In this document: in pieces, positions 1 to 64,000 of the stretch | How the letters are laid out: each line of letters opens with the position of its first letter | Numbering within the stretch: the stretch's first letter is position 1 | Assembly (NCBI GenBank): GCA_025998675.1 | Contig: AP024673.1 | Location: 1,577,221-1,641,220 of the forward strand | Origin: Fimbriimonadales bacterium | GTDB taxonomy: Bacteria > Armatimonadota > Fimbriimonadia > Fimbriimonadales > GBS-DC | DNA length: 64,000 bases | Reading direction: 5' to 3' | Made by a program: the position numbers and the translations under genes | Notes under the pieces: generated by a model | The model's database searches: none | What the model was told of the DNA's origin: nothing | The model's input: the letters and a program-made list of their open reading frames with translations, nothing else

Positions 1-617
1 ATGGGCGTCGCCAGAAACGCGACCAGCCCTGCCAGCGCCCCCGAAGCGCACACCGTGCGCAGCGCGTAGCCCGTTTCCAGAGACCCCCGCGCCAGCCCCC
101 ACTCCAGCCGATGGCTCGCCAGCATCAGAAACAGTACGCCCAGCAGCATCAGCGCGAACAGCCACAGAATCTGCGTCGCCAGCATGTAGGTCGCCACCAG
201 ACCAAACAGCGCCAGCGCGGGCACGCTCTGGAACACCAGCGCGTTCATCGTGACCATCAATGCGCTACGCAGACACAGATACCAGAGGAACGACAGGCTG
301 AGATAGTTTTCGATGGAGGAGTCCAGCCCGACGCCGACGAGGCTGTTGAGAAAGCCCTGCCCCGTCAGGCACAGAAACGCCAGCGCGCCGTCCAGGAAAC
401 CGTACACCATCCGCGCGCCTTCCGAGAGGGGGAACCGACTCGCCCACGCGCTTGCGCCCACCCCCAGCGTCGCCAGCATGAGAAACGGAACCACCGAGAA
501 CTCCGTGACGCGCGCCAGTTGCACCACCAGCACACACGCCACTGTGAGCAACCATGCCGCGCCATACGCTGTGAGAGGAGGCGACGCACTCTTTGAAACC
601 GTTCGTTCCAGCGCCAT
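1..617 (-). CDS. Integral membrane protein, N-terminal part (runs off the window)
   Basis: This reading frame opens at the ATG at 617 on the minus strand and is still open at base 1, giving at least 205 residues. The protein is almost entirely hydrophobic, with about six membrane segments separated by short loops and no catalytic motif in the visible part. The layout is compatible with the membrane N-terminus of a TgpA-like transglutaminase or another multi-pass protein, but that is a guess. A -10-like TATAAC (minus strand, 628-623) lies 5 nt before the ATG, with a TAGAAT 8 nt further upstream, and no Shine-Dalgarno is visible. The gene diverges from the secreted protein gene at 740. Confidence 0.6.
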   Translation of the reverse strand, partial: MALERTVSKSASPPLTAYGAAWLLTVACVLVVQLARVTEFSVVPFLMLATLGVGASAWASRFPLSEGARMVYGFLDGALAFLCLTGQGFLNSLVGVGLDSSIENYLSLSFLWYLCLRSALMVTMNALVFQSVPALALFGLVATYMLATQILWLFALMLLGVLFLMLASHRLEWGLARGSLETGYALRTVCASGALAGLVAFLATP

Positions 618-739
618 CAGTAGTTATACGATTCTACCCCAGACAAAGTTCGCAACACGCCCCAGCGGTCGAACCGTCGAAAAGTGTGGTATACTTTGAA
701 AAGGGGGAACGGCAACCCCGCCTACTGGAGGAGACCGCT

Positions 740-1423
740 ATGAGACAAATAGGTTTACTCATTGCAACGCTGACTTTAGCTACGCTTGCGCCGCTGTGGG
801 CGCAGGAGGGTAAAGACGAGAAAGCCGCGCCGGGCGCCGTTGTGCAGGCGCAGCCCCAGCCCCAACCCGCGCGCGGCGATGTGCTGGCGCCCGCCAACCT
901 CGCCACACGGCTCAACCTCACGGAAGAGCAGCGCGCCCGTATCGATGGACTCTGGAAGCAATACAACGACCGCAGCGAGCAAATCCGACGCGACACCTCG
1001 CTCACCGCAGAGCAGCGCATCGTGCGCCTGCGCCAGGCGCGCGAGGAGTATGTGCGCCTGATCCGAACCGTCCTCAACGAGGAGCAGCTCAAGAAGTTTG
1101 AAGCGCTGCTGGAGGAGCAATCGCCCGCGCTTGGGAGCCTCGCGGATATGCGCCTCAGCCCTGAGCAGATGGAGAAAATCCGCGAAATCGTGCAGCGCTA
1201 CAACAAAATCCGCCAGCAGATTACCCAGGACGCCTCACTCACGCCCGACCAGCGCGCCCGCCGCCTGCAGGAGGTCAACGAGCAGATGATGCAGGAAATC
1301 CGCAACGCGCTGCCCAAGAATCTGCAGGAGCGCTGGGACAAGGCGCGCCAGCGCGACCAGCAGCAACAGCAGCAGGGCGAGAAAAAAGAGGAAAAGAAGG
1401 AGAACCCTCCACAGAATCCGTGA
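740..1423 (+). CDS. Secreted helical protein with two LTxEQ repeats
   Basis: The product is 227 residues. It starts with a clear signal peptide (MRQIGLLIATLTLATLAPLWA) and is then charged and helical. Two halves repeat the pattern 'LTEEQRARIDGLWKQY / LSPEQMEKIREIVQRY', each followed by an 'SLTxxQRxxRLxxxxEE' helix, and the tail is rich in Gln, Lys and Glu. This resembles periplasmic Spy/CpxP-like or generic Armatimonadota secreted proteins; no enzyme motif is present. The start at 740 was chosen because GGAGGAG lies just upstream and the signal peptide begins there; the open frame extends further upstream without such signals. An extended -10 (TGTGGTATACT, ending at 695) precedes it. Function unknown; probably envelope-associated. 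Confidence 0.75.
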   Translation: MRQIGLLIATLTLATLAPLWAQEGKDEKAAPGAVVQAQPQPQPARGDVLAPANLATRLNLTEEQRARIDGLWKQYNDRSEQIRRDTSLTAEQRIVRLRQAREEYVRLIRTVLNEEQLKKFEALLEEQSPALGSLADMRLSPEQMEKIREIVQRYNKIRQQITQDASLTPDQRARRLQEVNEQMMQEIRNALPKNLQERWDKARQRDQQQQQQGEKKEEKKENPPQNP

Positions 1424-1480
1424 ACACGCTCTGCCCTCCCAGCCGCGCCCACCCGCAGGGACGGCTGGGAGGCGTTAGTT

Positions 1481-1706
1481 ATACCAATCTGCTGGTCATA
1501 GTTCGCAAAACGGCGACGCTTGTAGCCCTCACCCCCTTTGTCCCCCTCTCCCAACGGGTTGGGAGAGGGGGATAGCGCATCGCGCGCCGCTCGCACGGCT
1601 CCCCTCTCCCGCCGCGCGGGAGAGGGGCTGGGGGTGAGGGCAACAGGGCGCGTGGCTCTGGCTGGAGACGCACGGTAATTACGAAATCTGACGCGCGGAT
1701 TGGTAT
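1481..1706. repeat. MITE-like element, copy B (ATACCAATC termini, CTCTCCC core)
   Basis: The element opens with ATACCAATCTGCTGGTCATA and closes with GACGCGCGGATTGGTAT, which are imperfect inverted termini. Inside lie two nested hairpins: CCCTCTCCCAAC/GTTGGGAGAGGG and CCCCTCTCCCGC/GCGGGAGAGGGG, enclosed by GCCCTCACCCCC/GGGGGTGAGGGC. A near copy in the opposite sense lies at 60368-60590. The right end is 3 nt from the stop codon of the next gene, so it sits between two convergent genes and could serve as a terminator. It has no coding capacity. Confidence 0.8.
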
Positions 1707-1709
1707 TAG

Positions 1710-2423
1710 CTACCTCCTGCAGGCGTTCACAAAACTCTCGAACAGGGCGCGTGTGGCGGGCGCATCGGGATCGCGCTCCGGATGCCACTGTACCCCAATC
1801 AGAAACGGGTGATCGGGGTCTTCAATCGCCTCCACGACTCCGTCGGGCGAATAGGCGGTAATGACCAGCCCTCTACCCACTGCGCGAATCGCCTGATGAT
1901 GCGCGCTCACGCTCTCGAAGCGCGTCTGCCCCACTAACTGCGCCAGCTTCGAATCGGGCGCGACTTCCACAAAGTGGCGCGGGAACGGCTCCTCTTTGGA
2001 GGCGCGCTGGTGCTTCAGGCTCACGCTCGGCAAATCTGGCAGGTGCTGATAGAGCGACCCGCCCCGCCACACATTCAGTAGCTGGCAGCCGTAGCAAATC
2101 CCCAGAATCGGCTTGCGCCGCGCCTCAAACGCCCGCAGCAACGCCCATTCCATATCGAATCGCGCCGCGTTCACCAGCTCCGCCTTCGGATGGAGCGGCT
2201 CGCCGTAGTGCTTCGGGTCTATGTCGTCCCCGCCCGGAATGAGCAATCCGTCCAGATGCTCCGCCAGCGCGTCGGCGTCGGCGCCTGGCGGAATCAGTAC
2301 CGCCACGCCGCCCGCACGAACCACCGAGCGTGCGTAGGCGTCGTTCAGGCTGACCTGCCCGCTAATCTCGTCGACGGTGTTCCAGTTCGTGGTAATCCCT
2401 ATCAGTGGTTTCGCTTCGCGCAT
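1710..2423 (-). CDS. Gamma-glutamyl-gamma-aminobutyrate hydrolase-like class I glutamine amidotransferase
   Basis: The 237-residue protein belongs to peptidase family C26 (PuuD-like), which cleaves gamma-glutamyl amide bonds. The nucleophile is Cys110 in GICYGCQ (usually GICRG), and the His-Glu pair lies in QWHPE near residue 214; the LIPGGDDIDP segment is also typical. Length matches the family. Substrate is uncertain because no polyamine genes are nearby. The ATG at 2423 lies 7 nt after a TATACT hexamer (2436-2431) without any Shine-Dalgarno, which indicates a leaderless transcript. The stop codon abuts the MITE at 1481-1706. Confidence 0.85.
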   Translation of the reverse strand: MREAKPLIGITTNWNTVDEISGQVSLNDAYARSVVRAGGVAVLIPPGADADALAEHLDGLLIPGGDDIDPKHYGEPLHPKAELVNAARFDMEWALLRAFEARRKPILGICYGCQLLNVWRGGSLYQHLPDLPSVSLKHQRASKEEPFPRHFVEVAPDSKLAQLVGQTRFESVSAHHQAIRAVGRGLVITAYSPDGVVEAIEDPDHPFLIGVQWHPERDPDAPATRALFESFVNACRR

Positions 2424-2436
2424 CGCCTGAAGTATA
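2424..2436 (-). promoter_or_regulatory. Leaderless-type -10 for the C26 amidotransferase
   Basis: TATACT at 2436-2431 is followed by 7 nt and then the ATG at 2423. Transcription would be expected to begin at or within one or two bases of the start codon. Confidence 0.6.
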
Positions 2437-2512
2437 CCACTCGAAAAAAATGAGCGACGCTGTCGAAAGGAGGATCAAAGCCCAGCGCCGCTGACATCTA
2501 TCAATTCGCCCT

Positions 2513-2539
2513 GTGGAACGCCCTTGCAGGGCATTCCAC
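2513..2539. repeat. Palindrome at left foot of IS copy 1
   Basis: A 27-bp near-perfect hairpin (arms GTGGAACGCCCT and AGGGCATTCCAC) abuts the IS end. Its last 25 bases reappear 1 bp beyond the other IS end at 4170-4194. The 2424-2512 stretch upstream contains nothing else that I recognise. Confidence 0.8.
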
Positions 2540-4168
2540 TGATGTTTGTCATTTCCATCAGGCGTGAACATATGCCGCAGACCCCAGAATCCACCCAAAA
2601 GTCCGCTCAAAACGCCCCACAAAACCCCAAAAACACCCCCAAACACACCCAATCCCTCACCAACGAAACGCCCCCAACCAGATCCATAGCCCCTCCCGAC
2701 ACCACCAACACCCACACAACCCATTTTTCGCCCCTTTACCCAAACAGCACCCACAGCCCCCTGAAGCCCAGTTTTCCAACAACACCCCCCAACGAACATC
2801 CCGCAACACCTCCCGCAAAGTCCAACGACGCTCACCCCCAGCCCGCAACCACCCCCACGCCCGATACCCGCTCAACACCAACACCCCATACACCCACGCG
2901 CTCCACGACACGCTCCGCTCCCCACTCACCAACCCCCAGCACGGCTTCTCCCCCAGCCCAAACCCGCTCTTGAGGCTCCGAAAACACACCTCTATCTCCC
3001 AACGCTGCCACAACAACCCCACCAACCGCTCCAACGCCAACGGCAACTGCCAGCCCCCCTGACCATCCCCAACCGCTTGCACCCAGAACGCCTGCGGCGC
3101 ACGGGTCTTCTCTCGCTTGCGCCGCTTGCGACGCCCCCGCACAAGAATCACGAAAAACACCGGCGCCCCCCAGTCTTTGCGACGACACGGACCCAGCACC
3201 CGCACAGGAACCCGTATCGCGCGCCCCCGCGCGTGTATCTGAACCATCTGCCAGCCTGTGCGCCCCTGCCACACCTCGCACGGACGCCACCAACGCGCCC
3301 CATACACCCGCCGACGCCCCCGACCCGTGTGCGCCTCAGGCAGGTCGCACCAGAGCGAGTCGCGCCGCGCACGGGCACAACAGACCGTGTTGGGCAACAG
3401 CAGCGTACCCCACGCTTTCGTGTCGCCCCGCCCGTCGCCGACGCAGACCAACAACTGCTGCGTGCGCCCTGCCGCATCCAGCGTCGCACGCACCCGTCGC
3501 ACGCCTTCTATCCAGCCCGCTATCTCCGAGCGACGGGAACCCTCTTGGGCACGGGCGCAGCGTTGGGAGAATGCAGGCAGCCACTCAATCGGGACGCAGC
3601 GGGCGTTGCCGTCGTCGGGGGGCACAAGCGCGCCGAGCATCACAAAGCTCTGCGCCCAGCGTAGTCCGCGCGCGAAGGGGGCGTTTTGAGGGTTTTGTCG
3701 CCAGAAGGCGCCGGGAATAGACTTGCCTGTTCGGGGGACGGTCGTGCCGTCGGCGATGACGCAGTAGGGCTGTTCGGGCGGGCAGTGTTGGAGGGTGTGC
3801 AGGCGCAGGGTGTGAAAAGCGTCGTCGGGTTGGAAGTAGCGTTGGAAGAGGCGATAGGCGGCGGGGCGTGGGTGGGTTCGGTGGGGCTGGTGGGTGCGTT
3901 CCAGTTGGGCGATGGTTTTGTGGGTGGGTGCGAGGAGTTCGGCGTAGAGGAGTTGTCGGAGGGTTTGGTTAGGTTCTGGGCGTTGGGTGCGTGTGGGGAG
4001 TTGTTGGAGGAGTTGCTGGAGGTGGTATACTGGGTGTGTTATTGGGTTAGCTCCATCGGGTTGCTCCTGTGTGTGGATTGGTGTTTTCATAGTGTGCAGG
4101 AGATACCCGATGGAGCGTTTTTCTGTCAAGGGGTGGGCGCAGCGGGTGAGGAGAAATGACAAACATCA
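2540..4168 (-). mobile_element. IS4-like insertion sequence, copy 1 (1629 bp)
   Basis: The element has perfect 15-bp inverted termini (TGATGTTTGTCATTT ... AAATGACAAACATCA); adding the flanking C and G makes them 16 bp. It has exactly the same length as the copy at 29583-31211, in opposite orientation, and differs from it by only a handful of bases. It contains one transposase gene on the minus strand. Both flanks carry the same 25-bp palindrome, which is longer than the usual target duplication of IS4 relatives. The copies' near identity implies recent movement. Confidence 0.93.
2657..4090 (-). CDS. IS4-superfamily DDE transposase, copy 1
   Basis: The protein cuts and rejoins the element's ends. 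DDE-type motifs are visible: VIADGTTVPRTGKSIPGA around the first Asp, VCVGDGRGD around the second, and RWEIEVCFRSLKSGFGLGE near the C-terminus, which matches the Y/W-R-E-K signature of IS4 relatives. The ATG at 4090 gives 477 residues; a TTG at 4162 would extend it to 501 but lies inside the terminal repeat. The start sits in the loop of a long imperfect hairpin. Base use is peculiar: the first part of the coding strand is C/A-rich and the last part G/T-rich, unlike neighbours. It appears intact. Confidence 0.88.
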   Translation of the reverse strand: MKTPIHTQEQPDGANPITHPVYHLQQLLQQLPTRTQRPEPNQTLRQLLYAELLAPTHKTIAQLERTHQPHRTHPRPAAYRLFQRYFQPDDAFHTLRLHTLQHCPPEQPYCVIADGTTVPRTGKSIPGAFWRQNPQNAPFARGLRWAQSFVMLGALVPPDDGNARCVPIEWLPAFSQRCARAQEGSRRSEIAGWIEGVRRVRATLDAAGRTQQLLVCVGDGRGDTKAWGTLLLPNTVCCARARRDSLWCDLPEAHTGRGRRRVYGARWWRPCEVWQGRTGWQMVQIHARGRAIRVPVRVLGPCRRKDWGAPVFFVILVRGRRKRRKREKTRAPQAFWVQAVGDGQGGWQLPLALERLVGLLWQRWEIEVCFRSLKSGFGLGEKPCWGLVSGERSVSWSAWVYGVLVLSGYRAWGWLRAGGERRWTLREVLRDVRWGVLLENWASGGCGCCLGKGAKNGLCGCWWCREGLWIWLGAFRW

Positions 4169-4169
4169 G

Positions 4170-4194
4170 GGAACGCCCTTGCAGGGCATTCCAC
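4170..4194. repeat. Palindrome at right foot of IS copy 1
   Basis: These 25 bp (GGAACGCCCTTGC then AGGGCATTCCAC arm) repeat the left-foot palindrome at 2515-2539. A single G separates this copy from the IS terminus. The following 100 bp up to the ndh promoter hold no recognisable feature. Confidence 0.8.
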
Positions 4195-4294
4195 CCTATT
4201 AAGACTCGAAACCGCGCCAAAACCGGACAGCGAATTCGGCAATTTTCGGGGAATTTGCCGCAATTGGGCTGCCTGCAGGGATGCTCCTGATGGG

Positions 4295-4306
4295 TATACT
4301 TATGTT
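4295..4306 (+). promoter_or_regulatory. Leaderless-type -10 that sets the ndh start
   Basis: GGGTATACT ends at 4300 and is followed by 6 nt and the GTG at 4307. An ATG at 4302 is out of frame and stops after seven codons, so GTG is the likely start. Confidence 0.6.
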
Positions 4307-5629
4307 GTGGCTCGTCCGCATGTAGTGATTATTGGCGGCGGTTTCGGTGGACTTCACGCAGCGCGCGAGTTGAAGCGAGCCGCTGTGGACATCACCCTGA
4401 TAGACAAGCGCAACTTCCACCTTTTTCAGCCGTTGCTGTACCAGGTCGCCACTGGAGGTTTGGGTCCTGCAGAGATTGCCGCGCCCCTACGCAGCCTGTT
4501 TCGCAGACAACCGAACATCAGGATACTGTGCGCCGAAGTGGTCGATATCGACCCTGAACGCCAGACCGTCGTACTCCATGATGGGCAGGCGTTGCACTGG
4601 GACTATCTGGTAATTGCGGCAGGCGCGTCCAGTAACTACTTCGGTAACGATTCGTGGGCGCCGTATGCGCCCGGTTTGAAGACAATAGAGGATGCGCAGG
4701 AGATACGGCGGCGTGTACTGAGCGCGCTGGAGACCGCAGAGCGCATCGAATCCGCCCAGGAGCGCAAGGCGTGGCTAACCTTCGTGGTGGTCGGCGGTGG
4801 ACCGACAGGGGTCGAGATGGCGGGCGCGCTGGCAGAGCTGGTGCATGTCACCGTGCGCGACGAGTATCGCGCGTTCGATCCGCGCACGGCGCGCGTGCTG
4901 CTGCTGGAGGGCGCGCCGCGCGTGCTAACGCCCTATCCTGAACCACTCAGTGAGAACGCGCGACAGTCCCTCCAGCAACTGGGCGTCGAGGTGATTACAG
5001 GCGCGATGGTACAGGAGATTACGCCCGACCACATCCTCTATACAGTCGGGGAAGAGACCTTCATCTTGCCCACGCGCACTGTGGTGTGGGCAGCAGGGGT
5101 GCGCGCCGCGCCGCTGGCGGCTATCCTCGCCCGATGCACCAATACGCCCACCGATCGCGGCGGGCGTCTCATCGTGGCGCCCGACCTATCACTGCCCGAT
5201 TATCCGAATATTTTTGTGATTGGCGACATGGCACACTTTGCGCACCAAACGGGCGCCCCACTGCCCGGCGTTGCGCCCGTCGCCATGCAACAGGGGCGCT
5301 ATGTCGCGCGTCGTATTCGTGGGCTGATTACAGGCGCCCCCGAGATGCCCCCATTCCACTACCACGAGCGGGGCAACATGGCGGTGATCGGGCGTAAAGC
5401 AGCAGTTGCGCAAATCGGGCGCCTGCATTTCACAGGCTGGTTTGCCTGGCTCATGTGGCTGTTTGTGCATCTGATGTTTCTGGTCGGTTTCGAGAACCGC
5501 CTGCTGGTGTTCGTCCAGTGGGCGTGGAACTACTTCACGCGCAACCGCCGCGCGCGCCTGATTCTGGGCGAGTCGCATCAGGAATCGCCCCGCGAATCGC
5601 TCACCCCTCAGCAACAAGCGCCGCGTTGA
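4307..5629 (+). CDS. ndh: Type II NADH dehydrogenase (NDH-2)
   Basis: This 440-residue flavoprotein passes electrons from NADH to quinone without pumping protons, at the inner face of the membrane. The FAD-binding motif VIIGGGFGGLHAARELK opens the protein, and the NADH-binding motif VVVGGGPTGVEMAGALAEL lies near residue 165. The IFVIGDMAHF segment and the PGVAPVAMQQGRYVA helix are family hallmarks. A hydrophobic C-terminal stretch (WFAWLMWLFVHLMFLVGF) should anchor it to the membrane. Length fits the family. The gene appears monocistronic, with its own leaderless-type promoter and GTG start, and ends before the MITE at 5693. Confidence 0.92.
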   Translation: MARPHVVIIGGGFGGLHAARELKRAAVDITLIDKRNFHLFQPLLYQVATGGLGPAEIAAPLRSLFRRQPNIRILCAEVVDIDPERQTVVLHDGQALHWDYLVIAAGASSNYFGNDSWAPYAPGLKTIEDAQEIRRRVLSALETAERIESAQERKAWLTFVVVGGGPTGVEMAGALAELVHVTVRDEYRAFDPRTARVLLLEGAPRVLTPYPEPLSENARQSLQQLGVEVITGAMVQEITPDHILYTVGEETFILPTRTVVWAAGVRAAPLAAILARCTNTPTDRGGRLIVAPDLSLPDYPNIFVIGDMAHFAHQTGAPLPGVAPVAMQQGRYVARRIRGLITGAPEMPPFHYHERGNMAVIGRKAAVAQIGRLHFTGWFAWLMWLFVHLMFLVGFENRLLVFVQWAWNYFTRNRRARLILGESHQESPRESLTPQQQAPR

Positions 5630-5692
5630 GCATGCGGCAGAGCCTCCAATCGATAGAGCGGAGCGACGCTTGAGTGGGCTGTCGCACGGCTC

Positions 5693-5867
5693 ATACCAAT
5701 CTGCTGGTCATAGTTCGCAAAACGGCGACTTATGGAGTGCGGAAGCGGAGCTTCCGCGCATGCTGAAGCTGCGCTTCAGCACTCCATAGTAGCGGGGTGC
5801 GGGCAACAAGCACGTCTCTGCGGGTGTGTGCGAGGGAATTTACGAACTCTGACTGCGCAGTTGGTAT
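5693..5867. repeat. MITE-like element, copy A (palindrome core)
   Basis: Its left end (ATACCAATCTGCTGGTCATA) is identical over 36 bp or so to that of the copy at 1481, and its right end reads TTTACGAACTCTGACTGC...TTGGTAT. The core differs completely: instead of the CTCTCCC hairpins it carries the GGAGTGCGG palindrome at 5733-5786. The right end lies 4 nt from the dnaX stop codon. Confidence 0.8.
5733..5786. repeat. GGAGTGCGG palindrome, copy 1
   Basis: A 54-bp composite palindrome, TGGAGTGCGGAAGC...GCTTCAGCACTCCA, made of two inner hairpins (GGAAGCGGAGCTTCC and GCTGAAGCTGCGCTTCAGC). Five copies occur in the window: here, 15882, 29532 (split by the IS), 54345 and 60258. Confidence 0.85.
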
Positions 5868-5871
5868 CACT

Positions 5872-7497
5872 TCACACCTCCTCTTCCACCTCGTGCCCGT
5901 TGAGGGCTTCCATCAGCGCGTCGGCGAGCGCGTCGCCTTCCAGCACGGGCGGCTCGACGACGGGCGGTGGGGGCGGCGGCTCTTCGGCGCGCGCCTCGCT
6001 GGAGTACGCCAGCTGCACCGCTGCGTTGGGCATCCCCAAAGCGGCGCGCACCTCGTTCATCAGGTTCGTCTCCCGACGCGCCTGCTGCTTGAAATACTCA
6101 TAGCCCAGCTGGGTCGGCATCACCAGGCGCACGAATTCGCCGTCCAGCTCGATACGCGAGCCGCGCAGGTGCATCCCCCCTATAGGACTGCGCTGTACGA
6201 GCTCCTCCACACGCTGTTGCCAGAGCCGATTCGCAGTCGCGGGGTCTATGGGCAGTTCCGTCGCTCCATCGGTGGGCGCAGAGGGGGCTGGAGACGCGGG
6301 CGCAGGCGTTGTCGGTTGGGCGGCGCGGGGCGTCGGGGTCGGCGCGGCGGCTTGAGCAACGGGCGCTGCCGATTGGGGGGCAGGCGCAACGGGCTGCGGC
6401 GCGACCAGCGGCTCGCTGGCAAGGCGCAGCAGGTACAGCTCCAGAATCGCGCGGGGCGAGCCAGAGGCGCGCATCTCGCTCAGGGCGCCCGCCATCTGCT
6501 CCCACCATGCCAGCAGGCGGGGCGCGCCCGCTCGACGCGCCTGCTCAATCATCGCGCTCCACTGTGTCGGGTCATACGCGCCCGACTTGTCCTGCGCGTG
6601 CAGCGCGGCTTGAATCAGCGCGCGCCAGTGCTGAATCAGCGATTCAGCGAACACGCGCGGCTCGCGCCCCAGCAGCATCTGCCCCTCCAGCAGCTGCAGC
6701 ACCCTGCCCGCGTCGCGCTCCAGCAGAGCGTCCGTGAGTTGCATCAGCGTCTCGTCTTCCAGCATCCCCAGCGCGTTGTAGACCGTCTGGGGCGTGATTC
6801 TGCCCTCTTCGCTGAAGGCAATCACCTGCTCCAGTGCGGTGAGCGCGTCGCGCCACGAGCCGTCCGCCGCGCGCGCCACCAGATGCAACGCCGCAGGCTC
6901 CGCCTGCAGCCCCTCCTGCTCCAGCACCTGCTGCAGCCGCCGCGTGATGTCGGCAATCGTGCCCCGATGGAAATCGAACCGCTGGCAGCGCGAGCGTATC
7001 GTCGGCGGCACGCGATGGAACTCCGTCGTCGCCAGAATGAAAATCACATGCGCGGGCGGCTCCTCAATTGTCTTCAGCAGCGCGTCGAACGCCTTCGCCG
7101 AGAGGTCATGCACCTCGTCGATGATGTAAATCTTGTAGCGCGCCTCCATCGGGGGATACTTCGCGTTCTCGATAATCGAGGTGCGCACATCGTCGATGCT
7201 GGTCTCCGACGCGGCGTCCATCTCCACCACATCGACGCAGTTGCCTTCCTGAATCGCGCGGCAGAATCGGCACTCTTTGCACGGGTTCGGCGTGGGACCC
7301 TGCTCGCAGTTGAGCGCTTTGGCGAGCAGGCGCGCGGTGGAGGTCTTGCCCGTGCCGCGCGGACCGCAGAACAGGTACGCATGCGCCAGCCGACCCTGCT
7401 GAATCGCGTTCCGCAGGGTGACCGTCACATGGGACTGCCCCATCAACTCCTCGAAATCCTGCGCCCGATACTTGCGGTAGAGGCTGATATACGCCAC
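5872..7497 (-). CDS. dnaX: DNA polymerase III subunits gamma/tau
   Basis: DnaX is the ATPase of the clamp loader that places the sliding clamp on DNA. The AAA+ core shows LYRKYRAQDF, Walker A GPRGTGKTS at about residues 45-53, a zinc-binding Cys cluster (CEQGPTPNPCKECRFC), Walker B IYIIDEVHDL and the sensor segment TIRSRCQRF. A Pro/Ala-rich linker then leads to a C-terminal domain. The GTG at 7497 is preferred to the ATG at 7521 because TACAAT (7510-7505) ends 7 nt before it and the product then begins MAYISLYRKYR as in other DnaX proteins. No A-run for programmed frameshifting to make gamma was seen. It diverges from serC. Confidence 0.93.
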   Translation of the reverse strand: MAYISLYRKYRAQDFEELMGQSHVTVTLRNAIQQGRLAHAYLFCGPRGTGKTSTARLLAKALNCEQGPTPNPCKECRFCRAIQEGNCVDVVEMDAASETSIDDVRTSIIENAKYPPMEARYKIYIIDEVHDLSAKAFDALLKTIEEPPAHVIFILATTEFHRVPPTIRSRCQRFDFHRGTIADITRRLQQVLEQEGLQAEPAALHLVARAADGSWRDALTALEQVIAFSEEGRITPQTVYNALGMLEDETLMQLTDALLERDAGRVLQLLEGQMLLGREPRVFAESLIQHWRALIQAALHAQDKSGAYDPTQWSAMIEQARRAGAPRLLAWWEQMAGALSEMRASGSPRAILELYLLRLASEPLVAPQPVAPAPQSAAPVAQAAAPTPTPRAAQPTTPAPASPAPSAPTDGATELPIDPATANRLWQQRVEELVQRSPIGGMHLRGSRIELDGEFVRLVMPTQLGYEYFKQQARRETNLMNEVRAALGMPNAAVQLAYSSEARAEEPPPPPPVVEPPVLEGDALADALMEALNGHEVEEEV

Positions 7498-7510
7498 GGG
7501 GCTAATTGTA
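7498..7510 (-). promoter_or_regulatory. Leaderless-type -10 that decides the dnaX start
   Basis: GGTACAAT (hexamer 7510-7505) lies inside the codons of the longer alternative frame and ends 7 nt before GTG 7497, the spacing seen at many other starts in this window. Confidence 0.6.
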
Positions 7511-7548
7511 CCTGCGCCCATCAGGTATCCTTACACGGGAGGACAACG

Positions 7549-8637
7549 ATGACCCAGCGTGTATGGAACTTTTCGGCGGGTCCGGGGACGCTGCCCCTGC
7601 CCGTGCTGGAGGAAGCGCAACGCGATTTGCTCTGTTTGCCCGGCGTCGGCGCGTCGGTGCTGGAAATCAGCCATCGTTCCAAACATTTCGATGCGATTAT
7701 TCAGGAGGCGGAGGCGAACCTGCGCCAGTTGCTGAACATCCCCGACGAGTACCATGTGCTGTTTTTGCAGGGCGGCGCGAGCCTGCAGTTCGCGATGGTT
7801 CCGATGAACCTGCTGGGCGACGGCAGCGCGGACTACCTCATCACGGGCGCGTGGGGGCAGAAGGCGTACAAAGAGGCGCAGCTGGTGGGCAAGGCGCGCG
7901 CCGCGTGGAACGGCAAGGAGGAGAATTTCGTCCGCACGCCGCGCCCTGACGAATACACGATTGACCCCAGCGCGCGCTATGTGCATTTCACCTCCAACGA
8001 GACCATTCAGGGAGTCGTGTTCCCAACCGAGCCGCCCGTGGGAGATGTACCGCTGGTGTGCGATATGTCGTCCGATTTCCTCTCGCGCCCGATTGACATC
8101 CGCCGCTACGCGCTGATTTACGCAGGCGCGCAGAAGAACGCGGGTCCCGCGGGCGCGACGATTGTGATTCTGCGCGACGACCTCGTGCAACGCGCGCCCG
8201 AAACGCTGCCCGCGATGCTGAGCTACCGCGTGCAGGCAGAGAATAAATCGCTCTACAACACACCGCCCGTGTTCGCGATTTACATCGTGATGCTGGTGAC
8301 GCGCTGGCTGTTGCACACGATTGGCGGGCTGGCGGCGATGGAGCGCATCAACCGCGAGAAGGCGCAACTGCTGTACGACACGATCGACGGGAGCGGCGGC
8401 TTCTATCGCGGGCACGCGCACCCCGAACACCGCTCGATCATGAATGTCACCTTCCGCCTGCCAAGCGAGGCGCTGGAGAAGCAGTTCCTGCAGGAGGCGC
8501 AGGCGCACGGGCTACACGAGCTGAAGGGGCATCGTTCGGTTGGCGGTTGCCGCGCGTCCATCTACAACGCGATGCCGATTGAGGGCGTGCGCGCGCTGTG
8601 CGACTTTATGCGTGCGTTCGCGCAGCGGAACGGCTGA
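7549..8637 (+). CDS. serC: Phosphoserine aminotransferase
   Basis: SerC converts 3-phosphohydroxypyruvate and glutamate to phosphoserine in serine synthesis. The 362-residue protein begins with the family motif VWNFSAGPGTLPLPVLEEAQ, has LEISHRSKHF, GGASLQF, and the PLP-binding Lys196 in YAGAQKNAGPAG; GCRASIYNAM lies near the end. The ATG at 7549 follows a GGGAGG site; the frame stays open far upstream only because it runs antisense through dnaX. TATCCT at 7525-7530 is a candidate -10. It starts the run serC-prmA-rsmE, although prmA has its own promoter. Confidence 0.95.
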   Translation: MTQRVWNFSAGPGTLPLPVLEEAQRDLLCLPGVGASVLEISHRSKHFDAIIQEAEANLRQLLNIPDEYHVLFLQGGASLQFAMVPMNLLGDGSADYLITGAWGQKAYKEAQLVGKARAAWNGKEENFVRTPRPDEYTIDPSARYVHFTSNETIQGVVFPTEPPVGDVPLVCDMSSDFLSRPIDIRRYALIYAGAQKNAGPAGATIVILRDDLVQRAPETLPAMLSYRVQAENKSLYNTPPVFAIYIVMLVTRWLLHTIGGLAAMERINREKAQLLYDTIDGSGGFYRGHAHPEHRSIMNVTFRLPSEALEKQFLQEAQAHGLHELKGHRSVGGCRASIYNAMPIEGVRALCDFMRAFAQRNG

Positions 8638-8655
8638 CCCGCCGCCAGCGGTTGG

Positions 8656-8669
8656 TATAATTCGCCCTG
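8656..8669 (+). promoter_or_regulatory. Leaderless-type promoter of prmA
   Basis: TTGGTATAAT ends at 8661 and the prmA ATG follows after 8 nt. It is a consensus -10 with no Shine-Dalgarno between. Confidence 0.65.
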
Positions 8670-9533
8670 ATGAAGCCGACGGAATGGCTCAGCATCCGTG
8701 TCGTTGCGTCGCCGCCCGCCTGGGACGCTGTGGCGGCGGTGCTGATCGATTCGGGCTGCGCAGGCGTGGAGCTGCGCGACCAGCCCTACAGCGTGGTCGC
8801 CTACCTGCCCGCCACAGAGAAAGAGCGGCTCCACACGATTGAGACCCGCCTGCAGCAGTTGCCCGAATACGACCTGCCACCCGTCCACAAAGTCGAGGTG
8901 CAGACCGTCACGGAATCGAACTGGCACACGGCGTGGCGGCGCTACTTTCGAAGCCGTCGGTTTGGGCAGCGAATCCGCGTGCAGCCCAGCTGGAGCCGCT
9001 ACAAGCCCGCGCCGGATGAAATCCTCATCCAGTTAGATCCCGGGCTGGCGTTCGGCACGGGCGGGCACGCCACCACCGCGCTGTGTCTGGAGTTGCTGGA
9101 GCGGTATGTGCAGCCCGGCATGCGCGTGGCGGATGTGGGCACAGGCACGGGCATTCTGGCAATCGCCGCGGCGAAGCTCGGCGCACAGGCAGTGTTGGCG
9201 GTGGACGACGACGCGCTCGCCGTCAAGGTCGCGCAGGGGAATCTTGAGCGCAACGGCGTCGCCGACCGCGTGCAGGCGGTCGTTGGGGACGGGTTCCGTG
9301 CGCTGGTGGGCGAGTACGATTTGATTGTGTGCAACATTATCAGCGACTTCCTGGTTGCGACCGCGCCGCAGGTTCCCCCCTTGCTGCGGGCGGGCGGGCT
9401 GTATCTGGCGTCGGGCACAAGCGGGCGCAACTGGCGGGGGCGAGTGCGCCGCGCGATTGAAGACGCCGGGCTTACGCTGGAGGAGGTGCGCAAACGCCGC
9501 ACATGGGTCGCCGCCGTGTTCCGCAAGCGCTGA
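8670..9533 (+). CDS. prmA: Ribosomal protein L11 methyltransferase
   Basis: PrmA uses S-adenosylmethionine to methylate ribosomal protein L11. The 287-residue protein has the family's N-terminal recognition domain, then the signature FGTGGHATT at 129-136 and SAM motif I DVGTGTGILAIAAAKLG from 155, followed by VDDD and VCNIISDFL. Length is normal. It overlaps rsmE by 31 bp, the usual gene order in many bacteria, so both translation-related methyltransferases are made together. Confidence 0.95.
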   Translation: MKPTEWLSIRVVASPPAWDAVAAVLIDSGCAGVELRDQPYSVVAYLPATEKERLHTIETRLQQLPEYDLPPVHKVEVQTVTESNWHTAWRRYFRSRRFGQRIRVQPSWSRYKPAPDEILIQLDPGLAFGTGGHATTALCLELLERYVQPGMRVADVGTGTGILAIAAAKLGAQAVLAVDDDALAVKVAQGNLERNGVADRVQAVVGDGFRALVGEYDLIVCNIISDFLVATAPQVPPLLRAGGLYLASGTSGRNWRGRVRRAIEDAGLTLEEVRKRRTWVAAVFRKR

Positions 9534-10255
9534 CGCCGCGCGCCCTGCCGCGCTTTTTTGTGCCGCCCACAACGCTGGAGACGCGCACACTGCCTGACCC
9601 TGTGGCGCATCAGGTGGGGCGTGTGCTGCGCCTGCGCGCGGGCGACTGGATTTGCCTGCTGGACGGCGCGGGCGGGGTCTACCACGCGCAGCTGGGCGAG
9701 AACCTGCGGATTGAAACGCTGGAAGCGTGCGCCCTCGAGACCGAGCTGCCCTTCGCCGTCACGGTGCTGCAGTCGCTGCTGCGCCCCGACAAAGCGGAGA
9801 CCGCGATTCGGCTATGCGTGCAGGGCGGCGCGCAGACGATTCTGTTCGCGCCCAGCGAGCGTTCGATTGCAAAGCTGGAGCCTGCGCGTGCGCCGTCGCG
9901 TCAGGCGCGCTGGCAACTCATCGCGCAGGAGGAGGCGGAACTTGCCTGCCGCGCCCGCCTGCCCGAAGTGCGCCTCCTGCCCGACTGGCGAGATGTGTTC
10001 CAGCGCCTGCCGCGCCCCGTGTTCGTGCTGGACGAGTGGACGGACGCCATCGCCCTCAAGCAGCGTGGTCGGCGCATCCCCGTGCCTGACGCGCTGAGCC
10101 TCGTCGTCGGTCCGGAGGGCGGCTTCAGCCCCGACGAGCGCGAATGGATGCAGCAGCAGCTCGAAACATGCGCCGTCTCGCTGGGCGCGCGCGTGCTGCG
10201 CACCGAACACGCCGCCGCCTACGCCCTCGCCCAAATCGCCGCCCTGTGGGAGTGA
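9503..10255 (+). CDS. rsmE: 16S rRNA (uracil-1498-N3)-methyltransferase
   Basis: RsmE methylates U1498 in the decoding region of 16S rRNA. The 250-residue product has the N-terminal PUA-like segment LPRFFVPP, then the SPOUT-fold region, with FAPSERS and the SAM-binding knot LVVGPEGGFSPDERE and the closing LGARVLRTEHAAAYALAQ. The ATG at 9503 lies within prmA; a start closer to LPRFF would be more usual but no good start codon is there. Coupled to prmA. Confidence 0.93.
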   Translation: MGRRRVPQALTPRALPRFFVPPTTLETRTLPDPVAHQVGRVLRLRAGDWICLLDGAGGVYHAQLGENLRIETLEACALETELPFAVTVLQSLLRPDKAETAIRLCVQGGAQTILFAPSERSIAKLEPARAPSRQARWQLIAQEEAELACRARLPEVRLLPDWRDVFQRLPRPVFVLDEWTDAIALKQRGRRIPVPDALSLVVGPEGGFSPDEREWMQQQLETCAVSLGARVLRTEHAAAYALAQIAALWE

Positions 10256-10315
10256 ACCTGCCTTAACCTCTCTATAACACACCCAGAGGTTTAATCGCAT
10301 GTGGAGGTACCGACC

Positions 10316-11206
10316 ATGCGTAAGGGATTTACACTGATTGAGCTTCTGGTGGTTATCGCGATTATCGCGATTCTGGCGGCGATCCTGTTCCCGGTGTTCG
10401 CTCAGGCGCGGGAGAAGGCGCGCCAGACCGGCTGTCTGAGCAATGTCAAGCAGATTGGGCTTGGCATCCAGATGTATGTGCAGGACTACGACGAGTATGT
10501 GCCGCGCAACGCCTTTGCGGACCCGCCTCGCGTGCCGGAGGGCGCTCATTTTACCAACTGTTCCTCGCCGCGCTGGATGGATGTGATTCAGCCCTATGTG
10601 AAGAACACCCAGCTGTTCAACTGTCCGAGCGATCCGTTCGCGCCGATTACAGGCACGCTGCCAAACGGGCAGGCGCACACGCTGGCAGAGAACAAGCGCT
10701 ATGTGTACCAGCCCTACTCGCCCGATGGGCGCAATGTGTTCCGCGAGGCGGACTGCGGCGACGCGTTTGGACAGACCAATGTCGGTCGACGCTTCGGCAG
10801 CTACGCGATTAACAACATGTACTACGGCGGCTGCGGCATCACCACTGCCCTTTCCACCTGCACACCGCCCAACAACAAGCCGCTGGCAATCATCGCCGAG
10901 CCTGCCGACACCGTGCTGGTCGCGGAGGTGCAGAACATGGGGCAGAGCGCGGACTTCTATCGCGCCAATCTGGTGGCAGACGACCAGCCCACCCGCGCGG
11001 TGGAGACCTTCCCGTTCCCCGCGCTGCTGAACCGCCGCAATAACGGCGCGATACTGGGACGCCATATGAAGCTTTCCAATGTCGTGTGGGTGGACGGGCA
11101 CGCAAAGGCGGTCTCGCTGAACTATCTGGCGGAGACCAACCCGCAAATCTGCGGCACGACCTGCGTGATGTTCCGCTTCACGGTGGACGACGACCGCCCG
11201 CGCTAA
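10316..11206 (+). CDS. Prepilin-type (DUF1559-like) pseudopilin, Armatimonadota style
   Basis: The protein starts [22 protein letters not shown]: a short basic leader, the Gly-Phe prepilin peptidase site and the conserved Glu5, followed by a single membrane helix. [37 protein letters not shown] then follows, a signature abundant in Armatimonadota and Planctomycetota type II secretion-like pseudopilins. The globular part ends with the '[11 protein letters not shown]' motif common to this group. Cys residues in the globular region may form disulfides. ATG 10316 is chosen for the GGAGG site at 10303-10307. It stands alone; no pilus genes are nearby. A hairpin follows at 11217. Confidence 0.9.
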
Positions 11207-11216
11207 TCAGTCGCCT

Positions 11217-11252
11217 CTCTCAGCCGCCGCGTGTGCCCGCGGCGGCTGAGAG
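11217..11252 (+). terminator. Strong hairpin after the prepilin gene
   Basis: A perfect 15-bp stem (CTCTCAGCCGCCGCG and its complement) with a 6-nt loop lies 10 nt past the stop codon. No U-run follows, so it may be a terminator of low-U type or an mRNA stabiliser. Confidence 0.6.
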
Positions 11253-11345
11253 TCTCGCTGTAATCGCTGAATGCCTCCTCGCGCCCCCGCATCCCCGATC
11301 CCTGAAGCCTTCTGCAAAGTCGACCTGCGTCGGCTAACGATACTG

Positions 11346-11388
11346 AAAAAAAAGCCTCATGAAGCGGAGGTCAGACGCTCCATGAGGC
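11346..11388 (-). terminator. Intrinsic terminator (minus strand)
   Basis: Arms GCCTCATGGAGCG and CGCTTCATGAGGC form a 13-bp stem with one imperfect pair, followed by eight U (A8 at 11346-11353 on the plus strand). It ends transcripts coming from the right. Confidence 0.8.
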
Positions 11389-11503
11389 GCAATATAGGCA
11401 GGCAGATAAGGCGTTTGCGCTTCGCTCCCGAAATAGGCTCGATTGACTTGCCCCTCGTGAGGCGACTTTCTGTTTGGTTGTACTTCCCTCTCGCACGCGC
11501 TCT
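11346..11503 (-). ncRNA. Candidate small RNA with own promoter and intrinsic terminator
   Basis: On the minus strand TATAAT occurs at 11515-11510 and an intrinsic terminator ends at 11346. The interval of about 158 nt holds no plausible minus-strand coding frame. The RNA begins near AGAGCGCGTGCGAGAGGG and contains several short stems. I do not recognise 6S, SRP, tmRNA or a known riboswitch in it. Alternatively the terminator serves the STAND gene read-through from 11601, about 210 nt further. No good -35 element was found. Confidence 0.4.
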
Positions 11504-11600
11504 GCCCTAATTATAAAGCGGGCACTGGGGAGATTTCCAGCAAAAATCCCCTCGAATCCGTGCAGTAAAAAAGCGATTTTGCAGTTGGAGTATTGGGTGT

Positions 11601-14090
11601 TCAGAGAAGGCGTCGACGCCGATGGATCTTGAGGTTCTGGCGTTTCAAGGCAGGATAGGGTTTGGCTTCTATACGATTGCGGAGCTTGCTGGCTTCATGC
11701 AGCAGTGTTCGCGCTTCAGCATACCGCTGCTGGCTGAACCGGAGGCGTGCGAGAATCTCCAGCGTGCGTGCGACGCCGTACGGATTGCCATAGCCCCGTC
11801 GTATCTCGAGGGCTTTGTTCAGATGATACTCAGTATCCAGTAAGCGTCCCTCATGCCATGCAAGCCAGCCGAGGTTGTGATGCGTGCGCGACTTGTGGGG
11901 CAGATTCATATAGGTCGGTTCAATCTCGTCCCAGGCTTCTCGAAGCAGCGTGTGCGCATCCCATCTGATGGCGTCGGCAAGCCGCCACGGATGCCCAGCG
12001 TCGCGCGCCAGCAGCTCAATCTCCGCCAGGCGGTTCAGCGTCCAGCAAATCCAGCGCGGCTGTCCCTCATGCTGCCAGAATTCCAGCGCGGGGAGATGGC
12101 GTTCGAGGGCGTCGGCGTATCGTCCCTGCACCGCATACAGGTCGCCCAGACAGCTGTTGAGTGCGTGAATCGGCGCAGGGACTGGTTCTGGATCCTCAAG
12201 CAGGCATTTGAGTCCCTCCAGAGCGCACTGTTCGGCGTGTGCATAGTCGCCCAGTTCCAGGTAGACCCGACTCAACTCGCGCAAAGTGTAGGGCACATAC
12301 ACCCCTAACTTAAGGCACTGTTCGTACCGCTCGCCACTGCGTCGGAGTCGCCCGCGCTGGTAGTCCAGATAGCCGCCGACATAATGGAGCAGCCCCCGAA
12401 CCGCTTGCGGCATGCGCCAGGTGGCGGGATTTCGCTCGATGGTGCGCAGAATCGACTCCGCCTCGTGGAGATTGCCGATGACCGCTTCACTCTCGGCAAG
12501 CTCCAGCGCTGATATGATTTCTGCCTCGCGCGCGTGGCGCGATCGGGCGTACTCCCGCGCGCGCAGATAGCATTCGTGAGCGCGATTGCCGTCGCCGATA
12601 TTGTGAAAGAAGCGCCCCACGGTGTGCAAATACTGCGGCAGGTCTTGCAGCACGCTCACCAGCTTTCCAGCTCTCGCGTTGTCGCTGTTGTTCACAAGCC
12701 CCGCGAAAACGCAGTAGACCACCTCCGCATAGGTATCGGAAAGCATCTCTGGCGTCTGCTCCAGAAACCGGTAGCCCCAGTCAAGCACCATGGCAGGCGG
12801 GCGATAATCACATGCGCGAGTCACAAGGCTCAACACTTCCGCAACCACAGCCTTCTCCTGCTGCTCTTGGAAATGTTCCAGGAGCCTGTGCAGCATGTTC
12901 CTCTCGCGAAAACACCACTGGCGTATCTGGACGGGCGGCAGCGCGGCAGCCATGCGTTCTAAACGCCCCATATAGTAGGCTCGCAAACGCTCCATCACGA
13001 CATGCTCCTGCGACTCGGGTAGTAGAGGGATGCTCGAACGCACCTGCCGATGGATACGATACAGCGGCTCCTCCGAATCGACCGACCGATGCAAAAAACC
13101 GTTCCGCACCATCGCGTCCAGAAACGCCTGCATCTGCTCCGAACTCACCTGCGCCGCCGCCGCCGCCGACTCCGCGTCAAAAGCGTCCACAAACACCAGC
13201 AGACACTTCAAAATGCGCTGCTCCTCTTCGCGAAGCGTGTCAATCAGACCACGCGACCGACCCTGGGACGATAGAACCTGCCCGATCACAGACTCTCCTC
13301 CCAGCAAGCCATGAATGCGCCCCGTGTAGAGCGCGTTCGAGTCCTGATACAGCCACAGCCCCAGATTCACCAGCTTCCCCGGATGACCCTCCGCCCGTGC
13401 GCATATCTGCGCGAGTTTACGAGCATTCCGTGGCGTGAGCTGGAAGCGTCCACCCGCCTGCCGCAACACCAGCGCAACGCTTGGGTACTGCTTCAGCGCC
13501 TCCACCGAAGTAAGCGTCTCAGGAGGCGAGGCAAGCGGCGGCAGGGGGAGTACCTGCTCGGCAGCCAACTCCAGCGGCTTCTGGGAAGTCGCGAGGATTT
13601 TTGCCTGAGGCGCGGCTTGCAGCAACTGCGCCACATACGCCGCCCCTTCGGGCAACAGGCGGTCGAAATCGTCCAGCACAAGCAGCTCGCCCCCCTCAAA
13701 CAGGCGCGCGACCAGCCGCTGCCAGTCCGACTCCAGCGGGAAGGAGAGGTCAAGGGTGTGGAACAGCGACGCCAGGATTTGCTCGGCGGCGTTCAGCAAG
13801 GTCAGATTCACATACACGCAGGGCGCGCCCGCCGCCTGTATCTGTTTGAGGAACGCGCAGGCAAGATGGGTCTTGCCGATTCCGGAGGGACCCGTGAGCG
13901 TCAGCAGGGGCGCGTCGGGTGTGTGATACCAGCGCTCCAGCTGTTGCAGTTCCTGTTCGCGTCCGAGGCATGCATCCAGATAACAGGGGGTTGACGCGGC
14001 GGCGTGTCCCGCACGCATTCGCGCCCGCGCGCGCTGAATGATGGTGCGATAGCGCCGCAGATCGGTCTGCCCATCACGGGTCGTCCGCAT
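11601..14090 (-). CDS. STAND-type ATPase with C-terminal TPR-like repeats
   Basis: The 829-residue protein has a P-loop (LTGPSGIGKTHLACAF, about residues 63-78 from this start), Walker B LLVLDDFDRLL and further NB-ARC/AAA features (LATSQKPLELAAEQVLPLPPL), then a winged-helix-like segment and a long helical region with TPR-like repeats (for example RLAEIELLARDAGHP, NLGWLAWHEGRLLDTEYHLNKALEIRR). This is the architecture of signal-transduction ATPases such as the MalT/LuxR or AfsR groups, but no DNA-binding domain is present at either end, so its output is unknown. ATG 14090 was chosen because AGGAGG precedes it; 50 upstream codons are open but lack signals. Confidence 0.8.
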   Translation of the reverse strand: MRTTRDGQTDLRRYRTIIQRARARMRAGHAAASTPCYLDACLGREQELQQLERWYHTPDAPLLTLTGPSGIGKTHLACAFLKQIQAAGAPCVYVNLTLLNAAEQILASLFHTLDLSFPLESDWQRLVARLFEGGELLVLDDFDRLLPEGAAYVAQLLQAAPQAKILATSQKPLELAAEQVLPLPPLASPPETLTSVEALKQYPSVALVLRQAGGRFQLTPRNARKLAQICARAEGHPGKLVNLGLWLYQDSNALYTGRIHGLLGGESVIGQVLSSQGRSRGLIDTLREEEQRILKCLLVFVDAFDAESAAAAAQVSSEQMQAFLDAMVRNGFLHRSVDSEEPLYRIHRQVRSSIPLLPESQEHVVMERLRAYYMGRLERMAAALPPVQIRQWCFRERNMLHRLLEHFQEQQEKAVVAEVLSLVTRACDYRPPAMVLDWGYRFLEQTPEMLSDTYAEVVYCVFAGLVNNSDNARAGKLVSVLQDLPQYLHTVGRFFHNIGDGNRAHECYLRAREYARSRHAREAEIISALELAESEAVIGNLHEAESILRTIERNPATWRMPQAVRGLLHYVGGYLDYQRGRLRRSGERYEQCLKLGVYVPYTLRELSRVYLELGDYAHAEQCALEGLKCLLEDPEPVPAPIHALNSCLGDLYAVQGRYADALERHLPALEFWQHEGQPRWICWTLNRLAEIELLARDAGHPWRLADAIRWDAHTLLREAWDEIEPTYMNLPHKSRTHHNLGWLAWHEGRLLDTEYHLNKALEIRRGYGNPYGVARTLEILARLRFSQQRYAEARTLLHEASKLRNRIEAKPYPALKRQNLKIHRRRRLL

Positions 14091-14297
14091 ACTCTGCCTA
14101 CCTCCTGCAAAACAGGGCGCGTGCGTTTGCCAAGCCTTTGTACCCTGTACACGAAACGCCCTGAGACAAGGTCTGCGAAAGCGCGGCTTCCACAGACCAT
14201 ACGCTCCCTTAGACGCAACAGAATCGCGTTTGTTTTGCAACTGGTGAGCGTTCCGAGCAAATCGGAACGATACACTTAGAACGTCGCTTTTGCAATT

Positions 14298-14398
14298 ATA
14301 CCAATCAGCGTATCAGATTCCGCAAATCCGAGCCTGCGTTGCTGCGAGTGTCTGAACGCAGCTGGATGATTTATGAGCTATGATCCGCCGACTGGTAT
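14298..14398. repeat. MITE-like element, copy D (short, 101 bp)
   Basis: Ends ATACCAATCAGCG and CCGCCGACTGGTAT match the termini of the other MITE copies, but the core has shrunk to about 45 bp with no strong hairpin. It overlaps the last codons of the sbcD-like gene. Upstream, 14091-14297 holds the promoter region of the STAND gene and a 7-bp hairpin GTTCCGA/TCGGAAC at 14247-14265. Confidence 0.7.
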
Positions 14399-15522
14399 AA
14401 GTACCGCTCCCCCAGCTCCATAAACGCCGCGCGGTCGATGTCGGCGGGCAGGTCGTAGGTGTGCGCGAACAGGCGCCACTCGTCGATGAGCGTGAGACGG
14501 TTCTCGTTGTCTGCGTCGGTAGCGCCCGGTCGGATGCGCCCGCTGGCGGCGATGCGCGGCGCGCGCAGGTCTAACAGGTAGTGCAGCGCGCGCGCCTTCA
14601 GTTCCCGCAGCAGCTCGCCGTCGATCTGGCGGCGGAGTTCGGGGTGCAGGTTCCACACGCGCTGGCGCACAATCGCGCCCTGCAGGGCGTCGCCCAGCGC
14701 GTCTGCCCGCAATTCGATGGCTTCGTTCAGCTCTGTGGCGGTCAACTCGGCGGCGTCTATCGGTACAAGGTCAAACACTGCCCGCGTGCGTATCGGGCAA
14801 AATTCGTGCGTGCGCGTTTCAGCGTCGTAGAGGATCCAGCCCTTCTCCTTGCCCGCCTCTTCCCAGATGTTTGTGCTGGTGAACTCCGTCGCGCCGGGGT
14901 ACAGCGCGTTGCTCGCGACCTGCGTGTAGAGATGCCAATCGCCCAGCGCGATGTAGTCCCACTCGTCGCGCACAATGCGCTGGCGGTCTATCGGTCGCTC
15001 CAGCGCGAAGGGCGTGACGCCTTCCAGCAAGCCGTGCAGCAGCAGCAGGTTCCAGCGCGTGTGCGGGTTGGGCTGCAGCAGGCTCCGCTCCAGCTCCAGA
15101 ACGCCGCGCGACGGGATGCACAGCAGCGTGGCGTTCAGCGCGGCAATCTCCACCTGCTCGATGCGGTCATAGACGACCTGCACGCCGGGGATGTGCGTGA
15201 GGAGCGCGAGGATACAGCCGCTGCCTGCCACGCGCGGCGTTTCGTGATTGCCCGCGATAATCACCAGCGGCGCGCCCGCCCGACGCGCCTGCACCTCGGA
15301 TAGCGCGCGGTAGGCGGCGATGAGGCTGGAGTTGGGGGGGCGCACCGCGTGGAACAGGTCGCCCGTAATCAGCACCAGGTCGGGTTCGGCGTCTCGAATC
15401 GCGCGCAGGGCGCGGCGGAACGCCTGCAGCACATCATGCTCGCGCTGGTTCATGCCATGCTCGTTCGTGCGGCTGTAGGCGCGGTAGCCCAGATGCACAT
15501 CGCTCAGGTGCGCGATTTTCAT
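14371..15522 (-). CDS. SbcD/Mre11-like DNA exonuclease
   Basis: The 383-residue protein is a calcineurin-like metallophosphoesterase of the SbcD/Mre11 group, which trims DNA ends and hairpins. Metal-binding motifs are in order: HLSDVHLG, LITGDLFH, AGNHETPR, LLLHG and ALGDWHLY. The ATG at 15522 follows a TATACT (15535-15530) by 7 nt. The last residues (YQSADHSS) and the stop codon are supplied by the inverted terminus of the MITE at 14298-14398. No sbcC-like SMC ATPase follows, so its partner is elsewhere or absent. Confidence 0.85.
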   Translation of the reverse strand: MKIAHLSDVHLGYRAYSRTNEHGMNQREHDVLQAFRRALRAIRDAEPDLVLITGDLFHAVRPPNSSLIAAYRALSEVQARRAGAPLVIIAGNHETPRVAGSGCILALLTHIPGVQVVYDRIEQVEIAALNATLLCIPSRGVLELERSLLQPNPHTRWNLLLLHGLLEGVTPFALERPIDRQRIVRDEWDYIALGDWHLYTQVASNALYPGATEFTSTNIWEEAGKEKGWILYDAETRTHEFCPIRTRAVFDLVPIDAAELTATELNEAIELRADALGDALQGAIVRQRVWNLHPELRRQIDGELLRELKARALHYLLDLRAPRIAASGRIRPGATDADNENRLTLIDEWRLFAHTYDLPADIDRAAFMELGERYLYQSADHSS

Positions 15523-15557
15523 CGGCGCAAGTATACCTGTGGGGTACTCTCCTGCAG
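15523..15557. promoter_or_regulatory. Back-to-back leaderless-type promoters (sbcD-like / methyltransferase)
   Basis: TATACT on the minus strand (15535-15530) serves the nuclease gene; TACTCT on the plus strand (15545-15550) ends 7 nt before the GTG at 15558. Both genes would be transcribed without leaders from only 35 bp. Confidence 0.55.
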
Positions 15558-16493
15558 GTGAGGTTGCTATCGACTCGCTACCTGAGCGTTTCGGGCGCGC
15601 GGGCAGGCGCGGTTCACCTCCCGCTGGCAGCGCTGGAACGGCGCACGCATGAGTTGCCGCCGCCCCATCACGAGGTGTGGGTGCTGGGGGACGCGCCCGA
15701 AGCCTATCACGCGCTGGGCTGGCTGCATGCGCGGGGCAGGCGCGCCCGACTCGCGCCCGCGCCCCCCGCCGACGCCGACCCGAACGCACGCTACCGACTC
15801 TGGGAACCGAACGAGTGGCTGCAGGAGGCGCTGAGCGCCCCTGCACTACATTTGCAACATGCGCGCGAAGCGCCGTCTGTATGGAGTGCGGAAGCGGAGC
15901 TTCCGCGTGCTGAAGCTCCCGCTTCAGCACTCCCAATTACCCGTCTGCGCGCACGCGCGGACAGAAGGGCTACCGCAGCGGAGTTTCAGCAACTGACAGA
16001 AGCGTCTCTGAAGCACTGGCGCGTCCTCGATCTGGGCTGCGGCAGCGGGCGCGAGGCGGTCTTTCTGGCGTCGCTGGGCGGGCAGGTGGTTGCGGTGGAT
16101 CGGCTGCCCGAAGCGCTGGCGCGCGGGCGCGACCTGCAGCGCCGCTACGCGCCCGACAGCCCGCCCATCGAGTGGGTGTGCGCCGACCTCGAACACGCCG
16201 ACTGGCAACCCGACGGCGGATTCGACGCTATCACGCTTTTCTACTTCCTCTCGCGTGCGCTCATCCCCCGCGCGTGTGCGTGGCTGAACCCGAACGGGAG
16301 CCTGCTTATCGAGGCGTTCACAACGACGCACCGCGCCCGATATGGCAAGCCCGCCGCCGACGCGCGCGTGGCGGCGTCAGGCGAGCTGCCCCGCCTGCTG
16401 CCGCCCGGGATGTGCGTCGTGGCGTATTCGGAAGGCTGGCGCGCGAATGGACGCCATACGGCGCGCCTGTGGGCAGTACGCATGGAAGGATGA
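15558..16493 (+). CDS. Rhodanese-like / SAM methyltransferase fusion, with palindrome-derived linker
   Basis: The first ~95 residues resemble a rhodanese-like domain (FLSVSGARAGAVHLPL-type start, WLHARG), without an obvious active Cys. The second half is a class I SAM-dependent methyltransferase: motif I VLDLGCGSGREAVFLASLGG from about residue 156, then VVAVDR, FDAITLFYFLSRAL and WLNPNGSLLIEAF. Between them lies residue ~98-146, encoded by an in-frame copy of the GGAGTGCGG palindrome with its outer arms (VWSAEAELPRAEAPASAL). No stop is introduced, so the linker is probably tolerated. GTG 15558 is 7 nt after a TACTCT -10. Substrate unknown. Confidence 0.8.
   Translation: MRLLSTRYLSVSGARAGAVHLPLAALERRTHELPPPHHEVWVLGDAPEAYHALGWLHARGRRARLAPAPPADADPNARYRLWEPNEWLQEALSAPALHLQHAREAPSVWSAEAELPRAEAPASALPITRLRARADRRATAAEFQQLTEASLKHWRVLDLGCGSGREAVFLASLGGQVVAVDRLPEALARGRDLQRRYAPDSPPIEWVCADLEHADWQPDGGFDAITLFYFLSRALIPRACAWLNPNGSLLIEAFTTTHRARYGKPAADARVAASGELPRLLPPGMCVVAYSEGWRANGRHTARLWAVRMEG
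15882..15934. repeat. GGAGTGCGG palindrome, copy 2 (inside a coding sequence)
   Basis: This 53-bp copy lies in frame inside the fusion gene and is translated. The outer arms, roughly 15850-15990, also match those of the intergenic copies at 60258 and 54345 (for example GCGCACGCGCGGACAG). Confidence 0.85.
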
Positions 16494-16494
16494 A

Positions 16495-16511
16495 AGGGGG
16501 AAACTCCCCCT
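16495..16511 (+). terminator. Short GC hairpin after the methyltransferase gene
   Basis: AGGGGG-AAACT-CCCCCT starts 2 nt after the stop codon; there is no U-run, so termination is uncertain. Confidence 0.35.
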
Positions 16512-16547
16512 GCCAAGTGTGTGCGGCAAGGGGAGATGGGAAGAGGC

Positions 16548-17675
16548 TCAGGCGCGGCGGCGACGCAGCCCCAACAGCCCTGTCAGACCCGCGCCCAGCG
16601 CCATCAGGCTCGCAGGTTCCGGTACGGTGTCCAGCAAGTATGCCTCAAAGCGATTGGTTGACGCGTTGTAGCCGTAGCCCGTGATGTACCGCCCATCGTT
16701 GCTGAGTGCGCGCGCCTCAATAAGGTAGGAGCTTCCACTCAGCAACGATGCATACACCTGGTTCAGATTTTCAGCCTGGTAGCCGCTTCCCGATTGAACC
16801 CAGCGAACAGCTGTATTGCCAACGACGGGCAGGGCAACGCGCCCCACGATAATCGAGCCATCAGCGTTGACCGCAAACGCGGTACTCGTTCCGCCGCCAC
16901 TGAGCGTGCCCAGATCCTGCATCGTACTACCCTGCCAGCGGAACGCGCGTATTTGATTGGAGGCGTTCGTGGCATAGCCCACCACAACAGATCCATCACC
17001 CGACACGCCATACGCAATACTTGTAACACCGCCAAGCGTGCCCAGATCCTGCATTGTACCACCCTGCCAGCGGAACGCGCGTATTTGATTGGAGGCGTTC
17101 GTGGCGTAGCCCACCACAACAGATCCATCACCCGACACGCCATACGCGACACTGGTAGCGCCGCCAAGCGTGCCCAGATCCTGCATCGTACTACCCTGCC
17201 AGCGGAACGCGCGTGTCTGAGCTGAGGCGTTCTGTGAGGAGCCGACCACAGTGTCCCCGTTTGCAGACACCCCATACGCGATGCTCGTGGCGCCGCCGAG
17301 CGTGCCCAGATCCTGCATCGGGCTATTCTGGTAGCGGAATGCACGGAACTGATTGCTGGAGGTTGCCGCCTGTCCAACAATCGTATTTGCATCAGCGGAG
17401 ATAGCGAAGGCTGAACTACTCCCACCGCCAAGCGTGCCCAAATCGGACATTACGCCATTTTCCCAGCGGAACGCACGCGATTGATTATTTGCATTCATCG
17501 CGTATCCAACGGCGACCACAGAACCGCTATTAGAGACGGTCAGGCTATGCGCAACACTCTGGTTCCCGCCCAGTGTCCCAAGCCATATCAGACTCTGGGC
17601 ATGCAGACTCGCTGTTATCGCTATACTCGCTCCGATTAGTCCGTATCGGATAACACTCAGGCGCATATGCTGCAT
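16548..17675 (-). CDS. PEP-CTERM protein with HAF repeats
   Basis: The 375-residue precursor has a signal peptide (RLSVIRYGLIGASIAITASLHA), then six or so HAF repeats of about 44 residues (pattern DLGTLGGxxSxAYGVSxDGxVVVGYATNxxxxxRAFRWQ) likely to fold as a propeller, then VPEPASLMALGAGLTGLLGLRRRRA. That tail is a PEP-CTERM sorting signal: motif, membrane helix and Arg cluster, cut by an exosortase during export to the surface. No exosortase lies in the window. ATG 17675 follows an AGGTGA site; the open frame upstream lacks signals. Surface or biofilm role is inferred from the sorting class. Confidence 0.9.
   Translation of the reverse strand: MQHMRLSVIRYGLIGASIAITASLHAQSLIWLGTLGGNQSVAHSLTVSNSGSVVAVGYAMNANNQSRAFRWENGVMSDLGTLGGGSSSAFAISADANTIVGQAATSSNQFRAFRYQNSPMQDLGTLGGATSIAYGVSANGDTVVGSSQNASAQTRAFRWQGSTMQDLGTLGGATSVAYGVSGDGSVVVGYATNASNQIRAFRWQGGTMQDLGTLGGVTSIAYGVSGDGSVVVGYATNASNQIRAFRWQGSTMQDLGTLSGGGTSTAFAVNADGSIIVGRVALPVVGNTAVRWVQSGSGYQAENLNQVYASLLSGSSYLIEARALSNDGRYITGYGYNASTNRFEAYLLDTVPEPASLMALGAGLTGLLGLRRRRA
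16905..17436 (-). repeat. 132-bp tandem repeats encoding HAF units
   Basis: The sequence CCCAGATCCTGC recurs at 16909, 17041, 17173 and 17305, a constant 132-bp (44-codon) period. Central units are almost identical at DNA level, implying recent duplication or conversion. Confidence 0.9.
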
Positions 17676-17864
17676 AATCACCTCCGAGTTGTTTTGGGGA
17701 GTTTCCCCACTATGGTGCAACACAGCATCTGAATATGCTGTCCATAGACTATAGACTCCAGTTTGTATCGAAAGCGGACACAAAACAGCAAAAAACGGAG
17801 CGTTTTGCGTGTTCCAGAAAGCGATGCGGCAGGAATTTCGTCCTGTGCGCCGAAATCAACTACC

Positions 17865-18332
17865 GTGAGCAAGAGCCTTCAGGAAACCTTCGCGCCGAAC
17901 AGCATCTGCTACGGGTGTGGTCCCGCGAATCCGCAGGGACTGCACATTCGCAGCTTCGTGGGCGAGGGCGGCGAGTTAGTCGCCGAATGGCAGCCGCAGC
18001 CCCATCATCAGGCGTTTCCGAGCGCGCTGAACGGCGGAATCATCGGTACGCTGCTGGACTGCCACTGCAACTGGACAGCGGCGTACCATCTGATGACCAC
18101 GCAGGGTCTGGAACATATCCCCCCCACTGTCACAGCGGAATACACGATTAAGATGCTGCGTCCGACGCCTGTAGACGCGCCTGTGCAACTGCGCGCGCGC
18201 CCTGTGGAGGCGCAGGGCAGCAAGGTCGTCGTGGAAGGCGAGCTGATTGCCAACGGCGCGGTGTGCGCGACCTGCCGCGGCGTGTTCGTCGCGGTCAAGC
18301 CCGGACATCCCGCCTATCACCGATGGGAGTAG
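17865..18332 (+). CDS. PaaI-like hotdog-fold thioesterase
   Basis: The 155-residue product is a 4HBT-type thioesterase that would hydrolyse acyl-CoA or acyl-ACP. Visible are NSICYGCGPANPQGLHI at the N-terminus, the active helix region ALNGGIIGTLLDCHCNWTA, and TAEYTIKMLRPTP. GTG 17865 is preferred because the family begins at this point; the open frame runs back to an ATG at 17763 through the PEP-CTERM promoter area. It ends 3 nt before the Clp gene, so the two form an operon. The 17676-17864 stretch holds the divergent promoters; I saw no further gene. Confidence 0.75.
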   Translation: MSKSLQETFAPNSICYGCGPANPQGLHIRSFVGEGGELVAEWQPQPHHQAFPSALNGGIIGTLLDCHCNWTAAYHLMTTQGLEHIPPTVTAEYTIKMLRPTPVDAPVQLRARPVEAQGSKVVVEGELIANGAVCATCRGVFVAVKPGHPAYHRWE

Positions 18333-18335
18333 CGT

Positions 18336-20408
18336 ATGGAACGACAACTGCTACCCGATGACCATCTGAGCGAAACGGTACACCACCTCGTGGAGGAGGC
18401 GGTGGTGCTGGCGGGTGGGCACGCGCCCGACGCGCGACACCTGCTGCTGGCAATACTGAAAAGCCACGCAGCGATTGTGCAACAACTGCTGCCTGCTATC
18501 GACATCGACGTCCTGGCGGCAGCGGTTCAGAAAGAGCTGCTGAACGCCAACTCACCGATTGCCATCCCCTACGAAGCGGTAATTGATCTGGCGATGCGGA
18601 TTGCCGCGCGCGAGCAGCGTCCCGTGGTGGACGAGATGCACCTGATGAAAGCGATTGCGCTGCTCTCGGAGCTGATTCCGCAGGAAAGCGTCTTTCCCAC
18701 GCCGCCGAAAATCCTGCAAATCGGCGCGAACCTGACCGAGCAGGCGCGTCGGGGCGCGCTGCCGCGCGTGGTGGGACGCGAGCAGGAGGTGGCGCTGCTG
18801 ATAGAGACCCTGTGTCGCCCCGTGAACCCCTACGCCGTACTGATCGGCGTCGAGGGAGTGGGACGGCGCGCGGTGGTGCAGGGCGTCGCCGAGCGCATCG
18901 CCAACGATACCGCGCCCGACCCCCTGCGCAAGCGACCGCTGATTATGCTGTCCCAGCTGTTCGATAACCCCGAACTGATGGGCAAACTCGTCGAGGAAGC
19001 GACCCAGTTGAACGCCATTCTCTACATCGAGGCGTTCGAGAGTTTCCTGAGTGCGCCCGCGCCCCCGATTGAAGCGCTGCGCCAGGAATTCCTCTCGGCG
19101 CTGGTGGCGCGGCGCGTGCCCATCATCGGCGCGGCAAGCAGCCTGCATGGGTTCCGCCATCATATCCATCGCGCGCCTGATTTGCTGAAACGCTTCCAGC
19201 CCATCGAGGTGCGCCCCATGAACCGTGAGGAGACCCTGCAGGTGCTGGTGCAGCTGGCGAGCCTGTTTCAGGAACAGCACGGGCTGGCGTTCCCCAACGA
19301 GACGCTGCAAACGATTGTGCAGGTCGCCGATGAGCATATCCAGCATCGCCCCTTCCCCGACAAGGCGATTCTGCTGATGGATCATGTGGCGGGCAGGGCG
19401 CGGGCGCAGAATCTGGCGTATATCGAGCCGCGCCATGTGTGGGAGACGGCGGGCGTCGTGACGGGGCTGCCCATCGGCGGGGGCGAGACGGCAATGCTTC
19501 ACTCGCTGCAGGGGCTGGAATCGTTTCTCAAATCCCGCGTGATGGGTCAGGACGAAGCCATCGAGACGCTCGTGCGCGTGTTCAGCCTCAAAATCCGCCG
19601 CCTCGACCTGCGCCCTGAACGCCCCAACGGCGTGTTTCTGTTCGCGGGTCCGACAGGCGTGGGCAAGACCGAGACCGCGCGCGCCCTTGCGGAATACTTC
19701 TTCGGCTCGCGCGATAAGATGCTGCGCCTGGACATGAATCAGTTCTACGAGGCGCACACCGCCGCGCGTCTGCTGGGCGCGGAGTTTGGCTATATCGGCT
19801 TCGAGCGGGGCGCGCCGCTGCTCGACTTCGTCGCTGAGAACCCCTTCTGCGTCGTGCTGCTGGACGAGATGGAGAAAGCGCATCCCGAGATACACAAACT
19901 GTTCCTGCAAATCTTCGACGACGGCTATATCATCGATGCACAGGGCAGGCGCGTGTCGTTCGCCGACACGGTGATTGTGATGACCTCCAACCTGCAGCCC
20001 GAAACAGAGGTCGGCTTTTTGCGCGGGGCGCCCAGCCTCGAAGACTGGCGCAAAGCGTTCGCCCAGCAATTCGCGCCGGAGTTTATCAACCGCGTGGACG
20101 CCATCTGCGTGTTCCGCCCTCTGCAGCGCGAGACCGTGCGCCAGATTGTGCGCGAGCGGCTGCTCGAGCAGATTATACATGTCTACCGCAAGCGCAATAT
20201 TGAACTCAGCGTCAGCGACGAGGCAGTGGCGTGGCTGGTGGAGCGCGGTTTCAGCGAGCATTACGGCGCACGCGAGCTGGAGCGCGTGGTGGAACGCAGC
20301 CTGCTGTTGCTGCTGGCGCCCCATGTGCCCGCGATGATACACGCCGTCGATGGCGCGCCCCAGCACTATGAGATTACGGTGCAAAACGGGCAACTGGCGT
20401 TGGGTTAG
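18336..20408 (+). CDS. ClpA/ClpC-like unfoldase with degenerate first ATPase domain
   Basis: The 690-residue AAA+ protein has a ClpN double-repeat domain (1-~115), a first ATPase domain and a second one, without the coiled-coil middle domain of ClpB. In domain 1 the Walker A reads GVEGVGRRA (residues 171-179; Lys and Thr replaced by Arg) and Walker B AILYIEAFESF (catalytic Asp-Glu lost), so it should not hydrolyse ATP. Domain 2 is intact: GPTGVGKTETA near 440, VVLLDEMEKAHPEI near 508, FINRVD. A VGF tripeptide near 559 matches the ClpP-binding loop of ClpC. It probably feeds ClpP. A GGGAG site precedes the ATG. Confidence 0.88.
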   Translation: MERQLLPDDHLSETVHHLVEEAVVLAGGHAPDARHLLLAILKSHAAIVQQLLPAIDIDVLAAAVQKELLNANSPIAIPYEAVIDLAMRIAAREQRPVVDEMHLMKAIALLSELIPQESVFPTPPKILQIGANLTEQARRGALPRVVGREQEVALLIETLCRPVNPYAVLIGVEGVGRRAVVQGVAERIANDTAPDPLRKRPLIMLSQLFDNPELMGKLVEEATQLNAILYIEAFESFLSAPAPPIEALRQEFLSALVARRVPIIGAASSLHGFRHHIHRAPDLLKRFQPIEVRPMNREETLQVLVQLASLFQEQHGLAFPNETLQTIVQVADEHIQHRPFPDKAILLMDHVAGRARAQNLAYIEPRHVWETAGVVTGLPIGGGETAMLHSLQGLESFLKSRVMGQDEAIETLVRVFSLKIRRLDLRPERPNGVFLFAGPTGVGKTETARALAEYFFGSRDKMLRLDMNQFYEAHTAARLLGAEFGYIGFERGAPLLDFVAENPFCVVLLDEMEKAHPEIHKLFLQIFDDGYIIDAQGRRVSFADTVIVMTSNLQPETEVGFLRGAPSLEDWRKAFAQQFAPEFINRVDAICVFRPLQRETVRQIVRERLLEQIIHVYRKRNIELSVSDEAVAWLVERGFSEHYGARELERVVERSLLLLLAPHVPAMIHAVDGAPQHYEITVQNGQLALG

Positions 20409-20434
20409 GTACAATACTGCGCTGGAGGCTTGCT

Positions 20435-20815
20435 ATGAATACGCCTGCTGAACTGCGTTATACCCGAAGCGACGAATGGGTGCGAATCGAGGGCGATACC
20501 GCGACCATCGGCATCACCGACTATGCTCAGTCCGAGCTGGGCGATATCGTGTTTCTGGAGCTGCCCGAACCCGGACGCTACCTGCAGGTCGACGAAACCT
20601 TCGGCGTGATCGAGTCGGTCAAGGCGGCGTCCGACCTGTACGCGCCGCTGGAAGGTGAGGTGCTGGAGGTCAACTCCGCTCTGCAATCCGCGCTGGAGAC
20701 CATCAATCAGGACCCCTACGGCAAGGGCTGGATGATTAAGATGCGCCTGAGCGACCCCAGCCAGGCGGCGAGCCTGATGAGCGCGGACGAGTACCGCGCC
20801 TACCGAAACCTCTGA
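20435..20815 (+). CDS. gcvH: Glycine cleavage system H protein
   Basis: GcvH carries the aminomethyl intermediate of glycine on a lipoyl arm between the P, T and L proteins. The 126-residue protein has the usual start YTRSDEWVRIEGDTATIGITDYAQSELGDIVFLELP and the lipoylated Lys63 in ESVKAASDLYAP. A TACAAT at 20410-20415 and a GGAGG site precede the ATG. It is followed after 8 nt by gcvPA, so they are an operon. Confidence 0.96.
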   Translation: MNTPAELRYTRSDEWVRIEGDTATIGITDYAQSELGDIVFLELPEPGRYLQVDETFGVIESVKAASDLYAPLEGEVLEVNSALQSALETINQDPYGKGWMIKMRLSDPSQAASLMSADEYRAYRNL

Positions 20816-20823
20816 GGCAAACT

Positions 20824-22167
20824 ATGCGCTACATCCCGCATACTGAGCAGGACATCCAGCAGATGCTGGAGGCGATTGGCGTCGCATCGATTCGCGAGCT
20901 ATTTCGGGACATCCCCGACGATTTGTATATCGAGGGCGAGCTGCCTGTGCCGCCCGCGCTGGACGAACACGCGCTGTTTCGGCGGCTGAGCCAGCTGGCG
21001 GCGCAGAACGCTGACACGACGCGCTGGGTGAGCTTTCTGGGCGCAGGCGCGTATGACCATTTCATCCCCGCAGCGGTGGGCGCCATCATCAGTCGCGGCG
21101 AGTTCCTGAGCGCGTACACCCCCTACCAGCCCGAAGCGAGTCAGGGGCTGCTGCAGAGCATTTTCGAGTTCCAGACGATGGTGTGCGAGCTGACGGGGAT
21201 GGAGGTCGCCAACGCCTCGATGTACGACGCCTCGACCGCGCTGGCGGAATCCGCGCTGATGGCGTGCCAGATTACGGGGCGCTCGAAGGTGGTGGTCTCG
21301 CAGGCGGTGCACCCGCACTATCGGCAGGTGCTGCGCACCTACCTGTGGACGAACAGCCGCCAGCTGGTGGAGGTTCCCGCGCGCGAAGGGCTGACCGACC
21401 TCGACGCGCTGAGCGACGCGCTGGACGACGAGACGGCGTGTGCGATGGTGCAGTACCCGAACTTTTTCGGCGCGATTGAGCCGCTGGCGCCTGTGTCGGA
21501 GGCGGCGCATCGGGTGGGCGCGCTGGCGATTGCGTGCGTCGACCCGATGGCGCTGGGCGTGCTGAAACCGCCGGGCGACTACGATTTCGACATCGTGGTC
21601 GGCGAGGGGCAGGGACTGGGCAACGCGATGGGCTTTGGCGGACCGATGCTGGGGCTGTTCGCGTGCAAGCAGGCGCACCTGCGGCGCATTCCCGGACGCA
21701 TCGTCGGGCAGACGACCGACGCGGAAGGCAGGCGCGGCTATGTGATGACCCTGCGCACGCGCGAGCAGGACATCCGCCGCGAGAAGGCGACTTCCAACAT
21801 CTGCACCAACGAGGCGCTGTGCGCGTTAGCCAGCACGGTGTTCCTGTCGGCGCTGGGCAAGAGCGGCTTCCGCGAGCTTGCCGAAACCTGCACCCAGAAG
21901 GCGCACTACGCCGCCGCGCAACTGACCCAGATAGACGGCGTGCGCCTGAAATACCCCAGCGCGCCCTTTTTCAAAGAGTTCGTGCTGCATCTGCCGCGCC
22001 CCGCGCACGAGGTGTGCAACGCGCTGCTCACGCACAACATCATCGCCGGGCTGCCGCTGGGCGATTACGATTCCTCGATGACGCACGACCTGCTGGTGTG
22101 CGTCACGGAGACGCGCACGCGCGAGGAGATCGACGCTTTTGTCGACGCGCTTCGCCAGGTGTTATAG
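20824..22167 (+). CDS. gcvPA: Glycine dehydrogenase (decarboxylating) subunit 1
   Basis: This is the N-terminal half of the two-subunit P protein, which decarboxylates glycine. The 447 residues contain the family motifs FLGAGAYDHFIPAAV, YTPYQPEASQGLLQ, NASMYDASTALAE and GEGQGLGNAMGFGGPMLG. The PLP lysine belongs to subunit 2 (gcvPB), which does not follow here; the next element is the TPP riboswitch. gcvT is likewise not in the window (the YgfZ at 58576 is a relative, not GcvT). Confidence 0.95.
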   Translation: MRYIPHTEQDIQQMLEAIGVASIRELFRDIPDDLYIEGELPVPPALDEHALFRRLSQLAAQNADTTRWVSFLGAGAYDHFIPAAVGAIISRGEFLSAYTPYQPEASQGLLQSIFEFQTMVCELTGMEVANASMYDASTALAESALMACQITGRSKVVVSQAVHPHYRQVLRTYLWTNSRQLVEVPAREGLTDLDALSDALDDETACAMVQYPNFFGAIEPLAPVSEAAHRVGALAIACVDPMALGVLKPPGDYDFDIVVGEGQGLGNAMGFGGPMLGLFACKQAHLRRIPGRIVGQTTDAEGRRGYVMTLRTREQDIRREKATSNICTNEALCALASTVFLSALGKSGFRELAETCTQKAHYAAAQLTQIDGVRLKYPSAPFFKEFVLHLPRPAHEVCNALLTHNIIAGLPLGDYDSSMTHDLLVCVTETRTREEIDAFVDALRQVL

Positions 22168-23652
<1,485 letters not shown>

Positions 23653-23691
23653 CCGACCGTCTGGGGCGACACACTTGCGCCCCAGACTGCC

Positions 23692-24765
23692 TCAATTCCG
23701 TTCCTGCGCCTGACGGATGGCGGAGTCCAGCGCGCGCGTGAACTCATCCAGCGAAGCGACCTGCGTAGCAATCAGAGCCAGCTCCTCCAGCGTCTCCAGC
23801 GCAGGTACTTGAGCCAGTTTCTGCTCCAGCGCGAGCGCAGCGTCCCCAAAACGCGTCCTAAGAGCGCGCCTGGTTAACAGAACCAGGCTCTCGCGCCTAC
23901 CAGCGTCCAGCCCCTGTTGCAGCCCCTGTTGCAGTCCCTGTTGCAGCCCCTTCTCGAAGCCTTCCTCGAAGCCCTCTTCCAGGGCAAGCAGCTCCAGGCT
24001 GGTGAGCGGCCACTCGGACTGCTCCTCGATCTCGCGCACGAACTCCTTGAACCGCTTCTCGTATTCCTGCGGCAGCGCCATAAAGTAATCCACCACCTTG
24101 TAGAGTTCTGTGACCTGCTCAGGAGTATACCCCTTCGATTGCATGGCGCGTATCAGGGCGATTTTCTCTCGGAGCGTCAGTTCGGGGCGACCACGGCTCT
24201 TGAGCGCGCGCAGATGCGCCAGCACCACCAGCGCAAACGGGTTCTCCGACTGCTCCAGCTCCGCCTCGTCAAAGTCCAGAAGCTTGACAGTGGGAAACTC
24301 AAATCGGAGATTGCACCCTGCCAGTTGACGCTCGAACACGCTCGGACGCCAGTCGGGGTCGTCGTCTGCCAGTATCGCCAGACTGATGAGTTCAGGGAAG
24401 TCATTCGCGTCGAAAATACGATAGAAGTATACAAACATGCGCAGGGGAAAGTTCGGGTCGCGCTGCGCCTGAATTTCGATGTGCAACAGCACTACCCGCG
24501 CTTTGCCGTCCCGAAAATGCACCTGCACCAACACATCGACGCTCCGTATGCCGCGTCGCAGCTGGGAAGGCGCCAGACGATGCAGCTCCGTGCGCAGAAA
24601 CACCACAGGCTGGCTCCAGTCAATCTGCGCGTGCAAAGATGGGAAGAGCAGGAGCAGGCATTCAGGCAGAAAGACCTGGAGCGCGTATTTCCACCCTTCA
24701 TCAAAGCCGCGTTGGACTCGCCGTCGTTTGCGCATCGCGCGCCGTAGATTCCAGCCGCTCGCCAT
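23692..24765 (-). CDS. Rpn-family (PD-(D/E)XK) nuclease with DUF4351-like C-terminus
   Basis: The 357-residue protein matches the Rpn/transposase_31-like group, which in E. coli stimulates RecA-independent recombination. The nuclease core is seen in SVDVLVQVHFRDGKARVVLLHIEIQAQRDPNFPLRMFVYFYRIF, with Asp and the E-I-Q pair. Then comes a helical region with a run of GLQQ repeats (12-bp DNA repeats around 23907-23960) and a terminal DUF4351-type helical pair. The start is uncertain: ATG 24765 lies right against AGGAGGT, too close; ATG 24735 is too far. It diverges from cysM. Confidence 0.8.
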   Translation of the reverse strand: MASGWNLRRAMRKRRRVQRGFDEGWKYALQVFLPECLLLLFPSLHAQIDWSQPVVFLRTELHRLAPSQLRRGIRSVDVLVQVHFRDGKARVVLLHIEIQAQRDPNFPLRMFVYFYRIFDANDFPELISLAILADDDPDWRPSVFERQLAGCNLRFEFPTVKLLDFDEAELEQSENPFALVVLAHLRALKSRGRPELTLREKIALIRAMQSKGYTPEQVTELYKVVDYFMALPQEYEKRFKEFVREIEEQSEWPLTSLELLALEEGFEEGFEKGLQQGLQQGLQQGLDAGRRESLVLLTRRALRTRFGDAALALEQKLAQVPALETLEELALIATQVASLDEFTRALDSAIRQAQERN

Positions 24766-24791
24766 ACCTCCTGCACGCGTATCAGGTGGGG

Positions 24792-24811
24792 TATAATTTA
24801 GCCACGCTAAA
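24792..24811 (+). promoter_or_regulatory. cysM -10 with overlapping inverted repeat
   Basis: GGGGTATAAT ends at 24797 and the perfect inverted repeat TTTAGC-CAC-GCTAAA (24797-24811) covers the expected start of transcription. It could be an operator or a short mRNA hairpin. A 37-nt leader with AGGAGG follows. Confidence 0.5.
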
Positions 24812-24834
24812 TACAGGAGGTATCCCAACGCGCT

Positions 24835-25818
24835 ATGAGTTATCCGTGCTATATGCGTCTGCCGCATGAGCTGCAGCAGGCCACCGAAATTGTGGATTTG
24901 ATTGGCTATACGCCCTTGATTCGGCTGCGTCGTGTGACGCGCCATCTCCCGGAGAGTATCGAGATTTACGGTAAAGCGGAGTGGTTCAACCCCGGCGGAT
25001 CGGTCAAGGATCGCCCGGCGTGGAACATCGTGCGCACAGCCATCGAACGCGGGGAACTGCATTCGGGCAAGCGGCTGCTGGACGCCACTTCGGGCAACAC
25101 GGGAATCGCCTTCGCGATGATTGGGGCGGCGCTCGGCTTCGGCGTCACGCTCTGCATGCCCGCGAATGTGAGCGTGGAGCGCAAACGCATCCTGAAGGCA
25201 TATGGCGCGGAGGTCATCTTCACCGACCCGCTGGAAAGCTCCGACGGCGCGATTCGCAAAGCGCGCGAACTCTACGCCCAGCATCCCGACCGCTACTACT
25301 ACGCCGACCAGTATAATAACCCTGCCAACTGGCAGGCGCACTACGAGACCACGGGCGTCGAAATCTGGCAACAGACGGAGGGGCGAATCACGCACTTCGT
25401 AGCGGGGCTGGGCACGACGGGCACTTTTGTGGGCGTTGGGCGACGCCTGCGCGAATACAAGCCCGATATTCAGCTCATCTCGCTGCAGCCCGACTCGCCG
25501 TTTCACGGGCTGGAGGGATTGAAGCATTTAGAGACGGCGATTGTGCCGGGCATCTACGACCCGACGCTGGCAGACGCGAACCTTGAGATTAGCACGGAAG
25601 ACGCCTACGCGATGGCGCGGCGGCTCGCACGCGAGGAGGGCTTGCTGGTGGGCGTTTCAGCGGCGGCGGCGGTCGTCGGCTCGTTGCGCGTCGCGGAAGG
25701 CATTCTGCGCGACGCCGAAGCGCGGGGCGTCGAACCGCACGCGGTCCTCGTCACCATCCTGTGCGACAGCGCGGATAAATACCTTTCCGAGCGATTCTGG
25801 GATGACGAGACGCCATGA
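24835..25818 (+). CDS. cysM: Cysteine synthase, CysM-like
   Basis: A PLP-dependent beta-replacement enzyme making cysteine from an activated serine. The 327-residue protein has the PLP Lys58 in NPGGSVKDRPA, the substrate loop TSGNTGIA, and AGLGTTGTFVGVGR. The overlap with a downstream Mec-like JAMM hydrolase mirrors the actinobacterial CysM-CysO-Mec route, in which sulfur comes from a thiocarboxylated carrier protein; that suggests O-phosphoserine as substrate, consistent with serC in the window. The carrier gene is not here. A cystathionine beta-synthase-like role cannot be excluded. Confidence 0.85.
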   Translation: MSYPCYMRLPHELQQATEIVDLIGYTPLIRLRRVTRHLPESIEIYGKAEWFNPGGSVKDRPAWNIVRTAIERGELHSGKRLLDATSGNTGIAFAMIGAALGFGVTLCMPANVSVERKRILKAYGAEVIFTDPLESSDGAIRKARELYAQHPDRYYYADQYNNPANWQAHYETTGVEIWQQTEGRITHFVAGLGTTGTFVGVGRRLREYKPDIQLISLQPDSPFHGLEGLKHLETAIVPGIYDPTLADANLEISTEDAYAMARRLAREEGLLVGVSAAAAVVGSLRVAEGILRDAEARGVEPHAVLVTILCDSADKYLSERFWDDETP

Positions 25819-26234
25819 CGCTGAGACTTCCCCCCGATGTGGCGGCGTCCATCCGCGCCCACGCCCGCGACGAGTACCCGCACGAATGCTGCGGCGCGCT
25901 GCTGGGCACGGAAGCAGGCGACACACGCATCATCCAGCAGGTCATCCGCCTTGCGAATGAGCGCGCCGACCAGCGCGAACGGCGCTTCTATGTCAGCCCG
26001 CAGCAGGTGCTGATGGCGGAGCGTCAGGCGCGCGCGGCGGGGTTGCTCCTGCTGGGGTTCTATCACTCGCATCCCGACCATCCCGCCATCCCCTCCGAGT
26101 ACGACCGCGAACACGCCCTGCCCTACTACTCCTATCCGATTGTCTCCGTCGTTGGGGGCGAGCCTGTCGAGGTGCGCTCGTGGCGGCTGCTTGAGGACCG
26201 CTCGGGGTTTACGGAGGAGCGTGTGTCCGACTGA
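25815..26234 (+). CDS. JAMM/MPN+ metalloprotease, Mec-like
   Basis: The 139-residue protein is a minimal JAB1/MPN domain with a full zinc site: Glu24 in HECCGALLG, and HSHPDHPAIPSEYD (His84, His86, Asp97; H-x-H-x10-D). In the Mec group the enzyme releases cysteine from the C-terminus of the CysO carrier protein. Its ATG overlaps the cysM stop (ATGA), so it is translated together with it. Known relatives also cut other ubiquitin-like carriers, so the substrate is inferred from context. Confidence 0.85.
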   Translation: MTLRLPPDVAASIRAHARDEYPHECCGALLGTEAGDTRIIQQVIRLANERADQRERRFYVSPQQVLMAERQARAAGLLLLGFYHSHPDHPAIPSEYDREHALPYYSYPIVSVVGGEPVEVRSWRLLEDRSGFTEERVSD

Positions 26235-26236
26235 GG

Positions 26237-26252
26237 TATACTCTCCCCCGTC
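26237..26252 (+). promoter_or_regulatory. Promoter of the fab operon
   Basis: GAGGTATACT (hexamer 26237-26242) ends 10 nt before the fabD ATG and overlaps the end of the previous gene; leader at most a few nt. Confidence 0.55.
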
Positions 26253-27203
26253 ATGGCTATTGCGGTCGTTTTCCCAGGGCAGGGAGCGCAGCGTCCAGGG
26301 ATGGGACGCGAACTCTACGAGCGCAGCGCCGCCGCGCGACGGGTGTTCGAAATCGCCAGTGAGTTTTCGGGACGCTCGTTTCCCCAGCTATGCTTCGAGA
26401 CCGACGAGGAGACGCTCAAGCGCACGGAGAACGCCCAGCCCGCGCTGCTGGTGACCTGCTATGCGGCGTGGGAGGCGCTGCGCGAGGCGGTTCCCGACTT
26501 CGCCCCCGATTTCGTTGCGGGACACAGCGTCGGCGAGTACCCTGCGCTGGCGGCGTCGGGCGTGTGGACGCTCGAAGAATCGCTGCGCTGGGTTGAACAG
26601 CGCGCCAAAGCCATGCATGTGCTGGCGTATCAGACGCCGGGCACGATGGCGGCGGTGCTGGGGCTGACGGGCGACCAGGTGGAGGCGGTCTGCCAGCAGG
26701 TGCAGCAGGAGACGGGCGAAGTGGTCGTGCCGACCAACTACAACGCCCCCCATCAGATTGTGATTTCGGGAACCGTGAACGCGGTGCAGGTCGCTGCCCA
26801 GCGGCTGCAGGAGGCGGGCGCGCGGCGGATTGTGCCCCTGATGGTCGCGGGCGCGTTCCATTCGCCGCTGATGCAGCCCGCCGCCGACCTGATGACCGAA
26901 GCCTACCGCGAGGCGAACTTCCAGAAGCCTGTGTACCCCTTTTTCTCGACCATCGAAGTGCGCGTGCTGGACGACCCGGAGGAGATTCGACAGGTCATGG
27001 GACAGCAAATCGCCCGCCCGGTGCGCTGGCAGCAAAGCGTAGAGGCGATGCGCGCGCTGGGCGTGGACACTTTCATCGAACTGGGCGTCGGCGATGTGCT
27101 GTCGGGGCTGATTAAACGAATCGCTCCCGATGCGCGCACGCTCCGTGTGGTAGACTCTAAGACGCTGGACGAGACCGTCGCAGCTTTGCGAGGCGTTGCA
27201 TGA
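26253..27203 (+). CDS. fabD: Malonyl-CoA:ACP transacylase
   Basis: FabD loads malonyl groups on acyl carrier protein. The 316-residue protein starts AIAVVFPGQGAQRPGMG and holds the active Ser92 in GHSVGEYPAL (usually GHSLGEY); the catalytic His is in VAGAFHSPLM near residue 200. It is the first gene of fabD-fabG-acpP-fabF and overlaps fabG by 4 nt. fabH and plsX, often upstream, are absent; cysM-mec lie there instead. Confidence 0.95.
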   Translation: MAIAVVFPGQGAQRPGMGRELYERSAAARRVFEIASEFSGRSFPQLCFETDEETLKRTENAQPALLVTCYAAWEALREAVPDFAPDFVAGHSVGEYPALAASGVWTLEESLRWVEQRAKAMHVLAYQTPGTMAAVLGLTGDQVEAVCQQVQQETGEVVVPTNYNAPHQIVISGTVNAVQVAAQRLQEAGARRIVPLMVAGAFHSPLMQPAADLMTEAYREANFQKPVYPFFSTIEVRVLDDPEEIRQVMGQQIARPVRWQQSVEAMRALGVDTFIELGVGDVLSGLIKRIAPDARTLRVVDSKTLDETVAALRGVA

Positions 27204-27952
27204 ATCTTTCGTTAGAGGGACGCGTGGCGCTCATCACAGGCGCAGGCAGAGGGATTGGCAGAGCGGTTGCCGAGACGCTGGCGACGGCGGGCGCACGGGT
27301 CGCCCTGCTGAGCCGTACTGAGGCGAATGCACAGGAAGTCGCGCACGCCATCGAGACGGCGGGCGGACACGCGCTTCCCTTCGGCGGCGATGTCGCCAGC
27401 CCCGACACGGTAGACGCCGTGATCGAACAGACCCTGAAACACTGGGAGCGGCTCGACATCGTGGTCAATAACGCGGGCGTCACGCGCGACACTCTGCTGC
27501 TGCGCATGAAGGACGACGACTGGGACGCCGTGCTGCAGACCAATTTGAAGGGCGCGTTTCTGTGCAGTCGCGCCGCGCTCAAGCCCATGATGCGCCAGCG
27601 CTGGGGTAGAATCGTGAACATCAGTTCGGTGGTTGGGCTGACAGGCAATGTGGGACAGGCGAACTATGCGGCGTCCAAAGCCGCACTGATCGCCTTCACC
27701 AAAAGCGTCGCGCTGGAGATGGGCAGTCGCGGGATTACCTGCAACGCCGTCGCGCCCGGACTGATTGAAACGGATATGACGCAGGCGATGCCGCAACAGG
27801 CGCGCGACTATGCGCTGCAGCGTATCCCCGTCGGGCGATTCGGAACCCCCGAGGACATTGCCTATGGGGTACTCTTTCTGTGCAGCGACTACGCCGCGTA
27901 CATCACAGGACAGGTCTTTATCATCGACGGCGGACTAACCGTCGGAATCTAA
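27200..27952 (+). CDS. fabG: 3-oxoacyl-ACP reductase
   Basis: FabG reduces beta-ketoacyl-ACP with NADPH. The 250-residue short-chain dehydrogenase has [17 protein letters not shown] (cofactor), [14 protein letters not shown], the Ser-Tyr-Lys triad in [22 protein letters not shown], and the end [17 protein letters not shown]. It overlaps fabD as ATGA. Confidence 0.96.
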
Positions 27953-27978
27953 CCCTAATCAGAGGAGGTAGACCAACC

Positions 27979-28230
27979 ATGAGTCAACAGGAAATCTTCG
28001 AGCGAGTGCAGAAGGTCATCGTGGAGCAGCTGGGCGTCGATGAGAACGCCGTCACCCCCGAAGCGAGCTTCATCGACGACTTCAACGCCGATTCGCTGGA
28101 TCTCGTCGAGCTGGTGATGGCGTTCGAGCAGGAGTTCGATGTCTCCATCTCCGAGGAGGAGTCGGAGCGCGTGCGCACAGTGGCGGACGCGGTACGCCTG
28201 CTGAGCGAGAAGCTGCAAGCGGAAGAGTGA
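27979..28230 (+). CDS. acpP: Acyl carrier protein
   Basis: The 83-residue acidic protein has the phosphopantetheine attachment Ser39 in [18 protein letters not shown] strong AGAGGAGGT site lies before ATG 27979. It carries the growing chain for the fab enzymes encoded on both sides. Confidence 0.97.
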
Positions 28231-28231
28231 G

Positions 28232-29467
28232 ATGCGCCGTCGGGTCGTTATCACGGGGCTTGGGCTGATTACCCCGCTGGGGCAGGGCAAAGAGGCGCTC
28301 TGGGAAGGGCTGACCCTGCCCCGCCGGGTGGTGGGTCCCATCACGCGATTCGACGCAACAGGCTACAGCACGCGAATCGCGGCGGAGGTCAAAGACTTTG
28401 ACCCGACACAGTTCATGGATCGCAAGGACGCCCGCCGCGCCTCGCGCTTCATTCAGTTCGCCATCGGCGCGACGCAGCTTGCGCTGGAGGACGCCTCACT
28501 TGCGATTACCGACGCCAACCGCGAGCAGGTGGGCGTGCTGATCGGATCGGGCATCGGCGGCATCGACTACATGGACACGCAGGTACGCCTGCTGGAACGG
28601 CACGGTCCCGACCGCGTCAGCCCGTTCCTGCCCGCGATGATGATCAGCGACATGGCGTCGGGCATGGTCTCGATTCAATTCGGGCTGAAAGGTCCGAACC
28701 TGTGCGCGGTGACGGCGTGTTCAACGGGCGCGGACGCGATTGGACTGGCGGCGCGCCTGATTCAGTCGGGCGACGCGGAGGTGATGCTGGCGGGCGGCAC
28801 GGAAGCGGCGATTGAACCCATTGGGATTGCGGGCTTCTGCGCGGCGCGGGCGATGTCCACCCGAAACGACGACCCCGAACATGCCAGCCGTCCGTTCGAC
28901 GCCGAGCGCGATGGGTTCGTGATGGGCGAGGGCGCGGGCGTGCTGGTGCTGGAGTCGCTGGAACACGCGCAGGCGCGCGGCGCACGCATCTATGCGGAGG
29001 TGCTGGGCTACGGCATGACCGCCGACGCCTATCACATCACCCAGCCCGACCCCGAAGGCGACGGCGCGCTGCGGGCAATGCGCAAAGCCATCCACGACGC
29101 AGGACTCCAGCCAACCGACATCGATTACATCAACGCGCACGGCACTTCCACCCGCTACAACGACGCCAAAGAGACCCTCGCCATCAAGCGGTTGCTGGGC
29201 GAAGACGCCTATCGCGTGCCCGTGAGTTCCACCAAGTCGGTCACGGGACACCTGCTGGGCGCGGCGGGCGCTGTCGAGGCAGCCATCTGCGTGCTGGCGC
29301 TGCAACATCAGACCGTCCCGCCCACCATCAACTACGAATATCCCGACCCGGAGTGCGATCTGGACTATGTGCCCAACGAAGCGCGCCCTGCCTCGCTGCG
29401 CTATGTGATGACCAACTCTTTCGGCTTCGGCGGGCACAACAGCGTGCTGGTGCTGGGGCGGGTGTAG
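28232..29467 (+). CDS. fabF: 3-oxoacyl-ACP synthase II
   Basis: FabF extends acyl chains by condensation with malonyl-ACP. The 411-residue thiolase-fold enzyme has the Cys163-His-His triad (TACSTGADAI, NAHGTSTRYND, GHLLGAAGAVEA) and NSFGFGGHN at the end. It begins 1 nt after the acpP stop. The operon ends here, followed by the palindrome and IS copy 2. Confidence 0.96.
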   Translation: MRRRVVITGLGLITPLGQGKEALWEGLTLPRRVVGPITRFDATGYSTRIAAEVKDFDPTQFMDRKDARRASRFIQFAIGATQLALEDASLAITDANREQVGVLIGSGIGGIDYMDTQVRLLERHGPDRVSPFLPAMMISDMASGMVSIQFGLKGPNLCAVTACSTGADAIGLAARLIQSGDAEVMLAGGTEAAIEPIGIAGFCAARAMSTRNDDPEHASRPFDAERDGFVMGEGAGVLVLESLEHAQARGARIYAEVLGYGMTADAYHITQPDPEGDGALRAMRKAIHDAGLQPTDIDYINAHGTSTRYNDAKETLAIKRLLGEDAYRVPVSSTKSVTGHLLGAAGAVEAAICVLALQHQTVPPTINYEYPDPECDLDYVPNEARPASLRYVMTNSFGFGGHNSVLVLGRV

Positions 29468-29531
29468 GCGCGCTCTTCCAGCATCATTATTTTAAGTATA
29501 TTCGCAACACGCGCGTCAATCGCTACCTGTA

Positions 29532-29582
29532 TGGAGTGCGGAAGCGGAGCTTCCGCGCATGCTGAAGCTCCCGCTTCAGCAC
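29532..29582. repeat. GGAGTGCGG palindrome, copy 3, at left foot of IS copy 2
   Basis: TGGAGTGCGGAAGC... to ...GCTTCAGCAC abuts the IS terminus. The rest of a palindrome continues beyond the other end at 31212-31238, with 19 bp (GAAGCTCCCGCTTCAGCAC) present on both sides. Confidence 0.8.
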
Positions 29583-31211
29583 TGATGTTTGTCATTTCTC
29601 CTCACCCGCTGCGCCCACCCCTTGACAGAAAAACGCTCCATCGGGTATCTCCTGCACACTATGAAAACACCAATCCACACACAGGAGCAACCCGATGGAG
29701 CTAACCCAATAACACACCCAGTATACCACCTCCAGCAACTCCTCCAACAACTCCCAACACGCACCCAACGCCCAGCACCTAACCAAACCCTCCGACAACT
29801 CCTCTACGCCGAACTCCTCGCACCCACCCACAAAACCATCGCCCAACTGGAACGCACCCACCAGCCCCACCGAACCCACCCACGCCCCGCCGCCTATCGC
29901 CTCTTCCAACGCTACTTCCAACCCGACGACGCTTTTCACACCCTGCGCCTGCACACCCTCCAACACTGCCCGCCCGAACAGCCCTACTGCGTCATCGCCG
30001 ACGGCACGACCGTCCCCCGAACAGGCAAGTCTATTCCCGGCGCCTTCTGGCGACAAAACCCTCAAAACGCCCCCTTCGCGCGCGGACTACGCTGGGCGCA
30101 GAGCTTTGTGATGCTCGGCGCGCTTGTGCCCCCCGACGACGGCAACGCCCGCTGCGTCCCGATTGAGTGGCTGCCTGCATTCTCCCAACGCTGCGCCCGT
30201 GCCCAAGAGGGTTCCCGTCGCTCGGAGATAGCGGGCTGGATAGAAGGCGTGCGACGGGTGCGTGCGACGCTGGATGCGGCAGGGCGCACGCAGCAGTTGT
30301 TGGTCTGCGTCGGCGACGGGCGGGGCGACACGAAAGCGTGGGGTACGCTGCTGTTGCCCAACACGGTCTGTTGTGCCCGTGCGCGGCGCGACTCGCTCTG
30401 GTGCGACCTGCCTGAGGCGCACACGGGTCGGGGGCGTCGGCGGGTGTATGGGGCGCGTTGGTGGCGTCCGTGCGAGGTGTGGCAGGGGCGCACAGGCTGG
30501 CAGATGGTTCAGATACACGCGCGGGGGCGCGCGATACGGGTTCCTGTGCGGGTGCTGGGTCCGTGTCGTCGCAAAGACTGGGGGGCGCCGGTGTTTTTCG
30601 TGATTCTTGTGCGGGGGCGTCGCAAGCGGCGCAAGCGAGAGAAGACCCGTGCGCCACAGGCGTTCTGGGTGCAAGCGGTTGGGGATGGTCAGGGGGGCTG
30701 GCAGTTGCCGTTGGCGTTGGAGCGGTTGGTGGGTCTGTTGTGGCAGCGTTGGGAGATAGAGGTGTGTTTTCGGAGCCTCAAGAGCGGGTTTGGGCTGGGG
30801 GAGAAGCCGTGCTGGGGGTTGGTGAGTGGGGAGCGGAGCGTGTCGTGGAGCGCGTGGGTGTATGGGGTGTTGGTGTTGAGCGGGTATCGGGCGTGGGGGT
30901 GGTTGCGGGCTGGGGGTGAGCGTCGTTGGACTTTGCGGGAGGTGTTGCGGGATGTTCGTTGGGGGGTGTTGTTGGAAAACTGGGCTTCAGGGGGCTGTGC
31001 GTGTGGTGCGGGTAAAGGGGCGAAAAATGGGTTGTGTGGGTGTTGGTGGTGTCGGGAGGGGCTATGGATCTGGTTGGGGGCGTTTCGTTGGTGAGGGATT
31101 GGGTGTGTTTGGGGGTGTTTTTGGGGTTTTGTGGGGCGTTTTGAGCGGACTTTTGGGTGGATTCTGGGGTCTGCGGCATATGTTCACGCCTGATGGAAAT
31201 GACAAACATCA
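29583..31211 (+). mobile_element. IS4-like insertion sequence, copy 2 (1629 bp)
   Basis: Same 15-bp perfect inverted termini and same length as copy 1, in opposite orientation. It has split or landed at a GGAGTGCGG palindrome between fabF and aroA. Differences from copy 1 are few, and several cluster in a short patch near 31003-31016. Two inverted copies 25 kb apart could invert the DNA between them by recombination. Confidence 0.93.
29661..31094 (+). CDS. IS4-superfamily DDE transposase, copy 2
   Basis: Intact 477-residue transposase (501 from an upstream TTG at 29589). It shares all DDE motifs with copy 1 and differs at a few residues: Ala for Glu in the N-terminal helix, and GCACGAGKG for GCGCCLGKG near the C-terminus. 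The start codon lies within the hairpin formed by CTCCATCGGGT...TCTCCTG and CAGGAGCAACCCGATGGAG, which may limit translation of read-through mRNA. Confidence 0.88.
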   Translation: MKTPIHTQEQPDGANPITHPVYHLQQLLQQLPTRTQRPAPNQTLRQLLYAELLAPTHKTIAQLERTHQPHRTHPRPAAYRLFQRYFQPDDAFHTLRLHTLQHCPPEQPYCVIADGTTVPRTGKSIPGAFWRQNPQNAPFARGLRWAQSFVMLGALVPPDDGNARCVPIEWLPAFSQRCARAQEGSRRSEIAGWIEGVRRVRATLDAAGRTQQLLVCVGDGRGDTKAWGTLLLPNTVCCARARRDSLWCDLPEAHTGRGRRRVYGARWWRPCEVWQGRTGWQMVQIHARGRAIRVPVRVLGPCRRKDWGAPVFFVILVRGRRKRRKREKTRAPQAFWVQAVGDGQGGWQLPLALERLVGLLWQRWEIEVCFRSLKSGFGLGEKPCWGLVSGERSVSWSAWVYGVLVLSGYRAWGWLRAGGERRWTLREVLRDVRWGVLLENWASGGCACGAGKGAKNGLCGCWWCREGLWIWLGAFRW

Positions 31212-31238
31212 GTGCGGAAGCTCCCGCTTCAGCACTCC
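31212..31238. repeat. GGAGTGCGG palindrome remainder at right foot of IS copy 2
   Basis: GTGCGGAAGCTCCCGCTTC then AGCACTCCA. Together with 29532-29582 it makes more than one full palindrome, so part of it has been duplicated. Confidence 0.75.
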
Positions 31239-31304
31239 AAAATGTGTTGCGTGCAGAACGCCCCCTGCCGATAATCGGTGGTTGAAAATATAACGCGAAG
31301 ACGC

Positions 31305-32621
31305 TTAGCGTTCCACCAGCGTCTCCAGCAGCGCCTCAAATTCGGGGAAACTGGTCTGCACGCAGGCGACATCGTGAATGAGCGTCTCGCCCGAGCGGGC
31401 AATCAGCCCCGCAATCGCAAGCGTCATCGCAATCCGATGGTCGCCATGACTGTGAACCTCCGCGCCGTGCAGGGGCGTCGGTCCCTGCACGCGCAGTCCG
31501 TCGGGCAGGGGTTCAACTTGCGCGCCCATTTTGCATAGCTCGGCGGCAATCGTCTCGATTCGGTCGGATTCCTTGACGCGCAGTTCAGCGGCGTCACGGA
31601 TTTCAGTGATTCCGTGCGCCTGTGTCGCCAGCAAGGTGAGGATGGGGACTTCGTCGATGAGGCTGGGTACGAGCGCGCCGCCGATTTGCATCGCGCCCAT
31701 CGGTTGGGGGCGCACATGCAAGGTCGCCGTCGGTTCGCCCGCCTGCTCGCTCACCGCGCTCCATTCCAGATGCACGCCCGCCTGCGCCAGCGCCTCCAGC
31801 ATGCCCGTGCGCGTCGGGTTCACGCCCACATGCTCAATCGTCAGCTCGGCGCCGGGCAGCAGCAGCGCGGCGGCAATCCAGAACGCCGCCGACGAAAAAT
31901 CGCCCGGCACGGTCAGCCGTTGCCCTTCCAGCGGCTGCTCCCCGCGCAGGCGCACGCGGTGCGCGCCCGACGCGCTCATCTGCTGCTCCAGGCTCGCGCC
32001 GAACGCCTGCAGCATGCGCTCGGTATGGTCGCGCGAGAGGCACGGCTCCGTGACCTCCGTGACGCCCGCCGCGTTCAAGCCTGCCAGCAGCAGGCACGAT
32101 TTGACCTGTGCGCTGGCAACAGGCGTCAGGTACGGTATCCCACGCAGTTCGCCCCCGCGAATCGCCAGCGGCAGGCGCGTCGCGTCCTCGCGCCCGTCGA
32201 TGTGCGCGCCCATGCGGCGCAGCGGCTCCACCACGCGCCGCATCGGACGCCGCCGCAGCGACTCGTCGCCCGTTAGCACGCTGAAGATGGGCTGCGACGC
32301 CAGCACGCCCGCCATCAGGCGCGCCGTCGTGCCCGAATTGCCCGCATCGAGCGTGTCGGACGGCTCCTGCAAGGGCTGTCCGCCGCGCCCGATGATTCGC
32401 CAGTGCGCCGCGCCCACGCGCTCCGCCTGCGCCCCCAGCTGCTGCGCCATCCGCAGCGTGCGCAGGCAGTCGTCCGACTCCAGAAAGCCCTCAATCTCCG
32501 TTGCGCCCCGCGCCAGCAGCCCCAGAATGACCGCGCGATGGGTGATGGACTTATCGCCCGGCGGACGCCAGACGCCCCGCACCCGCTTCGCAGGAGTAAT
32601 CCGCCAGCTCTGCACGCTCAC
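31305..32621 (-). CDS. aroA: 3-phosphoshikimate 1-carboxyvinyltransferase (EPSP synthase)
   Basis: AroA joins PEP to shikimate-3-phosphate in aromatic amino-acid synthesis. The 438-residue protein shows PPGDKSITHRAVILGLLA at the N-terminus, LDAGNSGTTARLMAG, SAQVKSCLLLAGL, and in the second half DEVPILTLLATQA, LRVKESDRIE and HGDHRIAMTLAIAG. Length is normal. The GTG at 32621 fits the family's N-terminus; there is no convincing ribosome site, and 80 bp separate it from the divergent aldehyde dehydrogenase. Confidence 0.95.
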   Translation of the reverse strand: MSVQSWRITPAKRVRGVWRPPGDKSITHRAVILGLLARGATEIEGFLESDDCLRTLRMAQQLGAQAERVGAAHWRIIGRGGQPLQEPSDTLDAGNSGTTARLMAGVLASQPIFSVLTGDESLRRRPMRRVVEPLRRMGAHIDGREDATRLPLAIRGGELRGIPYLTPVASAQVKSCLLLAGLNAAGVTEVTEPCLSRDHTERMLQAFGASLEQQMSASGAHRVRLRGEQPLEGQRLTVPGDFSSAAFWIAAALLLPGAELTIEHVGVNPTRTGMLEALAQAGVHLEWSAVSEQAGEPTATLHVRPQPMGAMQIGGALVPSLIDEVPILTLLATQAHGITEIRDAAELRVKESDRIETIAAELCKMGAQVEPLPDGLRVQGPTPLHGAEVHSHGDHRIAMTLAIAGLIARSGETLIHDVACVQTSFPEFEALLETLVER

Positions 32622-32701
32622 CCAATTCGCCCGCGCCCGCCAAACTCCTGTCGGGCAGGACTTGTGCGCCTTCTATCGAACTCCCCCGGCGGAGGGCGAC
32701 G

Positions 32702-34168
32702 ATGCAGACCTACAGGCTATACATCGACGGCGAATGGGTGGACACCGCCGAGCATTACGAAGTGCGCAATCCCGCGAACGGCGAGACGATTGCTCTGTGC
32801 GCCGTTGCAGGCGAATCGGAGCTAAACGCGGCGGTGGACGCCGCCAACCGCGCGTTCCCCGACTGGGCAGCGCGTTCCCACGAAGAGCGCGGCGAGTTGC
32901 TGCGCGCCGTCGCGCAGGGCGTCAAGGCGCGCTACGAGGAGTTCGCCTTCGCCGAGTCGCAGGAGACGGGACGCTGTATCCGCGAGACGATGGCGCACGA
33001 CATCCCCGCCACAATCGCCGTGTTCGAATACTTCGCAGGGATTGCCCCTGCCACGCTGGGCGAGACGATTCCCGTGCCAGGGATGTACCTGAACTACACG
33101 CGGCGCGAGCCGTATGGGGTGGTGGGCGCGATTACCCCGTGGAACTTCCCCCTGTGGCTGGCGGCGATAAAGATTGCGCCCGCGCTGGCAGTGGGCAACA
33201 CGATGGTTCTCAAGCCCGCGCCCACCACGCCGCTCACCGCGCTGATGCTGGCGGAGGTGATGCATCAGGCGGGTGTGCCTGCAGGCGTCTTCAATGTGCT
33301 GACCGACCCCACGCCCGCGACGATAGGCGACCTCTTGGCGCGCCATCCGCAGGTGCATAAGGTCTCCTTCACAGGCTCCACGGCGGTCGGCGTGCGCGTG
33401 ATGCAGAACGCCGCCACGCATATCGCGCCCGTGTCGCTGGAGCTGGGGGGCAAGTCGCCGTTTCTGGTGTTCGCCGACGCCGACTTCGACCGCGCGCTGG
33501 CGCATGCGCTGCTGGCAAACTACTTCGCGCAGGGGCAGATGTGTACCGCCGCGACGCGAATCTTCGTGGAGCGCCCCCTGTTTGAGCGGTTCCGCGACGC
33601 GTTTGTCGCCCGCGCCCAGCGCCTGCGGATTGGCGACCCGCTCGACCCTGCCGCCGAGTTCGCGACCCTGCACAAACGCGAGCAGCTCGAAAAGACCGAG
33701 TTCTATGTGCGCACGGCGGTGGAAGACGGCGCAAAAATACTCACGGGCGGCAGGCGCATCACGGAGCCGCCGTTCGATAAAGGCTTCTACTTCCAGCCGA
33801 CCGTGCTGGAAGAGGTGCATCCCACCATGCGCGTCGCGTGCGAGGAGATTTTCGGTCCCGTCGCGATGCTGATGCCGTTCGAGGGCGAGGCGGAGGCGAT
33901 TCGGCTGGCGAACAGCACCGACTATGGGCTGGCGGCGGGCGTGTGGACGCAGGACATCGGCAAAGCGCTGCGCGTCGCCCACCAGATTCAGGCGGGCAAG
34001 GTGTGGATTAACTGCTACAACATGATTCCGCCGCAGGCGCCCTACGGCGGCTACAAGATGAGCGGCTTCGGACGCGAGCTGGGGCTGCACTGCCTGCTCG
34101 AACTCTACACGCAGGTCAAAAATGTGCAGGTGGACCTCAGCCCCGACTACTTCGAGTGGTTTGGGTAG
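32702..34168 (+). CDS. NAD(P)-dependent aldehyde dehydrogenase
   Basis: The 488-residue enzyme oxidises an aldehyde to an acid. Catalytic residues are visible: Glu247 in LELGGKSP and Cys281 in GQMCTAATR; the cofactor segments ITPWNFPLWLAAIKIAPALAVGNTMVLKPA and FTGSTAVG are intact. Closest in style to betaine-aldehyde or related dehydrogenases, but no choline genes are adjacent, so the substrate is open. ATG 32702 follows GGAGGG. Confidence 0.9.
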   Translation: MQTYRLYIDGEWVDTAEHYEVRNPANGETIALCAVAGESELNAAVDAANRAFPDWAARSHEERGELLRAVAQGVKARYEEFAFAESQETGRCIRETMAHDIPATIAVFEYFAGIAPATLGETIPVPGMYLNYTRREPYGVVGAITPWNFPLWLAAIKIAPALAVGNTMVLKPAPTTPLTALMLAEVMHQAGVPAGVFNVLTDPTPATIGDLLARHPQVHKVSFTGSTAVGVRVMQNAATHIAPVSLELGGKSPFLVFADADFDRALAHALLANYFAQGQMCTAATRIFVERPLFERFRDAFVARAQRLRIGDPLDPAAEFATLHKREQLEKTEFYVRTAVEDGAKILTGGRRITEPPFDKGFYFQPTVLEEVHPTMRVACEEIFGPVAMLMPFEGEAEAIRLANSTDYGLAAGVWTQDIGKALRVAHQIQAGKVWINCYNMIPPQAPYGGYKMSGFGRELGLHCLLELYTQVKNVQVDLSPDYFEWFG

Positions 34169-34196
34169 GCAACTTTTCGGGTATCCTTTATGATGT

Positions 34197-37100
34197 ATGA
34201 GTAGCCCGATTGGACGCGAGGTGTTGCAGGTTCCCGTCGAGGAGGAGATGAAACGCTCCTACCTCGATTACGCGATGAGCGTGATTATCGCGCGCGCGCT
34301 GCCCGATGTGCGCGACGGTCTCAAGCCCGTGCAGCGGCGGATTCTGTATGTGATGCGCGAACTGGGCTTGACCCCCGACTCCCAACACACCAAGTCCGCC
34401 AAAGTGTGCGGCGAGACGACCGCGAACTATCACCCGCACGGGCAGGAGGTGGTCTACCCGACGCTGGTGCGCCTGGCGCAGGATTTCAATATGCGCTACC
34501 CCCTCGTGGACGGTCAGGGCAACTTCGGCAGTGTGGACGGCGACCCGCCCGCGGCGATGCGCTACTGTTTGACAGGCGACGCGCTGGTGCGCACGGCGGA
34601 GGGGCTTGTACCGATTGGCAGGCTGGCGGACGCCAGCTCCGACGGGGAGGCGCCGATAGAGGTTATGGTGCGCAGCGCGGGCGGACGCGAGCAACGCGCT
34701 GTGCGCTGGTTCGACTGCGGCGAGCATCCCACTCTACGCGTGCGCACGCGCTACGGCTATGAACTCACGGGCACACCCAACCACCCGGTGCTGGTGTGTC
34801 TGCCCGATGGCGACGGCAAACCGCGCCTCGCGTGGAAAACGCTGGACGCGCTGCAGGCAGGCGACTACCTCGTCATCGATCGGGGCGTCGAGACGCGCGC
34901 GGGGACGACGCTTGACCTCACACCCTACTATCCCGCTCTCTCACCCGGCGCGCACCGACACACCCTGCCCTCCCATCTGGACGAGACGCTGGCGTTCCTG
35001 ATGGGCGCACTGGTCGCCGAGGGCACACTGGGCAATGACCGAATTGAGTTCACCTGCACGCCGGGCGAGTTCGCCGACGAGTTCATGCACGGCTGGACGC
35101 GCGTCTTCCCCGACTGCCGTCTGCATCGGTGGCTCCGCCCGCCCGTTGAGTTCGGCAAGCGCCCCTTCTGGCAGATGCAGGTGGTCAGCCAGCAGGTGGT
35201 GCGCCTGCTCGCCAATCTGGGCTTGCAGGGGCGCTCTGCCGACCGCGCTGTGCCTGAAGCGATTCTGCGCTCGCCTCAAGCCGTGCAGGCGGCGTTCCTG
35301 CGCGGGCTGTTTGAAGGCGACGGGTGCGTCGAGCGCAGCGGGCGCAACCTGATGCGGGTCAGTCTGGTGTCCAGCAGCGCGCGCCTGCTGCAACAGGTGC
35401 AGGTGATGCTGCTGCAGTTCGGGATTGTCGCGCGGCGGGTTCGCGACTCGCGTGGCTGCGGGCGGCTCATCCTGACAGGCGCACGCACGCTCCAGCGCTT
35501 CGCCGCGTCTATCGGGTTTGTATCGGAAGCAAAACGCAAGGCGCTGGACGCCCTGCTGAACGATGCAACGGGGCGCGTACTGTCCAAAACCGACTATGTG
35601 CCGTACCTGAGCGCATATGTGCGCCGTGCGGCTCGACGCCATCGCGAATGGCTCCACAAACACAACTTCGACCGCCCCGACAGGCTCGGCGACGCGCTCC
35701 CGCGTCTGCTGGAGGCGCTGCCGCCCGAAGACGCCGAATTCCTGTGCGCCCTCGCTGAAGGACGCTACTTCTTCGACCCCGTCGTCTCGATAGAGGACGC
35801 GGGGCAGCAGCGCGTCTACTCGATTCGCGTGGATAGCGCGTGCCACTCCTTCGTGGCGAACGGATTCATCAACCACAACACCGAGGTGCGCCTCACGCCC
35901 ATCGCGATGGAGATGCTCGCCGACATCGACAAAGAGACCGTCGACTGGATGCCAAACTACCTGCAGAGCGCGGAGGAGCCGACGGTGCTGCCCGCGCGAT
36001 TCCCGAACCTGCTGTGCAACGGCGGCAGCGGAATCGCCGTCGGCATGGCGACCAACATCCCCCCGCACAACCTCAGCGAGGTGGTCGACGCGCTCATCTA
36101 CCGGCTGGAGCATCCCACCTGCACGCTGGAGCCGATTCTGAAGCTGCTACCCGGTCCCGATTTCCCGACGGGCGCGCTGATCCTGGGCACGAAGGGCATC
36201 CGTCAGGCGTATGAGACGGGGCGCGGCAGCGTCGTGATGCAAGCCAAGACGCAGATCGAACCGCTGGACGGCGGCAAGAGCGCGATTGTCATCACCGAGC
36301 TGCCCTACCAGGTGAGCAAAGCGCGCCTGATTGAGCAAATCGCCGCGCTGGTCAAAGCGGGCAAGCTGGACGGCATCACCGACCTCGCCGACTACTCCGA
36401 TCGCACGGGCATGCGCGTGGTGATCGAACTGCGCCGCGATGTGAACCCGAACCGCATGCTCAACAGCCTGCTCAAGCACACCCAGATGCGCAGCACCTTC
36501 GGCGTGATTCTGCTCGCGCTGGTGGATAATGTGCCCCGCGTGATGAGCCTGCTGGATTTGCTGGATCACTATCTGGAGCATCGGCGCGTGGTGATTGAAC
36601 GGCGCACGCGCTACGAACTCTATCGCGCCAAATCGCGCGCGCACATCCTCGAAGGGCTGCAGATTGCGCTCAACTTCCTCGATGAGATTATCCGCATCAT
36701 TCGCCAGTCGGAGACCGCCGAGGTCGCCCGCCGCGAGATGATTCGCCGCTTCGGGCTGACCGTGCTGCAGGCGGACGCGATTCTGAACACGCAACTGCGC
36801 CAGCTCGCGCGGCTGGAACAGCAGAAGCTCGCCGACGAGTATCGCGGGCTGCTGCGCGAAATCGCCCGACTGGAGCATATCCTCTCCGACCCGAAGCAGG
36901 TGGAGCAAATCATCAAGGACGACCTGCGCACGCAGAAGGAGAAATACGGCGACGCGCGGCGCACGCGCATCATCGCCCGCGAAGCGGAAGACATCTCCGA
37001 AGAGGAACTCATCCCCGAAGAGGAGACGCTGATTCTGATTACGCGCGACGGGTACATCAAGCGCGTGTCGATGGACGCCTACCGCTCACAGAAGCGCGGC

Positions 37101-37986
37101 GGCAAGGGCGTGATTGCCACCACCGCCCGCGAAGAGGACGAGGTGGAACACCTGTTCCAGGTCAGCACGCACCATTACATTCTCTTTTTCACCGATCGGG
37201 GGCGTGTGTACCGCCTGAAGGCGTATGAGATTCCCGAAACCTCGCGGCAGGCGCGCGGCACGGCGGTGATTAACTACATCAACATCCAGCCCGACGAGAA
37301 GGTCACGGCGACCGTCTCGGTGCGCGACTTCGCCAGCGAGGGCTACCTCACGATGATTACGCGCGGGGGCGAAATCAAGCGCACCGCGCTCAGCGAGTTC
37401 GCCAACCTGCGCAGCAACGGCTTGAACGCCTTCGACCTCGAAAGCGGCGACTCGCTCGGCTGGGTACTGCACACTTCGGGCAAGGACGATGTGCTGCTGG
37501 CGACTCGCGCGGGGTTGGCGATCCGCTTCCCCGAATCGGATGTGCCCGTGCGCAGTCGCACGGCGGGCGGCGTGAAGGCGATTCGGCTGGGCAAGGACGA
37601 TGCGCTGGTCGCGGCGTGCCGCGTGCAGCCCGACGCGCTGCTGCTGGTCGTCTCCGAGAACGGGTTCGGCAAATGCACCCCGCTCAAAGAGTACCGCGTG
37701 CAATCGCGCGGCGGCAAGGGCATCTTCACGATGAATGTCACGCGCAAGACGGGCGCGGTGGTCGCAGCGGAGGTGGTGGAGAAGGACGACAAGCTCATCC
37801 TTGTCACCCTCGAACGCGAAGGGCATTCGGCTGCGCGTGGCGGATTTGCGCATCACCGGGCGGATAGCGCAAGGCGTGAAGCTGATTGACCTTGCGCCGG
37901 GCGACACAGTGGCTGCCATCACGCGCATCGTGCTGGGCAAACGCCTGCACGAGGTGGACGCCGCGCGCGACGGGCAGGGAGGCTAA
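34197..37986 (+). CDS. gyrA: DNA gyrase subunit A, with intein and 3' frameshift
   Basis: GyrA forms the cleavage-religation core and DNA-wrapping domain of gyrase. The N-extein has [27 protein letters not shown] and runs to catalytic Tyr123 in AAMRY; an intein occupies residues 124-561; the C-extein resumes [13 protein letters not shown]. The GyrA box is QKRGGKGV. The first frame closes at 37889 with a non-family tail ([15 protein letters not shown]), whereas the next frame from about 37815 continues with the expected [25 protein letters not shown] to 37986. So a one-base shift lies near 37800-37830: sequencing error, mutation or recoding. TATCCT at 34182-34187 lies 9 nt before the ATG. Confidence 0.9.
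34566..35879 (+). other. GyrA intein with LAGLIDADG homing endonuclease
   Basis: This 438-residue protein-splicing element begins with Cys1 ([13 protein letters not shown], block A) and has block [10 protein letters not shown]. The endonuclease motifs are [15 protein letters not shown] and [14 protein letters not shown]. It ends with block [18 protein letters not shown] and block G FINHN, followed by Thr+1. All splicing residues are present. It interrupts gyrA directly after the active-site tyrosine, the same site used by mycobacterial GyrA inteins. The endonuclease would spread it to intein-free alleles. Confidence 0.95.
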
Positions 37987-38010
37987 CGCCCGCGAACGCT
38001 CTGCGGGGCG

Positions 38011-38697
38011 CTAATCCCGAAAGCGGTAGCGCAGGAGCGTCCAGAGCGCTTCCAGTCCGTCCGTCCAGCGGATTTTTTTGCCTTCCGCCTTCCGACGCGG
38101 GCGGTAGTTCAGCAGCTCCACCTCGAGGATGGGCATGCCGCGCTTGAGCGACTTCGCCGTGACTTCGGGGCAGAACTCGAACCGCTCGCATTTGAGGTTC
38201 ATCGAGCGCAGCAGCTCCGTGCGGAACGCTTTGTAGCAGGTCGCCTCGTCGGTGAGCGGATAGCGAAACAGCAGACGCACCGCCCACGCCAGCATCAGAT
38301 TCGCGATTTTATTCGGCAGGGGCATCTCGCGCGGCAAGCCCCTGAAAAAGCGCGAGCCGTACACCACCTGCGCCTCGCCCCGCACAATCGGCGCCACCAC
38401 CTTCGGGATTTCATTCGGGTCGTACTCCAGATCGGCGTCCTGAATAATCAGAATCTCGCCTGTGGCGTGCTGCAGGGCGGTGCGAATCGCCGCGCCCTTG
38501 CCCCGATTGTGCGGATGACGCAACGCGATTATGTCCCGCTGCTCCGCCAGAATGTCGGGCGTCTTATCGGTGGAGCCGTCGTCGACGACGATAATCTCCT
38601 TGCGGAACGGGGCGCGGCGCAGTCGCTCCAGCAGCTCCAGCAGCGTACCTTCCTCGTTATAAATCGGCACAACGACCGTAATCAGCGGCTCATCCAT
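38011..38697 (-). CDS. Family 2 glycosyltransferase (DPM1-like)
   Basis: The 228-residue GT-A enzyme transfers a sugar, typically to a polyprenyl phosphate. Motifs: TVVVPIYNEEGTLLELLERL, EIIVVDDGSTDKTPDIL, HNRGKGAAIRTAL, IQDADLEYDP and GSRFFRG. A single hydrophobic stretch (NKIANLMLAWAVRLLF) is present; there is no long membrane C-terminus. The promoter region with a palindromic GTATAC is shared with the divergent TlpA-like gene. Confidence 0.87.
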   Translation of the reverse strand: MDEPLITVVVPIYNEEGTLLELLERLRRAPFRKEIIVVDDGSTDKTPDILAEQRDIIALRHPHNRGKGAAIRTALQHATGEILIIQDADLEYDPNEIPKVVAPIVRGEAQVVYGSRFFRGLPREMPLPNKIANLMLAWAVRLLFRYPLTDEATCYKAFRTELLRSMNLKCERFEFCPEVTAKSLKRGMPILEVELLNYRPRRKAEGKKIRWTDGLEALWTLLRYRFRD

Positions 38698-38718
38698 CGA
38701 AGTATCTCGCGCGTATTA

Positions 38719-38726
38719 AGTATACT
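38719..38726. promoter_or_regulatory. Shared AGTATACT (-10 on both strands)
   Basis: AGTATACT reads TATACT in both directions and lies between two divergent starts (38697 minus, 38747 plus), at 21 nt from each. Both genes would have short leaders; the plus one carries GAGGTG. Confidence 0.5.
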
Positions 38727-38746
38727 ACGGCAACGAGGTGAACCAC

Positions 38747-39829
38747 ATGCGATACGCGATTACTGCGGTTTTGCTGACTGTTGCGCTCAGCAGCTGGGCG
38801 CAAACGCTCAAGGTGGGCGATCCTGCCCCCGCCCTGCCCGTCGCCAAATGGGTCAAAGGGCAACCCGTGAAGGCGTTCGAATCGGGCAAAGTCTATGTCG
38901 TGGAGTTCTGGGCGACCTGGTGCGGTCCGTGCCGACAGACCATTCCCCATCTGACCAAGCTTGCCGAGAAGTATAAAGACAAGGTCACGATTGTCGGCGT
39001 GAGCGTCTGGGAGCGCGCCGACCAGAACGACCCCAACGCCCACATCCAGCGCGTGGAGAAGTTCGTGCAGGACATGGGCGCGCAGATGAACTACACTGTG
39101 GCAGTGGACGGCGTGGAGGGCGCTGTCGCCAGAAACTGGATGGAAGCCGCCGAGCAAAACGGCATCCCGACCGCCTTCGTGGTTGACCAGCAGAAGCGCA
39201 TCGTCTGGATTGGACACCCGATGGAGAACCTCGACGAGGTGCTGGAACAGGTGCTTGCGGGCAACTTCGACTGGAAGGCAGAAGCGGAGCGCCAGAAGCG
39301 CATGCGCGAGCAGATGGAAGCCCTCCAGAAAGACTACTCCGAATACGCCCAGCTGATGCAGCAGCGCAAGTACGAAGACGCGCTCGCGAAGCTGGACGCG
39401 ATGATTCCCCAATACCCCGATTACAACTCGCTCAAGATTGTTCGCTATCAGACCCTGTTGCGCATCGACGAGTCGCGCGCCTATGCCTACGCGATGCAGC
39501 TGGCGCAGGGCGATTTCAAGGACGACGCCGAAGTGTTGAACATGCTGGCGTGGACGATTGTGGACGACGCAACCGAGCCGCGGCTCAAATCGCCCGACTA
39601 TCAGACGGCGGTTGCCATCGCTCGCCGCGCCGCCGAGTTGACTAAAGAGCAGGACGCTACGATCCTCGATACGCTCGCCTACGCCTACTTCAAGAGCGGC
39701 GATGTGCAGAACGCGCTCAAGTATCAGAAGCGGGCGGTCGAACTCGCCGAGAAAGACCCCAGCATGCCGGAAGAGGTGAAAAAAGAGCTGCGCGAGCGCT
39801 ACGAAAAGTTCCAGAAAGCGGCGAAGTAG
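38747..39829 (+). CDS. TlpA-like thioredoxin-fold protein with TPR-like C-terminus
   Basis: The 360-residue protein has a signal peptide (MRYAITAVLLTVALSSWAQ), a TlpA/ResA-type thioredoxin domain with WCGPC at 58-62 and the cis-Pro GIPTAFVVD, and then a helical TPR-like region (LQQRKYEDALAKLDAM, LDTLAYAYFKSGDVQNALKYQKRAVEL). It probably reduces disulfides in exported proteins. ATG 38747 is preferred to GTG 38738 because GAGGTG then serves as ribosome site. Confidence 0.87.
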   Translation: MRYAITAVLLTVALSSWAQTLKVGDPAPALPVAKWVKGQPVKAFESGKVYVVEFWATWCGPCRQTIPHLTKLAEKYKDKVTIVGVSVWERADQNDPNAHIQRVEKFVQDMGAQMNYTVAVDGVEGAVARNWMEAAEQNGIPTAFVVDQQKRIVWIGHPMENLDEVLEQVLAGNFDWKAEAERQKRMREQMEALQKDYSEYAQLMQQRKYEDALAKLDAMIPQYPDYNSLKIVRYQTLLRIDESRAYAYAMQLAQGDFKDDAEVLNMLAWTIVDDATEPRLKSPDYQTAVAIARRAAELTKEQDATILDTLAYAYFKSGDVQNALKYQKRAVELAEKDPSMPEEVKKELRERYEKFQKAAK

Positions 39830-39901
39830 GCGCGCACGTGAACCGTCTTCAGGCGCGTGCAGGGGGCGGGAGAGCCGCGCCCCTGCTTCATCCCAGCGCG
39901 G

Positions 39902-39915
39902 TATAATCTTGCGCG
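39902..39915 (+). promoter_or_regulatory. Leaderless-type promoter of the holin-like/rapZ/yvcK operon
   Basis: CGGTATAAT ends at 39907, 8 nt before ATG 39916, the same spacing as at prmA and uvrB. Confidence 0.65.
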
Positions 39916-40293
39916 ATGCAGTTCCTGTTTAAATGGCTTGTGTTTGCGGTCGCGCTCCATTTGACTTTCTGGAGCGGCGCGCGGCTGGGACTGGATATGC
40001 GCCCCAGCGAGAACTGGCAGGATAACCTGCTGATGGCGCTGCTGCTGGGGCTGGTGAACGCGCTCATCAAGCGCGGAGTGAAGGTTGCGCTGCTGCCGCT
40101 GAACTGCCTGACGCTGGGAATAGCGGGGCTGCTGGTGAACACGCTGCTGTTCTGGGCGGTGTTCGCGCTTGCGCCGTTCAACTTTCGTGTGGGCAACTTC
40201 TGGGCGGCGCTGTATGGGAGCATTGTGCTGGGGATTATCAACGGTCTGCTGAGCGGCGTACTGCTGCGCGAGGAGCCGAAGAAAGGGAGGTAA
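39916..40293 (+). CDS. Phage holin family 4-like membrane protein
   Basis: The 125-residue protein has four predicted membrane segments and the NALIKRGVKVALLPLNCLTLGIAGLLVNTLLFW block typical of the PF04020 'phage holin 4' family, which is widespread on chromosomes and mostly unrelated to phage lysis. It opens a four-gene run: this gene, another small membrane protein, rapZ and yvcK. Confidence 0.8.
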   Translation: MQFLFKWLVFAVALHLTFWSGARLGLDMRPSENWQDNLLMALLLGLVNALIKRGVKVALLPLNCLTLGIAGLLVNTLLFWAVFALAPFNFRVGNFWAALYGSIVLGIINGLLSGVLLREEPKKGR

Positions 40294-40297
40294 TGGG

Positions 40298-40789
40298 GTG
40301 GGGCGACTGCTGCGCGGGCTGGCGCTGTGGATTGGGCTGTATGTGCTGCTGACGGGGGCGCATATGGGCGTGCTGTACGGGGTGAACGCCTTACGCACGC
40401 GCTACGAAAACGCGCTGGAGACACGCATAGGCACGGAAGCAATCGACCGCGAGCCGCCCTACAGCGGCGGGGAGCGGCTCATCGTCGCGCTGGACATCCA
40501 GCCGAGCGCGTACTGGCAGGAATCGCTGGCGATGAGCGCGATTATGAGCCTGATTGTCGCCGTGTTCGTGGGGCTGGCGTCGCTGGCGTTTCGCAAGGGG
40601 CGCGCCGCGAAATTGACGCTCGTTGCGCTGGTGGTGAACGGGCTGGTGTTCTACTTTTTCGCGCAACTGAGCGAACAACTCTTTGCGGGCTACTTGCTGG
40701 GGCAGCCTGCGTCGGCAATCGCGCCCGCGATTCTGGTGGGGCTGACGCACGGCGCACTCAGCGCGCTGGTACTGGGGGGTAAAAAATGA
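40298..40789 (+). CDS. Small four-segment membrane protein
   Basis: 163 residues from a GTG start 4 nt after the previous gene. It has one membrane helix at the N-terminus, a soluble loop of about 55 residues, then three more helices; the last part (LTLVALVVNGLVFYF) resembles the preceding holin-like protein. It ends overlapping the rapZ start (ATGA). Function unknown. Confidence 0.7.
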   Translation: MGRLLRGLALWIGLYVLLTGAHMGVLYGVNALRTRYENALETRIGTEAIDREPPYSGGERLIVALDIQPSAYWQESLAMSAIMSLIVAVFVGLASLAFRKGRAAKLTLVALVVNGLVFYFFAQLSEQLFAGYLLGQPASAIAPAILVGLTHGALSALVLGGKK

Positions 40790-41652
40790 GCGTGGGGCGA
40801 CTGGTGATTGTGTCGGGCGTGTCGGGCGCGGGCAAGACGCTCGCCCTGCAGACGCTGGAAGACATCGGCTACTTCTGCATCGACAACCTGCCGCCGTCGA
40901 TGCTGGGCGCGCTGCGAGAGCGCGTCGCAACAGGGCAGCGCGTGGCGGTCGTGGTGGACACCCGCTCGGGCGAGCCGCTGGAAGACGCGGAGCAGACCGC
41001 GCTCCAGATGCGCGCAGAAGGCATGCCCGTCGAGGTGCTGTTCCTCGATTGCGCCGATGAGGTGCTGGTGCGCCGTTTCAAAGAGACGCGCCGCCCGCAC
41101 CCGCTGGCGAACCGCGAGCCGAGCCTGCCGAAAGCCATCCGCACCGAGCGCGCCCTGCTCGCCCCGCTGAAAGCCATCGCCGACCACACGCTGGACACCA
41201 CACTGTTCAAGCCGCAGGACCTGCGCGAAGCCATCCGCAGCCTGTACGCCGACTCAAAAGCGCAGTCGCCCCTGCGCGTGCGGATTGTTTCGTTCGGGTT
41301 CAAATACGGCGTGCCCGCCGACGCGGATCTCGTGTTTGATGTGCGCTTCCTGCGCAATCCGCACTATGTGCCCCATCTGAAGCCCAAGCCGGGCACAGAC
41401 GCCGCCGTGCGCGACTATGTGCTGGGCGATACGGAAACGCAGGAGTTTCTGGAGACGATGCGGGGCTTTCTGGAGTATCTGCTGCCGCGCTACGAGCGCG
41501 AGGGCAAGGCGTACCTGACGGTGGGAATCGGATGCACGGGCGGTCGGCATCGCTCGGTCGTGTTGAGCGAATCGCTGGGGCAGTGGTTTGCCGAGCGGGG
41601 CTACCGTGCGGTAGTCGAGCATCGCGATCTGGGGCGCGGGGAGGAGGCGTAG
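40786..41652 (+). CDS. rapZ: RapZ/YvcJ-type nucleotide-binding protein
   Basis: 288 residues with Walker A GVSGAGKTLALQTLEDIGYFCIDNLPP at the N-terminus, RRPHPLA in the middle and the conserved C-terminal SFGFKYGVPADADLVFDVRFLRNP and IGCTGGRHRSVVL. In E. coli RapZ guides GlmZ degradation; in Firmicutes YvcJ is a nucleotide-binding protein of unclear role. It lies directly before yvcK, the standard pairing. Confidence 0.93.
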   Translation: MSVGRLVIVSGVSGAGKTLALQTLEDIGYFCIDNLPPSMLGALRERVATGQRVAVVVDTRSGEPLEDAEQTALQMRAEGMPVEVLFLDCADEVLVRRFKETRRPHPLANREPSLPKAIRTERALLAPLKAIADHTLDTTLFKPQDLREAIRSLYADSKAQSPLRVRIVSFGFKYGVPADADLVFDVRFLRNPHYVPHLKPKPGTDAAVRDYVLGDTETQEFLETMRGFLEYLLPRYEREGKAYLTVGIGCTGGRHRSVVLSESLGQWFAERGYRAVVEHRDLGRGEEA

Positions 41653-41653
41653 C

Positions 41654-42955
41654 ATGCGCGATGGTCGCTGGCGCTGGTTGATGCCCGGCATGCAGGTCAA
41701 GCGCTGGCTGGCGCTGTCCAGCGTGGGGCTGCTGATTGCGCTGGCGGGGCTGTGGGTCGGGCTGGCGGGCGCGCCGGCGCAGTGGCTGGACGGGCTGTAC
41801 CGCGCGATTGACGAGCCCATCCGCCAGACGGCGACCACGCCGCGTGCGGCGCAGGCGATGCGCTGGGGGCTGGGCGTCGCGCTGATGGCGGCGGGGCTGG
41901 GCGTGTGGTGGTGGGGGCTGCGCCGCGCATGGCGCACGCTGGTAGGCATCCTCCAACCGCGCGCCAGCGGACGCGTGTGGGATGTGCTCTCGCGCTACGC
42001 ACTGATGGCGCACGGCAAGCATGTGGTGGTCGTCGGCGGCGGCACAGGGCTGTCCACCATGCTGCGCGGCATCAAGCGCTACACCGCCAACATCGTCGCA
42101 ATCGTGACCGTGACTGACGACGGCGGCTCGTCGGGCAGGCTGCGCCAGGAGCTGGGCATCCTGCCGCCGGGCGATATTCGCAACTGCCTGATTGCGCTCG
42201 CCGACGCCGAAGGCGCGATGACCGCCCTGCTGCAACACCGCTTCAAGGACACCACGGGCAACCTCAGCGGGCACTCGGTCGGCAACCTGCTGATTGCCGC
42301 GATGACCCAGATTAAGGGCGATTTCGAACAGGCGATTCAGGAAATCAGCAAGGTGCTGGCGATTCGCGGACGCGTGCTGCCCTCGACCCTCACCCATGTG
42401 AGCCTGCGCGCCGAGATGGAAGACGGCGCGTGCGTCGAGGGCGAGACCCGAATTGTGGAGTACCCTGCCCGCATCCGCCGCATGCACCTCAACCCGCCCG
42501 ATACCGAGCCGCCCCAGGAAGCCCTCGACGCCATCCGACAGGCGGATGTGGTCGTGTTGGGACCAGGCAGCCTCTTCACGAGCGTGATTCCGAACCTGCT
42601 CGTGCCCAAAATCGCCGACGCGCTGCGCACGACCGACGCCTTCCGCGTTTATGTGTGCAATGTGATGACCCAGCCGGGCGAGACCGATGGGTTTACCGCG
42701 TCCGACCATGTGCGCGCGCTGGAGGCGCATGCGGGCGGGCGCGTGTGCGACTATGTGCTGGTCAACACCGCCACGCCTCAACCCGAACTGATGGAGCGCT
42801 ACCGCGCCAGCGGGCAGGATCTGGTGCTGCCCGATGTGGACCGCATCCGCCAGATGGGCTACAAGGTCATCACGGGCAATTTCATCAGCCAGACCGACTA
42901 TGTGCGCCACGACCCGAATCGCCTTGCGGAAGCCATCCTGCGCCTGGTGAAGTGA
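41654..42955 (+). CDS. yvcK: YvcK/CofD-like gluconeogenesis factor with membrane N-terminus
   Basis: The C-terminal ~310 residues are a YvcK domain (VVVVGGGTGLSTMLRGIK, VTVTDDGGSSGRLRQELGILPPGDIRNCL, LVLGPGSLFTSVIPNLLV), which binds UDP-sugars and is needed for growth on gluconeogenic carbon in Bacillus. An extra ~110-residue N-terminus holds two membrane helices (about 21-42 and 69-88), so this form is membrane-tethered. Begins 1 nt after rapZ; whiA, often third, is replaced by the photolyase. Confidence 0.92.
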   Translation: MRDGRWRWLMPGMQVKRWLALSSVGLLIALAGLWVGLAGAPAQWLDGLYRAIDEPIRQTATTPRAAQAMRWGLGVALMAAGLGVWWWGLRRAWRTLVGILQPRASGRVWDVLSRYALMAHGKHVVVVGGGTGLSTMLRGIKRYTANIVAIVTVTDDGGSSGRLRQELGILPPGDIRNCLIALADAEGAMTALLQHRFKDTTGNLSGHSVGNLLIAAMTQIKGDFEQAIQEISKVLAIRGRVLPSTLTHVSLRAEMEDGACVEGETRIVEYPARIRRMHLNPPDTEPPQEALDAIRQADVVVLGPGSLFTSVIPNLLVPKIADALRTTDAFRVYVCNVMTQPGETDGFTASDHVRALEAHAGGRVCDYVLVNTATPQPELMERYRASGQDLVLPDVDRIRQMGYKVITGNFISQTDYVRHDPNRLAEAILRLVK

Positions 42956-42957
42956 GG

Positions 42958-42969
42958 TAGAATCCTGCC
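42958..42969 (+). promoter_or_regulatory. Leaderless-type -10 of the photolyase gene
   Basis: GGTAGAAT ends at 42963, 6 nt before ATG 42970; it overlaps the yvcK end. Confidence 0.55.
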
Positions 42970-44487
42970 ATGCCGCCGCTGCAGGTGGTGTGGTTCAAGC
43001 GCGATTTGCGCATCGTTGACCACGCGCCCCTGTACGAAGCCAGCCAGCGCGGGTGGGTCGCGCCGCTCTATATCTTCGAGCCCGACCTCTGGCGTCAGCC
43101 CGACGCATCGAACCGCCAGTGGCAGTTCGCCCGTGAGTGCCTGCAGGAGCTGGATCGGGAGCTGGGCGCGCTGGGGGGACAATCGCGCGGGCTGATTGTA
43201 CGCACAGGCGACGCTGTGCAGGCGCTGGAGCAGATTCATCAGGCGCACGGGATTGCCGCGCTGTGGGCGCATCAGGAGGTGGGCAACGACTGGACTTTCC
43301 AGCGCGACCGCGCGGTGCGTCGCTGGGCGCGGCGACGCGGCGTGCCCTTCCACGAGATTCCGCAGGATGGGATTATTCGCGGCTTAAAGTCGCGCGAGGG
43401 CTGGCGCGACCACTGGGAGACGGAGATGAACCGCCCGCTGGTTCCCGCGCCGACGGTGCTACAGATTGCGCCGTTACGTTCCGACCCGCTGCCCGACTCG
43501 GTCGGCGACGATGTGTGTCCGTTCGCGCAGCGGGGCGGGCGCAGTCGCGGGCTGGCGTTGTTGCGCTCGTTTTTGAGCCATCGGGTGCGCGGCTACGCGC
43601 GGGGGCTGTCCTCGCCGCTCACTGCGCCCAGCGCATGCTCGCGTCTGTCGCCGTATCTCACATGGGGCGCGCTCTCGCTGCGCGAGGCGGTGCAGGCGAC
43701 GCGACGCGCCCTCGCCCGCGCCCAGAACGACCCCAGACAGGCAGGCTTGCTCCGCTCCCTGCAGGCGTTCGAATCGCGCCTCTCGTGGCGCAGCCACTTC
43801 ATCCAGCGACTGGAGAGCCTGCCCTCGATTGAGTTCGAGCCGATGCACCCTGCGCTGGCGCACGAGCGCACGGAGATTGACCCCGCGCTGTTCGACGCAT
43901 GGGCGCAGGGACGCACAGGCTACCCCTTCGTGGACGCCTGCATGCGCATGCTGCACGCCACAGGCTGGATTAACTTCCGCATGCGGGCGATGCTGACCGC
44001 CTTTGCGTGCTATCACCTGTGGCAGCCGTGGCGCGCCGTCGGACTGCATCTCGCCCGCCTGTTCGTGGACTACGAGCCAGGCATCCACTGGAGCCAGATT
44101 CAGATGCAATCGGGCAGCACGGGCATCAGCGCGTTCCGAATTTATAATGTGGTCAAGCAGTCGTATGACCAGGACCCGACGGGCGCGTTTATTCGGCGCT
44201 GGGTCCCCGAGTTGCGGCGCGTACCCGTCGCGTGGATTCACGAGCCGTACCGCATGCCGCCCGATTTGCAGCGTCAGTACGGGTGCGTGATTGGCGTGGA
44301 CTATCCCGCGCCGATTGTGGCGCATGAGTCGGCGGCGCGCGCCGCCCGCCAGCGACTGCACGAAGCCTACCGCACGCCCGAAGCGAAAGCCCTCAGCGAG
44401 CAACTGTTGCAACGGCATAGCTCCCGCGCCCGCCGCGAGGCGCGCAGCCAACCCGCCCGCGCCCAGCAGCTGGGGCTATTTGAGTGA
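42970..44487 (+). CDS. Deoxyribodipyrimidine photolyase / cryptochrome family protein
   Basis: The 505-residue flavoprotein has the N-terminal photolyase domain (QVVWFKRDLRIVDHAPLYEA) and the FAD-binding domain (SRLSPYLTWGALSLREA, RTGYPFVDACMRMLHATGWINFRMRAM, WRAVGLHLARLFVDYEPGIHWSQIQMQSG). It would repair UV pyrimidine dimers with light. The motif order looks like a class I-type enzyme; cryptochrome function cannot be excluded from sequence alone. Confidence 0.88.
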   Translation: MPPLQVVWFKRDLRIVDHAPLYEASQRGWVAPLYIFEPDLWRQPDASNRQWQFARECLQELDRELGALGGQSRGLIVRTGDAVQALEQIHQAHGIAALWAHQEVGNDWTFQRDRAVRRWARRRGVPFHEIPQDGIIRGLKSREGWRDHWETEMNRPLVPAPTVLQIAPLRSDPLPDSVGDDVCPFAQRGGRSRGLALLRSFLSHRVRGYARGLSSPLTAPSACSRLSPYLTWGALSLREAVQATRRALARAQNDPRQAGLLRSLQAFESRLSWRSHFIQRLESLPSIEFEPMHPALAHERTEIDPALFDAWAQGRTGYPFVDACMRMLHATGWINFRMRAMLTAFACYHLWQPWRAVGLHLARLFVDYEPGIHWSQIQMQSGSTGISAFRIYNVVKQSYDQDPTGAFIRRWVPELRRVPVAWIHEPYRMPPDLQRQYGCVIGVDYPAPIVAHESAARAARQRLHEAYRTPEAKALSEQLLQRHSSRARREARSQPARAQQLGLFE

Positions 44488-44504
44488 GCGTAGGTTTACG
44501 CGAG

Positions 44505-44558
44505 CTGTCCTTTTCAGAGGGATAGTTTCCCTGTAATCTATCCCTCTGAAAAGGACAG
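44505..44558. terminator. Perfect 21-bp inverted repeat between photolyase and tyrS
   Basis: CTGTCCTTTTCAGAGGGATAG and its exact complement surround a 12-nt loop. It lies 17 nt after the photolyase stop and is the most perfect hairpin of the window, so probably a terminator, though a U-run is missing. It ends 25 nt before the tyrS -10. Confidence 0.6.
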
Positions 44559-44583
44559 ATGTCTCTACGCACTCTGGATGAGG

Positions 44584-44598
44584 TACACTACTCGCCCG
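44584..44598 (+). promoter_or_regulatory. Leaderless-type -10 that decides the tyrS start
   Basis: GGTACACT ends at 44589, 9 nt before ATG 44599. The upstream ATG at 44578 would place the promoter inside the gene. Confidence 0.55.
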
Positions 44599-45816
44599 AT
44601 GCAGGCAAGTATCGCGGAGCAGATAAGCGCGCTACGGCGCGGCGCGGACGACATCATCACCGAAGCGGAGCTGGAAGCCAAGCTCGCGCGGGGCAAGCCC
44701 CTGCGCGTCAAGCTCGGCATCGACCCCACCGCGCCCGATGTGCATCTTGGCTGGGCGGTCGTGCTGCGCAAACTGCGCCAGTTTCAGGACTTCGGGCACA
44801 CCGCCTGCCTGATTGTCGGCGACTTCACGGCGATGATTGGCGACCCGACAGGCAAATCCAAAACCCGACGCCAGCTCAGCCGCGAGGAGGTGATGGGCTA
44901 TGTGGAGCGCCTCAAGCCGCAACTGTTCCGCATTCTGGACCCCGAGCGCACGCAGGTCTACTACAACGCCGACTGGCTGGGCAAGATGGGCTTCGCGGAG
45001 GTGATTCAGCTCGCCAGCCGGTACACCGTCGCCCGCATTCTGGAGCGCGAGGACTTCGCGAACCGCCTCGCGAACAACCTGCCGCTGGGCATGCACGAAA
45101 TCCTCTACCCGCTCTGTCAGGGCTACGACTCGGTGGCGATTGAGGCGGATGTGGAGCTGGGCGGCAGCGACCAGCGGTTCAACAACCTCGTCGGGCGCGA
45201 CCTGCAGCGCGAGTACGGGCAGGAGCCGCAGGTGGTGTTCCTGATGCCCCTGCTGATTGGGCTGGACGGCAAGGAGAAGATGAGCCAGTCGCTGGGCAAC
45301 TACATCGGCATCAGCGAGCCGCCCGACCAGATGTTCGGCAAGGTGATGAGCCTGCCTGATGAACTGATGACGCACTACTTTGTGCTGTGTACCGATGTGC
45401 CGCTGGAGGAGGTGCAGTCGCTGGAGCGCGACTGGCGCGAAGGCAGGGTCAACCCACGCGATGTGAAGCGGCGGCTGGCGCGGGAGATTGTCGCGATTTA
45501 CCACTCGCCGGACGCCGCCGCGCACGCCGACGAGGAGTTCCTGCGCATCTTCTCGCAGCGGCAGGCGCCCACCGACGCGCCCGAAGTCGCCATCCCGCCG
45601 CAGCTCATCCGCGAAGACGGCACGGTGATGCTCGCCGCGCTGATTGCGGGGATTGGCTACGCCTCCAGCAACTCGGAGGCGCGTCGGCTAATTCAGGGCG
45701 GGGGCGTGGAGCTGGATGGCGCGCGCGTGAGCGACCCGACCGCTGTGTTCCCTGCGGACGAACTGCGCGGGCGACTGCTGCGCGTGGGCAAGCACAAATT
45801 CGCGCGATTGTGCTGA
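44599..45816 (+). CDS. tyrS: Tyrosyl-tRNA synthetase
   Basis: Charges tRNA-Tyr with tyrosine. The 405-residue class I synthetase has the HIGH-type motif DVHLGW (49-52), GDFTAMIGDPTGKSKTR, the tyrosine-site ALGGSDQ-like ELGGSDQRFNN, the KMSKS-type KMSQS at 227-231, and a C-terminal S4 RNA-binding domain (SSNSEARRLIQGGGVELDGARVSDP). It is the HLGH/TyrRZ-like long-insert type. ATG 44599 is chosen because of the promoter spacing and a normal N-terminus (MQASIAEQISALRRG). Confidence 0.95.
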   Translation: MQASIAEQISALRRGADDIITEAELEAKLARGKPLRVKLGIDPTAPDVHLGWAVVLRKLRQFQDFGHTACLIVGDFTAMIGDPTGKSKTRRQLSREEVMGYVERLKPQLFRILDPERTQVYYNADWLGKMGFAEVIQLASRYTVARILEREDFANRLANNLPLGMHEILYPLCQGYDSVAIEADVELGGSDQRFNNLVGRDLQREYGQEPQVVFLMPLLIGLDGKEKMSQSLGNYIGISEPPDQMFGKVMSLPDELMTHYFVLCTDVPLEEVQSLERDWREGRVNPRDVKRRLAREIVAIYHSPDAAAHADEEFLRIFSQRQAPTDAPEVAIPPQLIREDGTVMLAALIAGIGYASSNSEARRLIQGGGVELDGARVSDPTAVFPADELRGRLLRVGKHKFARLC

Positions 45817-45819
45817 CGG

Positions 45820-46087
45820 CTACTCCTCCAGCGCGCGCTGCAGGTCTATCGCGAATCCGGGTAACGCCTCTGGTTGGAAGGGCAGCCCCGCTGTTGCCGT
45901 CGCGCCAATTACATACCCCTCAGGCGTCCAGCGCAACTCCTGCACGGCGAGCGTCTCCGAGATGGCGGCGCGTTGGGTAGGCGATTGGTATAAGTGTCCC
46001 GTCGATAAGCTCACAGCGCGGCTCCAGCTCCGCCTGCAGCCACGCCTCGAGTGTCCACTGCGCTGTCTGCGTCGCCGTCGGAGGCAT
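45820..46087 (-). pseudogene. Decayed Uma2-family (DUF820) nuclease gene
   Basis: From ATG 46087 the frame reads WTLEAWLQAELEPRCELIDG, the start of a Uma2-like PD-(D/E)XK protein, then TLIPI and is lost. The other frame resumes with ELRWTPEGYVIGATATAGL and PGFAIDLQRALEE, the family's C-terminus. About 100 central codons with the catalytic residues are gone (normal length about 190). At the junction the sequence is TTATACCAATC, which equals the MITE terminus. A TAGAAT lies 6 nt before the ATG. Confidence 0.75.
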
Positions 46088-46096
46088 ACTCCGATT

Positions 46097-47992
46097 CTAC
46101 CCCGTTTGCTTACGCGGCGGCAGCGCCTCCAGCACCTGCAGGGCAATCTGCGCGTTGCCTGCGGGGGGCATCAGGTAAATTCCCTGCGCGTAGGGGTCTG
46201 CCTGACGCACGAAATCCCGCGCAATCTCCAGCCCGACCTGCAGCGCGGAGTCTTCGGGCGCGTCCACCATGCGCCGCAGGATGGCTTCGGGAATCTCGAT
46301 GCCGGGCACTTCGTTGTGCATAAATTCGGCGTGGCGCGCGCTGCGCAGGGGCAACACGCCCACAAACCACGGCGTGCGCAGTTTGTGCAGCAGCTCCGCC
46401 GTGCGCTCCACAAGAGGCATCTCGAACAGCGGCTGGGTGTAAATCAGGTGCGCGCCCTCGTCGATTTTGCGGCACAGGCGTTCGTCTTCGGCGTCCTGGT
46501 CGGGCGCGAGGGGGTTGTAGGCGGCGGCAATCGTGAAGTTCGCATACACGCCGATGCTGTTGCCCGCCAGGTCGCGCCCTTCGTTGAACCGCCGCAGGAT
46601 GCGCACCAGCCCCACTGCGTCCACATCGAACACGCTGGTCGCCGTCGGGTAGTCGCCAATCTGCGCGGGGTCGCCCGTGATTGCCAGCACATTCCGAATG
46701 CCCAGCGCGTGCGCGCCCAGCAGGTCGGACTGGATCGCCAGCAGGTTGCGGTCGCGGCAGGCGAAGTGCATCATCACCTCGATGCCCGCGTCGCGCTGGA
46801 TGATGTGCGAGGTCGCGATTACATTCATGCGCAGGCGCGCCCGCGCCCCGTCCGAGATGTCAATCATATGCACGCCGTTCTCTTTCAGCAGGCGCGCGTT
46901 CTCGATGACCTTCTGGATTTTCAGCCCGCGCGGCAGGTCGAGTTCGACGGTAATCACGCGCTCCCTGCCCAGCAGTTGCGACAGGCGCGACGGCTCGGCG
47001 GTCGGGAGTTCCTCTTTTGGGGCGCGTTCGCGCGTGCGCACGGCGACGGCAGCGCGGGGTCGGGTCTTCGCCGTGCCTGCGTATTGGGCGACGGCGCGGG
47101 TATGGTCGGGCGTCGTGCCGCAGCAGCCGCCGACAATCGTCGCGCCCGCCTCCACCAGCCGCGCCGCGTACTTGCCGAAATAGTCGGGATGGATGTCGTA
47201 CACCACCTGCCCGCGCACCAGCTGGGGCAAGCCTGGGGTGGGCATCGCGCTGATAGGCAGCTCCGTCGCGCCCGCCATCATCCGCACGATGTCCAGCATC
47301 CGCTGCGGACCCACGATGCAGTTGCCGCCCACCGCGTCGATGTCCAGCGACTGGAGCTGCTCGGCAAAGCGTTCGGGCAGCCCGTCCATCAGCGTCTCGC
47401 CGTCCTCCACGAAGCCTTTGGAGGCGATGATGGGCGCATCGGGCGCGAGGCGGCGCGCCACACGAATCGCCAGCGCCAGCTCCTGCGGGTCAATAAAAGT
47501 CTCAAAAATCAGCCCGTCCACGCCGCCTTCCAGCAGGGCGCGGATTTGCTCCTCGAACGCCTGTTCCGCTTCGGCAAGTCGCACCTCGCCCATCGGCTCC
47601 AGCGGCTTGCCCACGGGTCCGACCGCGCCGAACACAAGCGCGTCCGCGCCGACCGCCTCGCGCGCCAGTTGCGCCGCCGTGCGGTTGATGCGCCGTACCA
47701 GCGCATCGGGCGAGCCGAACTGTTCCAGCAGGCTGTAGGCGGGGGGCAGCTCGCTGCCGCGCTCGGGCAGGTTCAGCAGGCGGATGCGGTTCGCAAAATA
47801 GGTGTTGGTCTCAATCAGTCGTGCGCCCGCGTCGTAGTATTCACGATGCAGGGCGCGCACCACCTCGGGATGGGTCAGGCTCGCCAGCTCATAGGGCTGG
47901 GGAACCCCGCGCAGGGCAAGCATCGTGCCCAGCGCCCCATCGGCGACCAGCGCGCCCTGCGCCAACCGCTCCCGAAACGCCGCTCGGGTCAT
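46097..47992 (-). CDS. Bifunctional homocysteine S-methyltransferase / methylenetetrahydrofolate reductase
   Basis: The 631-residue protein joins a zinc-dependent homocysteine methyltransferase (ADGALGTML, ETNTYFANR, GGNC at 222-225 and GGCCGTTPDH at 288-295, giving Cys225, 290, 291) to a MetF-like domain (ITVELDLPRG, HFACRDRNLLAIQSDLLGAHALGIRNVLAITGDP, GAHLIYTQPLFE). It is the YitJ-type fusion that both makes methyl-THF and methylates homocysteine. ATG 47992 is 9 nt after TATACT (48007-48002). It ends against the decayed Uma2 gene. Confidence 0.92.
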   Translation of the reverse strand: MTRAAFRERLAQGALVADGALGTMLALRGVPQPYELASLTHPEVVRALHREYYDAGARLIETNTYFANRIRLLNLPERGSELPPAYSLLEQFGSPDALVRRINRTAAQLAREAVGADALVFGAVGPVGKPLEPMGEVRLAEAEQAFEEQIRALLEGGVDGLIFETFIDPQELALAIRVARRLAPDAPIIASKGFVEDGETLMDGLPERFAEQLQSLDIDAVGGNCIVGPQRMLDIVRMMAGATELPISAMPTPGLPQLVRGQVVYDIHPDYFGKYAARLVEAGATIVGGCCGTTPDHTRAVAQYAGTAKTRPRAAVAVRTRERAPKEELPTAEPSRLSQLLGRERVITVELDLPRGLKIQKVIENARLLKENGVHMIDISDGARARLRMNVIATSHIIQRDAGIEVMMHFACRDRNLLAIQSDLLGAHALGIRNVLAITGDPAQIGDYPTATSVFDVDAVGLVRILRRFNEGRDLAGNSIGVYANFTIAAAYNPLAPDQDAEDERLCRKIDEGAHLIYTQPLFEMPLVERTAELLHKLRTPWFVGVLPLRSARHAEFMHNEVPGIEIPEAILRRMVDAPEDSALQVGLEIARDFVRQADPYAQGIYLMPPAGNAQIALQVLEALPPRKQTG

Positions 47993-48054
47993 TTCAAGGG
48001 AAGTATACCTGAGCCTGCTCGCAACTGGATGGCGAAATTCCCAGACAGGTGAAC

Positions 48055-48200
48055 CTGCTCTGTTGCAAGGATGCTTGTTTTGTCTTCTGGCGCCGCTCTC
48101 TTCGCCGCGTGGGGCGCGGCGATCGCGCCCCTACCCAGCCTGTACGGACGCGGTTCCCGCGTCCTATTCCCTAACTCCCCCATTCTTTGCAACAGAGCAG
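48055..48200. repeat. Non-coding inverted-repeat element with inner hairpins
   Basis: The ends CTGCTCTGTTGCAAGGATG and CATTCTTTGCAACAGAGCAG are inverted copies (14 bp perfect, then partial). Inside are GGGGCGCG-GCGAT-CGCGCCCC and GGACGCGG-TTC-CCGCGTCC. It is built like a MITE but unrelated in sequence to the ATACCAATC family. 48201-48375 holds only a hairpin (AGGTTCC 48290-48296 / GGAACCT 48313-48319) that may terminate the gene at 48376. Confidence 0.55.
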
Positions 48201-48375
48201 CTTCAGTCGTCGTGCAGAATCGCGTCGTGGCAAGCGTGGAAACACCCACAAACGGCGCACTCCTCAAAAACCTACCCCTTTAAGCCTGCAGGTTCCCCCT
48301 ACTGGCGCAGGAGGAACCTTACGGAGGGTGGTCTTACGAACGATAAACGCGCGGGCGATATTCGCGCCGCCGCGT

Positions 48376-49026
48376 TCAGAACAACCGAAACGGCGTGAAG
48401 GCGAGATACACGCCAAACAAATCGCCGTCGCGCGTCTGACTATGGCGCGAGTAGTAGGTGTAGAGGTACATATAGTCGTTCAGGCTGCGTCCCGCGCCGA
48501 CGCTGGTGTAGGCGTCCCCGCTGGGGAAACGATAATACTCCAGCGCGAGGTCCAGCCCGAATGGGAGCGAGGTCTGGAACGCGCCGCTCCAGCCCGTGCG
48601 GTTGCCCTGCTGATACGCGCCCAGATGGAACCTGCCGAACGAGACGGTCTGCGTGCCCACCACATAGAAGGTGGGATTCGCGTTTTCGGTGATGCCCATC
48701 GCGCCGACCGCGACGCCCGGTGAACGCTTCGATTCGGGCGTCAGCACGAAACGCGCATTCGCCAGCGTCTGGCGGGGCTGGTTGTTGTCCAGTCCGACAA
48801 AATCGATGCCGAAGTCGAACCGCTCGGTGAGCATCAGCTGGGTGTAGAGGCAGCGCGTGCGCGTCTGGCTATAGTAGCGCGGTACGCCGTACTGTTCCGT
48901 TGCCAGATAGACCGAACGCGGCGAGCTGAGATTCGCGGTGGGCATAAAGACCACCGTTTCGGGGATTGCCAGCGCCCCCGACAGACAGAGCAGACTCAGT
49001 GAACACACAATTGTCCAGCGTTTCAT
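48376..49026 (-). CDS. Secreted beta-barrel-like protein of unknown function
   Basis: 216 residues with a signal peptide (RWTIVCSLSLLCLSGALAIP), then alternating hydrophobic-polar strands with many aromatic residues (FHLGAYQQGNRTGWSGAF, DLALEYYRFPSGDAYTSVG) ending FGVYLAFTPFRLF. A terminal Phe and aromatic girdles are typical of outer-membrane barrels, here probably 8-10 strands. ATG 49026 has an AGGTG site; the GTG at 49035 overlaps that site. No family recognised. Confidence 0.65.
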   Translation of the reverse strand: MKRWTIVCSLSLLCLSGALAIPETVVFMPTANLSSPRSVYLATEQYGVPRYYSQTRTRCLYTQLMLTERFDFGIDFVGLDNNQPRQTLANARFVLTPESKRSPGVAVGAMGITENANPTFYVVGTQTVSFGRFHLGAYQQGNRTGWSGAFQTSLPFGLDLALEYYRFPSGDAYTSVGAGRSLNDYMYLYTYYSRHSQTRDGDLFGVYLAFTPFRLF

Positions 49027-49112
49027 TGGTTTCACCTCGTGAAGGCTATTCCATATTGGCGCGTGCGTTTACCATCGTGTGGGGGGTGTATCAGGTACTC
49101 TTAGGGGTTGGC

Positions 49113-50039
49113 GTGCAGGGCGCGGTTGAGCATTATCTGGTAATGTTCCTGCTCCTGTTGCTGCTGGGCTACGGGCTGCGGCGCGGGGGCGTGTTGACGG
49201 AGGAGACGACGGCGTGGCTGGCGCGGCTGGTGTCGCTTGCGCCGTTGCCCGCGCTGGTGCTGAGCGCGCTGGCGAAGGCGTCCTTCTCGGCGACGCTGTT
49301 TGGTGTGTGGGGCGTCGCGATGCTCTCTGTGTGGCTGGGGATGGGACTGGCGTGGCTGATAGGGACGATGCTGCCGCTTGCCGCGCCGACGCGCGTGCTG
49401 CTCATGGTGCAGGGCAGTATCAGCAACACGGGGTTCCTGGGCACGCCGCTGATTGCCGCGCTGTATAATCACGAGCCGAACCTCGTCGCCGCCGCCGTCG
49501 CCTACGATATGGGCGTCACCAGTGTGATGATTCACCTGGTGGGCGCTCGGCTCCTCGCGCGTGCAGGCGCGTCGAACGGCGTCGCAGACGGGGCGAACGG
49601 ACTGCGACGGCTGGCGCAGATGCCTGTGTTCTGGGCGACCGCACTGGGCTACACGCTCATGCTCACAGGACTGCGCCTGCCCGATCCGCTGCTGTTCACG
49701 CTGGAACGGCTGGGGCAGACCACCACGCCGCTGGTGCTGCTGGCGATTGGCGGGATGCTACACGGGCGCACGCTGGGCGCACGCTGGAAAGCCGTCGCGC
49801 TGATTGTGGGCTTCAAAACGCTGGTCATGCCGCTGCTGATGCTGGGGTTGCTGCGCATGGCGGCGCTGCCCCCATTCGCAGCAAACGCCCTCTTGCTCCA
49901 GAGCGCGATGCCCACCGTGATGGCGAGCGCGGTCTACGCCGCCGCGTTCCGCACCGAGCCAGAGCTGGCGTCGGCGGTCGTCGTGGCGTCGACGGTCGTC
50001 GCGCTCGCGTTGCTGCCCGTGTGGATGGGCATGCGTTAA
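49113..50039 (+). CDS. Auxin efflux carrier (AEC) family permease
   Basis: About 308 residues and ten membrane segments arranged as two inverted halves, with the typical NTGFLGTPLIAAL and PFAANALLLQSAMPTVMASAVYAAAF segments of bacterial AEC transporters; substrates are unknown carboxylates. The frame is open from 48966, overlapping the divergent gene's signal peptide, but a TACTCT (49096-49101) lies 11 nt before GTG 49113, and the first helix begins just after it, so GTG is preferred. Neighbours give no hint on substrate. Confidence 0.82.
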   Translation: MQGAVEHYLVMFLLLLLLGYGLRRGGVLTEETTAWLARLVSLAPLPALVLSALAKASFSATLFGVWGVAMLSVWLGMGLAWLIGTMLPLAAPTRVLLMVQGSISNTGFLGTPLIAALYNHEPNLVAAAVAYDMGVTSVMIHLVGARLLARAGASNGVADGANGLRRLAQMPVFWATALGYTLMLTGLRLPDPLLFTLERLGQTTTPLVLLAIGGMLHGRTLGARWKAVALIVGFKTLVMPLLMLGLLRMAALPPFAANALLLQSAMPTVMASAVYAAAFRTEPELASAVVVASTVVALALLPVWMGMR

Positions 50040-50068
50040 AAAAAGCGTGGAGCCTTTGCAGGCTCCAC
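50038..50068 (-). terminator. Intrinsic terminator for minus-strand transcripts
   Basis: GTGGAGCC-TGCAAA-GGCTCCAC followed on the minus strand by GC and a run of U (A-run 50038-50044 on plus). The A-run overlaps the stop codon of the convergent AEC gene. Confidence 0.75.
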
Positions 50069-50124
50069 AGAGGGAGGTTGGGTTAACAAGGCTGTGCGGT
50101 CTGCTCTGCCACCTGTGCGGTGGC
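50038..50124 (-). ncRNA. Candidate small RNA (about 87 nt)
   Basis: A minus-strand TATAAT (50136-50131) would start an RNA at about 50124, whose first bases form GCCACC-GCACA-GGTGGC, and which ends at the intrinsic terminator. It has no ORF. Alternatively this is just the trailer of the cyclase mRNA. The TATAAT also reads on the plus strand (50133-50138). Confidence 0.3.
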
Positions 50125-50178
50125 ATGGCTATTATAATTCGGTTTTGGGAGAATTGGTGCTGTTAAATTTGCCAGATT

Positions 50179-50808
50179 TTAGCGGAGGGTGCGCAGGGCG
50201 ACTCGCGCGGGCGCGCCGTCCGCGCCTTCAATCAGCAGGGGCATGCAGAGCAGTTCGTATTCGCCCGCCTCAATCGCGCTGAGGTTCAGCCCCTCGATGA
50301 TGATTTTGCCCGCGCCGCAGAGCTTATGATGCACTTCGGGCGCCGCGCCATACCGCTCGATGGAGAGATAGTCCACCCCGACCACATCCACGCAGTGGCG
50401 CAGGAGCCAGTCCGCGGCGTCGGGCGTGAGGGCGACATGCGCCGTGTCGAACTCGTGCGTCTGCTCCCAGCGCGCGCTGTTGTCGGTTTTGAGCAGCAGG
50501 CGCGTGATATTCGGCGGGATGCTGGCGTTCTCCAGCGCGTCGGCGGTGATGTGCGGATAGCCGCGCAGGTCGGCGACCCAGCACGCGCCAATCAGCCGCG
50601 CCAGCGGAATCTCGTGAATGCGCTTGCCCGAATCGTTGAAGTGCCACGGGGCGTCGATATGCGTGCCTGAATGGGTTCCGAGCATCAGCCGCGAGCCGTT
50701 GCACACGCCCCCGTCCGCCATGCGCACGACGGGAATCAGCTCGAACGGCGCGTCGCCCGGATAGGTCGGCATCGGCTGGCGCAGCGGCACACTGATGTCC
50801 AGTATCAT
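50179..50808 (-). CDS. Cyclase / kynurenine formamidase-like metal hydrolase
   Basis: The 209-residue protein has the PF04199 cyclase motif GTHSGTHIDAPWHF (His and Asp metal ligands) and GVDYLSIER and GLNLSAIEAGEYELLCMPLLIEGADGAPAR, all typical of KynB-like hydrolases of ring amides or esters. No tryptophan-catabolism genes are adjacent, so the substrate is open. The -10 TATAAT (50821-50816) overlaps the rluD stop codon and ends 7 nt before ATG 50808. Confidence 0.88.
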   Translation of the reverse strand: MILDISVPLRQPMPTYPGDAPFELIPVVRMADGGVCNGSRLMLGTHSGTHIDAPWHFNDSGKRIHEIPLARLIGACWVADLRGYPHITADALENASIPPNITRLLLKTDNSARWEQTHEFDTAHVALTPDAADWLLRHCVDVVGVDYLSIERYGAAPEVHHKLCGAGKIIIEGLNLSAIEAGEYELLCMPLLIEGADGAPARVALRTLR

Positions 50809-50821
50809 CGCGCGAATTATA
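50809..50821 (-). promoter_or_regulatory. Leaderless-type promoter of the cyclase gene
   Basis: GGTATAAT with hexamer 50821-50816, 7 nt before the ATG. It coincides with the last codon and stop of rluD. Confidence 0.6.
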
Positions 50822-51764
50822 CCGCTGTGCGCAGCAGGTGCAGGAAGTGCTGGAAGTCGTCGGGCAGGGGCGCGGTGAACTGCATGGGCGCGCCCGTGAT
50901 GGGATGTTCAAACGCGAGCGTCGCGGCGTGGAGCAGTTGCCCCTGCAGGTGGGCGAGCGCCTCGGCGAGCGCGGGCGACCAGTGGCGCGGGGGCTGGCGC
51001 ACGCCGCCGTAGAGCGGGTCGCCCACGACAGGATGCCCGACCGCGCTGGCATGCACGCGCACCTGATGCGTGCGTCCCGTCTCCAGCCGCGCCGAGAGCA
51101 AGGCGCACTCGCGGAACGCCTCCTGAAGCGTGAAGTGCGTGCGGGCGGGGCGCGCTTTGCCTGCCGCGATCGCCGCCGCGTCCAGCGCCGCCATCTTTTT
51201 GCGATGGACGGGGTGGCGTCCAATCGGCAGGTCTACCGAGAAGCGCGCCGTGCGGGGAACGCCCCATACCAGCGCAAGGTAGACGCGCTCGATGGCATGG
51301 CGCTGGAGCGCACGGCTCAGCCGCGCGTGCGCCAGATCCGTTTTGGCGACCACCAGCAGCCCTGTCGTGTCTCTGTCGAGCCGATGCACAATGCCGGGGC
51401 GGAACCCGGCGCTTCCCTGCGCGAGTGTGGGGCTGTGCGCCAGCAGGGCGTTGACCAGCGTGCCGTGCGGGTGTCCGGGCGCAGGATGGACGGTCAACCC
51501 GCGCGGCTTGTCCACCACCAGCAGGTGGTCGTCCTCGTAGACGATGGGCACGGGAATGGCTTCGGGCGTGAGGTCGTAATCGGGCGGGCGGTCGGGCGGC
51601 AGCGTGTAGTCCACCGTGTCGCCCGGGCGCAGGCGATGGGCGGGCTTGGCGACAGGCTGTCCGTTCACGCGCACCTGACCCGCCTCAATCCACTCTTGCC
51701 AGCGGGCGCGGCTGATGTCGGGGTGTCGCGCGCTGAGGTAGCGATCGAGGCGTTGCGCGCTCAT
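50817..51764 (-). CDS. rluD: RluA/RluD-type 23S rRNA pseudouridine synthase
   Basis: Converts specific uridines of rRNA to pseudouridine. 315 residues: N-terminal S4 domain (QRLDRYLSARHPDISRARWQEWIEAGQVRVNG), then the catalytic domain with DDHLLVVDKPRGLTVHP, HRLDRDTTGLLVVAKT (catalytic Asp) and ETGRTHQVRVHASAVGHPVVGDPLYG. ATG 51764 overlaps the stop of the upstream gene (ATGA), so the two are translated together. Assignment to RluD rather than another RluA member is by similarity of layout. Confidence 0.92.
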   Translation of the reverse strand: MSAQRLDRYLSARHPDISRARWQEWIEAGQVRVNGQPVAKPAHRLRPGDTVDYTLPPDRPPDYDLTPEAIPVPIVYEDDHLLVVDKPRGLTVHPAPGHPHGTLVNALLAHSPTLAQGSAGFRPGIVHRLDRDTTGLLVVAKTDLAHARLSRALQRHAIERVYLALVWGVPRTARFSVDLPIGRHPVHRKKMAALDAAAIAAGKARPARTHFTLQEAFRECALLSARLETGRTHQVRVHASAVGHPVVGDPLYGGVRQPPRHWSPALAEALAHLQGQLLHAATLAFEHPITGAPMQFTAPLPDDFQHFLHLLRTAV

Positions 51765-52306
51765 GGGGAGGCGGCGGCGCGACGCTGGCAGTTGGGGCAC
51801 AGCGGGCGGTGGAACTTCGTCATGCTCAGGTCGTACTGCGGCTTGCGCAGCGGGCGTCCACAATCGGCGCAGACCATCGCTTCAGCGGGCGGCTCAGAAG
51901 TGCGCGCGGCTGCCTCCTCCTCTTCGCCGCGGATGGGCTGCGGCGTGTCGGCGAAGGCGATGCGCCCCGATTCGAGGTCGCCCTCGCTGAGTTCAGGCGC
52001 AAACTGCGTGCCGTAGCCGCACATCGCCAGCGCGCGCCCCACCGCCCCTGTCTCCGCCTTCTCGACGAAATCGGCGAAGTCGTCGCGAGTCTCCATCTTG
52101 CTCGCCGTCGCAATCACGCGCCCGCTCGCGTCCTTCACCACCGCCTGATAGACCACGCACCCGCCCTCGATGTCCAGATGCAACGGATGCGTCTCGATGC
52201 TCCAGTCGGGATGCTCATCGCGGAACCAGACCAGCCGCGCCGAGACGGGCAGGTACTGCTGCCCCCCGCGCACGCGAATCAGGTACCGCCGCACATTGAA
52301 CGCCAT
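51761..52306 (-). CDS. Possible ssDNA-annealing-like protein with zinc ribbon
   Basis: 181 residues. The N-terminal ~110 contain YLPVSARLVWFRDEHPDWSI, VVYQAVVKDASGRVIATASK and EKAETGAVGRALAMCGYGTQ, resembling the fold of phage-type single-strand annealing proteins (Rad52/Sak/ERF group). An acidic linker is followed by a zinc ribbon (CADCGRPL...CPNCQRR, C-x2-C ... C-x2-C). Its chromosomal position, coupled to rluD, argues against a recent phage. The -10 TATACA ends 10 nt before ATG 52306. Family assignment is from recall of motif style and not certain. Confidence 0.55.
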   Translation of the reverse strand: MAFNVRRYLIRVRGGQQYLPVSARLVWFRDEHPDWSIETHPLHLDIEGGCVVYQAVVKDASGRVIATASKMETRDDFADFVEKAETGAVGRALAMCGYGTQFAPELSEGDLESGRIAFADTPQPIRGEEEEAAARTSEPPAEAMVCADCGRPLRKPQYDLSMTKFHRPLCPNCQRRAAASP

Positions 52307-52342
52307 GCTATACAGGTGTATACCCCATCTGAGGGGATTTTG

Positions 52343-52825
52343 TCAAGGGGTCTGCGCGAGGATCAGCCGCGCGATGCGCTCGCCGACCACTTCCAGCAGC
52401 GCCTCGTCCGATTCGTCGAACGCGCCCACCTCTGTGCCATCCACATCGATTTGCCCCAGAATCTTGCCCGTTTCGGGGTGGCGAATCAGCACCACAATCT
52501 CGGAGCGCGTCTCCAGATTGCAGGCGAGGTAGTTGTCCAGCGCGCGCACATCCTCGATAATCTGGTTCATGTTCTCGGCGACGGCAGTGCCGCACACGCC
52601 GCGCCCGACAGGGATGCGCACATGCTCCGTCGGCGGTCCCACATACGGTCCCAGCACCAGCTCGTTGCCCTTGAGCCAGTAGACGCCCACCCAGTGGAAA
52701 TGGGGCAGGCGGTCGTGCAGGTGCTGCATGAGGCGCTGGAGGCGTTCCTGCACGGGTTGCTCGGACGCCTCCAGAATCGCCTCCGCTTCCAGAATCACTT
52801 CCGTCGCAAGCGCGTCTTCGATCAT
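52343..52825 (-). CDS. GAF-domain free methionine-(R)-sulfoxide reductase
   Basis: The 160-residue GAF protein carries the fRMsr signature GRGVCGTAVAENMNQIIEDV and YLACNLETRSEIVVLI, with Cys78 and Cys102. The third Cys found ten residues before the first in characterised enzymes is His68 here, so the disulfide relay is reduced to two cysteines. It would reduce free methionine sulfoxide. It starts 3 nt after the cyclophilin gene ends, so it is transcribed with it. Confidence 0.82.
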   Translation of the reverse strand: MIEDALATEVILEAEAILEASEQPVQERLQRLMQHLHDRLPHFHWVGVYWLKGNELVLGPYVGPPTEHVRIPVGRGVCGTAVAENMNQIIEDVRALDNYLACNLETRSEIVVLIRHPETGKILGQIDVDGTEVGAFDESDEALLEVVGERIARLILAQTP

Positions 52826-52828
52826 AGG

Positions 52829-53536
52829 CTACTTCTCACCGTCGGGTTTTGGCGCGTCTTTCTGTTTGGGCGCCCATTTCTCCAGCACGATGGCTTTCTG
52901 AATCGTGTCGCCGATGCGCACCTGATCGATCATCTCGATGCCCTCCACGACCTTGCCGAAGATGACATAGTTGCCGTCCAGCTGGGGCAGGTCTTCGAGG
53001 CAGATGTAGAACTGGCTGCTGGCGCTGTCAGGGTTCTGAGCGCGCGCCATGCCAATCGCGCCGCGTTTGTGTTTCAAGTTATTCGGCTCGAACTTGATGT
53101 TCTTGCCCGAACCGCCCGTGCCGAGCTGCGGGTGTCCCATCGGCAGCGTCTTCGATTGCGGGTCGCCCGCCTGAATCACGAACTTCGGCACGACGCGGTG
53201 GAAGCGAATGCCGTTGTAGAAGCCCTCTTTGACGAGGTTCAAAAAGTTCTCGCTGGTTTTGGGCGCTTCCTTGAGGTCTAACTCAATCACGAGGTCGCCC
53301 TTGCCCTCGATGGTCATCTTCACATAGGCGACCTGCGCCTGGGGTGTGGTCTGTTCGGGTGGCATCGGTTTCTCCTGTGGCTGGGATGGAGTCTGTGCGG
53401 GTTGCATGGGGTTCTCCTGCGTGAGCGCGGTTTCGCTGGACTGTGCCTGTTCAACGGGTTGGGACTGGCAGGCGCACAGCAGCAGCGCCAGCGCAGGGAG
53501 TATCCAGGCGTTTGCGATGCGTGTGTTCAAGCGCAT
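52829..53536 (-). CDS. Cyclophilin-type peptidyl-prolyl isomerase lipoprotein
   Basis: 235 residues. A lipoprotein signal (ILPALALLLCAC, lipobox Cys near residue 21-23) is followed by a Pro/Gln-rich tether and a cyclophilin domain (ENFLNLVKEGFYNGIRFHRVVPKFVIQAGDP, SSQFYICLEDLPQLDGNYVIFGKVVEGIEMID). It helps fold exported proteins. A GGAGGA site precedes the ATG and a minus-strand TACAAT (53569-53564) lies within the direct repeat upstream. Confidence 0.92.
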   Translation of the reverse strand: MRLNTRIANAWILPALALLLCACQSQPVEQAQSSETALTQENPMQPAQTPSQPQEKPMPPEQTTPQAQVAYVKMTIEGKGDLVIELDLKEAPKTSENFLNLVKEGFYNGIRFHRVVPKFVIQAGDPQSKTLPMGHPQLGTGGSGKNIKFEPNNLKHKRGAIGMARAQNPDSASSQFYICLEDLPQLDGNYVIFGKVVEGIEMIDQVRIGDTIQKAIVLEKWAPKQKDAPKPDGEK

Positions 53537-53563
53537 GATAAGTTTCCTCCTTGCACAGGGTGT

Positions 53564-53610
53564 ATTGTACCTGAAACGCCCATGCAGGAAGATGGCGAGA
53601 GGGCGTGAAC
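53564..53610. repeat. Direct repeat 1 flanking the toxin-antitoxin pair
   Basis: 47 bp from ATTGTACCTGAAACGCCC to GGGCGTGAAC; the ACGCCC/GGGCGT ends are inverted to each other. It carries the outward -10 (TACAAT, minus strand) for the cyclophilin gene. Its twin lies at 54452-54499. Confidence 0.85.
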
Positions 53611-53648
53611 CTGTAGCATATGTGTTTGCGGGCGGGTCAACGCATCTT

Positions 53649-54002
53649 TTATTGCTCTGGGTGGCGAATCCGAACTCTGTCTGGCTCTACGGTAATCAGC
53701 GCGCCCTGAGCCAGCTCCAGCGGGTAAGTTTTCAGGATGTGGCTACACACGCGCCCCTGTTCCTGCGCGCGAAATCCAACCAGCCGTATGATGCCGCAGT
53801 GTGGACGGCGATAGACAATTGCCCATTCGCCAAAATCCTTGTCCAGGGTGATAAGAACTCTCCTCTCGCGGAACGCATAGTCTAATATCGCCTCGTCGCC
53901 TGGGTCCGTATCCCAGTCGCCGACCCACACCACATCGTATCCTTCGTTGAGAAGAAACCCCTTGGCGCCACCCCAGACACATGTATCAAGGAGTACCTTC
54001 AC
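53649..54002 (-). CDS. DUF5615 PIN-like toxin
   Basis: 117 residues. PIN-like fold signs: KVLLDTCVWGGAKGFLLNEGYDVVWVGDW with the first acidic residue, DEAILDYAFRERRVLITLDKDFGEWA with further acidic residues, and GIIRLVGF. DUF5615 proteins are the presumed RNase toxin of type II pairs with DUF433. The ATG overlaps the antitoxin's end by 17 nt, the classical order of antitoxin first. Confidence 0.85.
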   Translation of the reverse strand: MKVLLDTCVWGGAKGFLLNEGYDVVWVGDWDTDPGDEAILDYAFRERRVLITLDKDFGEWAIVYRRPHCGIIRLVGFRAQEQGRVCSHILKTYPLELAQGALITVEPDRVRIRHPEQ

Positions 54003-54264
54003 TGCTGGACTCCACCGTGAGCGGCTCGACGCGCTCGCGTCCTACGAGGCGACGCGCATACACCAGACACGCGCGAATATCGTCCATCTCCAGCCAGGGG
54101 TAGCCCTGCAGGATTGTTTCGGGCGTGTCGCCGAGCGCCAGCATCGCCAGCACATGCTCGACCGCTAACCGCCGCCCCCGAATAATGGGCTTGCCGCCGA
54201 AAATCGCGGGGTCTGTCGTGATGCGCCTCAGAAGCTGTTCCTCATCGATGCGCGTCATTGCCAT
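53986..54264 (-). CDS. DUF433 antitoxin
   Basis: 92 residues with the DUF433 core RITTDPAIFGGKPIIRGRRLAVEHVLAMLALGDTPETILQGYPWLEMDDIRACLVYA, a winged-helix-like domain that binds DNA, and a short acidic tail that should wrap the toxin. It precedes the toxin in one transcript and likely autoregulates it. The pair with a palindrome lies between two near-identical 47-48-bp repeats, suggesting arrival as a unit. Confidence 0.87.
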   Translation of the reverse strand: MAMTRIDEEQLLRRITTDPAIFGGKPIIRGRRLAVEHVLAMLALGDTPETILQGYPWLEMDDIRACLVYARRLVGRERVEPLTVESSSEGTP

Positions 54265-54344
54265 CCTCGACGCCTCCAGAGTATTTGCTCAGTGCCGTTG
54301 CAGTAAATTTTCAACAGCGCCTCTATCCGCGCATGCGCATCTTT

Positions 54345-54400
54345 TGGAGTGCTGAAGCGGGAGCTTCAGCCTCATGCGGAAGCTCCGCTTCCGCACTCCA
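54345..54400. repeat. GGAGTGCGG palindrome, copy 4 (reversed)
   Basis: 56 bp, TGGAGTGCTGAAGCGGG...TTCCGCACTCCA, the reverse orientation of copies 1, 2 and 5. Outer arms (GCATGCGCGGATAG-type) match those copies. It lies between the antitoxin gene and direct repeat 2. Confidence 0.85.
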
Positions 54401-54451
54401 TACAAACAGCGCCTCGCGTGCATGCTGCAATCTTAGAGCAAAGGCATTTAA

Positions 54452-54499
54452 ATTGTACCCTGAAACGCCCATGCAGGAAGATGGCGACGGGGCGTGAAC
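54452..54499. repeat. Direct repeat 2 flanking the toxin-antitoxin pair
   Basis: 48 bp, same as 53564-53610 except for one extra C and two changes near the end (GCGACGGGGCGT for GCGAGAGGGCGT). It ends 10 nt before the start of the next gene. Confidence 0.85.
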
Positions 54500-54509
54500 T
54501 GAAGGGGCT

Positions 54510-56573
54510 ATGCGTGTGCGCCTCGCGTGGTGTGGCTTGTGCTTCATGGCGTGCGCGTTCGGGCAGCTCAACACCGACGCGCTCTTTCGCGAGACGCTCG
54601 CGCAGGCGAACCTCAGCCCGCAGGAGGCGCGCTTCGACCCGCGCCTGTTCGATTACTTTTTCCGCTCGCAGTATGCGACGCCGCTGTTCGAGATGTTGTT
54701 GCGCGACCCGTTGCGCCTGCCGTACTACGCCGAGCGGCTGCGCGGCAGTCTGGTGGGGGCGGTGGGGCGTCCTGTGTCGGCGGTGGAGTCGGGCGCGAGC
54801 GCGATTGGCGTCTCGGTGCGACGCACGCTGGTGGGCGACCCGCTGCAGTCGGCACGGGAGCGGGCGAACGCCCCAAACGCGCTGGAGAACGCCATTGCCG
54901 CGCTGTACGAAGCGGCGCAAAAGCCCCTGCCCGCCGCCGTGCGCCAGCAGGTGCAACGCGCCCAGCGCGAGACGCCCGAACTCGTGCAGCGCGAGGCGGC
55001 GTTCCTGATTTACACCGCCCTCGACGCGCGACGCTGGCGCGACGCCGCCCTGCACGGGCTGACCCCCGACGAACGCGCCGCGCTGTTCCAGCTGCTGACG
55101 CTGCCCATCAAAGCCTTCGAAGGCGCGCTGGACGGCTCGGACCCCAGCCCAGAGCTACTGCTGATGGAGCGCGCACTGGAAAAGGTAGACCTGCCCCGCC
55201 TGCTGGCAGGCGGACACGACTGCGCCCTCGCCGTGCAGCGCGTGGTGGAGGCGTTTCAGAAAGCCGACGCCGCGACGAAAGACGCGCTGGGCAAACGATT
55301 CGAGGCAACGATTGAGACGCCGTGGGGCGTTATACGGCTGTGCGGCGGCGGGAACGACACGCATCCGCGCCAGCCGTACCTGCTGCTGATGGACACGGGC
55401 GGCGACGACACTTACTACGGCGGCGCGGCGACCGCCTCGCTGGAAAACGCGGTCGCGTTCCTGATGGATCTGGCGGGCGACGACCGCTACCTCGACGACG
55501 CCGAGACGCTCGCCAGGTCGCTGGCGGAGCGTGAGGGGCGCGGCGGCAGGGCAGGACTGGCGTTTGGCGGGGCGGCGCTGGGCTACGCGCTGCTGGCAGA
55601 CCTCGCCGGCGACGACCTGTACCGCACACAAGCTGCAGGACTGGGCGCGGCGCGATTCGGCGTCGGGATGCTCATCGACCTGCAGGGCAACGACGCCTAC
55701 GACGGCTACGCCTTCGTACAGGGCGCGGCGCTGGCGGGCGTCGGCGCGCTTATCGAACGCGAAGGACGCGACCAGTACGCCTGCTTCTACGAGGGACAGG
55801 GATTCGGCGCGGTCAAAGGGTTCGGCATGCTGCTCGACGCGCTCGGCGACGATACCTATACGGCGCACCCGACGCCGATCGAGTTCCCCTCGCCGCAGAC
55901 CGCCGAGCGGAATGTGAGCATGGCGCAGGGCGCAGGCTACGGCAGGCGCGCCGACTACAGCGATGGACGCTCGTGGGCAGGCGGCGTCGGCGTTCTGATT
56001 GATGTGCAGGGCAACGACCGCTACCGATGTGGCGTGTTCGGACAGGGCGTCGGCTACTGGGGCGGCGTCGGGATGCTCATCGACCTGCAGGGCGACGATG
56101 TGCGCGACGGCGTCTGGTATGTGCAGGGCGCGGCGGCGCACTTCGCCGTTGGCTACCTCGAAGACCGACTGGGCAACGACCGCACGCTCGCCGCGATGAA
56201 TATGGCTATCGGCGCGGGGCATGATTTCTCCATCGGGTACTTTATCGATTACGAGGGCAACGACGAATACAACGCGCCCAGCCTCGCGCTCGGCGGCGCG
56301 AACGCGAACGGAATCGGAATCTTCGTCGACCTCGCCGGCGACGATCTCTATCAGGCGCGCAGCAACGACGCCAACTTCGGCAGGGCGAACGCCATCGGCA
56401 AGGGAACCCTGCGTGAGCGCGGCTTCGCGCTGGGGCTGTTTCTGGACGCGGGCGGCAGCGACTCCTATCCGCCCAATGTGGCGTTTGCGGGCAACACGCG
56501 CAACTGGATTATCTGGGCAATCCAAAACGAACGCCCCGCCGAAAGCCAGCTCGGTTTGGGAACCGACCGCTGA
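54510..56573 (+). CDS. Secreted GDDxY-repeat protein of unknown function
   Basis: 687 residues. A signal peptide (RLAWCGLCFMACAFG) leads to a helical ~270-residue domain and then about eleven repeats from roughly residue 290 to 660 with the pattern 'GxGxLIDLxGNDxYxxxxFxQGAAxxG' (e.g. MDTGGDDTYYGG, IDLQGNDAYDGYAFVQGAA, VDLAGDDLYQ). The regular Asp/Asn and Gly pattern suggests a metal-binding beta-solenoid. I do not recognise a named family or enzyme motif. It may act at the cell surface. Confidence 0.8.
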   Translation: MRVRLAWCGLCFMACAFGQLNTDALFRETLAQANLSPQEARFDPRLFDYFFRSQYATPLFEMLLRDPLRLPYYAERLRGSLVGAVGRPVSAVESGASAIGVSVRRTLVGDPLQSARERANAPNALENAIAALYEAAQKPLPAAVRQQVQRAQRETPELVQREAAFLIYTALDARRWRDAALHGLTPDERAALFQLLTLPIKAFEGALDGSDPSPELLLMERALEKVDLPRLLAGGHDCALAVQRVVEAFQKADAATKDALGKRFEATIETPWGVIRLCGGGNDTHPRQPYLLLMDTGGDDTYYGGAATASLENAVAFLMDLAGDDRYLDDAETLARSLAEREGRGGRAGLAFGGAALGYALLADLAGDDLYRTQAAGLGAARFGVGMLIDLQGNDAYDGYAFVQGAALAGVGALIEREGRDQYACFYEGQGFGAVKGFGMLLDALGDDTYTAHPTPIEFPSPQTAERNVSMAQGAGYGRRADYSDGRSWAGGVGVLIDVQGNDRYRCGVFGQGVGYWGGVGMLIDLQGDDVRDGVWYVQGAAAHFAVGYLEDRLGNDRTLAAMNMAIGAGHDFSIGYFIDYEGNDEYNAPSLALGGANANGIGIFVDLAGDDLYQARSNDANFGRANAIGKGTLRERGFALGLFLDAGGSDSYPPNVAFAGNTRNWIIWAIQNERPAESQLGLGTDR

Positions 56574-56575
56574 GG

Positions 56576-56588
56576 TATACTTTCGGCT
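56576..56588 (+). promoter_or_regulatory. -10 of the LolA-like gene
   Basis: GAGGTATACT (hexamer 56576-56581) ends 7 nt before GTG 56589; ATG 56601 with a GAGGG site is the alternative start. Confidence 0.5.
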
Positions 56589-56600
56589 GTGAGGGATGTT

Positions 56601-57338
56601 ATGACGAAAACGCTTCGATGTGGGATTGTTGTGCTTGGGGTCGTCTGTCTGACCGTGCTACAGCCCATCGCCCAGCAAGCGCGCCCGCAGAACGCCCAGC
56701 AGGTGCTGGCGCGGATGGCGCAGGCGATGGGACTGGCGCAAGCCGCGAAAATCCGCACGGTGCAAATGTCGGGCACAATCAGCTACCCTGCGCAGGGGAT
56801 GCAGGGACGCTACGAAGCCTTCTACAAGTCGCCGAACAAGACTCTCATCCGTGTGACCATTCAGGGGCTTGGGGAGGTGCAACAGGGGTATGACGGCAAG
56901 GTCGGCTGGGAGAAGAACCCGATGACGGGACTGCGTGAGCTACAGGGCGCGGAGCTGGCGCAGATGCGTCAGAGCGCGCAGATGGGCGCAAGCAACGACC
57001 TGCGCAAAACCCTGCGCAATCCCAAGCTCGTTGGGCAGGAGAAGGTCGGCAACCGCAACGCCTTCGTGATTACCGCGCAAACGACGGCGGGGATGCCCAT
57101 CAAGGTCTACATCGACGCGCAGCGCTATCTGCCCCTGCGCATGGACATGGAAGCCGCCACGCCCCAGGGCAAGCTGAATATCGCGACCTTCCTTGAGGAC
57201 TATCGCCGCATCGATGGGGTGATGTATCCGTTCACCACGCGCCAGTCCACCGCGGGAATCGAGGCGGTGATGAAGACCGAGCGCGTGCGCCATAATGTCG
57301 CTATTAACGACGCCATCTTCCGCAAGCCGAAAAACTGA
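56601..57338 (+). CDS. Secreted LolA-fold-like protein
   Basis: 245 residues (249 from GTG 56589). Signal peptide RCGIVVLGVVCLTVLQPIA, then a helix and a run of strands (VQMSGTISYPAQGMQGRYEAFYKSPNKTLIRVTI, KVYIDAQRYLPLRMDME, IATFLEDYRRIDGVMYPF) typical of the outer-membrane lipoprotein carrier/DUF620-like superfamily used for lipid or lipoprotein transit. It is 1 nt before the ABC ATPase, suggesting a joint envelope role. Confidence 0.72.
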   Translation: MTKTLRCGIVVLGVVCLTVLQPIAQQARPQNAQQVLARMAQAMGLAQAAKIRTVQMSGTISYPAQGMQGRYEAFYKSPNKTLIRVTIQGLGEVQQGYDGKVGWEKNPMTGLRELQGAELAQMRQSAQMGASNDLRKTLRNPKLVGQEKVGNRNAFVITAQTTAGMPIKVYIDAQRYLPLRMDMEAATPQGKLNIATFLEDYRRIDGVMYPFTTRQSTAGIEAVMKTERVRHNVAINDAIFRKPKN

Positions 57339-57339
57339 G

Positions 57340-58092
57340 ATGCTGGTCGTCGAGAACCTGGTCAAATCGTTCAAGGGCTTCCGCGCGGTGGACGGCGTGA
57401 GCTTTCGCGTGGAGGCGGGCGAGATTGTCGGACTGCTGGGACCCAACGGCGCAGGGAAAACCACCACCCTGCGCTGTATCACGGGCATCCTCAAGCCCGA
57501 CGCAGGGCGCATCCAGATTGGCGACTACAACCTCGCCACGCACGAACAGCAGGCGAAGCAGCTGCTGGCGTTCATCCCAGAACTGCCGAACCCCTACGAG
57601 CTGCTGACCGTGCGCGAGCATATGCGCCTCGTCGCGATGTGCTACAACACGCTCCCCCTCTACGAACAGCGCGCGGACGAACTCCTGCAGCGCTACGAAC
57701 TCGCCGACAAGGCGAACGCGCTCGCAGGCACGCTCTCCAAGGGCATGAAGCAGAAGCTCGCGGTGGTGTGCGCGCTGGTACATGACGCGAAGGTGTTCCT
57801 GTGCGACGAGCCGCTGATGGGCATCGACCCGCGCGGGCAATACACCTTCAAGGCGGAGCTGCAACGCCTGCGCGATGAGGGCTGCGCGATTCTGGTCAGC
57901 ACGCACCAGCTCGACACCGCCGAGCGACTGTGCGACCGTGTGATTATCATGCACAGGGGACGCCTGCTCGCGGAGGGCACGCTCAACGAACTCCAGCAAC
58001 GCGCCGAGATGGACGGCAGCACGCTGGAAGAGGTCTTCTTGCGCCTGACCGAAGAGTCGGAACAGGCGACGCCCGCCGAAACGCCCGTGTAG
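57340..58092 (+). CDS. ABC transporter ATP-binding protein
   Basis: 250 residues: Walker A GPNGAGKTTTLRC, Q-loop region AFIPELPNPYELLTVREHM, signature LSKGMKQKLAV (LSGGQ changed to LSKGM, as in some ABC-2 exporters), Walker B VFLCDEPLMGIDP and the H-loop STHQLDTAERLCD. It is ABC-2/drug-export-like. No permease gene is adjacent; the next gene converges. ATG 57340 lies 1 nt after the previous stop. Confidence 0.88.
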   Translation: MLVVENLVKSFKGFRAVDGVSFRVEAGEIVGLLGPNGAGKTTTLRCITGILKPDAGRIQIGDYNLATHEQQAKQLLAFIPELPNPYELLTVREHMRLVAMCYNTLPLYEQRADELLQRYELADKANALAGTLSKGMKQKLAVVCALVHDAKVFLCDEPLMGIDPRGQYTFKAELQRLRDEGCAILVSTHQLDTAERLCDRVIIMHRGRLLAEGTLNELQQRAEMDGSTLEEVFLRLTEESEQATPAETPV

Positions 58093-58095
58093 CGC

Positions 58096-58542
58096 TCACT
58101 GCAGGGTGTAGTCCACAATCACCCAGTCGCCGTTTTTGGGCACCAGGTAGATAAACGCGCTCCCCTGCGCGAGGTAGCACTGCAGATGCATGTCCACGCG
58201 CACGCCCTCGCTGGCGTTCGGGTGCTTCAGGTCCGCGGGGTTCTGTATCGTGTCGACCAGCGTCACGCGCTCAATCACGCCCCAGACAGGCATGCGCTCT
58301 TCCAGCACCTTTTTGGGGTCGCGCTTCGCTTCGGGAACCGACTCCATGTCCAGCAGCTTCGCCGCTTCGGGGAACTGATTCTGGCGAATCAGCTCCATAA
58401 ACTGCATGGCTTTCACCTCGTAGGGTGGGCGGCGCATCTCGCTCACCACAGGCGCAAGCGCCACAACCACGAAGACCGCCAGCAGCGCGATGAACAGAAT
58501 AAAGACCCAGTGAATCTTGCCCGATACGCTCCGAGTCCGCAT
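58096..58542 (-). CDS. Membrane-anchored NTF2/DUF4878-like protein
   Basis: 148 residues with one N-terminal membrane helix (WVFILFIALLAVFVVVALAP), then a small alpha-beta domain (KAMQFMELIRQNQFPEAAKLLD ... VDMHLQCYLAQGSAFIYLVPKNGDWVIVDYTL) that resembles NTF2-like fold domains. Function unknown. TACAAT (58556-58551) ends 8 nt before the ATG. Confidence 0.6.
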   Translation of the reverse strand: MRTRSVSGKIHWVFILFIALLAVFVVVALAPVVSEMRRPPYEVKAMQFMELIRQNQFPEAAKLLDMESVPEAKRDPKKVLEERMPVWGVIERVTLVDTIQNPADLKHPNASEGVRVDMHLQCYLAQGSAFIYLVPKNGDWVIVDYTLQ

Positions 58543-58575
58543 ATGAAAGGATTGTACCTGATGGCGGGGGCGTCG

Positions 58576-59568
58576 TTAGCGTGCGGCGGGTCGCGGCGCG
58601 TGCGGCAGCACGGTTGCCTGCGCGTGCGGCTCGGTCGCGAGTTGCAGGCGCGTGTCGGGTGCGGTATAGTCGTTGCGCACGAAGCCCCATGCGAGAATCG
58701 CATCGCCCAGCGCGGGCGCGCGCACCGCGCCTGTAATCCAGCCGACCTCCGCGCGGTCAGAGGCGTGAATGGCGGTTCCCTGCGCGGGCACGGCGTCGCC
58801 TGCGACCTGCAGCGGAACCCATGTGCGGTTGGTGTGCCCGCGCGCGTGAATGCGCATCAGTACCTCCTGCCCGACATAGCAGCCTTTGGTGTAGCTGATG
58901 TGCGTGTGTACGAACGGCTCGCCCATCTCGGCGGCGAGGGTGCGCGCGCCCCAGTCCACGCCCGCCTGCGGAATGCCCGCCTCGTAGCGCAGTACCGTCG
59001 CCAGCGCGTCGTCGATGGGCAAACACGCGGCGGCGACCAGCGCGGTCTGCAGCTCCTCCATCACCGCATAGGGCACAATCAGGTCCACGCCGCCGAAGCC
59101 CGTGCGGTCGTTGCGCACGAGGCGAATCTCCGCTTTCTGCCAGAGGCGCGTGTGATGGGCAAGCGGCGCGCGCGGCGGCGCGTCCAACCCAATCTCTTCC
59201 AGCAGCTCATCCGCCGCGTCCCCTTGCACGCTCAGCAGTCCCTGCGCCTCCTGCAGGGGCATCAGCGCCACATCGTCCAGAATAATTGCCTCGCTCAGGC
59301 GCGCCGTAATCTCGCCCCATGTTTCGGCAGGCAGTACCAGCAGGTAGCCGTCTTCCGCCTCCAGCACATAGCCGTCCGACAGTAGCTGCCCCGTCGGGGT
59401 GCAGAATGCTGTGTAGACGCCCGTTCCCTCGCGCAGATGGCGCAGGTCGTTCGTCGTCTGCCCCTGCAGGAAGCGCAGGCGGTCGGCGCCCACCACGCGA
59501 ATCAGCCCCGCGTCGGTGAGATTCAGCCACCCCGCATACTCGGCGACCTGCGCGTAGGTGGCGTTCAT
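58576..59568 (-). CDS. ygfZ: YgfZ/GcvT-domain folate-binding protein
   Basis: 330 residues with the YgfZ motif KGCYVGQEVLMRIHARG (conserved Cys) and a GcvT-like fold (GADRLRFLQGQTTNDLRHL). YgfZ/Iba57 relatives help iron-sulfur cluster enzymes, using folate. ATG 59568 with GGAGGAG overlaps the upstream adenosyltransferase stop (ATGA). Confidence 0.9.
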   Translation of the reverse strand: MNATYAQVAEYAGWLNLTDAGLIRVVGADRLRFLQGQTTNDLRHLREGTGVYTAFCTPTGQLLSDGYVLEAEDGYLLVLPAETWGEITARLSEAIILDDVALMPLQEAQGLLSVQGDAADELLEEIGLDAPPRAPLAHHTRLWQKAEIRLVRNDRTGFGGVDLIVPYAVMEELQTALVAAACLPIDDALATVLRYEAGIPQAGVDWGARTLAAEMGEPFVHTHISYTKGCYVGQEVLMRIHARGHTNRTWVPLQVAGDAVPAQGTAIHASDRAEVGWITGAVRAPALGDAILAWGFVRNDYTAPDTRLQLATEPHAQATVLPHAPRPAAR

Positions 59569-60152
59569 GGCGTCTCCTCCTGCGCCTGGGCGCGTTTGCG
59601 TCGCCAGCCCGGGTCGCCCCACTTGACATCTTCCACGCCCGCGCGGTGATTGGCGACTCGCGCCATCACAAACAGCAGGTCGCTCAGGCGGTTCAGGTAC
59701 TGGATAATCGCGGCGTTGACGGTGCTGGTATGGCTCAGGCGCACCACCTGCCGCTCGGCGCGTCGGCACACGGTGCGCGCCAGGTGCAGGTACGCCGCCG
59801 CGTGTGTACCGCCGGGCAGGATGAACTGACGCAGGGGGGGCAACGCCTCCTCGAAGCGGTCAATCGCATCTTCCATCGCCGTGATGTGCGACGCCTCGAT
59901 GCTCTGGAACTGGGCGGCGCGTTCGGGAGGCGACGCCAGCTCCGCGCCGATGTCGAACAGCTCGTTCTGGAACCGCTCCAGCAGGGCGTCCAGGTCGGGA
60001 TAGTCCTGCAGGTAGCCGCGCGCCACGCCCAGCACGGCGTTCAGCTCGTCCACTGTGCCGTAAGCCTCTACGCGCGGGTCGTCTTTAGGCACGCGCGCCC
60101 CGCCAATCAGCCCCGTTTCGCCCGTATCCCCCGTTCGCGTGTAGATGCGCAT
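59565..60152 (-). CDS. ATP:cob(I)alamin adenosyltransferase (PduO type)
   Basis: 195 residues. Makes adenosylcobalamin from cobalamin and ATP. Motifs: IYTRTGDTGETGLIGG, YGTVDELNAVLG, and the helical RTVCRRAERQVVRL and YLNRLSDLLFVMAR. TACACT (60165-60160) ends 7 nt before ATG 60152. The cobalamin user is not in this window unless the methionine branch is involved; the homocysteine methyltransferase here is zinc-type. Confidence 0.93.
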   Translation of the reverse strand: MRIYTRTGDTGETGLIGGARVPKDDPRVEAYGTVDELNAVLGVARGYLQDYPDLDALLERFQNELFDIGAELASPPERAAQFQSIEASHITAMEDAIDRFEEALPPLRQFILPGGTHAAAYLHLARTVCRRAERQVVRLSHTSTVNAAIIQYLNRLSDLLFVMARVANHRAGVEDVKWGDPGWRRKRAQAQEETP

Positions 60153-60165
60153 GGCACAGAGTGTA
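60153..60165 (-). promoter_or_regulatory. Leaderless-type promoter of the adenosyltransferase-ygfZ pair
   Basis: GGTACACT with hexamer 60165-60160; ATG after 7 nt, no ribosome site. Confidence 0.6.
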
Positions 60166-60257
60166 CCCTGCGGCGGGAGGCGAGAGGCGTCGGGCTCTCA
60201 GAGACTGTCTAAGTGTCTTTGCACGAGAATTGCGACACACGCGCAGCACCGTCTTTA

Positions 60258-60311
60258 TGGAGTGCGGAAGCGGAGCTTCCGCGAGGCTGAAGCTCCCGCT
60301 TCCGCACTCCA
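60258..60311. repeat. GGAGTGCGG palindrome, copy 5
   Basis: 54 bp. It sits inside a larger inverted structure: TAAGTGTCTTTGCA at 60208-60221 and TGCAAAGACACTTA at about 60354-60367 bracket it. The whole 160-bp unit looks like an element of its own, abutting MITE copy C. Confidence 0.85.
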
Positions 60312-60367
60312 AATTACGCGCACGCGCGGACAGGGGAGCCGCTGAAAATTCCCTGCAAAGACACTTA

Positions 60368-60590
60368 ATACCAAATGCGCCGTCAGAGTTCGTAATTGCC
60401 GTGCGTCTACAGCCAGAGCCGCGCGCGTTTTGCCCTCACCCCCTTTGTCCCCCTCTCCCAACGGGTTGGGAGAGGGGGAGAGCGTCTGGCAATGCTCGCA
60501 CGGCTCCCCTCTCCCGCCGCGCGGGAGAGGGGCTGGGGGTGAGGGCAACAAGCATCGCCGATTTACGAACTATGACCCGCAGATTGGTTT
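60368..60590. repeat. MITE-like element, copy C (CTCTCCC core, reversed relative to B)
   Basis: The left end corresponds to the complement of copy B's right end, and the right end (TTTACGAACTATGACCCGC, AGATTGGTTT) to copy B's left end, so it is inserted in the opposite sense. The two nested CTCTCCC hairpins are nearly identical to copy B. 60591-60629 has nothing else. Confidence 0.8.
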
Positions 60591-60629
60591 AGTCGACGCA
60601 GGTCGGGTTCCCCCTAAGGATGAGATGGC

Positions 60630-60908
60630 TCAGCGCGTGAGTTTGTCGGCGATGGCGCGACGCATAATCGCGGCGGCGATTGCCTGTGCGGAGGTCGTCT
60701 GGTGAAGGTGCTGGCTTGCCTCCTGCACGCGCTCTTCGCGGATGTCAGGCGTCTGGGTCAGCATGCGCGCGATTTCCCGCGCCAGTCGCTCGTCCTCCGC
60801 TCTGGGTGCGACGAACGGCGCAGGCACCGGCTCGAGCGGCGTGACCGCCGCCTGCTGCTCACGATACGCCTGCGCAACCTTCTGCAGTTCCTTCAGCGAG
60901 ATTTGCAT
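60630..60908 (-). CDS. Small FlgM-like protein under c-di-GMP riboswitch control
   Basis: 92 residues from ATG 60908, which follows AGGAGG. MQISLKELQKVAQAY, a Pro-rich spacer, then LAREIARMLTQTPDIREERVQEASQHLHQ and a terminal helix. The 'TPDIREERV' element resembles the anti-sigma-28 factor FlgM (PEIREEKV), but the typical GTYxVD part is replaced. It may be FlgM-related or another small regulator. The upstream leader carries a clear c-di-GMP-I riboswitch. Confidence 0.6.
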   Translation of the reverse strand: MQISLKELQKVAQAYREQQAAVTPLEPVPAPFVAPRAEDERLAREIARMLTQTPDIREERVQEASQHLHQTTSAQAIAAAIMRRAIADKLTR

Positions 60909-60945
60909 CGTTCTGCCTCCTGTCTTGCTGGTCTCCAGCAAGCCA

Positions 60946-61035
60946 GAAGCAGGCAACCCGGCTATCTGCCGCGTGCGCGACAGACCCATAGGCTTTGCGC
61001 CCCTGCATCGCTACAGGTTTGCCCTTTTCTGCTTC
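60946..61035 (-). promoter_or_regulatory. c-di-GMP-I (GEMM-I) riboswitch
   Basis: On the minus strand the aptamer reads GGGCAAACC (first stem side), GGGGCGCAAAGCC and GGCAGAUAGCCGGGUUGCC (the tetraloop receptor side), closed by P1 GAAGCAG (61035-61029) with CUGCUUC (60952-60946). These are the conserved GEMM-I blocks. A hairpin CUUGCUGG-AGA-CCAGCAAG follows, then the AGGAGG ribosome site. GATAAT (61059-61054) is a candidate -10. The switch likely controls the small gene downstream. Confidence 0.92.
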
Positions 61036-61086
61036 GGCTCACTACCATCCGATATTATCGGCGCGCGGTGCGCAATTCTTTAGCCC

Positions 61087-63066
61087 CTATACGGCGCTGG
61101 TCTCCAGAATCCTGCGCAATCGCTGGATTTCGTCGCGCAGGAGGGCGGCGCGCTCGAACTCCAGCGCTTTCGCCGCCTGACGCATCTCCTGTTCGAGGCG
61201 GTCAATCACCAGCGGCAGGTCTTCGAACGCCACGCGGTCGGTGTCCACAATCTGGTAGGCGGCGCGCTCTTCGGCGACTTTGTAGGCGCGCACCGTCTCG
61301 CGCACCTCTTTGCGCACCGTTTCGGGCGTGATGCCGTGCGCCTCGTTGTACGCCATCTGGATTTGACGGCGGCGGTTAGTCTCGTCGATGGCGCGTTGCA
61401 TGGAGCCCGTGATGCGGTCGGCGTACAGGATCACCTGTCCGAACTTGTTGCGGGCGGCGCGCCCGATGGTCTGAATCAGCGAGGTCTCCGAACGCAGGAA
61501 GCCCTCCTTGTCAGCGTCCAGAATCGCCACCAGCGACACTTCAGGCAAATCCAGCCCCTCGCGCAGCAGGTTCACCCCGACCACCACATCGTAAGCGCCC
61601 AGGCGCAGCTCGCGCAGAATCTCCGCCCGCTCCAGCGACTGCACATCCGAATGGAGGTACTGCACGCGGATGCCCAGCTCCTGCAGGTAGCTGGTGAGAT
61701 CTTCCGCCATCTTTTTGGTGAGGGTCGTCACCAGCGCGCGCTCGTTGCGGTCGATGCGCTGGCGGATTTCGGCGATGAGGTCGTCCACCTGCCCCTGCGT
61801 CGGGCGCACAATCACTTCAGGGTCGAGCAGCCCCGTCGGGCGGATGATTTGCTCCACAATCTGCTGGCTCGCCTGCCGTTCGAACGGTCCGGGCGTCGCC
61901 GACACGAAAATCACCTGTCCCACGCGCTGCAAAAACTCCTCGAAGCGCAGCGGACGGTTGTCCAGCGCAGAGGGCAGGCGGAATCCGTGTTCCACCAGCG
62001 TGCGCTTGCGCTGCAGGTCGCCGTTATACATCGCCCGAATCTGCGGGATGGTCTGGTGCGACTCGTCGATGAACAGCAGGTAGTCTTCGGGGAAGTAGTC
62101 CAGCAGGGTGTAGGGCGGCTCGCCGGGGTGGCGCCCGTCAAAATAGCGCGAGTAGTTCTCGATGCCGTTGCAGTAGCCCAGCTCGCGCATCATCTCCAGA
62201 TCCATCTCGACGCGCTGGCGGATGCGCTGCGCCTCAATCAGGCGTCCCTGCGACTCGAAGTAGGCGACCTGCGCCTCCAGCTCCTCGCGAATCTGGGCGG
62301 TGATGGCGTCCATCCGATCCCAGGGCGTCACATAATGCGTCGCAGGGAAGAAGGTCGCCCGCTCCAGCTCGCCCAGCGTCTCGCCTTTGAGGGGGTCGTA
62401 CTCGGTGATGCGCTCCACCTCGTCGCCGAACAGCTCGATGCGCGTGATATACTCCTCATCGGCGGGCTGCACATCGATCACATCGCCGCGAATGCGGAAC
62501 GTGCCGCGCCCCAGCACCATGTCAGAACGCACATACTGCAACTCCACGAGACGCATTGCCAGTTCGCGCGGGTCGAGGCGGTCGCCGCGCCGTACGGTGA
62601 CGATGCTGCGCAGGTACTCCTGAGGCGACCCCAGTCCGTAGATGCTGGAGACGCTGGCGACCACAATCACATCGCGCCGCTCCAGCACGGCTTGCGTCGC
62701 CGCATGGCGCAGGCGGTCAATCTCGTCGTTGATGGAGGCGGTCTTTTCGATGTAGGTGTCCGACTGGGGCACATAGGCTTCGGGCTGGTAGTAGTCGTAG
62801 TAGCTGATGAAAAAATGCACGGCGTTGTCGGGGAAAAACGCGCGGAACTCCTGACACAGTTGCGCCGCCAGCGTCTTGTTGTGCGCAATCACCAGCGCGG
62901 GACGCTGCACGGCGGCAATCACCGACGCCATCGTGAAGGTCTTGCCCGTGCCCGTCGCCCCCAAAAGCGTTTGGAACTCGTATCCGCGCTGGAGACCCTC
63001 GACCAGTTTCGCGATTGCCTGGGGCTGGTCGCCGCGCGGTTCGAAGGCTGCACTCAGCTGGAACAT
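61087..63066 (-). CDS. uvrB: Excinuclease ABC subunit B
   Basis: UvrB verifies DNA damage and opens the strand for UvrC in nucleotide excision repair. 659 residues with Walker [13 protein letters not shown] (36-43), the beta-hairpin [22 protein letters not shown], Walker [11 protein letters not shown], helicase motifs [32 protein letters not shown] and QTIGRAARN, and the UvrC-binding C-terminal coil. TATAAT (63080-63075) ends 8 nt before ATG 63066. Confidence 0.97.
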
Positions 63067-63080
63067 GCGCGTGAATTATA
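63067..63080 (-). promoter_or_regulatory. Leaderless-type promoter of uvrB
   Basis: TATAAT with 8 nt to the ATG; same geometry as prmA and the holin-like gene. Confidence 0.65.
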
Positions 63081-63120
63081 CCCGTGTGAAGCGCAGGCTC
63101 GGATATGGCATAAATTCCCC

Positions 63121-64000
63121 GTGCGCACAGGGCGGCTCTGGCGAGGGCGATTGTGGGCGCAGTTTCTCCTGTGGAAGCTGCGCGAGGGTTGGGCGCGTCT
63201 ACCGATAGGCGTGCGCTTCCTGTGGATTCTGATTGGCGTGATGCTGGCGCTGATGACGCCGCTGCTTGGCATGGGCTATCTCCTTCTGCGGCAATCGCTC
63301 GCGGCGCATCAGCAACTGGTGCAGCGCCAGCGACTTGTCGCCGCGGTCAGCGCACTGGACCGCCAGATGGCAACCACGCTGCGCCAACTGGAAGATTATA
63401 CGGTCTGGAACGATGCTTATGAGGCTGTTCAAAGGCGCGATCTCGCGTGGTTGCACGACAACATCGTGGACTGGCTCCCGCAACATTTCTACTACGACTT
63501 CGTGGCAATCACAGACGCGAGGGGGGCGTTGGCAGCGCACAGTGGGGGCGATATGGCGTGGCTGCGTCAGACCGCGCCGTTTCAGCGGGCGCTGCGCGGC
63601 GTGGGCGACGCGGGGCTGTGGCGGCATGGCGACGCGATTTATGTCGTCGCCGCCGCGCCCATCGTCGACGAGGACTGGAGTCGCCCCCCTGCAGGCGTGC
63701 TGATTCTCGGCAGGGCAGTCGATGCGCAGTTCCTGCAGCGTGTGCGCGAGTCGGCAGGGCATACCGGCGCGCTGCAGGTGCGAACCGTCGGAATCGACGA
63801 GGCGCGCGCGGGGGAACAGGCGCATGGAGGGGGCGGCATAGAGGCGTCCCAACTACTCTTCGATAGCGCAGGGCGACCTGTTGCCGCGCTGGAGGTTGAG
63901 CCGCCTCGCGTGGAGCAATCGTGGCTTGTGGACGCATTGCGCCTCGCCAGGCAACATCTCCTCATCTTCGGCGGCGCGCTCGCGCTGATTGCCAGCCTGA
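63121..64000 (+). CDS. Membrane sensor with CHASE4-type domain (3' end outside window)
   Basis: At least 293 residues from GTG 63121. A membrane helix (FLWILIGVMLALMTPLLGMGYLLL) is followed by an extracytoplasmic domain with the CHASE4 pattern LDRQMATTLRQLEDYTVWNDAYEAV ... IVDWLPQHFYYDFVAITDARG; a second helix begins near the window end (LLIFGGALALIASL). Such sensors carry a GGDEF/EAL or kinase output. A diguanylate cyclase here would fit the c-di-GMP riboswitch 2 kb away, but the output domain is not visible. ATAAAT/CATAAA lies 6 nt upstream. Confidence 0.78.
   Translation, partial: MRTGRLWRGRLWAQFLLWKLREGWARLPIGVRFLWILIGVMLALMTPLLGMGYLLLRQSLAAHQQLVQRQRLVAAVSALDRQMATTLRQLEDYTVWNDAYEAVQRRDLAWLHDNIVDWLPQHFYYDFVAITDARGALAAHSGGDMAWLRQTAPFQRALRGVGDAGLWRHGDAIYVVAAAPIVDEDWSRPPAGVLILGRAVDAQFLQRVRESAGHTGALQVRTVGIDEARAGEQAHGGGGIEASQLLFDSAGRPVAALEVEPPRVEQSWLVDALRLARQHLLIFGGALALIASL

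Follow-up and report, generated by a model that had tools for sequence, protein, structure and literature searches.

The window analysed here, a stretch of 64,000 nucleotides from a Fimbriimonadales bacterium, contains an open reading frame of 311 residues that carries a palindromic repeat in the middle of its coding sequence (Table 1). According to Pfam, the C-terminal domain of the predicted protein is a SAM-dependent methyltransferase, a fold that was also matched by Foldseek, and the small N-terminal domain has no Pfam match. The methyltransferase part of the rhodanese-like/methyltransferase label given in the initial annotation therefore stands, while rhodanese lacks a Pfam match and is absent among the fold matches listed. 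The same annotation had described a palindrome inserted in frame, with outer arms common to other copies. The reading frame is indeed uninterrupted across the 51-bp palindrome (translated as ...HLQHAREAPSVWSAEAELPRAEAPASALPITRLRARADRR...), and both a profile search and an alignment of this copy to the consensus of a repeat family, termed A below, recovered the arms. Since these arms are shared, the whole element spans 15832-~15996, slightly more than the 15850-15990 first proposed. Its left end reads TGAGCGCC, from TAAGTGCC, and the left arm is close to the consensus; the right end is degenerate, so that the target duplication is not readable there.

Table 1 Features of the methyltransferase locus and of related repeats in the window
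Feature	Position in window	Strand	Basis or remarks
ORF, 311 aa: N-terminal small domain, inserted linker, SAM-dependent methyltransferase domain (residues ~150-247)	15558..16493	+	
Family-A composite element (MITE-like, ~160 bp)	15832..~15996	+	nhmmer A-profile 2-151/160, 115 bits, at 15833-15992; consensus alignment
REPIN core, 51-bp palindrome	15883..15933	+	Fold z-score -6.9
REP y, GGAG-T-GCGGAAGC-GGA-GCTTCCGC	15883..15906	+	Sequence; lone hairpin, 5' foot unpaired
REP z (inverted), GGAG-T-GCTGAAGC-GGGA-GCTTCAGC	15909..15933	-	Sequence, fold
Family-B composite element, same REPIN core	5693..5868 (genome 1582913-1583088)	+	
Family-A composite element	54291..54450	-	
Family-A composite, intact terminal inverted repeats TAAGTGTCTTTGCA...TGCAAAGACACTTA	60210..60367	+	
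Family-A element broken inside REPIN by IS, left part	29497..29583	+	
Transposase-like ORF, 501 aa, of IS inserted in REPIN	29589..31094	+	Sub-threshold DDE_Tnp_1 match
IS-interrupted family-A element, right part	31213..31307	+	

The window holds six occurrences of the motif GGAGTGCGG, where 1.3 would be expected. Across the genome, a single contig of 2.99 Mb, the 21-mer GGAGTGCGGAAGCGGAGCTTC gave 155 matches at up to 3 mismatches, and its reversed control gave 0. If the palindrome were a chance feature of an ordinary lineage-specific protein segment, this would account for the open frame and for nothing beyond it; given these counts, and outer arms that match as well, such an origin can be rejected. 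In the genome stretches taken around the 21-mer matches we distinguished 140 copies of the core, and the outer arms of most of them fall into two families. Family A measures ~160 bp (TAAGTGYCTTTGC ... GCAAAGRCACTTA) and ends in 13-bp terminal inverted repeats, family B measures ~177 bp (ATACCAATCTGC ... GCGCAGTTGGTAT), and a core of 51-53 bp is common to both. MITEs of 104-225 bp with family-B ends and another core, or none, are also present in this genome and in G016, a genome of another genus (L284, L285, L286, L273).

Close inspection of the core reveals two inverted REPs, y and z, each of which can form a hairpin that leaves its foot unpaired, while the doublet can adopt either a clover or one long hairpin (fold z-score -6.5 for the consensus and -6.9 for the window copy). 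An inverted partner accompanies 119 of 140 REP matches, and 117 of these partners end 50-54 bp from the start. Identity between copies reaches 0.96 in the core and 0.72-0.83 in the arms; because the copies had been chosen by their match to the core, identity was also computed on the half of the core that was not used for selection, where it is 0.95. The foot, separated from the stem by a single base (T), reads GGAG and not GT[AG]G, the canonical REP tetranucleotide (PMC6006769), and for this reason we filed the element as a REPIN with an atypical foot and not as a GTAG REP.

A candidate enzyme is encoded in the same genome. The RAYT profile NF047646 (cut-off 80) scored 99.8 bits here and 100 bits in G008, a congener whose RAYT protein also matched TnpAREP in the PDB (4er8). 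These REPs border the RAYT gene on both sides in each species. In the genome studied here, where the gene occupies 1509374-1509634, A and B copies stand no more than ~250 bp from its two ends, and in G008 four tandem z REPs stand to its left and four tandem y REPs to its right. Judged by its sequence and surroundings, the palindrome core is a REPIN of a RAYT system, one with an atypical foot, and the RAYT would be the enzyme that moves it. Separately, a single-copy IS200-like Y1 transposase domain (L245, genome 1525060-1525395; also L244, L246 and L248) is followed, in L245, by a C-terminus resembling sigma-70 region 4, with similar C-terminal sequence in congeners, and the L245 protein looks like a domesticated transposase.

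The outer arms have features of a different kind of element. Family A has the terminal inverted repeats, the TA at both ends and the small size, too short to encode a transposase, of a TA-type MITE, and all 28 full-length copies are bounded by TA. The target conforms to YTAR in 21 of these 28, compared with 8.5% of the TA contexts in the fetched DNA. Among 50 cases of a gene running into an A element, with genes recognized by a simple codon score, the terminal TAA is in the frame of that gene in 38 (binomial p 8e-10). Family-A elements thus largely occupy stop codons, a siting that could stem from a preference for such targets, from selection, or from the two together. IS630-type enzymes target TA (PMC2170065). 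A search of this genome for an IS630-type transposase (DDE_3) gave no match, and a search for autonomous copies by their A and B ends returned only pairs of MITE length, apart from a single A element that an IS has split. We infer that the family-A arms were moved by a TA-targeting, IS630-like transposase that is now absent.

The split element holds an IS of ~1.6 kb (window 29584-31212; end CTGATGTTTGTCATTTC) with a DDE-like ORF, located inside the REPIN core. The same junction sequence, with the IS in the REPIN core, recurs at genome positions 48551-50177, 1112669-, 1872689-1874313 and ~2462139, and the IS is thus, by the recurrence of this junction, an apparent REP-targeting element.

Among the 13 genomes of the genus, the core is carried by this one and by G008 (~130 pattern matches), and eleven are without it; in G016 there are a few A and B composites. 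The core of G008 sits inside a third type of repeat (GCCCTCACCCCC ... GGGGGTGAGGGC) unrelated to A or B, and the same core is therefore found in different carriers. No copy of the REP core was found in IMG/VR contigs by an exact 24-mer search, nor any BLAST match among PLSDB plasmids. This distribution bears on whether the repeat is a mere TA-MITE, of the kind represented by Rickettsia palindromic elements (RPEs), ERIC or Correia, with a centre that is palindromic by chance and a RAYT that is irrelevant. The A and B composites do behave as units with terminal inverted repeats and TA ends, and they reach another genus in G016. Nevertheless, the core appears in the unrelated repeat of G008 and stands bare in the tilS gene of both species; its conservation greatly exceeds that of the arms, and it borders the RAYT gene in each of the two genomes. 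All of this makes a TA-MITE without a REPIN very unlikely.

Turning to the effect on the host gene, the insert segment is missing from 20 of 20 orthologues in the alignment, which lack ~45-50 residues exactly at the insert, as the initial annotation had predicted. The linker from EPNEWLQE to LDLGCG comprises 66 residues in the window ORF and 15-17 residues in the three orthologues that were measured (the count starting two residues farther upstream). The orthologue of G008, the closest relative, whose genome has the REPIN core elsewhere, likewise has a much shorter linker. Both domains are conserved with respect to the orthologues and retain their invariant residues. In line with the proposal that the repeat fell between two domains, AlphaFold assigned a pLDDT of at least 90 to 242 of the 311 residues, with values >90 in the N-terminal and methyltransferase domains, and <50 to residues 105-132 between these two well-folded parts; the insert is probably a disordered linker according to this model. 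In the orthologue from G013 (L072) a different translated repeat, SPLSASREGGEPSSPSPFTERGLGGEV, lies just upstream of the corresponding linker.

If instead the gene had been split or inactivated by the insertion, its open frame would be a matter of chance, and the cell would make the methyltransferase domain as a separate product or lack it. A palindromic mRNA could impede translation (the fold z-score of -6.9 refers to the DNA), but the 311-residue frame is intact and its two domains are conserved, with their invariant residues, and confidently predicted to fold, so that we regard inactivation as unlikely. The fused protein, of ~34 kDa, is presumably made and working.

The initial annotation had also called for a search of other genes and frames, and this revealed well-supported in-frame copies in five protein genes in all, in at least three frames and with one of the genes read antisense. 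Besides the window methyltransferase these are carB, tilS, a tamB-like gene and a membrane-protein gene, and they represent about 4% of 137 sizeable elements, nearly all the others being extragenic. Intragenic copies were called by open frame, Pfam and homology, since a codon-usage scan of the flanks alone was too noisy. The carB insert (residues ~529-576) lies between the two halves of the protein and is absent in relatives, G008 having a short, different segment in its place. In tilS a bare REPIN separates the ATP-binding from the substrate-binding domain, and the G008 gene carries one at the identical position and in the identical frame. The tamB-like gene contains two REPINs (a different insert occupies its G008 counterpart), and the membrane-protein copy lies at genome 587217-587344. 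One frame of the REPIN is used by the window gene, carB and the membrane protein (PSVWSAEAELP / SPVWSAEAQLP), which in family A is the frame where a YTA leucine codon is the target; the tilS copy is read in a second forward frame, and those of the tamB-like gene on the reverse strand. The translated inserts measure ~43-59 residues in most cases because either the carrier arms or two REPINs are translated. We initially considered the membrane-protein insert to be shared with G008, but the alignment shows a different repeat at that place. The long ORFs over copies 1522620, 1926468 and 2309748 were also rejected as probably antisense or spurious, as a Pfam domain is either lacking or confined to their far end, and their composition resembles that of reversed genes.

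Several of these linkers hold different repeats in G008 and other congeners. The inter-domain linker of carB is a repeat hotspot: here G010 (L170) has repeats and a RAYT-like ORF that continue in frame into the C-terminal half, G012 (L185) has a RAYT-like tail with DTYQSA repeats, and contigs of G001, G003 and G011 end. Elsewhere, the frame of a TetR-type regulator (G007:C166, L257) continues through TGVPPVQ...RDAQAT repeats to a RAYT-like domain. The inserted peptide could have been exapted, as a flexible spacer or in regulation, and the tilS REPIN kept in one place and frame in two species, as well as the linkers that repeatedly receive different repeats in other congeners, would fit such a role. 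We consider it distinctly improbable, since the peptide is predicted to be disordered, varies between genes and frames, and is missing from every orthologue of the window gene that was examined.

Taken together, the evidence makes it very probable that the palindrome is a REPIN of a REP/RAYT system which came to lie at the centre of the TA-MITEs A and B, moved with them, and reached the methyltransferase linker within one A copy. REPINs would have spread with the help of the RAYT and entered the TA-MITEs, and the resulting composites would then have been spread by the TA-targeting transposase now missing from the genome. One family-A composite would have landed at a TA in the interdomain linker, in a register compatible with continued reading, and the element would now be read as ~50 extra residues, probably disordered. 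Most insertions within genes would have been lost to selection, the survivors being those between genes, in stop codons (the TA of TAA/TAG) or in linkers with an open frame. A broader reading, which we put forward tentatively and think somewhat less likely than its negation, is that of a nested transposon, a Y1-transposase REPIN inside TA-MITEs, together with certain inter-domain linkers of conserved genes that serve as serial landing pads for various repeats in this genus. If true, the REPIN would gain a second means of spread together with a landing preference for stop codons, and in the linkers of carB, tilS, the methyltransferase and the membrane protein different repeats would have been turned into protein independently in different species. 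With eleven congeners lacking the core and two genomes of the genus carrying it, each insertion can be studied in its states before and after the event, and its cost is open to direct measurement.

REPINs are inverted REP doublets that fold as a hairpin or clover (Bertels and Rainey 2011, PMC3116915). The elements described here share this arrangement, their high copy number and mostly extragenic location, a core more conserved than its flanks, and REP clusters beside the RAYT gene; they differ in the GGAG foot, in forming the centre of TA-MITEs, in carriers that change with the species, in the translation of some copies and in their Armatimonadota host. Literature searches joining RAYTs and Armatimonadota gave matches that seem incidental, judged by titles and counts. 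Intragenic GTAG/CGTC REP dimers are likewise found in ORFs, as linkers in unrelated genes that include RNA enzymes; they are read as 20-30 residues, and REP ends supply stop codons (PMC3733652), whereas here the tag differs, most inserts are of ~43-59 residues and the TAA is supplied by the end of the MITE. TA-flanked MITEs such as ERIC and Correia (NEMIS) resemble the composites in their TA ends, terminal inverted repeats, size of ~100-200 bp and occasional in-frame fusions (PMC2229807), but here a REPIN occupies the middle, and a partner IS was sought and not found. IS elements that target REPs are also known (PMC1525189), and the IS within the palindrome at several REPIN sites is similar, except that its transposase is only weakly assignable (DDE-like). 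The parallel first drawn, with the RPEs of Rickettsia, holds at the level of function: according to the accounts of Ogata 2000 and 2002 given in PMC2229807 and PMC10969869, these too are palindromes of ~100-160 bp, in frame in conserved genes and read in several frames. Nearly half of the RPEs of R. conorii lie in ORFs (PMC10969869), compared with five genes among 137 elements here, and the RAYT association sets the present elements apart; they are better filed as atypical-foot REPIN/RAYT elements nested in TA-MITEs. In-frame MITE fusions have been reviewed (PMC2229807, PMC10969869), and the 2024 review considered it conceivable that other prokaryotes gain new protein segments by an RPE-like route (PMC10969869). 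Such a route appears, from the open frames, to operate in Armatimonadota, in several genes including carB and tilS, with insert-free orthologues as controls and a candidate transposase in the same genome. New here are the REPIN inside a MITE, the phylum (to the extent that our searches covered it) and a series of orthologues free of the insert that is unusually clean.

Follow-up and report, generated by a model that had tools for sequence, protein, structure and literature searches.

Here, we report a 690-residue Clp/Hsp100 protein of a Fimbriimonadales bacterium that has lost the ATPase motifs of its first ring (D1) and kept those of its second ring (D2), a division shared by 14 of 14 orthologues. 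Based on this division, we consider it likely, with a probability of roughly 0.6, that the protein is an unfoldase powered by D2 and docking onto ClpP, the D1 ring serving as a scaffold and as the substrate entry. The gene lies in a stretch of 64,000 nucleotides, which we call the window. The features discussed below are listed with their window coordinates.

17763..18332, + strand: gene of a 4HBT-type thioesterase (PF03061, 21.4 bits at a cut-off of 20.6)
18336..20408, + strand: predicted D1-dead Clp/Hsp100 unfoldase, an open frame of 690 amino acids (14 orthologues, including the window's own)
18336..18701, + strand: N-terminal domain with Clp-N-like helical repeats, about residues 1-122 (predicted helices)
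18702..19415, + strand: D1 AAA+ module, active site lost, about residues 123-360 (predicted fold kept)
18846..18872, + strand: degenerate D1 Walker A, GVEGVGRRA, residues 171-179 (alignment of the 14 orthologues)
19023..19037, + strand: degenerate D1 Walker B, YIEAF, residues 230-234 (alignment of the 14 orthologues)
19506..20321, + strand: D2 AAA+ module with lid, motifs intact, about residues 391-662 (Pfam and motifs)
19647..19670, + strand: D2 Walker A, GPTGVGKT, residues 438-445 (alignment)
19788..19799, + strand: D2 pore loop, GYIG, residues 485-488 (GY[VI]G in 13 of 14 orthologues, SYAG in one)
19851..19868, + strand: D2 Walker B, VVLLDE, residues 506-511 (14 of 14 orthologues)
20010..20018, + strand: xGF loop, VGF, residues 559-561, candidate ClpP-docking loop (VGF in 9 of 14 orthologues, MGF in 5)
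20088..20093, + strand: D2 arginine finger, NR, residues 585-586 (14 of 14 orthologues)
20265..20273, + strand: D2 sensor-2, GAR, residues 644-646 (14 of 14 orthologues)

With D1- and D2-type AAA+ modules behind an N-domain that is assigned by its predicted fold only, the protein is classified as a double-ring Hsp100/Clp unfoldase. In Pfam, D2 matches AAA_2 (151.7 bits) and ClpB_D2-small (55.4 bits), the lid of D1 matches AAA_lid_9, and D1 itself matches AAA_16 (39.5 bits, cut-off 32.6); the N-domain gives no Clp_N match. In the structure model, this domain shows predicted helices at residues 13-26, 33-43, 45-51, 57-67, 79-92 and 100-110, and some ClpA, ClpC and Hsp104 chains align with the model from residue 5-13 onward. 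The NCBIfam models of ClpA, ClpB and ClpV score 334-379 bits, far below their cut-offs of 885-1232; the best of them is ClpA (TIGR02639, 378.8 bits against 993.15), and ClpB (TIGR03346) reaches 358.2 bits against 1232.1. These matches are a warning for annotation, as the protein appears to be neither of the two. Class I Hsp100/Clp proteins have working Walker A and Walker B motifs in both rings, and here the D1 motifs are gone in 14 of 14 orthologues.

The segment between D1 and D2 measures 43 residues, compared with 47 in E. coli ClpA, 93-104 in the ClpC sequences and 168-169 in those of ClpB. By this comparison the middle domain is absent, be it ClpC-sized or a long ClpB coiled coil. The first-pass annotation had recorded the missing coiled coil correctly, and such a lack is normal for ClpA-type proteins. 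Its label "ClpC-like" appears inexact: in our trees the protein falls outside ClpA, ClpB and ClpC, a common clade of the D1-dead proteins with ClpC is disfavoured (p-AU 0.006 when constrained), and there is no middle domain. Among the plasmid-borne relatives listed, the best shared 33% identity in one search and 29-32% in another; where annotated, they are named AAA family ATPase, ClpA or TssH, and one (L113) was included in the trees. A function in anti-phage defence was considered and set aside, PADLOC giving matches of at most 97 bits to AAA-type models, the best to DolB, all in the D2 ATPase region.

How much of the D1 active site is lost? Aligned with canonical Clps, the window protein has GVEGVGRRA in place of G..GVGKTA and YIEAF in place of F-I-D-E. 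All 14 orthologues carry R-R for the K-T of Walker A. Residues E173, G174, G176, R177, R178 and A179 are invariant, residue 175 is V in 13 and T in one, and four codons are used at each of R177 and R178, i.e. synonymous changes have occurred at invariant residues of a dead motif. In Walker B, E232 replaces D throughout, and the catalytic E at position 233 has become P in 12 orthologues and A in two. The KYR(G) pore loop, whose loss the first-pass annotation had not mentioned, is missing from D1 in 14 of 14, and the arginine finger of the window D1 keeps one of its two arginines (LLKRFQP for ALERRFQP). The exchange of K for R in Walker A, taken alone, would still permit a weak binding of nucleotide by D1. 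The roles of the motifs are those commonly assigned in Clp rings, apart from those covered by PMC9663308. Because all orthologues, in 14 concordant assemblies, share this loss, chance and sequence error are ruled out as the cause of the motif loss. Indeed, the inactivated first ring that had been read from a single sequence is a conserved trait, and none of the orthologues found across the phylum has normal D1 Walker motifs.

The D2 set of the window protein is complete in the alignment, with GPTGVGKT, GYIG, LLDE, TSN, NR and GAR, and with VGF in the position of the ClpP loop. We searched this place, between D2 sensor 1 and the arginine finger, for [LIVM]G[FL], the admission of M being our own reading, and found [VM]GF in 14 of 14 orthologues; we know of no MGF described as a ClpP loop. 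In the ClpB of the same genome, no xGF-type motif was found in the alignment. Thus, the intact second domain and the VGF candidate noted earlier are both borne out, and the xGF loops suggest, short of proving it, that the protein binds ClpP. The idea of a natural single-motor Clp, with ring 1 dead and ring 2 intact, is strongly supported by these sequences.

Is the dead D1 ring widespread? A first search of 41 genomes and a search of 291 genomes of the phylum each gave 14 genomes with an orthologue, the window included in both, and in the latter the score fell from 399.8 to 169.4 bits after the 14th match. The protein is confined to one family, in which 14 of 18 genomes and five of six genera carry it. 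The four family genomes without it are 65%, 68%, 81% and 100% complete; the last one (G015), which alone among them is fully complete, encodes a ClpA-type protein (L021, gene at L171:1912-4158) with both rings intact, which groups with E. coli ClpA at 100/100 in the D2 tree. A scan with two peptide patterns over one genome per species (84,980 species) returned 13 loci, which match the other 13 D1-dead genomes; 11 are labelled Armatimonadetes/Armatimonadota or Fimbriimonadales/Fimbriimonadia, and two are labelled only "bacterium".

In four close pairs, dN/dS ranged from 0.076 to 0.21 for the whole gene, from 0.078 to 0.196 for D1 and from 0.037 to 0.132 for D2. The mean pairwise identity within the group is lower in D1 (0.712) than in D2 (0.786), the reverse of what we found for ClpC (0.733 in D1, 0.652 in D2) and ClpB (0.839 and 0.721). 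D1 is under purifying selection, with a constraint somewhat weaker than that on D2. Conservation is poor in the N-domain, the end presumed to receive substrates: its columns have a mean identity of 0.618, and dN/dS reaches 0.51 in one pair. This counts against our preferred explanation. An AlphaFold model from the 14 sequences (mean pLDDT 79.9, pTM 0.59) keeps the AAA+ fold of D1. Its top Foldseek match is the ClpC model 9a66, and VIA-align ranks first the ClpA chain of a ClpAP structure (6w20; Z 34.1, rmsd 5.9, 524 aligned), in a tie with a ClpC chain (Z 33.3, rmsd 7.1, 545 aligned). The predicted D1 fold fits a scaffold ring and indicates nothing further.

We propose that six subunits would stack as a hexamer, in which the D1 ring, with neither normal ATP binding and hydrolysis nor a gripping loop, would form a collar for assembly and hand on substrates held by the N-domain. 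D2 would grip the chain with its GYIG loops, pull it by ATP hydrolysis and feed it into ClpP, which it would meet through the VGF loop. Docking is suggested by the conserved xGF loop together with a ClpP match (L080), the only one in the window genome, which adjoins the ClpX-type gene. In E. coli ClpA, D2 is described as the main motor and D1 as an auxiliary motor and recognition site (PMC9663308), and a naturally dead D1 above an active D2 is reported for Pex1/Pex6 (PMC10518020); the window protein would take this division to its end within the Clp family. It would do so as an extra unfoldase, since the genome already has ClpB (L001), ClpC (L002), a ClpX-type (L004) and an HslU-type protein (L005), the last two labels being given here from length, sequence and neighbours. 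The genome also has one ClpS (L081), and no match to a Leu/Phe-tRNA-protein transferase was found in it.

The canonical ClpC, a second clpC that the first-pass annotation had advised to look for, opens another explanation, in which the D1-dead protein would enter mixed rings with ClpC and tune its activity, as Pex1 does with Pex6, where dead D1 domains are described as sitting in mixed rings (PMC10518020). However, a modifier would need neither a complete D2 motor of its own nor a ClpP-type loop, and the D1 of the protein is far diverged from that of ClpC, so that we regard such a role as unlikely. An AAA_2 search of the window genome for a reciprocal partner gave only ClpB, ClpC, the ClpX-type and HslU-type proteins (two matches for the latter) and the D1-dead protein itself. 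Another genome with a D1-dead protein (G014) encodes a 907-residue Clp (L170:1026-3746) with an intact D1 and a C-terminal response-regulator receiver domain; its D2 has GKT and misses the Walker B D-E and the arginine finger. No close counterpart was found in the other 17 family genomes, the next best being the ClpA of G015 at 36% identity. Without a partner in the window genome and without close counterparts of this protein, a pair of the Pex1/Pex6 kind is not general. It is likewise rather improbable that the xGF loop is a relic and that the protein remodels its substrates without degradation. For such a remodeller speaks that the ClpI class is described as splitting into members with and without ClpP loops (PMC10149685), and that M, not V, precedes GF in five of the 14 orthologues; against it, the xGF loop is kept in all of them, and xG[FLY] persists in 16 of 16 of the D2-dead relatives described below despite their fast-evolving D2 (mean pairwise identity 0.407). 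A decaying or wrongly assembled gene, finally, would account for several active-site residues being lost together, and we give it next to no credit, as the loss is identical in assemblies of five genera, the dN/dS of D1 is well below 1, the dead motif is fixed and the window comes from a single-contig genome.

In the window, the thioesterase gene ends 3 bases upstream of the D1-dead gene, and its true start probably lies downstream of the listed TTG, judged from relatives of 157 residues. It stands directly upstream in 7 of 10 loci of the genus (the window, L067, L068 and L070-L073), not in L074 and L078, nor within the 425 bases of upstream contig in L069. Outside the genus, it was found upstream in 0 of 4 loci, one of which (L077) offers only about 360 bases upstream. 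The operon with a thioesterase that had been proposed thus holds as an adjacency within the genus and not beyond it, and we do not treat the neighbour as part of the system. Between a methyltransferase gene and the thioesterase gene, the window encodes a repeat-bearing protein (16548-17783) with a tail that we take to be PEP-CTERM-like; in L067 the two flanking genes are adjacent. Downstream, gcvH follows the D1-dead gene after 26 bases. A link to glycine cleavage was rejected, and gcvH, like the thioesterase gene, is not counted as belonging to the system: among the other 13 loci (flanks of up to 10 kb where contigs allow), gcvH occurs in L067 alone, and there at the far end of an inverted block. 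This block, from gcvH through genes past cysK (window 20435-27952), is inverted relative to the closest relative (L067:7344-14671), and for this reason gcvH lies next to the Clp gene only in the window.

Can the second ring be lost instead? Among the borderline matches of the phylum search, we found two proteins (L053, L064) with an intact D1 and a D2 without Walker motifs. A search of the 291 genomes with L064 yielded at least 16 such D2-dead proteins (L082-L097; wider regions L153-L166) in 16 genomes, the count being a lower bound as three candidates were scored per genome. They belong to seven families (f7, f12, f13, f20, f30, f33 and f42), all other than that of the D1-dead group. Their D1 carries GPAG[VC]GKT in 15 of 15 covered proteins (L097 starts after the motif) and both D-E and the R-R finger in 16 of 16. 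In D2, GKT, D-E, the N-R finger and GAR are all missing in 16 of 16, the YVG pore loop is retained in 16 of 16, and the ClpP-type loop reads xG[FL] in 15 and xGY in one. The D1 KYR is missing in 15 of 15 covered proteins, as it is in the D1-dead group. The dead D2 evolves fast overall; in one close pair, pN was 0.07 and pS 0.795 within it, and this dead ring is therefore constrained, too. That the nearest relatives of the D1-dead protein would have the opposite ring dead goes beyond what the first-pass annotation had seen.

A genome that already has a D2-dead gene (G215) carries two more, on one strand and about 4 kb apart (L167:749-9902), both of which have also lost the D2 pore loop and kept an LGF and an MGF loop. 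The KYR tyrosine is also missing from four Clps (L101, L102, L103, L105) that have two intact rings and no middle domain, so that its loss is not unique to the dead groups. One fragment (L099, G090) has an intact D1, its D2 being outside the covered part. Another protein (L098, G251) has an intact D1 lacking KYR, and the D1 tree places it with the D2-dead group. The beginning of its D2, RPNGVFLFAGPPGVGQTS, lies at the contig end and resembles that of the D1-dead group except for Q in place of K; the D2 Walker A reads GPPGVGQTS (L098:2950-3001), where the contig stops. We see in this protein a possible intermediate, or else an error of the assembly at the contig end.

The neighbours of the D2-dead genes, read in 13 of 14 loci (all but L159 of G190), were varied. 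In G089 (L162:4701-11000), the gene is convergent on a Pup ligase-family gene, which is followed by two proteasome subunit genes and another gene of the Pup ligase family, as identified by Pfam, one of the subunits only at the cut-off; in G091 (L163:5067-12000), homologues of this set lie beside the D2-dead gene. In G071 (L153:4955-8164), a Leu/Phe-tRNA-protein transferase gene precedes the D2-dead gene on the same strand at a distance of 66 bases, a possible link to the N-degron pathway for this Clp.

Are the two dead groups related? Trees were built from 62 rows, after removal of L104, whose match contains a stop, and of L107, which duplicates L021: the D2 tree has 60 rows (without L098 and L099), the D1 tree 61 (without L097) and the joint tree 49, ten near-duplicates and the three partial rows being omitted. 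No tree includes L170 or the tandem copies of G215. The labels ClpC, ClpB and "other" were assigned here, and L063, labelled ClpC, groups with ClpB. The D1-dead and D2-dead proteins together are separated from ClpA, ClpB, ClpC and the other Clps at 100/99 in the D2 tree, at 94/82 in the D1 tree (not starred; L098 and L099 fall on the side of the dead groups) and at 100/98 in the joint tree. From these trees we regard the two groups as probable sisters, with no greater confidence since the trees are unrooted and each group sits on a long branch in one of the two domains.

Long-branch attraction could have joined two groups with separate origins, each from a Clp that has no middle domain. The branches leading into the two groups measure 0.7 to 1.9 changes per site, so that their union rests on long-branched trees, a point against our explanation, and both rings are intact in other Armatimonadota Clps that lack the middle domain, four of them also missing the KYR tyrosine. 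Yet each domain tree shows the pairing although one of the partners has no long branch there, the D2-dead group in the D1 tree and the D1-dead group in the D2 tree. Joining the D1-dead group with the intact Armatimonadota Clps without a middle domain (p-AU 0.011), the D2-dead group with the intact others (0.011) or the D1-dead group with ClpA (0.039, a narrow result with only two ClpA rows) is disfavoured. We therefore doubt separate origins, while conceding them about one chance in three.

Building on the sister relation, we tentatively propose, at slightly less than even odds, a single Armatimonadota Clp clade in which one sister lineage would have lost the ATPase of D1 and the other that of D2. 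Both lack the D1 KYR grip and keep the ClpP-type loop, and the D2 tyrosine pore loop is found in all but two of the copies examined; the grip would be fixed in D2, and the motor would have been free to settle in either ring. This reading is weakened by the two D2-dead copies without a D2 pore loop and by the wider occurrence of the KYR loss. If it is true, the D2 of the D1-dead lineage would drive itself, and the live D1 of the D2-dead lineage must drive a dead but gripping D2. The division of labour between the two Clp/Hsp100 rings has mostly been approached through engineered ClpA, ClpB and Hsp104 mutants. Here, evolution has seemingly made and kept both single-ring versions in one clade, a natural test of the role of each ring, and a comparison of the two lineages would test whether one and the same ring has to provide grip, force and delivery to ClpP. 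We found no report of paired opposite ring losses in titles and abstract openings of the open-access literature, which does not show that none exists. The reciprocal D2-dead case makes the D1-dead protein more interesting than it would be alone.

Among known systems, Pex1/Pex6 shares the inactive first ring over an active second one (PMC10518020), but it is a eukaryotic type II AAA+ heterohexamer, not a Clp, with no peptidase and with a D1 that still binds ATP, and it serves as an analogy only. The plant SMXL/SMAX1 proteins are likewise atypical members of the Clp family, but PMC9133912 presents them as regulators of signalling whose middle domain is longer and in which the IGF/L motif is absent. 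ClpI of Actinomycetota is, like the D1-dead protein, an extra double-ring Clp class of one phylum beside ClpB and ClpC, whereas its ATPase modules are given as intact and its middle domain as ClpC-sized (PMC10149685). ClpC itself has two modules, an xGF/xGL-type loop and a ClpP partner, but differs in its middle domain and its two active rings, and the window genome has it as a separate gene. With ClpA of the E. coli ClpAP system, the window protein shares the two AAA+ modules, the N-domain, the absence of a middle domain and the ClpP-type loop in D2, whereas the D1 of ClpA is active and equipped with KYR pore loops, and that of the window protein has lost its Walker motifs and this loop.
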